From: Oscillospiraceae bacterium
GTDB taxonomy: Bacteria > Bacillota > Clostridia > Oscillospirales > Ruminococcaceae
Reading direction: 5' to 3'
Assembly: GCA_017472735.1 (NCBI GenBank)
Contig: JAFUOD010000001.1
Coordinates: 1-46,272 of the forward strand
Length of the DNA: 46,272 nt
Part shown: positions 1 to 46,272 of the stretch, one piece after another
Numbering within the stretch: position 1 is the first letter of the stretch
Layout of the letters: every line of letters begins with the position of its first letter
Translations under genes and position numbers: made by a program
The notes under the pieces: model-generated
Database searches by the model: none
What the model was told of the DNA's origin: nothing
The model's input: the letters and a program-made list of their open reading frames with translations, nothing else

Positions 1-973
1 AATATATACAGTTACCCTTGCAGTCATATATACACTTCTTACAATTCGAGTGAGAAAAATACGCGCGTAATATATATGGGTCAAAAAGTGCAACGCGATT
101 TTTAGGCGGAGTGTTTTCGTTTTCTTCGGCACACTCGGTCAATAGCTGACGGCTGTATAAAGCAACCATTCTACTTAATTTCTCGCTATCGGAACCCACT
201 TTCTGCTCATTCTTTGCTAAAATGCGTATTTCGGCAATTATACGCTCAATTTTCTCAGACTCCGGCATTGTAAACTCTGCATCCATCGGATACAGTTTAT
301 TGAAAATGAGACAGCCATAGGCACCGGGAAGACGGTGTAACATAAAAACATCCCCATGCTTTTGAAAGAATCGCCACACCTTTGTCTTTTCCCAATTCCA
401 GCGCTGTCCCAGGGTTTCCAAAGTCAATACAGCACCAAACTTGCCAAATTGGATTGTCGGTGCTAAAAAAGAAAACGCATTGCCCAAGTCTTCTGATACC
501 GTGTGGCACCAAAGATCAAGCCATGCGTCTGCTTCATCAAATATGTAGTTTTGTTCCACAAGTCTGTCTGTAATGCCACGAGGGAGGCATAGGAACCCAT
601 AACCCTCTGTGGCATATACTGAACCGTTCATACACTCCTCACCGGAGCATTCAAGAACCCAGTCGGTTATTTGATATGTAAGCTTCTTTGTCTTCGTATT
701 CAGCGAATACCTTACATATCCAAGCTCTGAGAGCTTAGATAGCGCCTCAAGGCTCTGTGCGCGACTTCTTGCGCTGAGAATACTCTTGAGCCCCACGATG
801 CCACCAGACCACATTCCCGGGCTTACAGCGTTAATATAGCCACAATAAGAGGCTTGTCCCTTGCGGAATGCCGCGCGGGATGCAAGCTTAGCCCAGGCGC
901 TCATAATTCCTTTGCCTTCTGGCAGATGATTTCGGGGCAATTTGACCCATTGATACTTCATCAAGCATTTCAC
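1..973 (-). CDS. Unknown mobile-element protein, 3' end beyond the window
   Basis: Reading the minus strand from a GTG at 973 gives 324 codons with no stop before the window edge, so the C-terminus is missing. The GTG is preceded by AAGGAGG at an 8-nt spacing; in-frame ATGs at 961 and 904 are alternatives. The N-terminus contains MKYQWVKLPRNHLPEGKG and a basic Ala/Arg-rich stretch. The middle, around residues 45-105, has the helical look of a winged-helix domain (EALSKLSELGYVRYSL), and the last visible part has a Cys cluster (CKKCIYDCKGNC) that could bind metal. It lies about 75 bp downstream of the DUF6462-DUF5348 gene and is probably cotranscribed. I do not recognise the family; a DNA-binding role is only a guess. 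Confidence 0.7.
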   Translation of the reverse strand, partial: MKCLMKYQWVKLPRNHLPEGKGIMSAWAKLASRAAFRKGQASYCGYINAVSPGMWSGGIVGLKSILSARSRAQSLEALSKLSELGYVRYSLNTKTKKLTYQITDWVLECSGEECMNGSVYATEGYGFLCLPRGITDRLVEQNYIFDEADAWLDLWCHTVSEDLGNAFSFLAPTIQFGKFGAVLTLETLGQRWNWEKTKVWRFFQKHGDVFMLHRLPGAYGCLIFNKLYPMDAEFTMPESEKIERIIAEIRILAKNEQKVGSDSEKLSRMVALYSRQLLTECAEENENTPPKNRVALFDPYILRAYFSHSNCKKCIYDCKGNCIY

Positions 974-1047
974 AAGCGACACCTCCTTCATTTTTATATA
1001 AAAAATAGGCGACCTCAATAAAGAAGCCGCCCAGCAAATCATCCTTA

Positions 1048-1530
1048 TTAAATTCTAACAACCAGTCCCACCAGTTGATCTGTTTGAATTCCAACAAGAA
1101 ACCAACCGTCTCCCATTTCAATTCGGGTATGAACCCATTCTCCATCGATCAGAACATCTAAACATTCGCCACAGTGGAGACCTCCATAATAATCCATCAA
1201 TCCAAATCGTATATCCATTCGGCCACTTTCTTCATCAGCAACCATAGTGCCTTGTCTCATTACAAGCTCCTTTCCGGAATCGTCTCGGGAGTTTTTCTCT
1301 AACTCCTTTTTGTATACTTTCCTAAGATACTCGTCAAAGATGGTTCTGCGAATCAAAACCTTCTTTCCAATTTTATAAACCGAACCTGCTTCACGTGCCA
1401 TACGGGTAAACACCTTCAGCCCAAGCCCATAATAATCGGCACCTTGATATAGCGTGATAAAATCGTGTTTCTGCATTTCGATATCTTCATCGTCGAGCAT
1501 ATCAGAAAACATCCATAGATTTCCACTCAT
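1048..1530 (-). CDS. DUF6462-like / DUF5348 fusion protein
   Basis: A 160-residue protein. Residues about 20-75 resemble the DUF6462 helix-turn-helix-like domain encoded by the next gene upstream (KVFTRMAREAGSVYKIGKKV, then IFDEYL). Residues about 95-160 look like DUF5348 (GRMDIRFGLMDYYGG, then DGEWVHTRIEM). Its start overlaps the stop of the upstream DUF6462 gene by 4 bp (ATGA), indicating translational coupling. Both domains are known almost only from clostridial mobile elements and have no established function. The DUF6462 part resembles excisionase-like DNA-binding proteins, so a regulatory or accessory DNA-binding role is plausible but inferred. Confidence 0.72.
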   Translation of the reverse strand: MSGNLWMFSDMLDDEDIEMQKHDFITLYQGADYYGLGLKVFTRMAREAGSVYKIGKKVLIRRTIFDEYLRKVYKKELEKNSRDDSGKELVMRQGTMVADEESGRMDIRFGLMDYYGGLHCGECLDVLIDGEWVHTRIEMGDGWFLVGIQTDQLVGLVVRI

Positions 1531-1799
1531 TCTTGGTCCTCCTTTGAAAGAAGGGTACTCGGCTCGTGAAATCTCTCCAGGTATTCATCGAAAATATCAC
1601 GGTTAATCAAAACCGTACCATCCATACGGTAGATTGCACCGGCTTCACTGGCAAGTTCTAACAGTTTCTTGTGCTGCAAACTATAGACGATCTCCGCATC
1701 CTTATAACGCAAAAACTGCCTGCGGAGTCGTTTGGCGCTCTCTCTAACGTCGTTTCTCTTCTTGAGGTCGTAGTATGCTCTTGTCTCATCACTAATCAT
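1527..1799 (-). CDS. DUF6462 family protein (excisionase-like)
   Basis: A 90-residue basic protein with the DUF6462 pattern: a charged N-terminal helix (ETRAYYDLKKRNDV), then KKLLELASEAGAIYRMDGTV and LINRDIFDEYLERF, which resembles the helix-turn-helix plus wing of MerR/excisionase-like domains. The ATG at 1799 is preceded by GAAAGGG at a suitable distance. It is the first gene of the minus-strand cluster, just downstream of the terminator-like hairpin at 1853-1901, and overlaps the next gene by 4 bp. The family is common on conjugative elements of Clostridia; its molecular function is not established. Confidence 0.75.
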   Translation of the reverse strand: MISDETRAYYDLKKRNDVRESAKRLRRQFLRYKDAEIVYSLQHKKLLELASEAGAIYRMDGTVLINRDIFDEYLERFHEPSTLLSKEDQE

Positions 1800-1852
1800 G
1801 GTATTCAGTCCCTTTCAGATAATATTGGCTGTCATGACAAAAGCAAACCCAA

Positions 1853-1901
1853 CGAAAAAAAGAGAACACCTCTTGAAATTTCTTTCAAAAAAGTGTTCTC
1901 T
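1853..1901 (-). terminator. Intrinsic terminator between lysS and the element
   Basis: AGAGAACAC (1861-1869) pairs with GTGTTCTCT (1893-1901), with an inner TTGAAA/TTTCAA stem (1873-1878, 1883-1888). On the minus strand the stem is followed by seven T residues, so it should stop transcripts entering the element from the lysS side. Confidence 0.7.
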
Positions 1902-1903
1902 AC

Positions 1904-1917
1904 ATAGCAAGTGCTAT
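1904..1917. promoter_or_regulatory. Palindrome ATAGCA-AG-TGCTAT, possible operator
   Basis: A 6-bp inverted repeat with a 2-bp centre, located about 105 bp upstream of the DUF6462 gene and next to the terminator hairpin. Such short palindromes are often regulator-binding sites, but nothing in the sequence identifies the protein. Confidence 0.3.
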
Positions 1918-1979
1918 ATTGTGTTTTATCCTGTCAACTATTCATACTGCGTTACAATTCTTCAAATTGATACGAAAAA

Positions 1980-2043
1980 TTGTTGTCAATTTGTTGTCAA
2001 CTCGGATTTGGGATGCCGAAAACCCTTGATTTTACTGGGTTTT
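1980..2043. repeat. Putative attachment-site region at lysS 3' end
   Basis: TTGTTGTCAA occurs at 1980-1989 and again at 1991-2000 as direct repeats (on the minus strand TTGACAACAA), with a further CTGTCAA near 1931. Next come AAAACCC (2019-2025) and GGGTTTT (2037-2043), an inverted repeat abutting the lysS stop codon. Short repeats close to a core site are typical of arm-type sites of tyrosine integrases. The AAAACCC/GGGTTTT hairpin might alternatively be the native lysS terminator. Confidence 0.4.
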
Positions 2044-3624
2044 TTAGTCCAGAGGCTTCATTGTCGGGAAGAGCAAAACGTCTCTTATTGCAGGGGAGTT
2101 GGTGAGTAGCATAACAAGTCTGTCAATGCCATAGCCGATGCCGCCCGTGGGGGGCATGCCAAGCTCGAGTGCATGCAAGAAGTCTTCATCTGTATGGTTT
2201 GCTTCGTCGTTGCCGCTGGCAAACTGCTTCTCCTGCTCCTCGAATCTTTCGCGCTGGTCAATGGGGTCATTCAGCTCAGAGTAAGCGTTGCACATCTCTC
2301 TGCCATAGATGAAAAGCTCAAAACGTTCAACATAATCCGGCTTGTCGGGCTTTCTCTTGGTGAGGGGCGAGATCTCAACCGGATGATCCATAACAAATGT
2401 GGGCTGAATGAGATGCTCTTCAACAAATTCCTCGAAGAAGAGGTTTAAAATGTCGCCCTTTGTGTGACGAGCTTCGTAATGTACGCCCTTTTCATCTGCG
2501 ATCTTCTTGGCTTCTTCAGTGTCCTTGACCTCGTCAAAGTCAACGCCTGCATACTTCTTAACAGCTTCGATCATGGTTAAGCGCTCAAAAGGCTTGCCAA
2601 GGTCGATTACAGCTTCGTTATAAGGGATAACGGTTGTGCCGCAAACTTCCTGCGCTACATGGCGGAACATGTTTTCAGTAAGCTCCATCATGCCGTAATA
2701 ATCAGTGTAAGCCTGATACAATTCCATAAGGGTGAATTCGGGGTTGTGGCGGGTGTCAACACCCTCGTTTCTGAAAACTCTGCCAATTTCGTAAACTCTG
2801 TCAAGTCCTCCAACAATAAGTCTCTTGAGGTATAATTCAAGCGAGATTCTAAGCTTAACGTCTTCGTTAAGAGCGTTGTAGTGAGTCTCAAAAGGTCTTG
2901 CAGCGGCACCGCCTGCATTAGAAACAAGCATGGGTGTCTCAACCTCGATAAAGCCCTGATTGTCAAGGTAACGTCTGATAGATGCGATAATCTTAGAACG
3001 TGCAATAAAGGTCTTCTTAACCTCGGGATTAACAATAAGGTCGGTATATCTCTGGCGGTAACGGGTGTCTCTGTCCTTTAATCCGTGCCACTTTTCAGGC
3101 AAAGGAGCCAAGGACTTGGACAAAAGCGTTACCTTTTTAGCATGGAGGGAAATCTCGCCCTTGCGGGTTCTGAAAACAAAGCCCTCAACACCAATAATGT
3201 CGCCAATATCCCACTTTTTAAATTCCTTAAATTCTTCCTCGCCTATGTCGTTCATTCTAACATAAACCTGCATACGGTCCGAGGTGTCACGAACATCAAT
3301 AAAGTTAGCCTTGCCCATGTCGCGCCACGACATAACACGGCCTGCAATACGCCAAACACCCTCTTTGATCTTTTCTAAACCTGCGTTCAAAGCGTCTTGG
3401 TCTTCGCCTGCTTCGGCAATAACGCGCGCTTCTTCAGCCTCGTAATACTCTCGAAGCTGTGCATTTGTTGTGTTAAAATCATACTTGGTGATCTCGAAAG
3501 GGTTGCGGCCCTCAGCCTTTAAGGCATCGAGCTTTTCAAGTCTTATTCTCTTTAACTCGTTAACCGCCGCTAAATCCTCGACTTCTTCGTCTAAGGGGGC
3601 GTTAGTCAAAATTTCTTCTGTCAT
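2044..3624 (-). CDS. lysS: Lysyl-tRNA synthetase, class II
   Basis: A 526-residue cytosolic enzyme that charges tRNA-Lys with lysine using ATP. An N-terminal extension is followed by the OB-fold anticodon-binding domain (about residues 85-190, including GRVMSWRDMGKANFIDV). The class II catalytic domain follows, with motif 2 (FRNEGVDTRHNPEFT) and motif 3 at the C-terminus (GYGIDRLVMLL), ending DVLLFPTMKPLD as expected. The length is slightly above the usual 490-505, due to the N-terminal extension. AAGGAAG lies upstream of the ATG. It follows greA by about 40 bp and shares its promoter, a common pairing in Firmicutes. Confidence 0.97.
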   Translation of the reverse strand: MTEEILTNAPLDEEVEDLAAVNELKRIRLEKLDALKAEGRNPFEITKYDFNTTNAQLREYYEAEEARVIAEAGEDQDALNAGLEKIKEGVWRIAGRVMSWRDMGKANFIDVRDTSDRMQVYVRMNDIGEEEFKEFKKWDIGDIIGVEGFVFRTRKGEISLHAKKVTLLSKSLAPLPEKWHGLKDRDTRYRQRYTDLIVNPEVKKTFIARSKIIASIRRYLDNQGFIEVETPMLVSNAGGAAARPFETHYNALNEDVKLRISLELYLKRLIVGGLDRVYEIGRVFRNEGVDTRHNPEFTLMELYQAYTDYYGMMELTENMFRHVAQEVCGTTVIPYNEAVIDLGKPFERLTMIEAVKKYAGVDFDEVKDTEEAKKIADEKGVHYEARHTKGDILNLFFEEFVEEHLIQPTFVMDHPVEISPLTKRKPDKPDYVERFELFIYGREMCNAYSELNDPIDQRERFEEQEKQFASGNDEANHTDEDFLHALELGMPPTGGIGYGIDRLVMLLTNSPAIRDVLLFPTMKPLD

Positions 3625-3665
3625 CTTTATTTCTTCCTTTTTAATAGAGGTTTAAAACTGTTTGA

Positions 3666-4142
3666 TTACTTGTTGATATCCAAAACCTCGAACTTAAGGG
3701 TACCCATGGGCACCTCAACCTCGAACACGTCGCCAACCTTCTTTTTAAGGCAAGCCTTGCCAATGGGAGATTCATCAGAGATCTTGTTGTTATCGGGGTC
3801 GGATTCGGTAGAACCAACGATCTGAACTTCCATAATATCGTCAAGGTCAAAGTCCTTAAGCTTAACAAACGAGCCAACGCCCACTTCATCCAAAGAAAGA
3901 CTGTCGTCATCAACAATAATTGCGTTTGCAATTACCATTTCAAGGTCTGCAATCTGAGCTTCAAGCATACCCTGTTCGTTTTTAGCTTCATCATATTCTG
4001 CGTTTTCAGAAAGGTCACCGTAAGAACGAGCCTCTTTAAGTTTATCTGCAACCTCTTTACGTCTTATCGTAACAAGATATTCAAGCTCCTCCTGAAGCTT
4101 GTTAAAGCCGTCTCTTGACATTGTTGTTGCCTTAATAGCCAT
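3666..4142 (-). CDS. greA: Transcription elongation factor GreA
   Basis: A 158-residue factor that rescues backtracked RNA polymerase by stimulating transcript cleavage. The N-terminal coiled coil carries the conserved tip sequence GDLSENAEYDEAKNEQ (about residues 40-60), including the acidic residues inserted into the polymerase secondary channel. The C-terminal FKBP-like domain contains SPIGKACLKKKVGD and ends FEVLDI. The ATG at 4142 is chosen over an upstream TTG because GGAGG sits 8 nt ahead of it and the family starts MA. A consensus promoter at 4201-4229 lies upstream, and lysS is the next gene. Confidence 0.97.
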   Translation of the reverse strand: MAIKATTMSRDGFNKLQEELEYLVTIRRKEVADKLKEARSYGDLSENAEYDEAKNEQGMLEAQIADLEMVIANAIIVDDDSLSLDEVGVGSFVKLKDFDLDDIMEVQIVGSTESDPDNNKISDESPIGKACLKKKVGDVFEVEVPMGTLKFEVLDINK

Positions 4143-4200
4143 GGTCAAATCCTCCGTTTTATAAATTCGAGCGCTATTGCGCCTAATATACTAAAATAAT

Positions 4201-4229
4201 ATTATAGCTATTAAATGGCAAGTTGTCAA
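4201..4229 (-). promoter_or_regulatory. Sigma-A promoter for greA-lysS
   Basis: On the minus strand TTGACA (4224-4229) and TATAAT (4201-4206) are separated by exactly 17 bp. Both hexamers are perfect matches to the vegetative consensus. It lies about 60 bp upstream of greA. Confidence 0.85.
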
Positions 4230-4257
4230 GTAGGGCAAGCCTGCCTTGTTAGGGAGG

Positions 4258-4704
4258 CTACATAAACATCTGCATCGCCCAGTATATTACACCATAAACC
4301 ACGCTGGCAATCGTGCCATATAAAATAACAGGCCCTGCAATGGTGAATATCTTTGCGCCTACGCCCAAGATCCAGCCCTCGGTTTTAAATTCAACAGCAG
4401 GCGATACAACTGCGTTTGCAAACCCTGTAATAGGCACCAGCGTGCCTGCGCCTCCGTGTTTGGCTATTTTGGGATATAACCCCGTGCCAGTAAGCACCGC
4501 CGAGAAGAACACCAGCGCCACCGAAACGCATGTGCCCACCGATTTTTCATCCATGTCGGTCGTTGCAAAAATGTCGTGCAAGCCCTGCCCGACAACGCAG
4601 ATAAGCCCCCCGATTATAAACGCTTTTAAAACGTTTAACCACAGCTTTGAATTGTGCGAGGCTTTTTCGACCATCGTGTTATATTGTTTATCAGATATAT
4701 TCAT
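4258..4704 (-). CDS. spoVAC: Stage V sporulation protein AC
   Basis: A 148-residue membrane protein. SpoVAC is a component of the SpoVA channel that moves dipicolinic acid into the developing spore and releases it at germination. Family features are KAFIIGGLICVVGQGL in the first membrane segment, the GAGTLVPITGFANAVVSPA block, and FKTEGWILGVGAKIFTIAGP. The start at 4704 follows AAAGGGTGG at good spacing; a GTG 12 nt upstream lacks a ribosome binding site. It stands alone, without spoVAD or spoVAE, between greA and rplQ. The other SpoVA subunits would have to be elsewhere in the genome. Confidence 0.9.
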   Translation of the reverse strand: MNISDKQYNTMVEKASHNSKLWLNVLKAFIIGGLICVVGQGLHDIFATTDMDEKSVGTCVSVALVFFSAVLTGTGLYPKIAKHGGAGTLVPITGFANAVVSPAVEFKTEGWILGVGAKIFTIAGPVILYGTIASVVYGVIYWAMQMFM

Positions 4705-4837
4705 TGATAAAACCACCCTTTCATTAAGGGTAGTTTTTGCTTATTCTTTAAGAATATGCGTGATTGAATTGATTACAATTGTCAGATGCATTGCACGAGG
4801 TGCGATACATTACTTCTTCACTATTCACTTTTCGCTA

Positions 4838-4874
4838 CAAAAAAATAAAAAACCTCGCCGGTAAGCGAGGTTTT
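4838..4874 (-). terminator. Terminator of the ribosomal operon
   Basis: AAAACCTCGC (4849-4858) and GCGAGGTTTT (4865-4874) form a 10-bp stem with a 6-nt loop. Read on the minus strand it is followed by an A/T tract ending in a T run. It lies 16 bp beyond the rplQ stop and closes the long operon. Confidence 0.85.
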
Positions 4875-4889
4875 ATTTGTATAAGCTTA

Positions 4890-5231
4890 TTATACCAACT
4901 GGATGATAGCCATCTCTGCTGCGTCGCCGCGGCGAGGGCCGATCTTAACAACCTTGGTGTAGCCGCCCTTACGGTCAGCATACTTAGGTGCGATCTCATC
5001 AACGAGCTTCTTAGCAACGTCTTCCTTTGTGATGTAAGCAAAGATCTGACGCTTGGAGTGGAGGTCGCCAACCTTGCCGAGAGTAATCATCTTCTCAGCC
5101 ATAGCGGAAACTTCCTTAGCTCTTGTTACAGTGGTTTCAATCTTACCATTTTCGAGCAGATAGGTAACCATAGCTCTAAGCATTGCTTTTCTCTGGTCAC
5201 TGGTTCTGCCTAACTTTCTAGTGCCTGGCAT
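4890..5231 (-). CDS. rplQ: 50S ribosomal protein L17
   Basis: A 113-residue L17 of normal length. The N-terminal block [20 protein letters not shown] is the family signature, followed by [13 protein letters not shown]17 lines the lower part of the exit tunnel in the large subunit. Last gene of the operon, 22 bp after rpoA, as usual in bacteria, with a terminator directly behind it. Confidence 0.97.
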
Positions 5232-5253
5232 AGATATTCACTCCTTACTTTCG

Positions 5254-6210
5254 TTATTCCTCGCTCGAAGACATTTCGTAGCCCAAGGATCTTAACTTTT
5301 CCTTCACTTCGTCAAATGACTTCTTACCGAGGTTTCTTACCTTCATCATTTCTTCCTCAGACTTTTCAATCAAGTCGTTGACAGTATTGATGCCTGCTCT
5401 CTTCAAGCAGTTGAACGATCTTACCGACAAGTCAAGTTCCTCAATGGTCATCTCAAGGACCTTCTCCTTGCTCTTGGTGTCCTTTTCAGCCAAAATTTCA
5501 TCAACGCTGGTGTCGTCAGACAAGTTGATGAACAGGTTCAGATGCTCGTTGAGGAGTTTGGCTGCCATGGAAACAGCTTCTTTAGCGGAAATAACGCCAT
5601 CTGTCCATACCTCTAACGAGAGTTTATCATAGTCGGTGATCTGACCTACACGGGTGTTTTCAACGGTGTAATTAACCTTTAAAACAGGGGTGTAGATACT
5701 GTCTACGGCGATGATGCCGATGGGAGCATTCTGCATAAGAGACTTGTTCTTTTCAGCAGAAACATAGCCTCTGCCCTTATCAAGAACGATCTCCATATAC
5801 AGCTTTGCGTCGGTGTCAAGGGTTGCAATGTGCATATCGGGAACTAATATCTCAACCTCGGAATCAGTCTTAATGTCGCCTGCGGTAACTTCACATTCAC
5901 CGTCAGCTTCAATGTAAACTGTCTTGGGGCCGTCGCAATAAAGCTTAGCGGTCAAGCCCTTAAGGTTTAAAACTATTTCCGATACGTCTTCCTTGACTCC
6001 CGGAATGGTGGATAATTCATGGTGAACACCGTCGATCTTAATAGATGTAACGGCTACACCGGGGAGAGATGAAAGCAATACACGTCTAAGACTGTTGCCA
6101 ATGGTCGTGCCGTAGCCACGCTCTAAAGGTTCTAAAACAAACTTACCGTAAGTTCCGTTACTTTTGAGCTCGACTGCTTCTATATCCGGCTTTTCGATTT
6201 TTTCAAGCAT
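5254..6210 (-). CDS. rpoA: RNA polymerase alpha subunit
   Basis: A 318-residue protein that nucleates RNA polymerase assembly and contacts promoter UP elements and activators. The N-terminal assembly domain contains [20 protein letters not shown]. The C-terminal domain begins after an acidic linker and has the helix-hairpin-helix segment [19 protein letters not shown], then [13 protein letters not shown]. The start at 6210 is chosen because the upstream in-frame ATG at 6222 overlaps the GGAGG that serves this gene. It lies between rpsD and rplQ, with an unusually wide 230-bp gap after rpsD. Confidence 0.97.
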
Positions 6211-6440
6211 TTTAGCCTCCATTTCTTTTGTGGTAATCTAATACATTATGCACCAAGCTTTTAACACTTAATACACCGGCAGATAAGTTTTGTGCCGCAT
6301 ATCAGATTAGTTGCGCAAAGCGAGTGCCTTACGCCACCCTCCCGCTTATGTTCAAACCCTGATGTTTTGGCGAGAAGCCCCGCCAAAACTCAAGATAAGA
6401 CGAATGTCTAAATAACAATTTGTAAAACTCAAAGAAATTA
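6211..6440 (-). other. rpsD-rpoA intercistronic region with a hairpin
   Basis: A 230-bp gap with no coding sequence. It contains a 9-bp perfect stem, GTTTTGGCG (6364-6372) and CGCCAAAAC (6381-6389), with an 8-nt loop and no T run, so it is unlikely to be a terminator. It might be a processing or stabilising hairpin; no promoter was recognised. Confidence 0.4.
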
Positions 6441-7037
6441 TTACTTAGAGTACAACTCAACGATCATCTGCTCTTCAACTTCATAATCAAGATCTTCCTT
6501 AACGGGAAGTCTGACTACCTTAGCGCTGAGGTTTTCCTTGTCAAGTTCAAGCCAAGTAGGAACAACTCTGCCGTTAGTTGCTTCAACGATCTCTTTAAAC
6601 TTAACGCTCTTCTTCGAGTTTTCTCTTAACGAGATAACATCGCCAACCTTAATTCTGTAAGAGGGGATGTCAACTCTTGAACCGTTAACGTTAAAGTGGC
6701 CGTGAGTAACGAGCTGTCTGGATTCACGTCTGGTCATAGAAAGACCCATTCTGAAAGCTACATTGTCAAGTCTGCATTCGAGAAGAGTGAGCAAGTTCTG
6801 ACCTGCCTGACCTTCCATCTTTTCAGCTCTTTCATAAATGTGGTAGAACTGCTTTTCGAGTACACCGTAAATGAACTTGAGCTTCTGCTTTTCCTTGAGC
6901 TGTCTGCCGTATTCAGAAACTTTCTTTCTGGAATTAGCCTTAGGATCACGCTTGGTTTCCTTGGCAACGCCCATAACCATGGGGCTGATGCCTAATTCCT
7001 TACATCTCTTGAGTATAGGTTCTCTGTTAACTGCCAT
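6441..7037 (-). CDS. rpsD: 30S ribosomal protein S4
   Basis: A 198-residue primary 16S-binding protein. The N-terminus (MAVNREPILKRCKELGIS) lacks the four-cysteine zinc site present in some S4 proteins. The S4 RNA-binding domain follows from about residue 88 (CRLDNVAFRMGLSMTRRESR, then HGHFNVNG). Its position between rpsK and rpoA is canonical. The 96-nt upstream gap can fold into two hairpins. S4 autoregulates in Bacillus, so a leader role is possible here but not shown. Confidence 0.96.
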   Translation of the reverse strand: MAVNREPILKRCKELGISPMVMGVAKETKRDPKANSRKKVSEYGRQLKEKQKLKFIYGVLEKQFYHIYERAEKMEGQAGQNLLTLLECRLDNVAFRMGLSMTRRESRQLVTHGHFNVNGSRVDIPSYRIKVGDVISLRENSKKSVKFKEIVEATNGRVVPTWLELDKENLSAKVVRLPVKEDLDYEVEEQMIVELYSK

Positions 7038-7067
7038 TATAATAATCCTCCGTTTTTAATATAAGTA

Positions 7068-7108
7068 TCAGTTTTTAACTGACGCCGAGTAAACATTGGT
7101 AAACTCGG
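7068..7108 (-). promoter_or_regulatory. Two hairpins upstream of rpsD
   Basis: CCGAGT (7085-7090) pairs with ACTCGG (7103-7108), and TCAGTT (7068-7073) pairs with AACTGA (7077-7082). They fill the untranslated gap between rpsK and rpsD. This could be an S4-responsive leader, by analogy with Bacillus rpsD; the fold was judged by eye only. Confidence 0.35.
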
Positions 7109-7133
7109 GTGTTTGTCTTTCCAAGCTAAGAGA

Positions 7134-7535
7134 TTAAACTCTGCGGCGCTTGGGAGGGCGGCAACCGTTGTGAGGAATGGGAGTAACGTCCTTGATGAGT
7201 CTTACTTCAAGTTCTTCAGACTGCAAAGCACGGATAGCTGCTTCTCTTCCCTGGCCGGGGCCCTTAACATAAACTTCAACGATCTTAAGACCGTGTTCCT
7301 TAGCTGCTCTTGCTGCAGTTTCTGCTGCGGTCTGAGCTGCGAAAGGAGTGGACTTCTTGGAGCCGCGGAAGCCGAGTTCACCGGCAGAAGCCCAAGAAAT
7401 TGCGTTACCCTGCATGTCAGTAATGGTAACAATGGTGTTGTTGAAAGTGGACTGGATATGAACCTGTCCCTGTTCGATGTTCTTTCTTTCTCTACGACGA
7501 CGGATAACCGTCTTCTTAGCGTTCTTCTGAGCCAT
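7134..7535 (-). CDS. rpsK: 30S ribosomal protein S11
   Basis: A 133-residue S11 of the small-subunit platform. Signature blocks are [36 protein letters not shown] and the basic C-terminus [25 protein letters not shown] ribosome binding site precedes the ATG. It lies 15 bp downstream of rpsM. Confidence 0.97.
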
Positions 7536-7550
7536 GTTCTATATCCCTCC

Positions 7551-7919
7551 TTACTTCTTCTTATTAGCGATAGTCTTTGCAGGTCCCTTACGAGTTCTTG
7601 CGTTGGTCTTTGTTCTCTGACCTCTTACAGGCAAGCCTCTGCGGTGACGAACACCACGGTAGCAACCTACTTCGATAAGTCTCTTGATGTTAAGCTGAAC
7701 TTCTCTTCTCTTGTCGCCTTCTACCAAAAGGTTCTTATCAATATATTCACGCAACTTGGTCTCATCTTCATCAGAAAGGTCCTTAACTCTGATATCAGGG
7801 TTTACGCCTGTTTCCTTGCAGATTTTAGTTGCGGTCGGCTGACCAATGCCGTAGATATAAGTGAGAGCAACTTCGATTCTCTTATCTCTGGGCAGGTCAA
7901 TACTTGCTATACGAGCCAT
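7551..7919 (-). CDS. rpsM: 30S ribosomal protein S13
   Basis: A 122-residue S13 located in the head of the small subunit, where its C-terminal tail touches P-site tRNA. It shows [20 protein letters not shown] at the N-terminus, the helix-two-turns-helix region, and the tail [20 protein letters not shown]. Standard length and place after rpmJ. Confidence 0.97.
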
Positions 7920-7947
7920 AAATTAGCTGCACCTCCATTAAGTGTTT

Positions 7948-8061
7948 TTATCCCTGACGCTGCTTGTGCTTGGGGTTTGCGCAAATGACCATAACCTTGC
8001 CCTTACGCTTAATAACCTTACACTTTTCGCACATCGGTTTAACTGAAGGTCTTACTTTCAT
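7948..8061 (-). CDS. rpmJ: 50S ribosomal protein L36
   Basis: A 37-residue zinc-ribbon protein, [20 protein letters not shown] at the N-terminus and [11 protein letters not shown] at the end. The ligands C-X2-C, C and H are all present, so it is the zinc-binding (C+) form. GGAGG lies 8 nt upstream of the ATG. The infA-rpmJ-rpsM order is standard. Confidence 0.97.
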
Positions 8062-8130
8062 TGAAATACCTCCTCGATTACATGAAGCTTTCGCTTCGGC
8101 TGTTGGTTTACTTTTTTTGGTGGGAGGCTT

Positions 8131-8349
8131 TTACTTGGATCTCCAAGTAATTCTTCCCTTTGTCAAATCATATGGTGACATCTCGACCGTTACCTTATCT
8201 CCGGGTACGATTCGAATGTAGTTCATTCTAAGCTTGCCGGAAACGTGGGCGAGAATTTTGTGTCCGTTTGCGAGTTCTACCTGGAACATTGCGTTAGGCA
8301 AAGCTTCTAAAACGGTGCCTTCGAGTTCGATTACATCTTCCTTTGACAT
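8131..8349 (-). CDS. infA: Translation initiation factor IF-1
   Basis: A 72-residue single OB-fold protein that occupies the A site during initiation. Family blocks are [36 protein letters not shown] and [14 protein letters not shown]. Full length, with an AGAGGGA ribosome binding site. It lies between the KOW protein and rpmJ. Confidence 0.97.
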
Positions 8350-8401
8350 TAGATAATCCCTCTTTCTTGGGTGTTACATATCTCGTCGGGTCGAGCCGAC
8401 T

Positions 8402-8650
8402 TCAGTTTGGGCCTTGGGTTTTAAGCTCAAAAAGAAGCTTTCTGAGTTTTTTGTTTGTAAGTTCCCGGTCGCAAATCACATTGCCTGTCGGTGAAATGTG
8501 TTTTACATTCTTTCGCTTAGGTGCTTCAAGCTTGTGAAGCTTGCCGTCCGCAATCAGAATGAAGCGGTCCTCGACCGAAACTGCAACGTAAATTCGGTCT
8601 TGATCTCGGCCTGCAAGCGATTTGACAACAGAGCCTTTTACAATATTCAC
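8402..8650 (-). CDS. KOW-domain RNA-binding protein
   Basis: An 82-residue protein with a KOW-type beta fold resembling the L14e/L27e ribosomal protein superfamily: KGSVVKSLAGRDQDRIYVAV, FILIADGKLHKLE, then a basic segment APKRKNVKHI. It starts with GTG, 8 nt after GGAGG. Genes of this type sit between map and infA in many Clostridia, which suggests a ribosome-associated role. No function has been established, as far as I know. Confidence 0.82.
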   Translation of the reverse strand: MNIVKGSVVKSLAGRDQDRIYVAVSVEDRFILIADGKLHKLEAPKRKNVKHISPTGNVICDRELTNKKLRKLLFELKTQGPN

Positions 8651-8662
8651 AAAACGTCCTCC

Positions 8663-9415
8663 TTATTCGGGCTGGGTGAGGATGACCGCACCGCCGGACG
8701 TAATTGCTATTGTGTGCTCGAAATGAGCTGACAGCGACTTATCGGTTGTTTTAACCGTCCAGCCGTCGTTAAGGATCTTAACTCCTCTGCCGCCTGCATT
8801 TATCATCGGTTCAATTGCAATGACCATGCCGGGCATGAGGCGCGGACCGTGACCTGCACGTCCGAAGTTTGGAACCTCGGGGTCTTCATGGAGCTTCGCT
8901 CCGACGCCGTGGCCAACAAATTCTCTTACGACTGAAAATCCTCTGTCTTCATTATACTTCTGAATTGCTGCCGAAATATCTCCGATTCGCACACCTGGCT
9001 TTGCAATTTCGATTGCAAGCATTAAGCTTTCCTCAGTCGAAGCCATAAGCCTTTTAGCTTCGTCGGATATTTCACCGACTGCAAAGGTCTTGGCAGAGTC
9101 GCCGTGATAGCCGTCAATGTAAGCACCGACGTCTACCGAAACGATGTCGCCTTCTTTAAGCTTTTCGCTTGCCGAAGGAATACCGTGGATCACGGTGTCG
9201 TTTACCGAGATGCACGCACTTGCGGGGAAGCCGTTATATCCTAAGAATGAAGGCTTTGCTCCATGAGACACAATGTAGTTTTTGATGATCTTATCAAGCT
9301 CCAAGGTGCTCATTCCGGGGCGAATAGCTTGTTTAGCCGCCATTAATGCGCCGCCTGTTATAAGCCCCGCTTTACGCATTTTCAGAAGTTCGTTAGATGT
9401 TTTTATTACAATCAT
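8663..9415 (-). CDS. map: Methionine aminopeptidase, type I
   Basis: A 250-residue metallo-enzyme that removes the N-terminal methionine from nascent proteins. It has the pita-bread fold with the metal ligands recognisable in order: Asp in SVDVGAYIDGYHGDS (two Asp), His in FVGHGVGAKLHEDPEVPNFG, Glu in AIEPMINAGG, and Glu in HFEHTIAI. There is no N-terminal zinc-finger extension (type Ia). It starts 5 bp after adk, as in most Firmicutes S10-spc operons. Confidence 0.97.
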   Translation of the reverse strand: MIVIKTSNELLKMRKAGLITGGALMAAKQAIRPGMSTLELDKIIKNYIVSHGAKPSFLGYNGFPASACISVNDTVIHGIPSASEKLKEGDIVSVDVGAYIDGYHGDSAKTFAVGEISDEAKRLMASTEESLMLAIEIAKPGVRIGDISAAIQKYNEDRGFSVVREFVGHGVGAKLHEDPEVPNFGRAGHGPRLMPGMVIAIEPMINAGGRGVKILNDGWTVKTTDKSLSAHFEHTIAITSGGAVILTQPE

Positions 9416-9420
9416 TAAGC

Positions 9421-10053
9421 TTATGCCTCTAACGCCTCAAGAGTTAAGCGAGAAGTATCACTCACTTCCTCCTGACCGATAACAGTGGTAAGCTTACCCT
9501 GTGCCGAGTAGAAATCCCTTAAGGGAGCTGTTTTTTCGTGATAAACCTTAAGTCTATCCAAAACAGTAGCAGGTTCATCGTCCTTGCGGATAACAACTTT
9601 AGCACCGCAAGCATCGCACACACCCTCAACCTTTGTAGGCTTAAAGTCTACATGGTAGGAGTTGCCGCAGCCTTCACAAACTCTTCTGCCCGAAAGGCGC
9701 TGAGCAATCTTTTTATCGGGAACGTAGATCTCGATAACCTTGTCAATGGTAATGCCCATTTTGTCCAAAGCCTCTGCCTGAGGGACTGTTCTGGGGAAAC
9801 CATCTAAAATAAATCCGTTTTTGCAGTCGTCCTGCGCGATTCTGTCCTTTAAAATGCCGATTACGACTTCATCGGGAACAAGTGCGCCGGATTCCATATA
9901 GCTCTTTGCTTCTAATCCGCAGGGGGTACCGTTCTTAACAGCCTCACGCAAGATGTTGCCTGTTGAGATAGCGGGGATTCCCTTTGCGTTGCAGATAACC
10001 TCTGCCTGAGTGCCCTTGCCGGCACCGGGAGCTCCTAACAAAATCAGGTTCAT
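9421..10053 (-). CDS. adk: Adenylate kinase
   Basis: A 210-residue enzyme interconverting ATP + AMP and 2 ADP. The P-loop is GAPGAGKGT near the N-terminus, and the NMP-binding segment and [14 protein letters not shown] follow. The LID domain is the long zinc-binding type, with CEGC and CDAC pairs (about residues 127-150). The start at 10053 is preferred to an upstream GTG because GGAG sits the right distance ahead and the family starts MNLILLG. It lies between secY and map. Confidence 0.97.
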
Positions 10054-10140
10054 AAATTCCACTCCTTTTCAGGGTCCGGCTAAGCGGTCAAAACCGCAAA
10101 GCCGAACAAATGTCCGTTGCTTTATAAAGCTTTTCTTGAA

Positions 10141-11433
10141 TTATTCAAGGAAGCCCTTGTGATGACGCATCATAAGCTGCGATTCAATCTGACGTACAGT
10201 ATCAAGTGCAACGTTTACAACGATGAGGATCGATGTACCGCCCAATGCCAACGAACCGATACCGGTAAGTGCAGCAAAGATGTTAGGAAGTATTGCGACA
10301 ATGCCAAGGAAGAGAGCGCCTACAAGAATGAGCTTGGAAAGAATTCTTGTAATGTAGTCAGAGGTGGGCTTGCCGGGACGAAGTCCGGGAATACCGCCGT
10401 TGTTCTGACGCAAATTGTTAGCGATCTCAACAGGGTTGTACTGCATAGATACGTAGAAGTAGCTGAATGCAATGATGAGAAGGAAGTAAAGGATAATATA
10501 CACAGGATGTGTAAAGCTGAAGATGTTCATAAATCCGTACCAGAAGGTTCCTGCTTCGGGTTCGCCTGTGAACATTACAATTGTCTGAGGAATAGACATA
10601 AAGCTCATTGCGAAGATGATGGGCAAAACGCCTGCCATAGCGATCTTGATGGGCAAATAAGTGCTCTGACCACCGTAGATCTTACGGCCAACTACGCGCT
10701 TAGCGTACTGAACAGGGATTCTTCTTTCAGCATTATCCATGAAGATGATGAAACCGATCATCAATATAAAGATGATGATGATTACGGGAACTAAAAGAAT
10801 CTGACCGATGCTGCCCGAACCAAGGAGAACACCAAAGGTTGAACCAAAGGAAACAGGCAAGTTTGCAACGATACCGGCAAACAACAAAATCGAGATGCCG
10901 TTACCAATGCCGTTCTTGTCAATTTTGGAACCAAGCCAGATAACAAGCATTGAACCTGCGGTCATACAGGAAACGATTACTACGCCGGAAAGCACCATGC
11001 TTGCACCGGTGGGGTAGATCAACGCGCCCTGATTCTTAATTGTTAAGAAATATGCGAACGACTGGAACAAAGCGATAGCCAAAGTGGACCACTTTGTGAT
11101 CATGTCGATCTTAGCTCTGCCTGATTCGCCTTCCTTAGCAATTCTTTCGAGTGCGGGAATAGCGTAGCACAAGAGCTGAATGATGATCTGTGCGTTAATG
11201 TAAGGTGAGATCGAAAGGCACAAAAGTGTTGCCTTAGAGAAAGTGCCACCAGACAAAACGTTAAGATAAGCGAAAATGTTGTTGCTGTTGCCTACAACAT
11301 CAAGCGCTGCAACGTTAATGAACGGAACAGGAATGTAACCGCCCAATCTGTAGATTACAACAATTATAAAGGTAAAGAGAAGCTTTTTTCTTATATCAGC
11401 ATTTTTAAAGGCGTTCTTTAATGTAGCAAACAT
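10141..11433 (-). CDS. secY: Protein translocase subunit SecY
   Basis: A 430-residue channel of the Sec translocon with ten predicted membrane segments. Family blocks include RLGGYIPVPFINV, the GGTFSKATLLCLSISPYINAQ region (part of the plug and TM2 area) and NPVEIANNLRQNNGGIPGLR (cytosolic loop C5). Its ATG overlaps the last base of the rplO stop codon, so the two are translationally coupled. Standard position in the spc part of the operon. Confidence 0.97.
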   Translation of the reverse strand: MFATLKNAFKNADIRKKLLFTFIIVVIYRLGGYIPVPFINVAALDVVGNSNNIFAYLNVLSGGTFSKATLLCLSISPYINAQIIIQLLCYAIPALERIAKEGESGRAKIDMITKWSTLAIALFQSFAYFLTIKNQGALIYPTGASMVLSGVVIVSCMTAGSMLVIWLGSKIDKNGIGNGISILLFAGIVANLPVSFGSTFGVLLGSGSIGQILLVPVIIIIFILMIGFIIFMDNAERRIPVQYAKRVVGRKIYGGQSTYLPIKIAMAGVLPIIFAMSFMSIPQTIVMFTGEPEAGTFWYGFMNIFSFTHPVYIILYFLLIIAFSYFYVSMQYNPVEIANNLRQNNGGIPGLRPGKPTSDYITRILSKLILVGALFLGIVAILPNIFAALTGIGSLALGGTSILIVVNVALDTVRQIESQLMMRHHKGFLE

Positions 11434-11873
11434 TAGATCACCTGTGCCTCTCCGCCTGCTTTCTCAATCTTTTCCTTAGCGGAATTAGAGAATGCAGCTG
11501 CCTTAACAGTAAGCTTTTTAGTGAGTTCACCGTTACCTAAAATCTTAATACCGTCAGCGGGATCCTTAACGATACCAGCTGCCATAAGAAGTTCGGTATC
11601 AACTACTGTGCCGTCAACAAACTTTTCCAAAGAGGAAACGTTGATAGCGGTATAATTGGTTGCGAAGATATTGTTGAATCCTCTCTTAGGGATTCTTCTA
11701 GCGAGTCTGGTCTGACCGCCTTCAAAGCCGGGCTTTACGCCGCCGCCTGAACGAGCGTTCTGACCTTTGTGTCCTTTACCTGCGGTTTTGCCCCAACCCG
11801 AGCCGTGGCCTCTGCCAACTCTACGAGCTTCCTTGTTGGAACCCTCAACAGGTGCTAAATCGTGCAATTTCAT
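11433..11873 (-). CDS. rplO: 50S ribosomal protein L15
   Basis: A 146-residue L15 with the basic glycine-rich N-terminal extension ([20 protein letters not shown], then [20 protein letters not shown]) that penetrates the large subunit. GAGGTGCG lies upstream of the ATG. It overlaps secY by one base. Confidence 0.97.
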
Positions 11874-11892
11874 TTATTCGCACCTCCTTGTC

Positions 11893-12072
11893 TTATGCTT
11901 CGGTAACTTTGATCAGGTGTACGATCTTGTTAATCTTACCTTTGGTGCAAGCGTTATCGGGCTGAACCGTAACGTCACCGATCTTGCGAAGACCAAGGGA
12001 GTTAGCAGTAGCGATCTGATCCTTGAGTCTGCCGTTAAGGCTCTTAACGAGCTGAATCTTTACAGAAGCCAT
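11893..12072 (-). CDS. rpmD: 50S ribosomal protein L30
   Basis: A 59-residue L30, [15 protein letters not shown] at the N-terminus and LGLRKIGDVTVQPDN in the middle. Standard short bacterial form. Its ATG overlaps the rpsE stop by one base (TAATG), and AGGAGG stands inside the end of rpsE. Confidence 0.96.
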   Translation of the reverse strand: MASVKIQLVKSLNGRLKDQIATANSLGLRKIGDVTVQPDNACTKGKINKIVHLIKVTEA

Positions 12073-12587
12073 TACTTATCTCCTCCTTCTCCCAAGATTT
12101 CCTTTACAGTCTTGCCTCTCTTAGCTGCTACTTCTTCAGCAGACTTGAGGTTTGCAAGGCCGTTAAATGTAGCTCTTACAACATTGTAAGGATTGTTGGA
12201 ACGAAGGCACTTCGTTCTGATATCCTTAACGCCTGCAGCTTCCAACACTACACGTACAGGGCCGCCTGCGATGGTACCGGTACCCTTTGCAGCAGGTCTC
12301 ATTAAAACTCTGCCTGCGCCGTAAGCACCGACGATTTCGTGGGGAATGGTTGTTCCCTTAAGTGAAACTTTGATAAGGTTCTTCTTTGCGTCTTCGATAG
12401 CCTTTCTGATAGCATCCGGAACTTCGCCCGACTTGCCGATACCGAAGCCTACTGTGCCGTTTCCGTCACCTACTACAACGAGTGCAGCGAACTTCATGAT
12501 ACGGCCGCCCTTAACCGTTTTAGATACACGGTTAATCGCAACAACCTTTTCTGTAAGTTCCATGGATGTAGCATCAATTCTTGCCAT
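12072..12587 (-). CDS. rpsE: 30S ribosomal protein S5
   Basis: A 171-residue S5 with the N-terminal double-stranded RNA-binding-like fold ([20 protein letters not shown], then [15 protein letters not shown]) and a C-terminal S5 domain ([19 protein letters not shown]). It contributes to translational fidelity and mRNA unwinding at the entry channel. Located 14 bp after rplR. Confidence 0.97.
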
Positions 12588-12601
12588 TGTTTTATCCTCC
12601 T

Positions 12602-12961
12602 TTAGAACTTAAGTCCGCCTTCACGTGCGCCGTCAGCAAGTGCCTGAACACGACCGTGATATACATAACCGCCTCTGTCGAATACGACTTCTTCGATTCC
12701 CTTTTCCTTGCAAAGCTCAGCGATCATTGCGCCAACCTTCTTTGCGCCTTCGACGTTACCGCCGTTTCCGTCAAATCCTTCGGACATGCTGGATGCGGCA
12801 CAGAGAGTAGTACCGGTAACATCGTCGATCACCTGTGCATAGATGTGCTTTGCAGAGCGGAAAACGTTAAGACGGGGGCACTGAGCAGTGCCGCTAACCT
12901 TTGCACGAACTCTTGCATGTCTGCGAGCGCGTGCAGCTGCTCTGTCAACTAATTTTACCAT
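12602..12961 (-). CDS. rplR: 50S ribosomal protein L18
   Basis: A 119-residue 5S-rRNA-binding protein. Family blocks are [37 protein letters not shown] and [20 protein letters not shown]. Normal length and order between rplF and rpsE. Confidence 0.97.
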
Positions 12962-12980
12962 AGTTGTTACACTCCTTTAA

Positions 12981-13532
12981 TTACTTCTTGCCGCCCTTGC
13001 CGGCCTTACCTTCCTTGCGGATGATAACTTCGCCGTCGTAACGGATACCCTTGCCCTTATAGGGTTCGGGAGGACGATGAGATCTGATCTCGCAAGCAAA
13101 CTGACCAACCTGCTGCTTATCAATACCGCTTACCACGATCTGGTTGGGCTGAGGAACTGCAAGGGTGATACCCTCAACCTCAGATACGAATACCTGATGA
13201 GAATAGCCAAGGTTAAGAACAACTTCCTTACCCTGCTTTGCAGCTCTGTAACCAACACCTTCAATGATAAGGGTCTTGGAATAACCGTTTGTTACACCCT
13301 CTACCATGTTGGCAACAAGGGTTCTGGTTAAACCGTGAAGTGCTTTATTCTGGGGCTCATCGTTAGGACGGCTAACCTTGATAACCGCACCTTCCTGAGC
13401 AATTGTCAAGTTCTCGTTGAACTTCTTTGTAAGAGTTCCCTTAGGGCCCTTAACTGTTACCAAGTTGCCATCGGCAACTGTAACTTCTACGCCTGCAGGA
13501 ACGCTAATGGATTTTAAACCAATTCTGGACAT
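12981..13532 (-). CDS. rplF: 50S ribosomal protein L6
   Basis: A 183-residue L6 with two related domains, [19 protein letters not shown] at the N-terminus and the C-terminal signature [16 protein letters not shown]. The latter binds 23S rRNA near the factor-binding site. Lys/Gly-rich tail. Standard spc-operon position. Confidence 0.97.
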
Positions 13533-13543
13533 AATTAGCCTCC

Positions 13544-13942
13544 TTACCAGACGAATGCGAGAATTTCACCGCCGACGCCGAGTTCTCTTGCCTTCTTGTC
13601 GGTCACAATGCCCTTAGAAGTGGACACGATCGCAACGCCAAGACCTTTCATAACCTTAGGCATATCCTCACAGCTGGAATAGATTCTAAGACCGGGCTTA
13701 GAAACTCTTCTGATGCCGGAGATTACGGGTGTTCTGTTCTCGTCATATTTGAGAGTGATTCTTATAATACCCTGCTTGCCGTCTTCAACTATCTGATAGC
13801 TTTTAATGTAACCTTCGTTAAGAAGGATCTCAGTAATAGCCTTTTTGACGTTAGAAGCAGGAATGTCTACTGTAGCATGCTTTGCCGAACTCGCGTTGCG
13901 AATTCTGGTCAACAAGTCAGCTATTGTATCAGTAATCTGCAT
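13544..13942 (-). CDS. rpsH: 30S ribosomal protein S8
   Basis: A 132-residue S8 with [20 protein letters not shown] at the N-terminus and the signature [20 protein letters not shown], then GGEILAFVW at the C-terminus. A primary central-domain 16S binder. In Escherichia coli S8 is the spc operon regulator; nothing here shows whether that applies. Confidence 0.97.
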
Positions 13943-13968
13943 ACCGTTTTGCCTCCTTTGCTGAAATT

Positions 13969-14154
13969 TTACCAGCTAGCCTTCTTGACTCCTGGGATCT
14001 GACCGTCGTGTGCTAATTCTCTGAAGCAGATACGGCAAACGCCGAACTTTCTGAGATAAGCATGGGGTCTTCCGCAGATCTTACATCTGTTGTAAGCACG
14101 AGTGGAGTACTTGGGCTCTGCCTGCTGTTTTAAAACCATTGCCTTCTTAGCCAT
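13969..14154 (-). CDS. rpsN: 30S ribosomal protein S14, zinc-binding type Z
   Basis: A 61-residue short S14 with both CXXC pairs ([20 protein letters not shown]), i.e. the zinc-dependent (type Z) form. The C-terminus [11 protein letters not shown] is typical. It lies between rplE and rpsH. The symbol rpsZ is also used for this form. Confidence 0.96.
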
Positions 14155-14169
14155 GTGTATTCCTCCTCA

Positions 14170-14709
14170 TTACTTTGCGAAGGGAGCGCCGAGCAATGCG
14201 AGCAGCTCCTTAGCTTCTTCGTCAGTCTTTGCAGTGGTGATGAAGTTGATATCCATACCACGAACCTTGTCTACCTTGTCGAACTCGATTTCAGGGAAAA
14301 TAAGCTGTTCCTTGAGACCGGTCGAATAGTTGCCTCTGCCATCGAACGAGTTGGGGTTGATGCCCTTGAAGTCACGAACACGGGGGAACGCAACGTTGAA
14401 GAGTCTGTCAACGAATTCGTACATTTTGTCAGCGCGCAAAGTAACCTTTACGCCAATGGGCATACCTTCACGGAGCTTGAAGTTAGCGACTGACTTCTTT
14501 GCTTTACATACAATGGGCTTCTGGCCTGTGATAGCAGCGAGGTCATTGCATACAGCTTCTACAACCTTAGCGTTTTCCTTAGCTTCGCCGCAGCCAACGT
14601 TAATGACTACCTTGTCGAGCTTGGGAATCTGCATAACGTTCTTATAGCCGAACTTCTTCATAAGTGCAGGAGCTACTTCGCTGACATATTTTTCTTTTAA
14701 TCTAGCCAT
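14170..14709 (-). CDS. rplE: 50S ribosomal protein L5
   Basis: A 179-residue 5S-rRNA-binding protein. Family blocks are [38 protein letters not shown] and [18 protein letters not shown]. The ATG at 14709 is used because AGGAGGAG lies 6 nt upstream; the longer reading frame begins within rplX. Confidence 0.97.
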
Positions 14710-14719
14710 GTTTCTCCTC

Positions 14720-15040
14720 CTACTTAATTTCAGCACCGCAGTGCTTGCAAATTCTTACCTTGTTTCCTTCATCGTCGATCTTGTGACCAACTCTGGTTCC
14801 CTTGTCGCACTTGGGGCAAACAAGCTGAACCTTAGAAGCATACATTGCAGCCTCAGCCTTTACGATGCCGCCTGCTTCGCCCTGTCTGCGGGGCTTAACA
14901 TGCTTGGTTACAATGTTTCTGCCTTCAACGATGACCTTACCCTCCTTGGGGGAAACAGCCAAAACCTTACCGGTCTTGCCGTTATCTCTGCCGCTGAGGA
15001 TAACTACGGTGTCGCCTGTTTTAACGTGAACTTTATTCAT
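14720..15040 (-). CDS. rplX: 50S ribosomal protein L24
   Basis: A 106-residue assembly-initiator protein with an N-terminal KOW motif ([20 protein letters not shown]) and the segment [19 protein letters not shown]. The C-terminus has CPKC and CKHCG pairs that suggest a zinc ribbon, present in many Firmicutes L24 proteins. Follows rplN. Confidence 0.97.
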
Positions 15041-15058
15041 AATATCGACACCTCCGAA

Positions 15059-15427
15059 TTAAAGTACCTCGGGAGCCAAGGACATGATCTTTACAAAATC
15101 ATTGTCTCTGAGTTCTCTGGCTACTGGGCCAAAGATACGGGTTCCTCTGGGTGTTTTATCTTCTTTTATAATTACAGCTGCGTTTTCATCGAAACGGATG
15201 TAGGTTCCATCCTCACGACGAAGACCCTTAGCTGAACGAACGATTACTGCTTTTACAACGTCGCCCTTCTTAACTACGCCGCCGGGAGCTGCCTTCTTTA
15301 CAGAAGCAACAACAACGTCGCCGATGTTAGCATAGCGTCTGCGTGTACCGCCCAAAACTCTGATGCACTGGAGCTCTTTAGCACCTGTATTGTCAGCAGA
15401 TTTGAGTCTTGTCTGCATTTGTATCAC
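15059..15427 (-). CDS. rplN: 50S ribosomal protein L14
   Basis: A 122-residue L14. The GTG start at 15427 gives the family-typical [20 protein letters not shown] and is 8 nt from GGAGG; an internal ATG would remove three residues. [20 protein letters not shown] at the C-terminus is diagnostic. It contacts 16S rRNA in an intersubunit bridge. Confidence 0.97.
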
Positions 15428-15497
15428 AGCAAGTTCCTCCTTTCAGTTTTTAAGAAATCTGAGTACCGATTTTTGTCGGTCTCACCCTACTTTTAAA

Positions 15498-15755
15498 TTA
15501 CTTAGCCTGTTCAATAACTCTTACTAAACGCCATCTCTTATCCTTAGACAAAGGACGGGTTTCCATGATTTCTACCTTATCACCAATGTTGCAGGTGTTA
15601 AGTTCATCATGAGCCTTGAACTTGACTGTTCTCTTAATGATCTTCTTGTAAAGAGGGTGCATTACATTGTCTTCGATTGCAACGACAATGGTCTTGTCCA
15701 TCTTGTTGGAAACAACCTTGCCCACTCTTGTTTTTCTAAGATTTCTTTCGCTCAC
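15498..15755 (-). CDS. rpsQ: 30S ribosomal protein S17
   Basis: An 85-residue OB-fold protein, with [20 protein letters not shown] at the N-terminus and the signature [20 protein letters not shown]. Spaced 70 bp from rplN and 21 bp after rpmC. Confidence 0.97.
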
Positions 15756-15776
15756 AGTAAATCCTCCTTTACAATA

Positions 15777-15968
15777 TTACTTGGACTCTTGCGCACGAAT
15801 GAAGGTCTTGATACGAGCAATATCCTTCTTAACAGCCTTGATTCTCATGGGATTGTCAAGCTGGTTTACAGCATGCTGAAAACGAAGGTTAAAAAGCTCT
15901 TTCTGAAGGTCAACAAGCTTGTTGTTTAATTCAACAAGAGTCATATCTTTGATTTCACTTGCTTTCAT
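15777..15968 (-). CDS. rpmC: 50S ribosomal protein L29
   Basis: A 63-residue two-helix protein near the tunnel exit, where it helps form the site for trigger factor and [23 protein letters not shown] and [19 protein letters not shown] are typical. Its ATG overlaps the rplP stop by one base. Confidence 0.97.
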
Positions 15969-16393
15969 TATTGCTCACCACCCGTTTCTTCTTTAACTAC
16001 GAACTTGCACTTGATAGGAAGCTTGTGCATAGCCAAACGCATTGCTTCGCGTGCAACTTCTTCGCTTACGCCGGCGATCTCAAACATTACTCTGCCGGGC
16101 TTAACTACTGCTACCCAATATTCAGGGGTACCTTTACCGGAACCCATACGAGTACCCAAGGCCTTGCCTGTAACGGGCTTGTCGGGGAAGATCTTGATCC
16201 AAACCTGACCGCCACGCTTGATGTAACGGGTCATTGCGATACGGGCTGCTTCAATCTGGTTGGAGGTGATCCAAGCAGGCTGAAGTGCCTGCAAACCGTA
16301 CTGACCGTCAGTAACCTTGTTACCTCTGGTAGCCTTGCCGGTCATACGACCGCGCTGCTGCTTACGATATTTAACTCTCTTTGGAAGTAACAT
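15968..16393 (-). CDS. rplP: 50S ribosomal protein L16
   Basis: A 141-residue L16. The N-terminus [20 protein letters not shown] and the signature [20 protein letters not shown] are diagnostic. L16 helps position tRNA between the A and P sites. One-base overlaps with both rpsC (TAATG) and rpmC indicate coupled translation. Confidence 0.97.
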
Positions 16394-17139
16394 TACTTGT
16401 TGCCTCCTTCTTTACGTTCTGTACGAGGACGTCTGTCGTTGTTGCGGGGACGTCTGTCGTTATTGTTGCGACGCTTTCTTTCGGGTCTTTCCTGCTGAGC
16501 AGTTGCTTCACCCTTCAAAACTTCGCCCTTATAGATCCAAACCTTAACACCGATTCTACCGTAGGTAGTTGCAGCTTCTGCAGTACCGTAGTCGATGTCA
16601 GCTCTGATGGTCTGCAACGGAATGGTACCTTCGTGATAGGTCTCACTTCTTGCGATTTCAGCGCCTGCCAAACGGCCGGAAGCCTTGATCTTGATACCCT
16701 TAGCGCCGAGCTTCATTGCTCTGCCGATCGCACCCTTCATTGCTCTTCTGAATGCAACTCTGTTCTCGAGGTCGAGAGCGATCTTTTCTGCTACCAAGGT
16801 AGCGTCAAGGTCAGGAGACTTAACTTCAAAGATGTTAAGTGCAACTGTCTTGCCGATCTGCTTTTCGATGTCGAGTCTGAGCTTTTCGATAGCTTCACCG
16901 CCTCTGCCGATTACAAGACCGGGCTTAGCGCAGTGAATGTGGATTTTAACCTTGTCTGCAAATCTTTCGATTTCAATCTTCGGTACACCTGCAGCGTACA
17001 AGTTCTTCTTGATGTAATTACGAATGTTGTAATCCTCAACAAGGGTATCGCCGAAAGTGCTCTTATCTGCAAACCAGCGGGAATCCCAATTCTTGATTAC
17101 TCCGACACGTAAACCGTGCGGATTTACTTTCTGGCCCAT
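16393..17139 (-). CDS. rpsC: 30S ribosomal protein S3
   Basis: A 248-residue S3 with an N-terminal KH domain ([19 protein letters not shown]) and a C-terminal S3 domain ([20 protein letters not shown]). The C-terminal tail is Arg/Asn/Asp-rich ([19 protein letters not shown]) and makes it longer than the typical 215-220 residues, as in several clostridial S3 proteins. The mRNA entry-site helicase function involves this protein together with S4 and S5. Confidence 0.97.
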
Positions 17140-17156
17140 AGTTTACCTCCTCCGAC

Positions 17157-17492
17157 TTATTCCTTTTCCTTAAGAACAACTGTGATGTGAGATGTTCTCT
17201 TGAGAATTCTAAATGCTCTGCCCTGTGCTCTGGGCATGATTCTCTTCATAATCGGTCCCGGGCAAACGTAGCACTCTGCAACATAAAGGTTTGTCTTATC
17301 CATGTTGTGGTTGTGTTCTGCGTTTGCGGCAGCCGAATTGAGGAGCTTTTCAATATACTCGCAAGCAGCCTTAGGAGTGTGCTTAACATATGCTAAAGCT
17401 GTTTCCAAGTCCTTTCCTCTGATAAGGTTTAAAACGATTTCAACCTTACGAGGTGCAATACGTGCAGTTTTGAGTATTGCTCTACTTTCCAT
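17157..17492 (-). CDS. rplV: 50S ribosomal protein L22
   Basis: A 111-residue protein whose long beta hairpin reaches the exit-tunnel constriction. The N-terminus [20 protein letters not shown] and the hairpin segment [20 protein letters not shown] are diagnostic. Confidence 0.97.
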
Positions 17493-17512
17493 TTAAATAT
17501 CCTCCTTCCGGC

Positions 17513-17794
17513 TTACTTACCGTTGTTAGATGTCTTGGAACCTGCGTGGCCCTTGAAGGTTCTGGTGGGAGCAAACTCTCCGAGCTTGTGACCAACCATA
17601 TCCTCTGTGACATATACCGGTACGTGCTTGCGTCCGTCGTGGACGGCAAATGTATGACCAACGAAATCAGGGAAGATTACAGAAGCACGGCTCCAGGTCT
17701 TGATAGCCTTCTTTTCTCCTGCTTCGTTCATAGCAATAACTTTTTTGTAAAGAGATTCCTGTACATAAGGTCCCTTTTTAATACTTCTACCCAT
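17513..17794 (-). CDS. rpsS: 30S ribosomal protein S19
   Basis: A 93-residue head protein, with [19 protein letters not shown] at the N-terminus and [18 protein letters not shown] as the C-terminal signature. Located 23 bp after rplB. Confidence 0.97.
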
Positions 17795-17817
17795 TATTCA
17801 TCTGCCTCCTTTCGACA

Positions 17818-18651
17818 TTACTTAGCATTGCGGCGCTTTACGATAAACTTATCGGAGCGATGATGCTTAGCTCTGGTCTTGTAACCCATTGTAGGCTTAC
17901 CCCAAGGAGTAACAGGAGAAGGACGGCCAACAGGTGACTTACCTTCACCACCACCGTGAGGGTGATCGCAGGGGTTCATTACAGAACCTCTTACAGTGGG
18001 TCTCCAACCCATGTGACGCTTACGGCCGGCCTTACCGATGTGAACGTTTTCGTGGTCGATGTTACCGACCTGACCGATGGTTGCCATGCAGTTGGAAGGG
18101 ATATATCTCATTTCGCCGGAAGGAAGTCTTACCAAAACGTAATCATCTTCACGACCCATGAGCTGTGCCATGTTGCCGGCACTTCTTACAAGCTGAGCGC
18201 CCTTGCCGGGATAAAGCTCGATATTGTGAATGAATGTACCAACAGGGATGTTGATTAAGGGAAGTGCGTTGCCGGGCTTGATGTCGGCATTAGCACCTGC
18301 GCTGATAACGTCGCCGACCTTAAGGCCGTTGGGTGCGATGATGTAGCGCTTTTCACCGTCTTCGTACTGTACAAGAGCGATGTGAGCAGAACGGTTAGGA
18401 TCGTACTCTAAGGTGAGAACGGTTGCGTTCATGTCAAGCTTGTTTCTCTTGAAGTCGATTACACGGTATTTTCTTCTTTCGCCGCCGCCGTGATGACGAA
18501 CGGTGATTCTGCCATAGCTGTTTCTGCCGGAGGTCTTCTTAAGAGGTTCAAGAAGGCTTCTTTCCGGAGCGACCTTGGACAAAGTGCTGTAGTCGGTAAC
18601 TGTCATACCTCTACGGCCGTTTGTGGTCGGCTTATAGCTCTTTATAGCCAT
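17818..18651 (-). CDS. rplB: 50S ribosomal protein L2
   Basis: A 277-residue protein needed for peptidyl transferase centre assembly. The N-terminus [20 protein letters not shown], the OB-like and SH3-like domains, and the C-terminal loop [19 protein letters not shown] (which carries the conserved His near the active centre) are all present. A 146-nt untranslated gap separates it from rplW. Confidence 0.97.
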
Positions 18652-18797
18652 GTGTGTTTCACTCCTTGTTTTGTTTTAGCGGGAGTTTATTCTCCCATAC
18701 AGTGACTTCTCGTTATTTCGGAAGTCTTCAATTTCTTGCCGGAATGTGCGGCTCTTATTATTTAATAATTGTGTCCGCAGGCTCGATTATAATTTAA
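18652..18797 (-). other. Structured intercistronic gap rplW-rplB
   Basis: In most bacteria rplW and rplB are nearly contiguous; here 146 nt intervene. The transcript could form a GACTTC/GAAGTC stem (18703-18726) and a GGGAG/CTCCC stem (about 18680-18696). There is no T run to suggest termination and no ORF. Function unknown. Confidence 0.35.
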
Positions 18798-18801
18798 TCG
18801 A

Positions 18802-19098
18802 TTAGATCAAACCATCGAAGAATGCGATGGTCTTGGAGCCCTCAGCAAGAGTAACGATTGCCTTCTTCCACTCGGGAGTTGTGCCTTCGTATTTGCCCAT
18901 GCGGCGCTTACGGCCTCTCATGTGAATGGTGTTAACCTTTGCAACCTTAACGCCGAAGATCTCTTCAACAGCGTCCTTAACTTCGATCTTGTTAGCGGTC
19001 TTAGCAACCTGGAAGGTGTACTTACCGTTTCTCAAGTCTTCCATAGAAGCTTCGGTGATGATGGGCTTGATGATAATATCTTGAGCAGTCTTTACCAT
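18802..19098 (-). CDS. rplW: 50S ribosomal protein L23
   Basis: A 98-residue tunnel-exit protein that docks trigger factor and SRP. VKTAQDIIIKPIITEASMED at the N-terminus and VNTIHMRGRKRRMGKYEG are diagnostic. The ATG at 19098 overlaps the rplD stop (TAATG) and follows AGGAGG by 10 nt. An upstream TTG is not needed. Confidence 0.96.
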   Translation of the reverse strand: MVKTAQDIIIKPIITEASMEDLRNGKYTFQVAKTANKIEVKDAVEEIFGVKVAKVNTIHMRGRKRRMGKYEGTTPEWKKAIVTLAEGSKTIAFFDGLI

Positions 19099-19721
19099 TA
19101 GCAATAAACCTCCTCAATCTTAGCAACGGCATCGGTTACAACAATGAACTTGTCATAGTTGAGGATGTCGTAAACATTCAAGGTGTTAACCAAAGTTGCC
19201 TTAACGCCGGGAATGTTTCTTGCGCTCTTAATAACGGTCTCGTTAACTTCAGGCATTACGATGAGTGCCTTACCTTCAACGCCTAAAGCCTTAAGCATTT
19301 CGCAAACGCTCTTGGTCTTGATAGCTTCGAACTCGATGGAGTTGAGAACTACTACGTTGTTGTCAGCGAGCTTGGAAGAAAGTGCAGACTTCATTGCAAG
19401 TCTTCTAACCTTCTTGTTGAGTGAATATCTGTAGTCGCGGGGCTTGGGGCCTAAAGCTACGCCGCCGTGAGTCCACTGGGGAGATCTGGTCGAGCCCTGT
19501 CTTGCATGGCCGGTGCCCTTCTGTCTCCAGGGCTTTCTGCCGCCGCCGGAAACTTCAGTTCTTGTAAGAGTGGACTGTGTGCCCTGTCTCTGATTTGCGA
19601 GGTAGTTAACTACCATTGCGTGCATTACGGGAACATTGGGTTCAATACCCCAAATTGCATCGTTAAGCTCAGTGTCGGCAACTACATTGCCTTTAATATC
19701 ATAAACGGAAATCTTTGACAT
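19098..19721 (-). CDS. rplD: 50S ribosomal protein L4
   Basis: A 207-residue L4 with the extended tunnel loop ([40 protein letters not shown]). The start at 19721 gives the expected [11 protein letters not shown] and follows GGAAGGAGG; the longer frame reads through the ribosome binding site. L4 regulates the S10 operon in E. coli. Whether it acts on the leader here is unknown. Confidence 0.97.
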
Positions 19722-19738
19722 TGTGCTTCCTCCTTCCA

Positions 19739-20374
19739 CTAAGCCTTCTTAACGCTGTTTACAACGGTTACAACACCGTGCTTAGGGCCGGGAATAGCGC
19801 CCTTAACTGCGATAAGATTATTTTCTGCGTCAACCTTGACAACTGTTAAGTTCTGAATCGTTACCTTTTCAGCACCCAAGTGACCGGGCATTCCCTTGCC
19901 CTTATAGATTCTGGAAGGCGAAGAACATGCGCCCATAGAACCTGCATGGCGGTGAACAGGACCCGAACCGTGGGTTTCCTTAATTCTGGAGTTGTTCCAG
20001 CGCTTGATGGTACCTGCAAAACCTTTACCCTTGCTGATACCGCTTACGTCAACATAGTCGCCCTCGGCAAAGATATCTGCCTTAACGATGTCGCCGACAT
20101 TAAGTGCTGAAATGTCTTCAAGTCTGAACTCTTTAAGAGTCTTCTTCAAGGCAACGTCTGCCTTCTTGAAATGACCTGTAAGAGGCTTCTTTAAGCTCTT
20201 AGCGGTAGCATCTCCGAAGCCGAGCTGAACAGCTTCGTAACCGTCGTTTTCAACAGTCTTCTTCTGAACTACTACGCAAGGACCTGCCTCGATTACAGAA
20301 ACCGGAATTACCTTGCCGGTTTCGTCGAAGATCTGGGTCATGCCGATCTTCTTACCGATTAAACCTTTCTTCAT
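19739..20374 (-). CDS. rplC: 50S ribosomal protein L3
   Basis: A 211-residue primary 23S-binding protein. [20 protein letters not shown] at the N-terminus and [16 protein letters not shown], then the tryptophan/glycine loop reaching toward the peptidyl transferase centre, are diagnostic. About 100 nt separate it from rpsJ, and AGGAGG precedes the ATG. Confidence 0.97.
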
Positions 20375-20474
20375 TACGTTTTCCTCCTAATGGTTATTGG
20401 TTGGATTTCTCCAACATGACCTGTCGTGTGACTTATTTCGCTGAGAAATCTGCTTTTGCGATTTCTTTAGGAAA

Positions 20475-20789
20475 TTACTTGATTTCCATTACGATGTCTA
20501 CACCAGCAGGAAGTTCAAGATTCTGGAGAGCTGCGGTAGTGTCGTTTGTAGGATGCAAAACATCTACAAGTCTCTTGTGGGTTCTAAGTTCGAACTGCTC
20601 ACGGCTGTCCTTATACTTATGAACTGCACGAAGGATCGTTACGATCTCTCTGTCGGTGGGCAACGGGATGGGACCCGATACCTTAGCGCCGCTTCTCTTT
20701 GCTGCTTCAACGATCTTAGCAGCTGCAGCGTCTACGTTAGAGTGCTCATAGCCCTTGATCTTGATTCTGATTTTTTCATTGACTGCCAT
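20475..20789 (-). CDS. rpsJ: 30S ribosomal protein S10
   Basis: A 104-residue S10, the first gene of the operon. [40 protein letters not shown] and the segment [20 protein letters not shown] are diagnostic. In many bacteria it also acts as NusE in antitermination. A 330-nt leader with a terminator-like hairpin lies upstream. Confidence 0.97.
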
Positions 20790-21120
20790 TTTTACGCCTC
20801 CTTAAAATTTTGGTTGATTTTTAGGGGCTGAGTTCGGTGCTTCCGAACTCTCTCTGTCTTTTTAACACGCTTCCGTGTGTTTCGCACTTTGTCATACAAA
20901 AAACCGAAAAACTCAGCGTTTTTCGGTTCGACGCAGCACGACACAGCAGTTTTTATGCACTCTTCGCCACAGAATTTTACATCTGTCCGCAAGATGCCAA
21001 AAGCACATACCGTGTTCATTCTTACAGTCGCCCGGTTTAAAATCGGACATACTCGGCCGAAATTACCTGACATACCGTCAGCAACCTTCAGCTTCATCGC
21101 ATATCTTTTGCAGTCACGCA
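20790..21120 (-). promoter_or_regulatory. S10-operon leader with terminator-like hairpin
   Basis: About 330 nt of untranslated leader between the inferred start site and rpsJ. Perfect stem AACCGAAAAAC (20902-20912) with GTTTTTCGGTT (20918-20928), read on the minus strand, is followed by a T run (TTTTTTG): a factor-independent terminator shape upstream of the coding region. Two more hairpins follow downstream: ACACG/CGTGT (20865-20878) and GAGTTCGG/CCGAACTC (20830-20850). Together they suggest premature termination control, either protein-mediated as for E. coli L4 or by another route. The regulator is not identifiable from sequence. Confidence 0.55.
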
Positions 21121-21126
21121 AGGCTT

Positions 21127-21155
21127 ATAATACCACATGGGCGGGCTGATTGCAA
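21127..21155 (-). promoter_or_regulatory. Promoter of the S10-spc-alpha operon
   Basis: On the minus strand TTGCAA (21150-21155), a 17-bp spacer and TATTAT (21127-21132). It is the only good sigma-A match between the upstream lipoprotein gene and rpsJ, and gives a start near 21120. Confidence 0.7.
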
Positions 21156-21241
21156 GCTTTTGTGCATTATTTAATTATTTTCGTGTGTAGAATTTTCGCT
21201 TAAATCAGTCGAAAAATTTGTGCATTTTTCACAAACGGTTC

Positions 21242-21949
21242 TTACACCAATGTGTCAGGATCAACCTGTGGTATGTTAACATAATTGGGCACACTATCAA
21301 CAGCGTTTCGCTCGGTAATGTAAATCGAGTAAGAATATATCTTGGTCGAGCCGTCATCAAGCTTAACATCGGTTATCTCTTTTAAATAAAGCAGATTTCC
21401 CTCGCCATCAAAGTAATATTTAACCGAAAAACCTGTCATTTCTCCAACGGTTTCGGTCTCGCCAAGCTTGGAAATATCATAATAATGGCAAATTTCGGTT
21501 GCCTGCTCATTCGAGGCTATGTAAGATAACTCGTCAATAACAGCGCTCTTATAAAACAGTATAAGCCCTTCATCGGCATAAGGGTAGGGCACATCGCGCG
21601 AATATGCCGCAAAATTGTCATCCCCCGGCTGTGCAAAGCTGTAAACGCCGTTTTCTTCGGTAAACTGCTCGTAGCCGTTGTTATACTGAGCGATGTATAC
21701 ACCCTCGCCTTTACCAAGGTAAGAATATGTCATCATATCCTTTTCATCATATTTAAAAATAAAAATCTGCTCCGATTCGCCGGTTTCATCGTTAATAACG
21801 TCAACTCTTGCCGAGTTAAGCTGTACATATTCCTCGCGAGCCGCCAAAATCAGTTCCTCGCCCGCAACGGGTTCGGCCTGACAGCCGCAAAGCAATACTG
21901 CCGACAAAACAGATACTATTATAATATATATGGCTTTTTTGATCTTCAT
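21242..21949 (-). CDS. Putative lipoprotein of unknown function
   Basis: A 235-residue secreted protein. The N-terminus MKIKKAIYIIIVSVLSAVLL ends in a lipobox LLCGC with Cys at residue 23, so it should be lipid-anchored on the outer face of the membrane. The rest is rich in Tyr, Glu and Asp, with beta-strand-like segments (ETGESEQIFIFKYDEKDMMT, TGFSVKYYFDGEGNLLYLKE), resembling outer-layer lipoprotein folds that bind hydrophobic ligands such as LolA/LppX-like domains. That resemblance is only general. It is monocistronic, upstream of the ribosomal operon; the 22010-23667 cluster ends upstream of it with a terminator. Confidence 0.72.
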   Translation of the reverse strand: MKIKKAIYIIIVSVLSAVLLCGCQAEPVAGEELILAAREEYVQLNSARVDVINDETGESEQIFIFKYDEKDMMTYSYLGKGEGVYIAQYNNGYEQFTEENGVYSFAQPGDDNFAAYSRDVPYPYADEGLILFYKSAVIDELSYIASNEQATEICHYYDISKLGETETVGEMTGFSVKYYFDGEGNLLYLKEITDVKLDDGSTKIYSYSIYITERNAVDSVPNYVNIPQVDPDTLV

Positions 21950-21967
21950 TTTTAAACCTCGCTTTTA

Positions 21968-21996
21968 ACAAAAACACCCCTTTTGCCAAGGGGCGT
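21968..21996 (-). terminator. Terminator after yabR-like gene
   Basis: On the minus strand CGCCCCTT-ggca-AAGGGGTG is followed by TTTTTGTT. It lies between the S1-domain gene (ends 22010) and the lipoprotein gene. Confidence 0.8.
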
Positions 21997-22009
21997 TAAG
22001 TATGTAAAT

Positions 22010-22564
22010 TTACTTGCCTCTTCTTCCGCGCTTTTTAACGTCCATTGTGCGCTTAAGGTCAGACATTCTGTCCTCGCTCGACGCCTTGAACTTTGAAAGC
22101 ATATCCTCGAAGTTTGCATCTGTCACGGTTGACTTAGGCTCGTAAGCATATTCGGCAAACTGCAAATCAGCCACGTTAACGGTTTCCTTTTTAACAGGCT
22201 TTTTGGGTGCAGGCTTGCGATATGAGGGTGCCGAATCCTTGTCTTTATCGGGCACACGGCTCTGATTATCTGCCTTGGGCTTAAAATCGCCTTTCTTCTG
22301 ATAATCGCCCCTTGCCGGTTTTTCGGGTGCCGGTTGGGCTTTTTTTATCGAGAGGCTTATCTTACCGTCCTCACCAATGGTTAAAACCTTTACCTTAACC
22401 GCCTGACCAACCGTCAAAACGTCCTTAATGTCGTTAACATAGGTGTTAGAAACCTCGGAAATGTGGACCATTCCGCTTTTTCCTCCGCCTAAATCGACAA
22501 ATGCGCCGAATTTTAAAATACCTGTTACTTTTCCTTCTAAGATGCTTCCGACTTCGAATTGCAT
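22010..22564 (-). CDS. yabR: S1-domain RNA-binding protein (YabR-like)
   Basis: A 184-residue protein. Residues 1-75 form a single S1 RNA-binding domain (VGSILEGKVTGILKFGAFVD, SGMVHISEVSNTYV, KVLTIGEDGKISLSIKKA). The remainder is a Lys/Pro/Ala-rich, probably unstructured basic region with a short C-terminal helix ending in DVKKRGRRGK. It follows divIC, matching the Bacillus subtilis order yabP-yabQ-divIC-yabR, hence the symbol. YabR has no well-defined role; a ribosome or RNA-associated role is inferred from the S1 domain. Confidence 0.82.
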   Translation of the reverse strand: MQFEVGSILEGKVTGILKFGAFVDLGGGKSGMVHISEVSNTYVNDIKDVLTVGQAVKVKVLTIGEDGKISLSIKKAQPAPEKPARGDYQKKGDFKPKADNQSRVPDKDKDSAPSYRKPAPKKPVKKETVNVADLQFAEYAYEPKSTVTDANFEDMLSKFKASSEDRMSDLKRTMDVKKRGRRGK

Positions 22565-22604
22565 ATGAATTTATTATTCCTCTTTCCCTAACTTGTTTGT
22601 GCAA

Positions 22605-22910
22605 TTATTTTCCCGAGGGCTTAACGTAAAATCTTGTCTCTCTGGGGTAGGCGTATCCAAGACGTTCAACCGCAACAGTGAGCATATATTCACGCTCGTC
22701 TGTCTCGTTCAAAATTCTTAAATATTCATCGTTTTCCTGTCTGGTCTCAATAATTTCTGCCTGAAGTTTAGCGATCTGCTCCTTCTGCTCGGCAATATCT
22801 GCCTGGGTGGAAATTATTGTTCCCACAGCGTAAACAAGCACAAGCGTAAAAACAGCAAGCTTGCATAAATCCGCAAAATGCGAACGCTTTTTTCTTTCGG
22901 TTCTTGCCAT
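22605..22910 (-). CDS. divIC: Septum formation initiator, DivIC/FtsB family
   Basis: A 101-residue bitopic membrane protein. A basic cytoplasmic N-terminus (ARTERKKRSH), one membrane segment (about residues 15-35), then a heptad coiled coil (ADIAEQKEQIAKLQAEIIET) and a short extracellular tail with RLGYAYPRETRFYV, the family's conserved end. DivIC works with FtsL in assembling the divisome. The start at 22910 follows GGAGGCG at 7 nt; the longer frame lacks a site. Context with yabP and yabQ supports the call. Confidence 0.88.
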   Translation of the reverse strand: MARTERKKRSHFADLCKLAVFTLVLVYAVGTIISTQADIAEQKEQIAKLQAEIIETRQENDEYLRILNETDEREYMLTVAVERLGYAYPRETRFYVKPSGK

Positions 22911-22984
22911 TTTAACGCCTCCTTGCAAAAATAATAACACACAATGTATTATACTACAAACAATACTTAAAGCGCAAGGTGATT

Positions 22985-23395
22985 TTACTCAAAATTCTTC
23001 CTCTTGCCAAAAAACAGCAGCCCGCACAAAACCGACATTATTTTTTTGAGTATTTTCACAAGAGTCTTGAGCGCCACCGCCAAAATACGCGATATTAATT
23101 TGCCCGGCAACAGGATATATGCTGTAAATCCTATTATCATTCCCACCAAAACAAACGCCCTTAAAGCGCCGCCGCACAACGAAACACAAAAGCCGTAAAA
23201 CGACATTCCGAAGACAAAGAAGAAAACCGCATCCTCGAAAAAGACAGCTATATCGCTATGCTTAATTGCAAGCCTTGCGGCACGAAACAAATCAAAAGCC
23301 GAGCCTAACACCGCGCCCAAAAGCACGCTTAATCCCAAAAGCTTAAGCTCATATGCCGTGCCGAAAAAGGCACGCAGTTCGGTAACATCGTTCAT
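22985..23395 (-). CDS. yabQ: Spore cortex biosynthesis protein YabQ
   Basis: A 136-residue membrane protein with four or so hydrophobic segments (YELKLLGLSVLLGAVLGSAF, VFFFVFGMSFYGFCVSLCGG, VLVGMIIGFTAYILLPGKL). In B. subtilis YabQ is needed for spore cortex formation and localises to the forespore envelope. The ATG at 23395 overlaps the yabP stop (ATGA). A frame reading from further upstream lies within yabP. Context (yabP, divIC) supports the assignment. Confidence 0.9.
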   Translation of the reverse strand: MNDVTELRAFFGTAYELKLLGLSVLLGAVLGSAFDLFRAARLAIKHSDIAVFFEDAVFFFVFGMSFYGFCVSLCGGALRAFVLVGMIIGFTAYILLPGKLISRILAVALKTLVKILKKIMSVLCGLLFFGKRKNFE

Positions 23396-23667
23396 TGTGT
23401 TATCTTCCCCCAAAGCGTAAGCTTGCGCTTGCGGTGCTTATCTCCGTAAACAATTGATTTTATATCGCCGTCAACCGTCATGTTGCCTGTTTCAACGCTC
23501 ATTTCGCCAACCTTTAAGCCCTTACCCCGAATAACAAGCTCACCCATTTCGGTATATACCGAAATACAGTTCTCGTCAAAGCTTTCGGCATCGGTCACAC
23601 CCGAGAGCGAAAGATGGCTTCTGCCCTCTAAAATTAAATTATGCTTAGACTGTATCTGCTCCGACAT
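23392..23667 (-). CDS. yabP: Sporulation protein YabP
   Basis: A 91-residue protein of the YabP/YqfC family: QSKHNLILEGRSHLSLSGVT, ENCISVYTEMGELVIRGKGL and the C-terminal KLTLWGKI are typical. Made during sporulation in the mother cell in Bacillus. It begins with GGAGGCGG at 8 nt, and overlaps yabQ by 4 bp. The cluster yabP-yabQ-divIC-yabR is a classic Firmicutes arrangement. Confidence 0.92.
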   Translation of the reverse strand: MSEQIQSKHNLILEGRSHLSLSGVTDAESFDENCISVYTEMGELVIRGKGLKVGEMSVETGNMTVDGDIKSIVYGDKHRKRKLTLWGKITQ

Positions 23668-23785
23668 TTACTACCGCCTCCTTTTGTTATAGTAAATGCT
23701 TATGCTTTAAAACCTTGTGAAATAACAAAAACTCACATTTGTTAAGCCTTTGTTTATTCGCTTGCTTATTATTTTGTTAAACATA

Positions 23786-23814
23786 AAAAACGCCACCCAA
23801 CAGGTGGCGTTTTT
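23786..23814 (-). terminator. Terminator after solute-binding gene 1
   Basis: AAAAACGCCACC (23786-23797) pairs with GGTGGCGTTTTT (23803-23814), a 12-bp stem with a 5-nt loop that works in both directions. It separates the lipoprotein array from the yabP cluster. Confidence 0.88.
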
Positions 23815-23842
23815 GCATTGTTAATTGCGGCTCAATTAACTG

Positions 23843-25273
23843 TTATTCGGTTAAAGACTCCTGGAACAACGAGTTGAGCTCTTCAACATAATAATCAATA
23901 GTTTCCTTATACTGTTCCTTAAGCTGTGCCCAAGAGGAAGGATTGTTGCCTGCAGTACCGCCGATGCAGTTGCTTACTGCGGTTGAGAGATTAGGCTGGC
24001 AACCCGAAGCGAAGTTAACAATGGGGTTAGCTGCTGCAAGCTTATAGCAAACATCGTTCATTTCAAGCATTTCGTCAGTCCACTTATAGGTTTCCTTAAG
24101 CTGCTTAATGTCAATAGAAATAACGGTGGGGTCCAAAATCTTGAAGCGTTCGCACATTGAGAAGAGCACAACAGCCTCAGCATTTTCGGCACCGGTTATA
24201 ATGTGATAGCCAACAGGCTGAGAAGCAAGGTAATAAGTGCCGTCGCCGTCAGCGTTTCTGGGCAAGGGAGCAAACATAACTTCGCCTGCTTCGATATCAC
24301 CCCAGATACTATTGATAGTTTCAACGGTATCAGTGAAGCCCCACTTTTCAACAAGATAGAACAAGCAAAGGCCTTCCTTAATGCCTGCGCCTACGGTGTC
24401 GTTTCTGGGAGTATAGCCCTTGGACCACATGGGATAGTTGGTTTCGTTCTTGTTGAGGTCATAAATAAGGGTCTGAACAGCTTCCAAAACGGGGTCATCA
24501 ATGTTTGATTTGAACTGTCCGTCCTCAATTTCGATGATGGTTGTACCTGCAGAGTCAACCAAAGCCTGCTGCCAGTACCAACCGTCCAAAGCGTATCTGT
24601 CTTCGTCGCCGTCCGAGAAGTCTACACACATTTCATAGAAGATGTCCCATGTCCACTCATCGTTGTAATAAAGCTCGGCAGGGTCGTCAAAGCCCCATTC
24701 TTCAACAACTCTTCTGTTATAAGCAACAACGTTTGTTGCCTTAACGTCAACAAGAATGATGTAAGGCTCGCCGCCCATCGAGAAATAATTATCAACAAAG
24801 TCCTTGCTGCCTGCCCACAACGCATCAGTGTAATCAATGTAATCGGTTACGGGCTGGAACATGCCCTTAATGCACTGATAAGGGAAGGTCGTTACCGAGC
24901 AAGAGGTGAAGTCGGGGGAAGTGCCGCCCAAAACAAGGTTTGCAAGGTCGTCAAAACGTGAGCCGTATGTAGTTTCGATCCATTCGATTTCACAGCCATA
25001 CTTTTCCTGGAAGGTCCAGTAACCGGTGTTAACTATCTCATCTTCGGAATAGTTGTGGAAATCGTCATACCAGCTGTGCCACTTAATGGTTGAGCCGGAA
25101 GCGAGGGTTGTTTCAGCGTCGGGCAATGTGATGCCTGCTGCTGCCAAAATAGCTTCAGAGTCTTCGGTAGAAAGGGTAAGCTTAATAATCTCACGCTTGT
25201 TGGATTTTCCGCATCCCACAAGGGTGAATACCATAAGTACTACCAAAGCCAATGCAAATAATTTTTTAGCCAT
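23843..25273 (-). CDS. Solute-binding lipoprotein, array member 1
   Basis: A 476-residue lipoprotein. The signal peptide MAKKLFALALVVLMVFTLVG ends in lipobox LVGC (Cys 21). The mature N-terminus KREIIKLTLSTEDSEAIL is shared by all five members. The body has the family-1 (sugar-type) solute-binding layout, with WHSWYDDFHNYSEDEIVNTG, WIETTYGSRFDDLANLVLGG, YYNDEWTWDIFYEMCVDFSD, KEGLCLFYLVEKWGFTDTVE, and a C-terminal helical region. Such proteins deliver an oligosaccharide or similar ligand to an ABC importer on the membrane. No permease or ATPase is near. Closest to member 2 by eye, with a near-identical signal peptide. Confidence 0.85.
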   Translation of the reverse strand: MAKKLFALALVVLMVFTLVGCGKSNKREIIKLTLSTEDSEAILAAAGITLPDAETTLASGSTIKWHSWYDDFHNYSEDEIVNTGYWTFQEKYGCEIEWIETTYGSRFDDLANLVLGGTSPDFTSCSVTTFPYQCIKGMFQPVTDYIDYTDALWAGSKDFVDNYFSMGGEPYIILVDVKATNVVAYNRRVVEEWGFDDPAELYYNDEWTWDIFYEMCVDFSDGDEDRYALDGWYWQQALVDSAGTTIIEIEDGQFKSNIDDPVLEAVQTLIYDLNKNETNYPMWSKGYTPRNDTVGAGIKEGLCLFYLVEKWGFTDTVETINSIWGDIEAGEVMFAPLPRNADGDGTYYLASQPVGYHIITGAENAEAVVLFSMCERFKILDPTVISIDIKQLKETYKWTDEMLEMNDVCYKLAAANPIVNFASGCQPNLSTAVSNCIGGTAGNNPSSWAQLKEQYKETIDYYVEELNSLFQESLTE

Positions 25274-25338
25274 TAGATAATTCCTTTCTGAGGCTGTAAT
25301 AAGCGCCTCAATAACAGTTGATATAATATCGCTTTATT

Positions 25339-25368
25339 ATTCTATCATATTGGCAAGTACAACCTCAA
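25339..25368 (-). promoter_or_regulatory. Promoter of array member 1
   Basis: On the minus strand TTGAGG (25363-25368), an 18-bp spacer and TAGAAT (25339-25344), about 65 bp upstream of the ATG. Confidence 0.6.
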
Positions 25369-25398
25369 TATGCGTTTTAGTCAAAAAATTCATGCTGT

Positions 25399-25417
25399 TT
25401 TTGTATAATATGTTAAT
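25399..25417 (-). promoter_or_regulatory. Conserved upstream box shared with member 2
   Basis: On the minus strand ATTAACATATTATACAAAA; the identical 19-mer occurs at 27062-27080 upstream of member 2. In both copies it is followed about a dozen bases later by TTTGAC-AAAA-GCATATTGA, reaching the -35 region. A shared activator or repressor site is likely. Confidence 0.55.
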
Positions 25418-25451
25418 CTTTTTGACGTTTTTAAACACTGTGCCCTTTTGA

Positions 25452-25485
25452 GCAATAAAAAGCACCCCGAAAAATCGGGGTGCCC
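25452..25485 (-). terminator. Terminator after array member 2
   Basis: GCACCCCGA (25462-25470) pairs with TCGGGGTGC (25475-25483) around a 4-nt loop; on the minus strand it is followed by TTTTTATT. Confidence 0.88.
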
Positions 25486-25495
25486 AAAGTTTATA

Positions 25496-26935
25496 TTATG
25501 CTTCCTTGTCGATAAACTCTTGAATGGTAACATTCAGTTCAGCAACATAATAATCCAAAGCTTCCTGGTTAGCTTCCTTAAGCTGTGCCCAGGTAGAAGC
25601 CTCTGCGCCGTGTGCAGAATCATAGAAGTTAGAAACGTAGCTGTTGATTCTGTCGCCGAAGTTGTAAGAGAAGATAACGCCGTCGGAATTGTTAGCGATC
25701 TCGTAGCAGATATCCCACATCTGAAGCATTTCATCGGTCCAAAGGTAAACTTCTTCAAGGTTACGTCTGTCGATAGAAATTACAGTCGGGTCTAATATCT
25801 TAAATCTGTCGCAGGCTGCCAAAAGTGCAGCACCTTCGTGGTTTTCGCCGCCCTTGATAAGAGCATATCCGTTAGGTGAGCAGTTGATGTAATATTTGCC
25901 GTCGCCGTTGGGGTCACGAGGAACAGGGCAGAACATCAATTCGCCTTCTGCAACATCGCCCCAAACGTTTGAAATATCTTCAACAGGGCCTGTGAATACG
26001 TATGTACCTCTGATATGGAAGAGGCAAAGGCCTTCCTTTATGCCGCCGCCTTCAACGCCGTTTCTCAACGACCAGCCGTTGTTCCACCAGGGGAATACGC
26101 ACTCGTTCTTGGCAAGGTCGTAAAGCACGCTTGCAGCTCTTTCAAGTCTGGGGTCGTCAACGTTTGTTTCAAACAAATCGGTTTCGGTGTTGTAATAAAC
26201 AAGCTCTGCTCCCGAGGAATCCATGATACCGCTGGTGAAGCTCCAACCGTCCAAAGCATATCTGTCTTCGTCAGGGTCAGAGAAGTCTAAGCACATTTCA
26301 TAGAATACGTCCCATGTCCATTCGTCGTTATAGTAAAGCTCGGCAGGGTCGTCAAAGCCCCATTCGTCCATAACACGTCTGTTATAAGCTACTACCTGAC
26401 CGAATGCGATATCTGTGCACATAGCATACACCTTATCGCCGATCGCACAATAATCATATACAAAGTCTTTAACGCTTGCCCAAAGAGCATCGTCATAGTC
26501 GATATAGTCGTTAACAGGGGCAAAGAAGCCCTGAAGAGTCAAGCCGGGATAAACACCCGAGCCGGAATGTGTAAAGTCAGGCGAGGTGCCTGCCAAAATC
26601 AAGTTGGCAAGGTCATCGCTGTAACTGTCGTATGTACATTCGATCCATTCAACATCACAGCCGTACTTTTCCTGGAAGGTCCAGAAACCGGTGTTTATAA
26701 CTTCGTCATCGGAATAGTTGTGGAAACCGTCATACCACGAGAACCACTTTACGATAGAGCCTGCTGCCGCAGTTGTTTCAGCATCGGGCAGAGTGATACC
26801 TGCTGCTGCCAAAATAGCTTCCGAGTCTTCAGTCGAAAGAGTAAGCTTAACTATTTCACGTTTTTTCTTTCCGCAACCGACAAGGGTAAATAGCATTATA
26901 ACTACCAAAGCCAGCGCAAACAGCTTCTTAGCCAT
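25496..26935 (-). CDS. Solute-binding lipoprotein, array member 2
   Basis: A 479-residue lipoprotein with signal peptide MAKKLFALALVVIMLFTLVG and lipobox LVGC. It carries the shared post-lipobox segment KREIVKLTLSTEDSEAIL, then WFSWYDGFHNYSDDEVINTG, the block DEWTWDVFYEMCLDFSDPDE, and GGIKEGLCLFHIRGTYVF in the expected order. The family is extracellular solute-binding, family 1-like; the ligand is unknown and probably a sugar. Transcribed alone from its own promoter and terminated at 25452-25485. The distribution of differences in the ligand-cleft region relative to member 1 suggests a different substrate, which is inference. Confidence 0.85.
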   Translation of the reverse strand: MAKKLFALALVVIMLFTLVGCGKKKREIVKLTLSTEDSEAILAAAGITLPDAETTAAAGSIVKWFSWYDGFHNYSDDEVINTGFWTFQEKYGCDVEWIECTYDSYSDDLANLILAGTSPDFTHSGSGVYPGLTLQGFFAPVNDYIDYDDALWASVKDFVYDYCAIGDKVYAMCTDIAFGQVVAYNRRVMDEWGFDDPAELYYNDEWTWDVFYEMCLDFSDPDEDRYALDGWSFTSGIMDSSGAELVYYNTETDLFETNVDDPRLERAASVLYDLAKNECVFPWWNNGWSLRNGVEGGGIKEGLCLFHIRGTYVFTGPVEDISNVWGDVAEGELMFCPVPRDPNGDGKYYINCSPNGYALIKGGENHEGAALLAACDRFKILDPTVISIDRRNLEEVYLWTDEMLQMWDICYEIANNSDGVIFSYNFGDRINSYVSNFYDSAHGAEASTWAQLKEANQEALDYYVAELNVTIQEFIDKEA

Positions 26936-27002
26936 TAAATCAATCCTTTCTTAAAAAACAATTTCCCTCAAACAAAATAACCTAACGTTATTTTACCTTA
27001 TT

Positions 27003-27032
27003 ATATTATCATAATATTAGCCATAATATCAA
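27003..27032 (-). promoter_or_regulatory. Promoter of array member 2
   Basis: On the minus strand TTGATA (27027-27032), an 18-bp spacer and TAATAT (27003-27008). Same architecture as the member 1 promoter. Confidence 0.6.
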
Positions 27033-27061
27033 TATGCTTTTTGGTCAAATTTTTCGATGAA

Positions 27062-27080
27062 TTTTGTATAATATGTTAAT
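27062..27080 (-). promoter_or_regulatory. Conserved upstream box shared with member 1
   Basis: Second copy of the 19-mer seen at 25399-25417, at a similar distance upstream of the promoter, with the same TTTGAC-AAAA-GCATATTGA sequence between the two. Confidence 0.55.
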
Positions 27081-27109
27081 GTTTAAGTGCGTTTACAAAC
27101 TTTTTGTTC

Positions 27110-27147
27110 CGTAAAAAATGAAATGCACCCTGCAAGGCAGAGTGCAT
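27110..27147 (-). terminator. Terminator after array member 3
   Basis: ATGCACCCTGC (27123-27133) pairs with GCAGAGTGCAT (27137-27147), one mismatch, 3-nt loop; on the minus strand followed by TTCATTTTTTAC. Confidence 0.8.
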
Positions 27148-27166
27148 CATGTTAAAATATTAAACC

Positions 27167-28615
27167 TTATCCTTGAGAATCGACGAATTCCTTCACATTG
27201 GCGTTGAGTTCATCAACATAGAACAGGATCGATTCTTGGTTAGCTTCTCTAACCTGTGCCCATGTCTGTGCGCCCAAGCCGGATCTGCCGAGGGTCATGG
27301 TCTTTTCAATGGCAATGTCATAAAGCTGGTCGCCAAGGCCGTGACCATAGTTCAAAACGGTATTTTCAGACGCAGAAAGCTCCATGCAGTGGTCATACAT
27401 ATCAAGCATTTCTTCAGTCCAGTAATACTTTTCCACAAGCTGTTTACGGTCGATGGAGATAACGGTAGGATCCAAGATCTTGAATCTTTCGCATGCGGCA
27501 AACAAAGCTACACCTTCGGGGTTTTGCGCGCCGTTTACCAAAAGGAATGCAGTAATCTTGGAGCCAATGTAATAGTTGCCGTCGCCGTTAGGGTCGCGAG
27601 GCAACGGAACGAACATAATTTCGTTCTGTGTAATGTCGCCCCAAACTGCATTTACCTCTTCAACGGGAGCAGTGAAGCCCCATGTACCTACAACATAGAA
27701 CAAGCAAAGGCCTTCCTTAACGCCGCCGCCTTCAACGTCGTTTCTGATTACCCAGCCCTTGTTCCAAACAGGGTAAATACATTCGTTCTTTTTAAGGTTG
27801 TAAATAAGCTCGGCTGCTCTTTCAAGTCCGGGGCTGTCAAGGTTAGCCTCATAAAGACCGGTTTCCTTGTTATACATAACTGTTGTGCCGCCCGACATTT
27901 CCATAAGTGAGGTATCATAGTACCAACCGTCCAAGGCGTATCTGTCCTCATCAGGGTCAGAGAAGTCTAAGCACATGTCATAGAATTCATCCCAGGTCCA
28001 TTCGTCGTTAGCATAAAGCTCGGCAGGGTCGTCAAAGCCCCATTCGTCCATAACACGTCTGTTATAAGCGCAAACGTCATCGAACTTAAGCTCGTAAACC
28101 ATTGCATAGCGCTTGCCTGCAAGAGATAAATATGTATCTACAAAGTTCTTTGTGCCTACCCAAAGAGGGTCATCATAGTCGATGTAATCATCAACAGGCT
28201 GATAAACACCCTTTATTGCGTAGGTAGGGAAGTAGTCGATATCGTCACCGGGGAAGAAGTCGGGAGAAGTACCTGCCAAAACAAGAGTTGCAAGTCCGTC
28301 ATATCTCTGATCCCATACACATTCCAACCACTCTACCTCACCGCCGTACTTTTCGGTAAAGGTGAAGAAACCGGTGTTAACGACCTCTGTCTCGGAATAG
28401 TTGTGGAAGGGGTCATACCACGCATACCACTTGATAACCGAGTTAGCGCCGACTGCATCAGCTGCGTCAGGCAAGGTGATACCTGCTGCTGCCAAAATAG
28501 CTTCCGAATCTTCGGTGGAAAGAGTTACCTGAACGATCTCTCTTTTCTTGTTTCCGCAACCTACAAGAGCGAAAACCAAGACCAGCACAAGAACCAAAGC
28601 AAGAATCTTTTTCAT
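27167..28615 (-). CDS. Solute-binding lipoprotein, array member 3
   Basis: A 482-residue lipoprotein. The start at 28615 gives signal peptide MKKILALVLVLVLVFALVG with lipobox LVGC and follows GGAGG at 7 nt; a frame extending 52 residues upstream has no site and would destroy the signal peptide. The shared segments are KREIVQVTLSTEDSEAIL, WYAWYDPFHNYSETEVVNTG, DEWTWDEFYDMCLDFSDPDE, and GGVKEGLCLFYVVGTWGF. Family 1-like solute-binding protein, unknown ligand. Its upstream region only partly resembles those of members 1 and 2. Confidence 0.85.
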   Translation of the reverse strand: MKKILALVLVLVLVFALVGCGNKKREIVQVTLSTEDSEAILAAAGITLPDAADAVGANSVIKWYAWYDPFHNYSETEVVNTGFFTFTEKYGGEVEWLECVWDQRYDGLATLVLAGTSPDFFPGDDIDYFPTYAIKGVYQPVDDYIDYDDPLWVGTKNFVDTYLSLAGKRYAMVYELKFDDVCAYNRRVMDEWGFDDPAELYANDEWTWDEFYDMCLDFSDPDEDRYALDGWYYDTSLMEMSGGTTVMYNKETGLYEANLDSPGLERAAELIYNLKKNECIYPVWNKGWVIRNDVEGGGVKEGLCLFYVVGTWGFTAPVEEVNAVWGDITQNEIMFVPLPRDPNGDGNYYIGSKITAFLLVNGAQNPEGVALFAACERFKILDPTVISIDRKQLVEKYYWTEEMLDMYDHCMELSASENTVLNYGHGLGDQLYDIAIEKTMTLGRSGLGAQTWAQVREANQESILFYVDELNANVKEFVDSQG

Positions 28616-28732
28616 AATTGTCCTCCATATAAATAAATTAGCATTTGCCATCTTTAATATTACAATATCCTGCCATAAAAATCTATTAGCAAAACACAAG
28701 AATTTATATATTTGTTTTTGTACAAAACAATA

Positions 28733-28764
28733 CACAGCCCCGAAAATATTAGCTCGGGGCTGTG
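28733..28764 (-). terminator. Terminator after array member 4
   Basis: CACAGCCCCGA (28733-28743) pairs with TCGGGGCTGTG (28754-28764), a perfect 11-bp stem. On the minus strand it is followed by TATTGTTTTG, a weak T tract. Confidence 0.75.
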
Positions 28765-28803
28765 CAGTCATTCCAAAAATATGAATATTTTAATTATTTG
28801 ACA

Positions 28804-30291
28804 TTATCCGATAGGACTGCCGTTTGCAATGAACTCCTCAACATTTAAGTTAAGCTCTTCAATGTAATACTCTAAAGTTTCGCTGTTGCTCGACTTGGTT
28901 TGTGCCCAGCTTTGAGCGTTGTTCGCACTTTGTCTTGATGAGCACTTCAGGGTTTCGGTAGTCTGCCACAAGTTATCGCCCATGCCGTTGCCGTAATAAA
29001 CGGTTGCGGTTGCACCATCCTGTGCCAAGGCCTTACAGGTGTCATACATTGCAAGCATCTCCTGAGTCCAAAGATACTTTTCTTCAAGCTGGCGTCTGTC
29101 GATGGATACAACAGTCGGGTCTAAAATCTTAAATCTTTCGCAAGAGGCAAACAGTGCAACACCTTCGGGGTTTTCGGCACCCGAAACAATGCAATAACCT
29201 GCTGCCTTAACCTGCATGTAATACTTTCCGTCGCCGTTGGGGTCACGAGGCAAAGGAACAAACATAAGCTCGTTAGCCAAAACATCGCCCCAAACGTTGG
29301 ATATTTCCTCGACAGGGCCTGTAAATGCCCAAGGTCCTCTGATATAGAACAGGCAAAGGCCTTCCTTCATGCCTGCGCCCTCGCTGTCGGTGCCGTTTCT
29401 TGTATTCCAGTTATGGTTCCAAACGGGGTATATGCACTCGTTTTTGGAAAGGTCATAAAGAACATTTGATGCTCTTTCAAGTCTTGGGTCGTCAAGATTC
29501 GATACATATTTGCCGGTTTCGGTGTCAAACGTAACTATCTGAGTTCCGCACGAATCCATAAATGCGCCGGAATATGCCCAGCCGTCAAGTGCATAACGGT
29601 CATAATCAGGGTCCGAGAAGTCAAGACACATTTCATAGAATACGTCCCAAGTCCATTCATCATTATAATAAAGCTCGGCAGGGTCGTCAAAGCCCCATTC
29701 TTCCATAACTCGTCTGTTATAAGGCACAACGCTTTCAAAACTGTTCTCGGTGCAGATTATGTAGTGCTTTCCTCCCAAAGAGAAGTACTTGTCAACAAAA
29801 TCTTTAACGCCCGACCAAAGGGGGTCGTTATAGTCGATATAATCATCGACCGCCTGGAACATTCCTTTGATTGCATAAGTAGGGAAGGTGTCGTTGCAGT
29901 CAGAGCCCGAGGGGAAGAAGTCCGGCGGTGTTCCGCCCAAAATAAGATTTGCCAAATCATCATTTCTCGTTGCCCATGTGGTTTCTATCCAGTCAATTTC
30001 GCATCCGTACTTTTCTTTAAAAGTCCAGTAACCGGTGTTTACTACCTCTGCCTGGCTGTAATTGTGGAAATCATCATACCAGCAAAACCATTTAATGGTG
30101 GTGCCTGCTACCAATGTCTCCTCGGCAGAGGGCAGGGAAATGCCTGCTGCTGCCAGAATTGCTTCTGCGTCTTCAGTCGAAAGCGTTACTTCAACAATCT
30201 TTCTCTTGTTTCCGCCGCAGCCTACAAGCGCCAAAATAAGAATAATCGCCAATGCTAAAGCCAAAAATCTTTTAATTCTCAATTTTCTCAC
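28804..30291 (-). CDS. Solute-binding lipoprotein, array member 4
   Basis: A 495-residue lipoprotein with lipobox LVGC after FLALALAIILILA. The start is uncertain: a GTG at 30291 has GGGG directly against it, while a TTG at 30282 has GGGGTGA at a better distance; the product differs by three residues. Shared blocks are KRKIVEVTLSTEDAEAIL, WFCWYDDFHNYSQAEVVNTG, DEWTWDVFYEMCLDFSDPDY, and GMKEGLCLFYIRGPWAF. Own promoter at 30314-30342. Ligand unknown; its cleft sequence differs from the others. Confidence 0.85.
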   Translation of the reverse strand: MRKLRIKRFLALALAIILILALVGCGGNKRKIVEVTLSTEDAEAILAAAGISLPSAEETLVAGTTIKWFCWYDDFHNYSQAEVVNTGYWTFKEKYGCEIDWIETTWATRNDDLANLILGGTPPDFFPSGSDCNDTFPTYAIKGMFQAVDDYIDYNDPLWSGVKDFVDKYFSLGGKHYIICTENSFESVVPYNRRVMEEWGFDDPAELYYNDEWTWDVFYEMCLDFSDPDYDRYALDGWAYSGAFMDSCGTQIVTFDTETGKYVSNLDDPRLERASNVLYDLSKNECIYPVWNHNWNTRNGTDSEGAGMKEGLCLFYIRGPWAFTGPVEEISNVWGDVLANELMFVPLPRDPNGDGKYYMQVKAAGYCIVSGAENPEGVALFASCERFKILDPTVVSIDRRQLEEKYLWTQEMLAMYDTCKALAQDGATATVYYGNGMGDNLWQTTETLKCSSRQSANNAQSWAQTKSSNSETLEYYIEELNLNVEEFIANGSPIG

Positions 30292-30313
30292 CCCAATATA
30301 AATTTATAATATA

Positions 30314-30342
30314 ATTCTACCCTTTATTTCCATTTAAATCAA
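30314..30342 (-). promoter_or_regulatory. Promoter of array member 4
   Basis: On the minus strand TTGATT (30337-30342), a 17-bp spacer and TAGAAT (30314-30319). Confidence 0.7.
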
Positions 30343-30440
30343 TTCTCTAAATAGCCAATTTAGCTCTTGCGATTTTGTGCATTAATTATCAATTTTGGGA
30401 CAGCTCTGATTATTTTTCATCAATTCATTTGTGCAAGCAA

Positions 30441-30469
30441 GAAAAAAGCCGCCCAAAAAAGGCGGCTTT
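30441..30469 (-). terminator. Terminator after array member 5
   Basis: AAAGCCGCC (30445-30453) pairs with GGCGGCTTT (30461-30469); on the minus strand followed by a T run and C. Confidence 0.88.
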
Positions 30470-30483
30470 AAAGTTAGATTTTA

Positions 30484-31926
30484 TCAGTCGTATTCAGCGA
30501 TCATTGCATTGAGTTCTTCAATGTAATATTCAATAGTTTCCTTGTTCTGTTCCTTAAGCTGTGCCCAAGATGTAGGCTCGGCTGCACGGGTGATGCTGTT
30601 GCCAAGGTTGTTAATGGCATTGTTAAGATTCTGAGGAACGTCACCCTCTAAGATGATGATAGGATCACGTGCTGCAAGCTCTTCACAGTGGTCATACATA
30701 TCAAGCATTTCGTTGGTCCACAAGTATTTTTCCTTAAGCTGCTTCTTGTCAATGTCGATAACAGTGGGGTCGAGCTTCTTGAATCTTTCGCAGGATGCCA
30801 AGAGTGCTACACCGTCAAGGTTGTCGCCGCCCGAAACCATGCACAAGCCGGAAATTGCAGTGTTAAGGTAATATTTACCGTCGCCGTTAGGGTCGCGGGG
30901 CATGGGAGCGAACATAACTTCGCCCTGAGATACGTCGCCCCAGATGTTGGAGATCTCTTCAACAGGGCCGGTGAAGTAAGAGGTTTCGATTACATAGAAC
31001 AAGCAAAGGCCTTCTTTAAGTCCTGCGCCGAAGGTACCGTTGTTTCTTAAAGCCCAGCGGTTGTTACCCTCGTGATAGCAGCAGTCGTTCTTAACGAGGT
31101 CATATACAAGGTTCTGTGCTCTTTCAATCTCGGGAGAGTCGATATTGGAGTAGAATATGCCGTTTTCATCTATCTGCAATACCTGCTGGCCGGTAGACTG
31201 TACCAAGCCGCCCTGATAAGCGTAGCCATCCAAAGCGTAACGGTTTTCGTCTCCGTCCGAGAAGTCCATGCACATGTTATAGAATACATCCCATGTCCAC
31301 TCGTCATTTGCATAAAGCTCAGCGGGGTCATCGAAGCCCCATTCCTGCATTACACGTCTGTTATAAACGCAAACGTCACGGAATGTGATGTCGGTGATGA
31401 TCGAGTAGTGCTTGTCGCCAAGTACGAAGTATTCGGCAGCGTCAGCAACACCCTGCCACAAAGGAGATGTGTAGTCGATGTAATCATCAACATAAGTGAA
31501 CATGCCCTTAATGCAGCTCATGGGGTATGTAGCGGTTGCAGCAGTACCTGCAGGGAAACAGTCGGGCGCAGTACCTGCAAGCACAAGGTTAGCCAAGGTG
31601 TCAAGTCTTCCCGAGTAGTCACACTCGATCCAGTTGATGGATGAGCCATACTTTTCGGTAAAGGTGAAGTAACCGGTGTTAACGATTTCGTCCTGGCTGT
31701 AGTTCTGGAAGGGGTCATACCAGCAAAGCCAGTCAACAACCGTACCGGATGCGAGAGTTTCGGCTGCATCAGGCAATCTGATACCTGCTGCTGCCAAGAT
31801 TGCTTCCGAGTCCTCAGTCGAAAGAGTAACCTTAACTACCTGACGCTTTTTATCCTTACATCCGGCTAAAGCGAAGGTTGCAAAGACCATGAGGAGAACT
31901 AAAAGCAACGCAATAATTCTTTTCAT
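30484..31926 (-). CDS. Solute-binding lipoprotein, array member 5
   Basis: A 480-residue lipoprotein. The ATG at 31926 follows CGGAGGAATTGTT and gives signal peptide MKRIIALLLVLLMVFATFA with lipobox LAGC; a longer frame starts in the untranslated leader. Shared blocks are KRQVVKVTLSTEDSEAIL, WLCWYDPFQNYSQDEIVNTG, DEWTWDVFYNMCMDFSDGDE, and GLKEGLCLFYVIETSYFT. It is the last member before the mobile element and has the strongest promoter (TTGATT-17-TATAAT). Confidence 0.85.
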   Translation of the reverse strand: MKRIIALLLVLLMVFATFALAGCKDKKRQVVKVTLSTEDSEAILAAAGIRLPDAAETLASGTVVDWLCWYDPFQNYSQDEIVNTGYFTFTEKYGSSINWIECDYSGRLDTLANLVLAGTAPDCFPAGTAATATYPMSCIKGMFTYVDDYIDYTSPLWQGVADAAEYFVLGDKHYSIITDITFRDVCVYNRRVMQEWGFDDPAELYANDEWTWDVFYNMCMDFSDGDENRYALDGYAYQGGLVQSTGQQVLQIDENGIFYSNIDSPEIERAQNLVYDLVKNDCCYHEGNNRWALRNNGTFGAGLKEGLCLFYVIETSYFTGPVEEISNIWGDVSQGEVMFAPMPRDPNGDGKYYLNTAISGLCMVSGGDNLDGVALLASCERFKKLDPTVIDIDKKQLKEKYLWTNEMLDMYDHCEELAARDPIIILEGDVPQNLNNAINNLGNSITRAAEPTSWAQLKEQNKETIEYYIEELNAMIAEYD

Positions 31927-31984
31927 AACAATTCCTCCGTTCTTAAACAAAATATGCTTATGCATATTCCAAGTATATGAATTG

Positions 31985-32013
31985 ATTATAACACTTTATC
32001 CAACTAAAATCAA
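31985..32013 (-). promoter_or_regulatory. Promoter of array member 5
   Basis: On the minus strand TTGATT (32008-32013), a 17-bp spacer and a perfect TATAAT (31985-31990). It lies about 58 bp upstream of the start codon. Confidence 0.8.
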
Positions 32014-32149
32014 TTGGCACTATTGCCATTTTTGCGGCGAAAATATTGTAAAACCCGCCATTGTCCCCGTTAAAATAATTATATTCATCTGCTCGGTTTT
32101 GATGTTATTATTGAATACAAAAAATCAAAGCCCGAAGAAATGATGGGTG

Positions 32150-32163
32150 TTCGTAAAACAGTT
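32150..32163 (+). repeat. Left terminal inverted repeat
   Basis: TTCGTAAAACAGTT, identical to the inverse complement of 46252-46265. A second, imperfect inverted copy (TAACTATTTTACG) lies just inside at 32176-32188, so the left end contains a dyad of the kind bound by a recombinase dimer. Confidence 0.75.
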
Positions 32164-32175
32164 AAACCTAAAATT

Positions 32176-32188
32176 TAACTATTTTACG
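32176..32188. repeat. Inner half-site of the left end
   Basis: TAACTATTTTACG differs at one base from TAACTGTTTTACG at the right end (46251-46263) and is in the same orientation, so the two ends also share a direct repeat. Confidence 0.55.
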
Positions 32189-32221
32189 GCATCTGTCAGA
32201 CGGGGTTGGTAATCAACAACG

Positions 32222-32268
32222 AAAAATGAGTGATGCCAGGTCGAAAGACCGAGCATCACTCATTTTTT
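32222..32268 (+). terminator. Strong terminator at the left end of the element
   Basis: AAAAATGAGTGATGC (32222-32236) pairs perfectly with GCATCACTCATTTTT (32253-32267), and an inner GGTC-gaaa-GACC helix caps it. A T run follows, so it stops plus-strand transcripts entering from outside; the A tract makes it usable in both directions. tnpV starts 42 bp later. Confidence 0.75.
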
Positions 32269-32309
32269 ATCTTAACGCTTATACTTTCGATATTATGGAG
32301 GAACATATT

Positions 32310-32672
32310 ATGCAGGAACTGAACTATATTCGTTGTGGTGATTACTATATTCCCGATATTCGCTTACCGGAGGAAAACAGACCTATTCGTCGGTGGGGAC
32401 GTATGCACAGAGATTATCTCAAGGAACACAACCCCATTCGCTTCAATGAGCTTTGTCTCAGCGGTGAATTGTGGACATATCTGGCTGATTTGAATGAGCA
32501 GGCACAGAACCGCCTTGAACTTATCGTCGAACAGATAAAGGCATCTGAAGGCGTGACAGAGGGCATGAAGCAACACGATCAGATGGCGTGGGTTGGAGCT
32601 ATGAACAGCATCCGCAATCGTGCAGAGGAGATTATTATGCGTGAGATGATCTATGAGGAGGATGCGGTATGA
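32310..32672 (+). CDS. tnpV: TnpV family transposon protein
   Basis: A 120-residue protein: MQELNYIRCGDYYIPDIRLP, then RPIRRWGRMHRDYLKEHNPI, matching the TnpV family found in Tn4451-like elements. No catalytic motif is visible and its function is unknown; it is not needed for transposition in Tn4451 as far as I recall. The ATG at 32310 follows GGAGG at 8 nt; a longer frame starts inside the terminator hairpin. It overlaps the next gene by 4 bp. Confidence 0.85.
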   Translation: MQELNYIRCGDYYIPDIRLPEENRPIRRWGRMHRDYLKEHNPIRFNELCLSGELWTYLADLNEQAQNRLELIVEQIKASEGVTEGMKQHDQMAWVGAMNSIRNRAEEIIMREMIYEEDAV

Positions 32673-32932
32673 GAATCCTTGAAGAATTATGGTACGGCAA
32701 CATCGAGCCAACTGAATATGATACATCCTCTTGCAAAGAGTATAGGAAACTGTTGGAGCTGATTTGCAGAAATGAAGAAAAGCTCAGAGCCACCATGACG
32801 GATGAGCAAAAGGAGCTGTTTGAGAAATATACTGATTGTGTGCGAGAGCATCAAACAATTACAGACTGCTTGATCTTCCAGAACGGCTTTAAGCTGGGTG
32901 CGAGAATGATGTTGGGGGTAATGGAAGAATAA
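32669..32932 (+). CDS. DUF6809 family protein
   Basis: An 87-residue mostly helical protein: LEELWYGNIEPTEYDTSSCK at the N-terminus and IFQNGFKLGARMMLGVMEE at the end, as in DUF6809. This family is a usual follower of tnpV in gut Firmicutes elements. ATGA overlap with tnpV indicates coupling, and a terminator follows at once. Function unknown. Confidence 0.78.
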   Translation: MRILEELWYGNIEPTEYDTSSCKEYRKLLELICRNEEKLRATMTDEQKELFEKYTDCVREHQTITDCLIFQNGFKLGARMMLGVMEE

Positions 32933-32938
32933 TAGGCG

Positions 32939-32985
32939 AAGCAGACTTGGACTGCCTTTAAGGTGATCCGGGTCTGCTTTTTTGT
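32939..32985 (+). terminator. Terminator after tnpV-DUF6809
   Basis: AAGCAGAC (32939-32946) pairs with GTCTGCTT (32972-32979), followed by TTTTTG; the 25-nt loop contains a small internal repeat. Confidence 0.7.
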
Positions 32986-33054
32986 TTTCAAAGAACATTT
33001 GAAGCCTACGCACTTTATTCGCCGTAAAAAGTGTAATTATTTTTCTAAAACTCG

Positions 33055-33083
33055 TTGTATTTTTTGCGATTGTGTGATATACT
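33055..33083 (+). promoter_or_regulatory. Promoter of the defence-like operon
   Basis: TTGTAT (33055-33060), a 17-bp spacer and TATACT (33078-33083), 32 bp upstream of the start codon of the ATPase gene. Confidence 0.6.
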
Positions 33084-33114
33084 ATACTTGCATTATAATG
33101 ACGGAGGTGCGTGT

Positions 33115-34413
33115 ATGTACCGAATTGCTATTGAAAAGCTATTAAAATGGAAACAAAGTAAACGCCGTAAGCCTTTGATTATCGAAGGAGCTCGTCAAGT
33201 TGGTAAGACTTGGCTGATGAAAGAATTTGGCAGACAGGCATATGCGGATACCGTATATATCAATTTTGACTCCAATTCCAGAATGGCAGAGTTGTTTGCC
33301 TCTGATCTGGATACGGAACGCTTGATTATGGGATTGGAACTGTATGTAGGTCGCAAAATTGATCCCGACAACTCTTTGCTGATTTTTGACGAAGTGCAGG
33401 AAGTTCCGAGAGCGTTGTCGTCTCTTAAATATTTCTACGAAAATGCGCCTCAGTATCACATTGTATGCGCCGGTTCGTTGCTTGGTATTGCCTTGCATCA
33501 AGGCACGTCTTTCCCCGTGGGTAAGGTGGATTTCTTGAAACTGTATCCCCTTTCTTTCAAGGAATTTTTGATGGCAACAGATAAAGAACGATTTGCCGAA
33601 CTGCTTGATAAGCGAGATTTTCAGATGATCACAAGCTTTAAGCAAACGTATATTGATGCCTTGAAACACTATTACTTTGTTGGCGGCATGCCTGAGGCTG
33701 TGCAAAGCTTTGCAGAGAATAAGGACTTTAACGAGGTTCGTGAAATTCAAAAGCGAATCCTTGCTGCATATGAACAAGATTTCTCTAAACACGCTCCTAA
33801 CGAAATTGTGCCGAGACTCCGTATGTTGTGGAACAGTATCCCTTCTCAGTTGGCGAAAGAAAACAAGAAGTTTATCTACGGTCTTGTTCGTGAAGGCGCT
33901 CGGGCGAAAGACTATGAAACTGCAATTATGTGGTTGAGCGATTGTGGTCTTGTTCATAAGGTTAGCCGTGTCAATGCGGCAGGCATCCCCTTGCGGGCAT
34001 ATGAGGACTTGAAAGCGTTTAAGCTATTTGTAGTTGACGTTGGTCTTCTCGGCTGTATGGCTGGACTTCGTCAGCGTACTCTGCTTGACGGCAATGATCT
34101 TTTTGTTGAATTCAAGGGTGCACTCACAGAACAGTACGTTTGCCAGCAGTTAAAGACCATCCAAGACTTGGACATTTATTACTATACCAACGACAGAGGT
34201 TCCTGTGAAGTTGACTTTGTTGTTGATACGGGTGAATTGATAGTTCCTGTTGAAGTAAAGGCAGAGGTAAATCTCAGAGCAAAGAGTCTTAAGACTTACC
34301 AAGAAAAATTCTCTCCCGAAGTTTCCGTTCGCACATCCATGGCGGACTTCAAGAAAGAAGATTGGCTCGTTAATCTGCCGCTGTATGCGATAGACCAGAT
34401 CACTCAAATATAA
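33115..34413 (+). CDS. AAA ATPase with DUF4143 domain
   Basis: A 432-residue protein. The N-terminal AAA domain has Walker A GARQVGKT (about residues 25-32) and Walker B LLIFDEVQEVP (about 88-98), then SLKYFYENAPQYHIVCAGSL. The C-terminal DUF4143 region ends in a PD-(D/E)XK-like core, EVDFVV followed by VPVEVKAE (about residues 365-385). The start at 33115 follows GGAGG at 7 nt. Such ATPases are widespread and often found near restriction or toxin genes; their target is not known. Followed 15 bp later by the Mrr endonuclease gene. Confidence 0.85.
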   Translation: MYRIAIEKLLKWKQSKRRKPLIIEGARQVGKTWLMKEFGRQAYADTVYINFDSNSRMAELFASDLDTERLIMGLELYVGRKIDPDNSLLIFDEVQEVPRALSSLKYFYENAPQYHIVCAGSLLGIALHQGTSFPVGKVDFLKLYPLSFKEFLMATDKERFAELLDKRDFQMITSFKQTYIDALKHYYFVGGMPEAVQSFAENKDFNEVREIQKRILAAYEQDFSKHAPNEIVPRLRMLWNSIPSQLAKENKKFIYGLVREGARAKDYETAIMWLSDCGLVHKVSRVNAAGIPLRAYEDLKAFKLFVVDVGLLGCMAGLRQRTLLDGNDLFVEFKGALTEQYVCQQLKTIQDLDIYYYTNDRGSCEVDFVVDTGELIVPVEVKAEVNLRAKSLKTYQEKFSPEVSVRTSMADFKKEDWLVNLPLYAIDQITQI

Positions 34414-34428
34414 TCGGAGGCAGCAGTT

Positions 34429-35334
34429 ATGAATATTAAACAATTATCTTCCGACGGCAAGATTGCTTATTTAATTAAGCCGATATTGAAAGTACTACAG
34501 GAAGCTGGCGGTCAGTTAGAGCGTTCTGAAATAAAAGCACGCATCGCTGACATGGATGATCAAATTGCGGAATTTGCAGAAATTGAAAAGAAGTCCAAGA
34601 AAACTGGAAACACATATAAGGAATTCAACTTCAAGTTCAATTTTGCAATAAAAGATTTATTCTTTATTGGATTATTGACTTATACGGATACTTCTCCTAT
34701 TACGCTGACCGAAAAAGGACTATATCTTGATGTAGATACTCTTGATGTCGAAAAAGATGTTATTGAAGCATCTAAAAAGCATTGGGAGCAGTTGAGTCAA
34801 AACAACAAGAAGAACAAGGTTGCCGACATTTCTGACAACGAGGAAGAAATGCAGGAAGAAGAAAAAATCAAGGATGATTTCAAAGAAAAACTGCTTGCTG
34901 CGATTGCGAAAATGACCCCTAAAAAGTTTGAGGCTTTTTCAAGGGCGTTGTTAAATCGTATGGGTGTTGAATTTACAGAAAAGGGCGTTCAGATCAGTAA
35001 TGATGGCGGAATTGACGGTTATGGTTATCATACCGATACTAATGATTTCCGCACAACCAGAGTTGTTATTCAATGCAAACGTTATAATGTTGCACCCGTA
35101 AGAGAACCGGAAATTAACCAATTCTTAGGTGCCATGAACAAGTACCAGGCCGATTATGGTGTGTTTATCACCAACGGCAGATTTACGAATTCAGCAAGGC
35201 AGGCTGCAAGAGAAGGCTCCCCCATTACCTTGATTGACGGGAATGACCTTGTTAAATTGGTTATCAAATATGAGTTGTATATAACACCGGTTAAGACCTA
35301 TGTTTTGGAGGAGTTTTATAACTCGGAAGAATAA
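34429..35334 (+). CDS. Mrr-family restriction endonuclease
   Basis: A 301-residue protein. The N-terminal Mrr-type winged helix (ILKVLQEAGGQLERSEIKAR) is followed by an acidic linker and a C-terminal PD-(D/E)XK-type catalytic domain: KFEAFSRALLNRMGVEFTEK, then GGIDGYG (about residues 188-194) and VVIQCKRYN (about 209-217), with the Asp and the QxK pair in the places expected for Mrr. Mrr enzymes cut methylated DNA (type IV restriction). GGAGGCAGCAG precedes the ATG. Second gene of the operon. Confidence 0.88.
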   Translation: MNIKQLSSDGKIAYLIKPILKVLQEAGGQLERSEIKARIADMDDQIAEFAEIEKKSKKTGNTYKEFNFKFNFAIKDLFFIGLLTYTDTSPITLTEKGLYLDVDTLDVEKDVIEASKKHWEQLSQNNKKNKVADISDNEEEMQEEEKIKDDFKEKLLAAIAKMTPKKFEAFSRALLNRMGVEFTEKGVQISNDGGIDGYGYHTDTNDFRTTRVVIQCKRYNVAPVREPEINQFLGAMNKYQADYGVFITNGRFTNSARQAAREGSPITLIDGNDLVKLVIKYELYITPVKTYVLEEFYNSEE

Positions 35335-35427
35335 TAACAGGTTGACCTGTGAGCGTTGAAAACCGTTCATCAAAACCTAACCCAATATGCAAATATAAGG
35401 ACGGTTGTTCTGATTGTGGAGGATTAT

Positions 35428-36630
35428 ATGGCAAAGAAAAATAACGATTTTTTCGTTGAAAAGAAAGCTTGGTCGGTTGTTAAGGATGAGTTGCTCGGAT
35501 GTTATTTTATGCCGTATGTTTCCAAAATCCTTCACACATATAGACCACTTGTATATGTAGATTGTTTTGCTGGAAAAGGAAAATTTGATGATGGAAACCC
35601 CGGCTCACCTCTAATCGCACTCGAAGTAATCGATAAATGCCAAGAGAGCACAAGTATGGAATCTACGCAGATAGAGGCTACTTTTATTGATTTGAACTAT
35701 GCGGACGATCTACGGAACAATTTACAGAAATATCCTTGGGTCAATATTATCTCTGGAAAATATGAGGATAATCTCGCAAATGTTTTGCAAGGCAAAGAAC
35801 GTTGCAATGTGTTTTTGTACATTGATCCTTATGGCATAAAAGCATTGAGGTGCTCAATATTCGATGAATTGTCAAAGAAACATTTTAATTCTATTGAGCT
35901 TCTTATCAACATGAACTCTTTTGGGTTCATTAGAGAAGCTTGCCATGCATTAGGGACATCGTTTAATGACAAGGCAATATTTGATGATCTGGTTGAATAC
36001 GATCCTTCTAAAATGGACAAATCTTCTGAATCAATAGATGAGTTGAATGCTATTGCCGATGGTGATTATTGGCAAGACATTATTAACCAATATAAAACCG
36101 GAACTATTGATGGATATGAGGCAGAGGCAAGATTCTCGGAACAGTATTGTCAACGGCTGAGACAAAGCTACACGTATGTACTAAACATGCCTCTGCGCAT
36201 TAAAAAGGGCCAACGTCCGAAATATAGATTGATTCATGCAACAAATCATCGAGATGGCTGCTTACTCATGGTAGACAATATCTGTAACCGCTGGGAGGCT
36301 CTTCAAGAAATACAGTCTGGTGGACAGTTATCACTCTTTGAGGAAAACTATGACAATCAGATTGTGGATGACACAGATATTGCAAACAAAGTATCTGCGT
36401 ATTTTGCTCGGTATAGTGCCAATACATCACTTCACGAGGCTCTCGCAGGGTTCTTCATGGAATATGGACCGATCTGTTCGACAGGCACGGTTAAAAAAGA
36501 TTTGAAAAAACTTGAAAGTAATGGTCGAATTATAGTTACCCGTGAGCCCAGCACAACGGGCAAAGGAAAAAAAGCGACCTATATGTCCGAAGAAAAGGGC
36601 AAAAAGGTTTATGTGAGGTGGGCTCAGTGA
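35428..36630 (+). CDS. tcmP: Three-Cys-motif partner protein TcmP
   Basis: A 400-residue protein of the TcmP family. LVYVDCFAGKGKFDDGNPGS (about residues 46-65) and NVFLYIDPYGIKAL (about 128-141) resemble a Rossmann-type methyltransferase core with nucleotide- or SAM-binding glycine loop. The C-terminus looks like a winged helix (CSTGTVKKDLKKLESNGRI). The ATG at 35428 follows TGGAGG; an in-frame ATG 72 nt upstream has no site. By family definition it is paired with a three-Cys-motif protein, and that is the next gene, overlapping it by 4 bp. Biochemical function unknown. Confidence 0.88.
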   Translation: MAKKNNDFFVEKKAWSVVKDELLGCYFMPYVSKILHTYRPLVYVDCFAGKGKFDDGNPGSPLIALEVIDKCQESTSMESTQIEATFIDLNYADDLRNNLQKYPWVNIISGKYEDNLANVLQGKERCNVFLYIDPYGIKALRCSIFDELSKKHFNSIELLINMNSFGFIREACHALGTSFNDKAIFDDLVEYDPSKMDKSSESIDELNAIADGDYWQDIINQYKTGTIDGYEAEARFSEQYCQRLRQSYTYVLNMPLRIKKGQRPKYRLIHATNHRDGCLLMVDNICNRWEALQEIQSGGQLSLFEENYDNQIVDDTDIANKVSAYFARYSANTSLHEALAGFFMEYGPICSTGTVKKDLKKLESNGRIIVTREPSTTGKGKKATYMSEEKGKKVYVRWAQ

Positions 36631-37421
36631 AAAAGGTTACAAAATACATAAGTCGTAAAACGCTGATCTACAAAACTGATGTAGAGTATGGCGATTACAC
36701 GATGAATCATGTTTTGGGATGCTCTCACGGTTGCAAATATCCCTGTTATGCATATCTGCAGAAAAAAAGATTTGGTAATGTTACATCCTATGAAGATTGG
36801 TGCGCTCCGGCACTTGTAAAAAACACATTAGAGCTTCTTGATCGTGAGCTACCCAAATTTAAGAACAAAATCAAAATATTGCATTTGTGTTTTACCACTG
36901 ATCCGTTTATGTATGAGTACGATGAAATACAGAAAATGAGTCTTTCAGCCATTAAGAAAGTTAATGACGCAGGAATTAAATGCTCTGTACTGACAAAAGG
37001 CATCCTGCCCATTGCTTTAGCTGATCTTTCAAAAGACAACGAATATGGTGTAACCCTTGTATCCTTGGACGATGGCTTTAGAGAAAGAATGGAACCAGGT
37101 GCTGCACCTATTGCAGAAAGATTATCAGCGTTAAAAGCTTTGCATGAAGCAGGTTGCAAAACATGGGTCAGCATTGAACCCTATCCTACTCCAAACATCA
37201 TACAGCAAGACTTAGAGGCTATTTTGGAAGCTGTAAGCTTTGTGGATAAAATCATCTTCGGGCGAATGAATTATAGCAAGGAAACCAGTTCCTATAAAGA
37301 ACACAAACGGTTCTATAATGAGTGCGCTCAAAAAGTGATTGAGTTTTGCACGGAACACCACAGAGCATATCACATCAAGGATGGAACAATTACCCCGTTG
37401 AAGGAGAATAAAAATGTTTGA
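36627..37421 (+). CDS. Three-Cys-motif (radical-SAM-like) protein
   Basis: A 264-residue protein with CSHGCKYPCYAY (about residues 32-43), the C-X3-C-X3-C motif that resembles a radical-SAM cluster site. It continues with FTTDPFMYEYDEIQKMSLSA, CSVLTKGI and WVSIEPYPTPN, like SPL/DUF5131 (Gp37/Gp68-type) proteins. The GTG at 36627 overlaps the tcmP stop (GTGA) and follows GAGGTGGG; an upstream GTG at 36618 is less well placed. Coupled to tcmP, its dedicated partner. An iron-sulfur-dependent modification is suggested by the motif but unproven. Alternative: a non-enzymatic cluster protein. Confidence 0.82.
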   Translation: MKKVTKYISRKTLIYKTDVEYGDYTMNHVLGCSHGCKYPCYAYLQKKRFGNVTSYEDWCAPALVKNTLELLDRELPKFKNKIKILHLCFTTDPFMYEYDEIQKMSLSAIKKVNDAGIKCSVLTKGILPIALADLSKDNEYGVTLVSLDDGFRERMEPGAAPIAERLSALKALHEAGCKTWVSIEPYPTPNIIQQDLEAILEAVSFVDKIIFGRMNYSKETSSYKEHKRFYNECAQKVIEFCTEHHRAYHIKDGTITPLKENKNV

Positions 37422-38121
37422 TATTAACGATATGGCTAAAACGGCATTTGAGCCAATTATGTCCACACCGCTACAAAGAGCCCAAAAAGATGGATATGTC
37501 AATATTACTGGGGCTAAAGGCAAAAAGAAAATCGAGTATATTACCTCGGAAAAGCATGTAGAGAATTATGAGGATCCCGAGGAAAAAGTTCGTGCTGAAT
37601 TCTTTGCCGAGCTGATTTACAAATACGAATACCCTGCAAACCGCATCAAAGTTGAAGTGGTTGTTCCGGACAGATTGCCTACTGACCGTGCTGATATTGT
37701 TGTCTTTAGCGATGATGACTGTAAACGCCCGTATGCAATTGTAGAGTGTAAAAAAGAAGGCGTTACGGATGCCGAGTTTAACCAGGCGATTGAACAGGGT
37801 GTTGGAAATGCAACGTGGGTAAAACTCAGAGCAGATTATGTTGTTATCATTGCTGGCGGTACTCGCCGTGTTTTAGATGTTTCTGATAAATACGGAGCAT
37901 TTGAGCGTGAGCAAAATATTCTTGCAGACCTTCCTCGTGCATATGGTAAACCTCAAGAATTCCGTTTTTACAAAGGCACGGACAACGATATAAAGCCTGT
38001 ATCGAGAGAAGATCTGATTGCTGCAATCAAAAAGTGTCACCAAACATTGTGGGGCGGTGGTATTTTTATAGAATCACTTGACAGATCAACTCTAATATGC
38101 TATAATATACTTATAAAATAA
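37414..38121 (+). CDS. HsdR N-terminal-domain protein, probably truncated
   Basis: A 235-residue protein. Residues about 40-150 match the N-terminal nuclease domain of type I restriction HsdR (TDRADIVVFSDDDCKRPYAI, then VECKKEGV), including the D and ExK residues. It ends KKCHQTLWGGG followed by an unrelated 17-residue tail. In the larger family I recall, this segment leads into an N-6 adenine methylase domain that is absent here. The break coincides with the promoter region of the next module at about 38060. It overlaps the previous gene by 8 bp and has AAGGAG. Confidence 0.72.
   Translation: MFDINDMAKTAFEPIMSTPLQRAQKDGYVNITGAKGKKKIEYITSEKHVENYEDPEEKVRAEFFAELIYKYEYPANRIKVEVVVPDRLPTDRADIVVFSDDDCKRPYAIVECKKEGVTDAEFNQAIEQGVGNATWVKLRADYVVIIAGGTRRVLDVSDKYGAFEREQNILADLPRAYGKPQEFRFYKGTDNDIKPVSREDLIAAIKKCHQTLWGGGIFIESLDRSTLICYNILIK
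38078..38106 (+). promoter_or_regulatory. Perfect consensus promoter
   Basis: TTGACA (38078-38083), 17-bp spacer, TATAAT (38101-38106). Both hexamers match the sigma-A consensus exactly. It lies inside the out-of-family tail of the HsdR-N gene and drives the leader ORF. Confidence 0.88.
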
Positions 38122-38147
38122 CAATCATGCCAAAGGAGGCGACCATT

Positions 38148-38204
38148 ATGAAAACTGCAATTGAATACATTGTCGGATGCCATGTGTCGCCGAATGCAGC
38201 ATGA
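38148..38204 (+). CDS. 18-residue leader peptide (attenuator candidate)
   Basis: ATG at 38148 follows AAAGGAGG at 8 nt and reads MKTAIEYIVGCHVSPNAA before a TGA. It sits between a perfect promoter and an intrinsic terminator (38243-38271) ahead of the ABC-class ATPase gene, the arrangement of translation-dependent attenuators. GGCGAC (38138-38143), overlapping the Shine-Dalgarno, can pair with GTCGCC (38186-38191) near the end of the peptide. Inferred role: a sensor of ribosome stalling or slowing. Confidence 0.6.
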   Translation: MKTAIEYIVGCHVSPNAA

Positions 38205-38242
38205 CGCTTTTTGAGTATGCTTAAATAATCGGCTCATATTTC

Positions 38243-38271
38243 ACGGCATATCTGACGATATGCCGTTTTTG
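38243..38271 (+). terminator. Attenuator terminator
   Basis: ACGGCATATC (38243-38252) pairs with GATATGCCGT (38257-38266) around TGAC, followed by TTTTTG. It lies between the leader peptide and the ATPase gene with no second promoter evident, so read-through is needed to express the genes downstream. Confidence 0.85.
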
Positions 38272-38356
38272 TTTTCCTTCGAAAAATGGTTTGGCAATGT
38301 ATTCTGAATCTTCCCATTGAGAAGCACGCTTCAACCATTTTTACGGAGGTATTTTT

Positions 38357-40093
38357 TTGCAAAAATTAAACGAAATCATTAAATCACTTGATGGAAAAGC
38401 CGTATCTTCCTATACCAAACTGTGTGGAAGATACGAGCGGAACGGAATTGCCTATCATATCCGGAATGTATATGGCGGACAATTCAAATATGCGGCGGTA
38501 ACGATTGAACTCCCTTGCTGTCAGATTTTCGGTAACGATGCGTTTGATTCTTCAGACAATATCGCATTGACATCCTACATCATGCGAGAATTTTCGGCGG
38601 CGGCACACATGGCGAATGATGCCATGCAGCAATCGGAAAGCAATGTTCAAAAGGGATTCTTCCTTGTTTATCCGTTTGGAACGAGGGTTCTGTCAAATTC
38701 CGTCGTACAATGGAACGGTGAGACTATAGCCCTGTCCCTGACAATCAAATTGCCATATAACAGTTCATCCTATAGCGGCGGAAGCGTTATGGCTCAGACT
38801 GCAGAAGCGCATAGAGAATCTTTAGGCAGCCGCAAAAAAGGTGTCATTTCCGCAAAAGCTCTGAAAATTCTGCTTACAAAGAATCTGCCCCAATTGATTG
38901 AGAATTTCGTGGCAGACTTTGATATTGATACTCTAAGCGAAGCGGTTGCACTTTGGCACAATCAGGAGTATATACGCCGATTTCTGAAAAATAACGGATA
39001 TGTTTCTTTTGTGGCAAACGGTGCGGTTCTTCCGAGAAAGGGGAAAACCGATTACAAGGATGCCAAAGGAGCTGTTCCGTTCACTGCACCTGAGTCAATG
39101 GAGATCAATATAACATTGCCAAACGGTGATACGGTTGGCGGAATGGGTATCCCGAAAGGCATAACGCTGATCACAGGTGATGCTTACCACGGAAAAAGCA
39201 CCATTTTGGAAGCGTTAAAGGAGGGCGTGTACAACCACGTCCTCGGGGATGGTCGGGAATATGTTATAACCGATAAAAGCGCTATGACCATTCAAGCAGA
39301 GGACGGAAGAAGTATCAGGAATACCGATATATCATTCTTTCTGCAAAAACTTCCGGTAAAATCAATTCTGCCAAAAAACTTTTCGACCGATAATGCCAGC
39401 GGTTCGACTTCACAGGCTGCGGCAATTGCAGAAGCTTTTGAGGCAGGATGTCGTTTGATGCTGTTCGACGAAGACCGAAGTGCGAATAATTTCATGTATA
39501 AAGACGAAAAGATGCGTTCGGTTATAAAAAACGCGTCTACCGTTCCGTTTCTTGACAATGCTCGAATGTTTTATGAGAAGTACGGTATTTCATCCGTCAT
39601 TGTTGTAGGCGCTTCGGGAGAATACTTTCGTATTGCAGATAAAGTGATTTTGGTCGAAAACTTTGTTGTTTCGGAATATAAAGATTATTCCAACGATTGT
39701 ACGAATGTTGTACCAAGCTTTTCGCCGATGCCACGACAGGTCGATTTTGCAAATCTCGGCAGAATTTGTCTTACAAGAAACATTGAAATCAAGGATGATT
39801 CAACAATCAAAATCGGAAATGAAACGGTCGATATTACAGAGTGCGTTCCACACGCAACACGCGGTCAGCTTGATTTCATTTGCTCGTTTATCTACTATTT
39901 GACAGTTATTGAGCAGAGGAAAAGCGGGAACATAAAGGAATCTGTCGTGTCGTTGTACAAGAAGCTTGATTCCTGCGGATTGGATATGATTCATCAAACG
40001 GGATTCAGAGGTGCGTCGGGTGTCATTGAATATGTTCGACCCGAAGATATTCTGTCAATTCTGTATCGGTTGAAGAGTATCGCTTTTAAGTGA
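38357..40093 (+). CDS. Predicted ATPase of the ABC class (COG3044 type)
   Basis: A 578-residue cytosolic protein with no membrane segments. The N-terminal half (IVGK-like region LNEIIKSLDGKAVSSYTKLC, YERNGIAYHIRNVYGGQF) is family-specific. Walker A GDAYHGKSTILEAL lies at about residues 273-286, a signature-like NASGSTSQA follows, and Walker B is LMLFDEDRSANNF (about 365-377). PF09818-type proteins have this order. Function unknown in the family. TTG start 38357 after CGGAGGT at 7 nt. Preceded by a leader peptide and terminator, which suggests induction by translation stress. Followed 28 bp later by the GNAT gene. Confidence 0.82.
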   Translation: MQKLNEIIKSLDGKAVSSYTKLCGRYERNGIAYHIRNVYGGQFKYAAVTIELPCCQIFGNDAFDSSDNIALTSYIMREFSAAAHMANDAMQQSESNVQKGFFLVYPFGTRVLSNSVVQWNGETIALSLTIKLPYNSSSYSGGSVMAQTAEAHRESLGSRKKGVISAKALKILLTKNLPQLIENFVADFDIDTLSEAVALWHNQEYIRRFLKNNGYVSFVANGAVLPRKGKTDYKDAKGAVPFTAPESMEINITLPNGDTVGGMGIPKGITLITGDAYHGKSTILEALKEGVYNHVLGDGREYVITDKSAMTIQAEDGRSIRNTDISFFLQKLPVKSILPKNFSTDNASGSTSQAAAIAEAFEAGCRLMLFDEDRSANNFMYKDEKMRSVIKNASTVPFLDNARMFYEKYGISSVIVVGASGEYFRIADKVILVENFVVSEYKDYSNDCTNVVPSFSPMPRQVDFANLGRICLTRNIEIKDDSTIKIGNETVDITECVPHATRGQLDFICSFIYYLTVIEQRKSGNIKESVVSLYKKLDSCGLDMIHQTGFRGASGVIEYVRPEDILSILYRLKSIAFK

Positions 40094-40121
40094 TGAATAT
40101 GTGAAACGAAAGGGGATTATT

Positions 40122-40589
40122 ATGCGAGATATTTTTGTTGAAGATTTTGAATCTGAATTATTTACTGCGGCTTTCAAGAAATATTTCTGCGAAATCAGTA
40201 CATCGTCACGGAATTGGGAGATGTTATTTCGGCAAATGAACGATGAAAAGGATACTACGAAGGCGATTATGAGACTGGATGGGAATACCGTGGTTGGATT
40301 TATTATGTTTTGCGAGATAGAGCTGCAATGTATATTCTTTTCGGAAAAATTCGGGTACATTCGCGAATTATGGGTTGATCGTTCGTATCGCCGCACAGGG
40401 CACGGAAGTCATTTGATGCATTTAGCGGAACAATATTTTGTTGGTAGGAAGATACCGCAAATGGCTCTCAATGCCTTACCGGGAACAGAAGAGTTTTACC
40501 GAAAGCAAGGCTATTCTGCAAGTGAAGTTATCGTTTCTGAATCAGATGCTATTTTCACCAAGAAGATATATATTACTGCAAGTTCATAA
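40122..40589 (+). CDS. GNAT family N-acetyltransferase
   Basis: A 155-residue acetyltransferase. The acetyl-CoA binding loop is ELWVDRSYRRTGHGSHLM (motif A, R-x-x-G-x-G/S-like), preceded by VVGFIMFCEI and followed by ALNALPGTEEFYRKQGY, the typical C-terminal beta-strand and helix. The ATG at 40122 follows AAAGGGG. Substrate not identifiable; both antibiotic and toxin-type roles are possible. It lies directly downstream of the ABC-class ATPase and is terminated at 40601-40645. Confidence 0.82.
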   Translation: MRDIFVEDFESELFTAAFKKYFCEISTSSRNWEMLFRQMNDEKDTTKAIMRLDGNTVVGFIMFCEIELQCIFFSEKFGYIRELWVDRSYRRTGHGSHLMHLAEQYFVGRKIPQMALNALPGTEEFYRKQGYSASEVIVSESDAIFTKKIYITASS

Positions 40590-40600
40590 TAAAACAAGTA

Positions 40601-40645
40601 AAAATGCCCACGTCGATTTTCAAAAAATTGACGTGGGCATTTTTG
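40601..40645 (+). terminator. Terminator after the ATPase-acetyltransferase unit
   Basis: AAAAATGCCCACGTC (40601-40615) and GACGTGGGCATTTTT (40631-40645) form a perfect 15-bp stem that ends in a T run. Works in both directions. Confidence 0.92.
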
Positions 40646-40670
40646 GCGCTGGAATTATTTGGTTAACTTA

Positions 40671-41168
40671 ATGACATTGATTGACGATGTTATCAATTTG
40701 TACGATGAAATCTACGAACATGTACCCAAAAAGGTTTTTCTTGCAAGGTGGTATCCATCTGCGGAACATGATGGTGACAACGAATACAGAAAAGCAGAAA
40801 GCCGCATCAGCGCTATAAAAGAAGTTGTTCAGCAACTGAATCTGGAGCTGACCGATTTAGGCACAAGGGAAACCGGTACATTCGATATCAGAGATGTTAT
40901 GTATCATGACATAAGAGAATGTGATATTTTCATTGCTGACCTTTCGGGGGCTCGACACAACGTTATGATTGAAGTAGGATATGCACTAAAGCATGTTAAG
41001 ACTGCCAGAATGCTGTTCTATTTTCAGGCATCGGATAAATGTCCCTCTGTTCCGTTTGATGTTAGTCACTTAAACTATGTTCCGATTGTGGATTCTGCGG
41101 AAATAAAAACATCCGTGAAAGCACGTATTGAGAATATCCTTGAACAGGCTCGAAACGGGGAAATATAA
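40671..41168 (+). CDS. TIR/deoxyribosyltransferase-like small protein
   Basis: A 165-residue protein. KKVFLARWYPSAEHDGDNEY near the N-terminus and ECDIFIADLSG, then NVMIEVGYALKH (about residues 83-106) look like the nucleotide-binding fold shared by TIR-like and nucleoside 2-deoxyribosyltransferase proteins. The Glu of IEVGYA is the candidate catalytic residue. No clear ribosome binding site; ATG 40671 is used, and TTG 40659 is an alternative. It lies 26 bp after a strong terminator, so it depends on its own or read-through transcription. A defence effector role is possible, by analogy with TIR NADases. Confidence 0.6.
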   Translation: MTLIDDVINLYDEIYEHVPKKVFLARWYPSAEHDGDNEYRKAESRISAIKEVVQQLNLELTDLGTRETGTFDIRDVMYHDIRECDIFIADLSGARHNVMIEVGYALKHVKTARMLFYFQASDKCPSVPFDVSHLNYVPIVDSAEIKTSVKARIENILEQARNGEI

Positions 41169-41202
41169 ATATCCAGACAGTCTACGTTACTATTTTGGCA
41201 AG

Positions 41203-41240
41203 CAGCGATCAACCGTAAAAGTTGGTCGCTGTTTCTTTTG
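41203..41240 (+). terminator. Terminator after the TIR-like gene
   Basis: CAGCGATCAAC (41203-41213) pairs with GTTGGTCGCTG (41221-41231) with one G-T pair, followed by TTTCTTTTG. Confidence 0.8.
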
Positions 41241-41250
41241 CAACACCATT

Positions 41251-41449
41251 AACTTCTACACAATCTGGGTAGAAGTTACAGTCTAACCTTCCTGCAAGTT
41301 GCATAGAAGTGATTTTTGACTTCGACACAACTTGTGTCGAAGTTAGCTTTTCAACTTCTGTCCAACTTGAACAGAAGTGCGGATTTAGACTTCCAACCAA
41401 CTTGGTCGGAAGTGGATTTTGAAAATTTTGCCCAGGTTGGACAGAATTA
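41251..41449. repeat. Array of six 27-nt palindromes
   Basis: Six 27-nt units begin at 41251, 41285, 41318, 41353, 41388 and 41423 (periods 34, 33, 35, 35, 35). Units 1 to 5 share outer arms ACTTC/GAAGT (slightly varied in unit 2) and, in units 3 to 5, a core CAACTTG; unit 6 is decayed. Inner arms differ between units but are largely complementary within a unit: unit 1 AACTTCTAC/GTAGAAGTT, unit 3 ACTTCGACACAA/TTGTGTCGAAGT perfectly. The period is not a multiple of three, so it is not coding. Function unknown; possibilities are protein-binding cruciforms, an RNA hairpin string or a conjugation-related site. Confidence 0.85.
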
Positions 41450-41465
41450 TTTTTTGCCCGTTGAT

Positions 41466-41502
41466 ATTTCTCTTGAAAATGTCCTAACAGGTAGAGAGAA
41501 AT
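41466..41502. repeat. Inverted repeat after the palindrome array
   Basis: ATTTCTCT (41466-41473) and AGAGAAAT (41495-41502), 8 bp perfect, 21-nt loop. It does not share the core of the array units and may be unrelated. Confidence 0.35.
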
Positions 41503-41563
41503 TTTCTGCAACCGTTGAAATTTGCCTTTTGAAATTCCGAATATAGTGAGAGGGCTCGCAACC

Positions 41564-41592
41564 TTGACGGCATAACACATTACTCGTATAAT
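41564..41592 (+). promoter_or_regulatory. Promoter of the structured RNA
   Basis: TTGACG (41564-41569), 17-bp spacer, perfect TATAAT (41587-41592). It gives a start near 41599, at the base of the first hairpin. Confidence 0.85.
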
Positions 41593-41598
41593 AATGGC

Positions 41599-41850
41599 AC
41601 AGCGGTTCGCCGCTACATAAACAACTGAATAAACTGTTCGACCATATTGAGAAATGTCGGGTCTACCCGACACGGATTCGGTGCTCCGAAAAGTGCTGAA
41701 CTGCTCCACCACGTCTTTGGTTCTGTTGGCGGGAGCTGTATGAAGCAGAACCCGACTTTGATCTTCAGAGCCGATTACATAGAACATCATTTTGAAGCGA
41801 GAGCCACGCTCCCGCCGATTCTTGGTGCTCTGTGTAATCGGCTCTTTTTG
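41599..41850 (+). ncRNA. Candidate structured non-coding RNA, about 250 nt
   Basis: Promoter at 41564-41592, intrinsic terminator at 41845-41849. Helices seen by eye: AGCGG-ttcg-CCGCT (41601-41614), TGTCGGGT/ACCCGACA (41655-41672), CGGA/TCCG (41673-41688), GGTTCTG/CAGAACC (41719-41752), and AGAGCCGATTACA/TGTAATCGGCTCT (41767-41845, 13 bp) before TTTT. GGCGGGAGC in the loop of the fourth helix (41728-41736) is fully complementary to GCTCCCGCC in the loop of the last (41808-41816), a predicted 9-bp loop-loop pseudoknot. No plausible ORF. Family not identified; lies just upstream of oriT, so a role in mobilisation or element control is possible. Confidence 0.75.
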
Positions 41851-42220
41851 TTTTCTTCTACATCCGACAACTGAATGACCGTCCGAATGAGATATGACTT
41901 TGCGACGATATGAGCGAAGCAACGCTGGGGTGAGACTCCCGGGCAGGAACGACATTCGGGTAGAACGGCGAAAGCATTTTTAACCCTTAGTTTACTAAGG
42001 GCGCACTTCTATACGGGTGTGTTTCACACCTCGTATGTGCGCTCTGCGAGGCGACAGCACCTAACAACGAGTTGGTGCTGTTTGCGTCACTCCGTTCCGA
42101 ACAAGGAGTTGTACCCCCTTGCGCTGTTTCACAGCTATCCCTGCGCCCTTGTGGGTACGAAACGACTTTACAAATCATTCCGCACCCACAAGGCTGAAAA
42201 CAACACACAAAGGAGGTTTT
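41851..42220 (+). other. Non-coding region around oriT
   Basis: Apart from oriT this stretch holds an ACAGCACC/GGTGCTGT stem (about 42053-42081) and repeated segments TGCGCTGTTT/CACAGC and GCCCTTGTGGGTACGAAAC. No ORF of any support starts here before the DUF3847 gene. It is likely the transfer and leader region of the mobilisation genes. Confidence 0.5.
41984..42048 (-). other. oriT: Origin of transfer (MOBQ-type oriT)
   Basis: On the minus strand AAGTGCGCCCTTAG (41995-42008 on the plus strand as ctaagggcgcactt) contains GTGCGCCCT, the nick-region signature of RSF1010/R1162-type origins. Just beside it is the inverted repeat ATACG-GGTGT / ACACC-CGTAT (42011-42036), as in that family. A second hairpin CCCTTAG/CTAAGGG (41984-42000) flanks the other side. 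The relaxase gene begins about 550 bp downstream. Strongly matched to the MOBQ relaxase found here. Confidence 0.75.
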
Positions 42221-42547
42221 ATGGAATACACACCTAACCCTGAACTCGAAAAGCTCCGAGCTGAAAAAGAGAAAAACGAGAAAGAGATCGAACAGCTCTC
42301 CCACAAAATCACCCGATTGAAAAACCGCCAGAAGTATTATGAGGATGGCGAGCGCAAACGCCGCACTCACCGACTCTGCACCATCGCAGGAACTTTGGAA
42401 AGCATCGCCCCCGAGATCAAGGAACTGGACATTACCGAAGTGATGGAATTACTTGAACACATCTTCCACAAGGAAGAAATTCAGAAGTTGGTTCACCGCA
42501 TGAAGATCAACCACGATTCAAGGCTTAGACGAGCAAAGGAGGGCTAA
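42221..42547 (+). CDS. DUF3847 family protein
   Basis: A 108-residue protein with an N-terminal coiled coil (LRAEKEKNEKEIEQLSHKIT, then RLKNRQKYYEDGERKRRTHR) and a short C-terminal helical part. It matches the DUF3847 pattern, which in clostridial elements lies directly upstream of the relaxase. The ATG at 42221 follows AAAGGAGG; the reading frame further upstream lies in the oriT region. Probably a mobilisation accessory protein acting on oriT with the relaxase; that role is inferred. Confidence 0.8.
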   Translation: MEYTPNPELEKLRAEKEKNEKEIEQLSHKITRLKNRQKYYEDGERKRRTHRLCTIAGTLESIAPEIKELDITEVMELLEHIFHKEEIQKLVHRMKINHDSRLRRAKEG

Positions 42548-42549
42548 GT

Positions 42550-44022
42550 ATCGCACTATATCATTTTCACGTTGACCAAATCAAACGCAGTGCAGGACAA
42601 TCTGTTGTGGCATCCGCTGCCTACCGAGTAGGAGAAAAACTGCACAGCGAGTATTACAGCGAGGACAGCGACTACACTAACAAGGGCGGCGTGATTTATA
42701 CAGAAATCTTTCTGCCGCCCCATGCTCCAAGAGAGTATGCGGACCGAGAAACCTTATGGAACGCCGTTGAAAAAGTTGAGAAAGGCAAGAAAGCGCAGCT
42801 TGCTTACAGCTTCGACATTGCCTTTCAAAACGAATTTACCCAGGAAGAAAACATCGCTCTGGCAAAAGAGTTTCTGACGAAACATTTTGTCAGCCGTGGC
42901 ATGGTGGTGGACTTCGCCGTTCACGAGCCAGAGAAAGAAGAAGGCGGCATCAATAATCCTCACTTTCATTTCCTATGTCCCATCCGTCCTATCGACCAAA
43001 AAGGAAAATGGGGATTAAAACAGAAACGAGAATATGTGCTTGATGAAAATGGCAACCACATCCCCGACGGCAAAGGCGATTATGTGTTCAATGCCGTTCC
43101 CACCACCGATTGGGGTTCAGCTGAAACCTTGGAGTTCTGGCGTGAACAATGGGCGGTGATGTGCAACGCCAAGTTTGAAGAAAAAGGTTTGGATGTCCGC
43201 ATCGACCACCGCAGTTATGAACGACAGGGCGTTGAACAGCTGCCTACTGTTCACGAAGGTCCCACCGTCCGAGCCATGGAGAAGAAAGGCATCAAGACCG
43301 AAAAGGGCGAGTTCAACCGATGGATCAAAGCCACCAACGCCTTTATCCGTAATCTTCGCAAAAATCTGTCTACTCTGCTTGAAGCCATCAAGGAAATCAA
43401 GGCAGAAATGGACAAGCCGCAGGCAGAGTCGGTCATCGTTCCACTGCAAAGATACTTCGATATGCGCAACGCTAAAGCCTATTCTCAGAAGGCAAGAGTC
43501 AGCAATCTGAAAGAGATGAACGAAATGGCGAACTATCTCAAAGCCAATGAGATCTACACCATAGACGATTTGGAAAGCCGAGTATCTACGTTGCGTGACA
43601 CCGTTGACGAATTGAAGGCAGCTATGGATAAGGAAACCGCCCGTATGAAAGAAATCCGCAAGATGTCCGAATACTCTGCCGCTTTCAAAGCACTCAAACC
43701 GATAGTCGATGAATTGCAGAAAATCAAATTCACCAAGGCAAAAGAAAAGTACAAGGCAGAACACGCCGCCGAGCTTCGTCAGTATTACGCCGCACGTCGC
43801 AAGATTTTGGACGAGTTCCCCGGCGGCAAGTACGACAGCCGTGTGCTCGATAAGGAGTACGCACAGCTTGAACAGCAGCATAAGGACACCTACGCCAAGT
43901 TCGTTGCCATACGTGAGGAATACCAGCGCATTTGGCATATCCAGTCCCATGTGAACCAAGGGCGTGGCAACGCAGAGCAGAGCCAGCAGAAGAAAGATAA
44001 TCGAAAGCAGGAAGAGCGCTAA
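42550..44022 (+). CDS. mobA: MobA/MobL relaxase, MOBQ (non-standard start)
   Basis: A 490-residue relaxase that nicks oriT and pilots the strand during mobilisation. The N-terminal segment YHFHVDQIKRSAGQSVVASA is followed by AAY, the likely catalytic Tyr (about residue 24), and NNPHFHFLCPIRP (about 137-149) is the metal-binding histidine motif. C-terminal half helical and coiled coil. The family-typical N-terminus is preceded by ATC at 42550 and not by ATG, with AAAGGAGGG 6 nt upstream; upstream in frame is a stop codon, and the first standard start (GTG 42607) would remove the first strand and the catalytic segment's lead-in. So ATC is the likely start. Confidence 0.85.
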   Translation: MALYHFHVDQIKRSAGQSVVASAAYRVGEKLHSEYYSEDSDYTNKGGVIYTEIFLPPHAPREYADRETLWNAVEKVEKGKKAQLAYSFDIAFQNEFTQEENIALAKEFLTKHFVSRGMVVDFAVHEPEKEEGGINNPHFHFLCPIRPIDQKGKWGLKQKREYVLDENGNHIPDGKGDYVFNAVPTTDWGSAETLEFWREQWAVMCNAKFEEKGLDVRIDHRSYERQGVEQLPTVHEGPTVRAMEKKGIKTEKGEFNRWIKATNAFIRNLRKNLSTLLEAIKEIKAEMDKPQAESVIVPLQRYFDMRNAKAYSQKARVSNLKEMNEMANYLKANEIYTIDDLESRVSTLRDTVDELKAAMDKETARMKEIRKMSEYSAAFKALKPIVDELQKIKFTKAKEKYKAEHAAELRQYYAARRKILDEFPGGKYDSRVLDKEYAQLEQQHKDTYAKFVAIREEYQRIWHIQSHVNQGRGNAEQSQQKKDNRKQEER

Positions 44023-44044
44023 TTCATTCTCTTCGATTCACTTC

Positions 44045-44073
44045 CGGTAAAGTGCCAACTTGGCACTTTACCG
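44045..44073. repeat. 29-bp perfect palindrome between mobA and tnpW
   Basis: CGGTAAAGTGCCAA (44045-44058) and TTGGCACTTTACCG (44060-44073) flank a single C, a 14-bp perfect stem. Its centre CAACTTG is that of array units 3 to 5 (41318-41414). No T run follows, so it is not a clear terminator. Confidence 0.7.
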
Positions 44074-44101
44074 CCATCAAGCAAAAGAAAGGACAATTTT
44101 T

Positions 44102-44479
44102 ATGAACGAGCAAAAGAAAGCGATAGATATGACACGGGAGGAATTGAAAGAGCTGCTAAACTCGTTGTCCGCATCGGAGGACAATTCCTCTTGCGTTCAA
44201 TTTTCAGACTCCGACCCGTATTTGAAGCACGAACCCTTTGAGCCGAACAAGGTGCTGCGTGACATTTCCTTTGATGATGACGGAAATATCCACGTCAAAA
44301 ACACCTCTGCCTATTGGATACCGGAGCTGACCGTTACTGAAAAAATCAGCGGAACGACCTACACCGTGACCGGCAGCTATGAGGGTACGGATAGTTTCAT
44401 CCGCAAGTTGGAGCGTATCGCATCGAGAAAGTTTACAAATGAGTTAGGGGGCATCAATGACAGATATTCAGAAATTTGA
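44102..44479 (+). CDS. tnpW: Transposon-encoded protein TnpW
   Basis: A 125-residue protein. The C-terminal part (TVTEKISGTTYTVTGSYEGT, then DSFIRKLERIASRKF) matches the TnpW family of Tn4451-like elements; the N-terminal half (MTREELKELLNSLSA) is longer than the shortest members. The ATG at 44102 follows AAAGGA; a frame starting upstream passes through the palindrome. It overlaps the recombinase gene by 23 bp. Function unknown. Confidence 0.75.
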   Translation: MNEQKKAIDMTREELKELLNSLSASEDNSSCVQFSDSDPYLKHEPFEPNKVLRDISFDDDGNIHVKNTSAYWIPELTVTEKISGTTYTVTGSYEGTDSFIRKLERIASRKFTNELGGINDRYSEI

Positions 44480-46199
44480 TATAATAGAGACAGCCAATCC
44501 TGTACTGACAGTTGCTCCGAGTAAGGAGGAAACAGAATTGTTAGGAGCAACAGACAAAATTACCGCCCTTTACTGCCGCTTGTCCGTGGAGGATATGAAG
44601 GAAGGTAAAAACGGCGAAAAAACTGACGAGTCGAATTCGATACAGACGCAAAAAATGATCCTGCTTCAATATGCAAAGCAGAATCATTTCCCGAATCCCA
44701 CGTTTTTCGTGGATGACGGATACAGCGGCGTTGACTTCGATAACCGTCCCGGTTTTCAGCAGATGCTCGCAGAGGTCAAAACAGGTCGTGTTGGTACGAT
44801 CATCACCAAAGACCTGTCGAGACTTGGACGAAACTCTGCGATGACCAGCCTGTATATCAACATTGTATTTCCGAAAAGCGGTGTTCGATATATCGCCATC
44901 AATGACCACTTCGATTCCATCGACATGAACAGTACCGAATGCGACATGGCGGGTATCAAAAACTGGTTCAACGAGTTTTTCGCCAAAGATACCAGCCGCA
45001 AAATTCGTGCTGTGCAGAAAGCAAAGGGCGAACGTGGCGTACCGCTGACCACCAATGTTCCTTACGGCTACATCAAGGACAAAGAGAATCCACAGACCTG
45101 GCTGATTGACCCCGAAGCGGCATCCGTCGTGAAACGCATCTTTGATATGTGTATGAACGGACGAGGCCCGTCGCAGATTGCCAATCAGCTAAAGGCAGAT
45201 GGTGTTCTCACTCCTACCGCCTATAAGGACAGCTTAGGTATTAAAAGTCCCAACACAGCACCCGAAAATCCTTGTGGATGGCATGGCAGCACGGTTGTTG
45301 CCATTCTGGAACGCAGAGAGTACACAGGCTGTACGGTCAACTTCAAGACCTACACCAATTCCATTTGGGACAAGAAGCAAAGGGACAACCCCATTGAAAA
45401 GCAGGCAATCTTCGAGGACACTCACGAAGCCATCGTTGAGCCGGACATCTTTGAGAAAGTGCAGATTATCCGCCAACAGCGACAGCGCAAAACCAAGTCG
45501 GGATGTACGAGTACCTTTTCCGGTTTGGTGTACTGCGCCGATTGCGGTGAGAAGCTGTACTACGGAGCCACCAACAACGGCAAGCGTGAGGGAGCGTTCT
45601 TCGATTGTTCGCTTCATTGGAAGCACAAAGACAAGTGTGGTACACACTTCATTCGTGAGTCCGTGTTGGAACGAATGGTGCTGAAACACATCCAGTTGGT
45701 CATGGGGTATATTCTCAGATACCGTCAGCATTTTATCTCTGTGATGGAACAACAGCTCCAGTTGGAGTCGGCAGAAAAGCTGCAGACAAGCCGTAAACAG
45801 CTTGAACGCAACGAACGCCGCATAGCAGAGCTGAAAAGGCTTTTCATTAAGATTTACGAGGATAATGCCAAGGGCATTCTGAGTGATGAACGCTTTGAGA
45901 TGATGAGCCAAAACTACGAAGCGGAACAGAAGCAGCTTGAAGCAGAGGTTGTCTCTCTGCGACAGGAAATTGAAGTACAGGAAAGACAGAACGAAAATAT
46001 TGAAAGGTTTATCCGAACGTCAGACAAATACGTGGGCATCGAGGAAATCGACCCGTGTATGCTGCGAGAGCTGATAAAGGCGATCTATGTGGAAGCACCG
46101 GACAAGTCCAGCGGCAAGCGCAGGCAGAAGATCCACATCCAGTATGACGGCATCGGCTTTATCCCTTTGGAAGAACTTGCGAAAAAGGAAACGGCGTGA
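44457..46199 (+). CDS. tnpX: Large serine recombinase, TnpX type
   Basis: A 580-residue serine recombinase that excises and integrates the element. The resolvase domain has the nucleophile Ser43 in YCRLSVED and the conserved SRLGRN (about residues 121-126). After the central recombinase domain (YTGCTVNFKTYTNSIWDKKQ) comes a zinc ribbon (CADCGEKLYYG, then CSLHWKHKDKCGTH) and a long coiled coil, then the C-terminal RELIKAIYVEAPDKSSGKRR. ATG at 44457 follows AGGGGG at 6 nt and overlaps tnpW. It is the gene nearest to the right end, as in Tn4451. Confidence 0.94.
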   Translation: MTDIQKFDIIETANPVLTVAPSKEETELLGATDKITALYCRLSVEDMKEGKNGEKTDESNSIQTQKMILLQYAKQNHFPNPTFFVDDGYSGVDFDNRPGFQQMLAEVKTGRVGTIITKDLSRLGRNSAMTSLYINIVFPKSGVRYIAINDHFDSIDMNSTECDMAGIKNWFNEFFAKDTSRKIRAVQKAKGERGVPLTTNVPYGYIKDKENPQTWLIDPEAASVVKRIFDMCMNGRGPSQIANQLKADGVLTPTAYKDSLGIKSPNTAPENPCGWHGSTVVAILERREYTGCTVNFKTYTNSIWDKKQRDNPIEKQAIFEDTHEAIVEPDIFEKVQIIRQQRQRKTKSGCTSTFSGLVYCADCGEKLYYGATNNGKREGAFFDCSLHWKHKDKCGTHFIRESVLERMVLKHIQLVMGYILRYRQHFISVMEQQLQLESAEKLQTSRKQLERNERRIAELKRLFIKIYEDNAKGILSDERFEMMSQNYEAEQKQLEAEVVSLRQEIEVQERQNENIERFIRTSDKYVGIEEIDPCMLRELIKAIYVEAPDKSSGKRRQKIHIQYDGIGFIPLEELAKKETA

Positions 46200-46216
46200 C
46201 CGAAGTCACGCCGTCC

Positions 46217-46243
46217 CTTGAAAACAGTCGTTTTCAAGCATTT
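46217..46243 (+). terminator. Terminator after the recombinase gene
   Basis: CTTGAAAAC (46217-46225) pairs with GTTTTCAAG (46230-46238) around AGTC, followed by CATTTTTC. Weak T tract; its proximity to the terminal repeat means it might instead be part of a recombinase-binding structure. Confidence 0.55.
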
Positions 46244-46251
46244 TTCAAAAT

Positions 46252-46265
46252 AACTGTTTTACGAA
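46252..46265 (-). repeat. Right terminal inverted repeat
   Basis: AACTGTTTTACGAA, the inverse complement of 32150-32163. Only 7 bp of flank remain before the window ends, so the target duplication cannot be examined. Confidence 0.75.
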
Positions 46266-46272
46266 GCCCCGT

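Follow-up and report, generated by a model that had tools for sequence, protein, structure and literature searches.

Six different palindromes on a mobilizable element as putative binding sites for the ParB proteins of several helpers

Why would a mobilizable element carry six palindromes in a row, all built on one plan and each spelled differently? The question arises from the window (the whole analysed stretch of 46,272 nucleotides), where six odd-centred 25-bp palindromes occupy positions 41252-41448 with start-to-start spacings of 34, 33, 35, 35 and 35. Each of these inverted repeats has A(C/A)TT at its outer ends and CAA-S-TTG at its centre, and 8 to 12 of the 12 pairs around the one centre base are Watson-Crick pairs. 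We suggest, with a probability of about 0.7, that the array consists of six different ParB-binding (parS-like) sites, at which the element would dock the ParB of several helpers. The units are as follows (none is assigned a strand):

41252..41276, no strand: array unit 1, parS-like palindrome, arms TACAC/GGGTA, 10/12 pairs
41286..41310, no strand: array unit 2, the most degenerate, 8/12 pairs
41319..41343, no strand: array unit 3, perfect palindrome, GACAC, 12/12 pairs
41354..41378, no strand: array unit 4, TGTCC, 11/12 pairs
41389..41413, no strand: array unit 5, CAACC, 11/12 pairs
41424..41448, no strand: array unit 6, TGCCC, outer arms AATT, 9/12 pairs

The array is far above chance. With up to 3 mismatches allowed, its consensus is matched 10 times in the window (units 1-5, on both strands) against 0.18 expected, a number that none of 100 shuffles equalled; unit 6 differs from the consensus at 4 positions and falls outside this count. 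The first-pass annotation, made from the letters of this DNA, thus described a real six-unit array with a 33-35 bp period. It was also right that the inner arms vary from unit to unit and yet remain complementary to each other. Of the two units it called perfect, unit 3 is so and unit 1 is not, owing to mismatches at positions 1 and 4; the outer arms ACTTC/GAAGT are mostly kept, as it stated, with the departure of unit 6. The regular period recalls a CRISPR, an identity it had dismissed, and there are indeed neither identical repeats nor unrelated spacers. No Rfam family reached gathering in the array region, and BLAST of this region against annotated plasmids and phages gave no match. Helix-phased operators were considered and rejected, as 33-35 bp is no whole number of turns. 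Immediately upstream of the array, a small protein (40659-41168, plus strand) weakly resembles nucleoside 2-deoxyribosyltransferase (PF05014, below cut-off).

Further features define the element around the array:

about 41985-42060, minus strand: oriT-like stretch, with an inverted repeat and AAGTGCGCCCT on the minus strand; similar stretches occur in relatives
42607..44022, plus strand: MobQ / MobA_MobL relaxase (PF03389, 6.5e-84; NCBIfam MobQ, 3.1e-66, above cut-off)
44457..46199, plus strand: large serine recombinase (PF00239, PF07508, PF13408, PF14287)

The other side of the array holds cargo with Mrr, TcmP, HSDR_N, ABC_ATPase and GNAT, that is, restriction and other genes. Because no type IV secretion gene was found among the ten window proteins scanned, we take the element to be integrative and mobilizable. 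The oriT-like stretch contains what we take to be a MobQ nic motif; if this assignment holds, the array would lie in the part of the DNA that enters the recipient first.

The key to the array came from single copies of the same motif. When the whole own genome was searched with up to 2 mismatches, one site was found beyond the array, within a parB-like gene. Single copies occur in 19 of 99 genomes (the own one counted), often inside parB-like genes. We took 156 parB homologues from a larger number of matches by protein similarity (the ParB query, from locus L070, itself came from the motif pattern, its 156 homologues from protein similarity) and measured palindromy at every aligned position over all of them. 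In 149 of the 156 genes an in-frame palindrome with at least 9 of 12 pairs is present at one alignment column. The mean at this column is 10.73 of 12 pairs, the next best column reaches 5.81 and all columns together 2.98 +- 0.75. The 149 sites represent 119 distinct 25-mers (126 over all 156 genes). Among the seven genes without the palindrome, L147 has 7 pairs and L148-L151, L158 and L159 have 1-4, several of the seven being distant or perhaps misaligned. Such a ParB is present in 11 plasmid records; the three that we inspected, from Pusillibacter, Cohnella and Monoglobus, all have the palindrome, with 9, 11 and 9 pairs. A ParA motif lies within about 1.5 kb of 30 of 56 parB loci. An oriT hairpin, considered because of nic-like letters after some single copies, was rejected, the copies inspected being situated inside parB.

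If the palindrome is read by the protein whose gene contains it, its bases should follow the DNA-reading residues of that protein. The covariation set comprised 130 ParBs, obtained from 143 sites with at least 10 pairs by de-duplication at 95%, and only the left half-site was used. The top MI-APC score is 0.582 (z 16.4), and the best of 30 permutations, which ignore kinship, is 0.112. The covarying ParB residues align with residues 174, 173, 177 and 201 of Caulobacter ParB, in the helix-turn-helix; this numbering is a by-hand register, based on alignment to Spo0J and on the Caulobacter residues of PMC7383237. Residues 173 and 201 set specificity, according to the same paper. The correspondence is nearly deterministic: D174 goes with G at site position 4 (33/33), N174 with C at position 4 (22/22), R174 with G at position 5 (26/26) and F177 with T at position 6 (15/15), while R201 goes with C at position 2 in 43 of 44 cases and N, T or S201 with A at position 2 in 84 of 86. 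Site-adjacent columns (-7, -8, +6 and +8) also score high, which may reflect closeness.

Kinship was addressed with 57 sister pairs, each ParB being used once. Positions 4-5 are the same in 18 of 24 pairs that share residue 174 and in 2 of 33 pairs that differ in it, and residue 174 with position 4 is the best of 1194 column-position tests (p 9.5e-8). A weaker tendency in the same direction is seen for control columns (column 90, 17/41 vs 3/16; column 200, 19/51 vs 1/6). Residue 201 shows little in this test (48/50 vs 4/7); as many columns follow site position 2, the ParBs with R201 may form a clade of their own. Because the bases covary with recognition residues and the sister pairs agree, the palindrome inside parB is very probably each ParB's own parS site.

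One genome (G067) contains more than the internal site. Its putative conjugation region (L053, G067:C1:1893500-1912800) has twelve copies of one parS-like site, two of them with one change; one copy is inside parB, most are at gene boundaries by eye and several stand just 5' of ribosome-binding-like letters. Centre base aside, the parB-internal site equals 9 of 11 other copies within 17 kb. Helpers may therefore use such sites also as operators, as these copies suggest. A further 38.7 kb around the cluster contained no more copies, and additional own-site copies beside parB number 2 in 49 loci, both in G067, so the dispersal is not general.

These results bear directly on the main claim of the first-pass annotation, namely that selection acts on a hairpin and not on a protein-binding word. 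This claim is probably wrong, given that the bases of the palindrome follow the DNA-reading residues of the encoded ParB; each array unit probably is a protein-binding word, different from unit to unit. Hairpins of a single strand, be it the transferred strand or an RNA, could nevertheless be what is selected, and the array does fold strongly (z -6.63 and -6.72 on the two strands). Folding is equally strong on both strands, as any palindrome would give. The putative position on the first-entering side of the oriT-like stretch, which depends on our assignment of the nic motif, would suit a hairpin of the transferred strand. So would compensatory change among homologues, which had been proposed as a check of the hairpin and which is present. 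In an alignment of 8 six-unit arrays, 89.9% of cells pair, and changes on both sides affect 12 pairs and 21 cells. Shuffles give means of 7.6 and 10.5, and 5 and 0 of 500 came up to the observed values. When the partner columns are displaced by 1-3, two-sided change is seen in no more than 5 pairs and 7 cells; the number of further pair types (23) is not above that of shuffles (22.3). A ParB dimer, reading two equal half-sites, explains both the compensatory changes and the covariation with ParB, and two features of the arrays speak against the hairpin. There is no G-T strand preference: of 265 cells at positions 4-8 (53 distinct six-type units), unpaired ones are G-T on the array strand in 14 and on the other strand in 17. 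In long arrays (six, three of them related) the symmetry extends to the innermost pair (Watson-Crick fraction 0.87; 109 A-T and 16 T-A of 143), a pair that cannot form in a hairpin. The array is probably not a hairpin RNA, and selection on single-strand hairpins in general appears very unlikely to us.

Related arrays were searched with a pattern of one full unit followed by the next ACTTC. The genome collection gave 44 stretches and the viral contigs 1; 14 of these 45 loci are within parB genes and 31 are outside. A cluster of three or more units is present at 26 of the 31, on 24 contigs besides that of the window; the clusters range from 3 to 39 units, most of which differ from each other. 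The array-bearing mobilizable elements are mainly from Clostridia, and the arrays are usually tied to a mobilization module, in agreement with the link drawn from the window. Sixteen arrays are of the six-unit type or its remnants, those of the window and of G092 counted in. The order of unit words is largely kept where the mobilization genes of the elements differ, as they do between the window (MobQ) and G092 (a MobC/NikA-like protein). Lineages differ in that the window and L112 have GACAC as third unit, the other six aligned arrays instead having CCGAC as fifth. Long arrays are present at four loci, with 16 to 39 palindromes in 0.75-1.6 kb (at most 1.0 expected from base shuffles), and two more loci have 14-15; that of L104 has 39 units with 33 distinct arms. 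Nearby relaxases are VirD2-like at L104 and L115 and Mob_Pre at L089.

Several of these loci deserve a remark of their own. In L061 (5502-5560 / 9896-9989) and L097 (186-244 / 7451-7609), cargo of 4.3 kb and 7.2 kb, respectively, separates unit 1 from the remaining array. An attC-like platform for cargo integration, suggested by cargo after unit 1 in G092 and L097, seemed superfluous once the link to ParB had been seen. Tandem terminators were rejected: the plus-strand spacers of six-unit arrays are T-rich, yet nothing in the array scores as terminator-like, and spacers of L104 are mostly without T-runs by eye. Downstream of the array of L076 (about 1650-1890, G416) stands another repeat, CGGCTACCACTTGGGAGA-like, in about four copies by eye. 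In L064 (5300-5635), a serine recombinase is preceded by equally long palindromes that use different words (ACTTTTGATCACGGTGATCAAAAGT and the like). The six-unit array closest to that of the window is in L112 (813-1009); its homology ends about 16 nt past unit 6, apparently host genes following, and we regard it as a solo or truncated array.

The decay of unit 2 and an array such as that of L112, without the downstream module, might be taken as signs of neutral leftovers. These could be pieces of parB genes, or else palindromes whose symmetry is maintained by template switching, mutation being known to correct quasipalindromes. Against this stand the spacers of six-unit arrays, which are short and T-rich, the many spacings that are not a multiple of three, and the retention of unit order and identity between elements whose mobilization genes differ. 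No homology of array spacers to the flanks of parB was noticed. We consider this explanation most improbable.

If the units are ParB sites, their words should recur in parB genes. We compared half-sites without L108 and L118, which are relatives of L115, and without L109/L120; the comparison of whole units included L108 and L118. In six-unit arrays, 13 of 40 distinct 10-nt half-site cores are identical to the core of a parB site. A position-specific Markov null gives 6.68 +- 1.78 (maximum 12 of 2000 runs) and a column shuffle 6.56, with a maximum over 500 runs of 13, which equals the observed number. In long arrays 27 of 125 cores are shared, against 14.27 +- 2.55 (maximum 25 of 2000) in the Markov null and 10.93 (maximum 21) in the column shuffle; by themselves, L104 and L115 reach only weak significance (Markov p 0.042 and 0.017), and neither the units of one element nor those of different elements are independent of each other. 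As for whole units, 20 of 49 of the six-unit type are within 1 mismatch of a parB site (column shuffle 6.0 +- 2.2, maximum 9 of 100). Exact matches number 2 of 49 in this type, which is not above the null of 1.29, and 13 of 118 in long arrays (null 2.35 +- 1.39, maximum 5 of 40).

The units of the window can be compared with individual ParBs, whose classes are given as the four letters of residues 173/174/177/201. Unit 4 has a half-site identical (12/12) to L132 and L241, with GIMN or ETQN as nearest ParBs, and unit 5 one identical (12/12) to L177, L178 and L205, all KNRT. The best half-sites of the other units have 1 mismatch of 12: unit 1 to L165, L184 and L263 (nearest ParBs RERR or KDRT), unit 2 to L165 and L273, where residue 174 is D (nearest KDRT or KDRN), unit 3 to 5 parB sites (3 RMQT, 2 RERR) and unit 6 to L193, L207 and L241 (nearest NTQR or ETQN). 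Units 1, 2 and 6 are worn palindromes. Some of the nearest sites of units 1, 3 and 6 belong to R201-type ParBs and differ exactly at the base read by R201; because of this mismatch, R201-type ParBs are not predicted to read these units, and a ParB with N, T or S201 from outside our sample is the likelier partner. For none of the window units is the parB site on G000:C10, in the own genome, the nearest one (a second parB, on C17, is outside the sample).

The arrays do not sample all ParBs alike. CCA-type sites account for 46 of 149 sites in parB vs 1 of 101 units in four long arrays, and the arrays are therefore not a fair sample of all ParBs. A search for CCA-type arrays gave 0 in 225 genomes, and the CAA-type control gave only 3 in the same genomes, one of which is the window. 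The scarcity among the units of long arrays may express a choice of helpers, a reading that is unproven. Taken together, we are highly confident, as far as comparison of words and residues can tell, that both the palindromes inside parB and the units of the arrays are sites for ParB.

What would ParB do there? We infer its binding to the array, and the consequences, from sequence. A dimer of ParB would read each unit as an inverted repeat, in which the whole family would share the outer A(C/A)TT and central CAA-S-TTG, and the five variable bases of each half would spell the address of a single ParB specificity class. Units that differ would then be meant for the ParBs of different helper elements, and whenever a helper is present, its ParB would load on the matching unit. 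As the most likely consequence, ParA and ParB of the helper would segregate the excised element, as is shown for SGI1 with IncC plasmids; the array may also disturb the helper's own partitioning. Docking of several helpers as the function of the array is a reading that we favour slightly.

Sites for ParB could also act in another way. A ParB that slides from the array could act on a promoter that starts about 115 bp downstream of its end, where three features precede the oriT-like stretch:

41564..41592, plus strand: sigma70-like promoter, TTGACG-17-TATAAT, 11/12 consensus matches (consensus match only)
41593..41856, plus strand: conserved non-coding stretch, putative small RNA, with a terminator-like end by eye
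41867-41978: second conserved non-coding element, after the putative RNA and before the oriT-like stretch, 70-96% identical in relatives

Under this alternative, which concerns the six-unit type, the sites serve mainly for control: the helper's ParB, moving along the DNA as a CTP clamp, would silence or tune both the promoter and the putative small RNA, and the element, in a KorB-like manner, would sense which helper is present. KorB works so on RK2, as described in an excerpt of PMC11790492. The position of the promoter speaks for such a role; 3 promoter-like sites were found against 1.2 expected. Matches to the non-coding stretch, 236-271 nt long with 83-91% identity, follow 9 of the 15 other six-type arrays, and a tenth, in L105, ends at the locus boundary; in L086, L097 and L102 the sequence past the array is at most 391 nt long, too little to judge. 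It is absent, however, downstream of L112 (7.0 kb, apparently host genes) and L127 (564 nt), and the long arrays L104, L108, L115 and L118 have no match to it. Control as the main purpose of the sites thus seems to us unlikely, if worth keeping in sight. The putative small RNA precedes MobQ as well as MobC-type mobilization genes. It belongs to no Rfam family at gathering; there is a weak match to the DUF2800 RNA at 41565-41666 (21.7 bits, gathering 60.2).

A ParB-binding array might also be a weapon or a decoy, which titrates the ParB of incoming conjugative elements and destabilises them through parS incompatibility. Restriction-type genes (Mrr, HSDR_N) in the cargo of the window, and also 1.3 kb from the L104 array, are in keeping with such a defence, and parS sites of SGI1 destabilise its IncC helper, according to an excerpt of PMC10954446. 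Titration, however, wants many copies of one site, and the arrays have about one of each (compare the arms and units of L104). About one copy per word is the breadth that docking needs, so docking fits better than titration, which we hold to be rather improbable.

The docking reading can be extended to the long arrays. These could be address books of up to 39 mostly different parS words, each for the ParB class of another element; helpers would diversify the specificity of ParB together with the parS word inside parB, in an arms race written as a near-deterministic protein-DNA code. Any helper in the cell could then segregate the parasite, or be sabotaged by it. The chances for and against this extension appear evenly balanced to us.

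The closest known system is SGI1, a mobilizable element that carries copies of its helper's parS, is partitioned by the helper's ParA and ParB and destabilises the helper (excerpt of PMC10954446). It, too, is integrative and mobilizable, is without a known Par system of its own and has sites that mimic the helper's parS, and its helper has parS copies scattered between and inside genes, again by the excerpt of PMC10954446. The loci with our arrays likewise appear to be without parAB of their own: a ParB HMM (E 1e-5) gave no hit in 31 array loci, the 46-kb window included, and the ParA motif KGGxGKT was absent from 29 array loci (230 kb), most loci in both scans being at most 8 kb long. The difference is that SGI1 has two copies for one helper family, whereas here 6 (up to 39) sites of mostly different specificities stand together, with a function that we read from their letters.

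Other systems share single traits. In chromosomal ParB/parS and Noc/NBS, a palindrome is read by the DNA-binding domain of ParB through residues 173 and 201 (excerpt of PMC7383237); the site described here is a longer, odd-centred one of 25 bp with five variable bases per half, lies inside the parB gene itself and is very diverse between elements. KorB, which belongs to the ParB family, has 12 operators in RK2/RP4, palindromes of 13 bp that lie dispersed (excerpt of PMC10954446). The conjugative nature of RK2/RP4 and the 12 like copies in G067 make a parallel. KorB sites of RK2 share one sequence, in contrast to the six sequences of the window array. REPs and BIMEs are also repeated palindromes outside genes. 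REPs share their sequence and are dispersed by a transposase, whereas here the arms vary by unit and the family follows ParB; no shared, dispersed palindrome was found in the own genome, where the single site beyond the array (up to 2 mismatches) is the one in parB. We found no description of such an array, or of the site inside parB, in the open-access literature. Many specificities side by side thus appear to be new, with the hijack of one helper's parABS by SGI1 as precedent.

If the docking reading is true, one could read from an array which helpers its element expects, and hijack of partition would seem to be widespread and directed at many targets instead of being peculiar to SGI1. The sites inside parB offer more than 100 natural pairs of ParB and parS for learning how ParB reads DNA, and possibly orthogonal parS tags.

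Three minor observations concern the own genome. A partial copy of the putative small RNA is present at G000:C20:179547-179646, and a copy of the second conserved element at G000:C20:179859-179969. In the window itself, an S10-Clostridia ribosomal protein leader (RF03136, 37.8 bits) is located at 21025-21105 on the minus strand.
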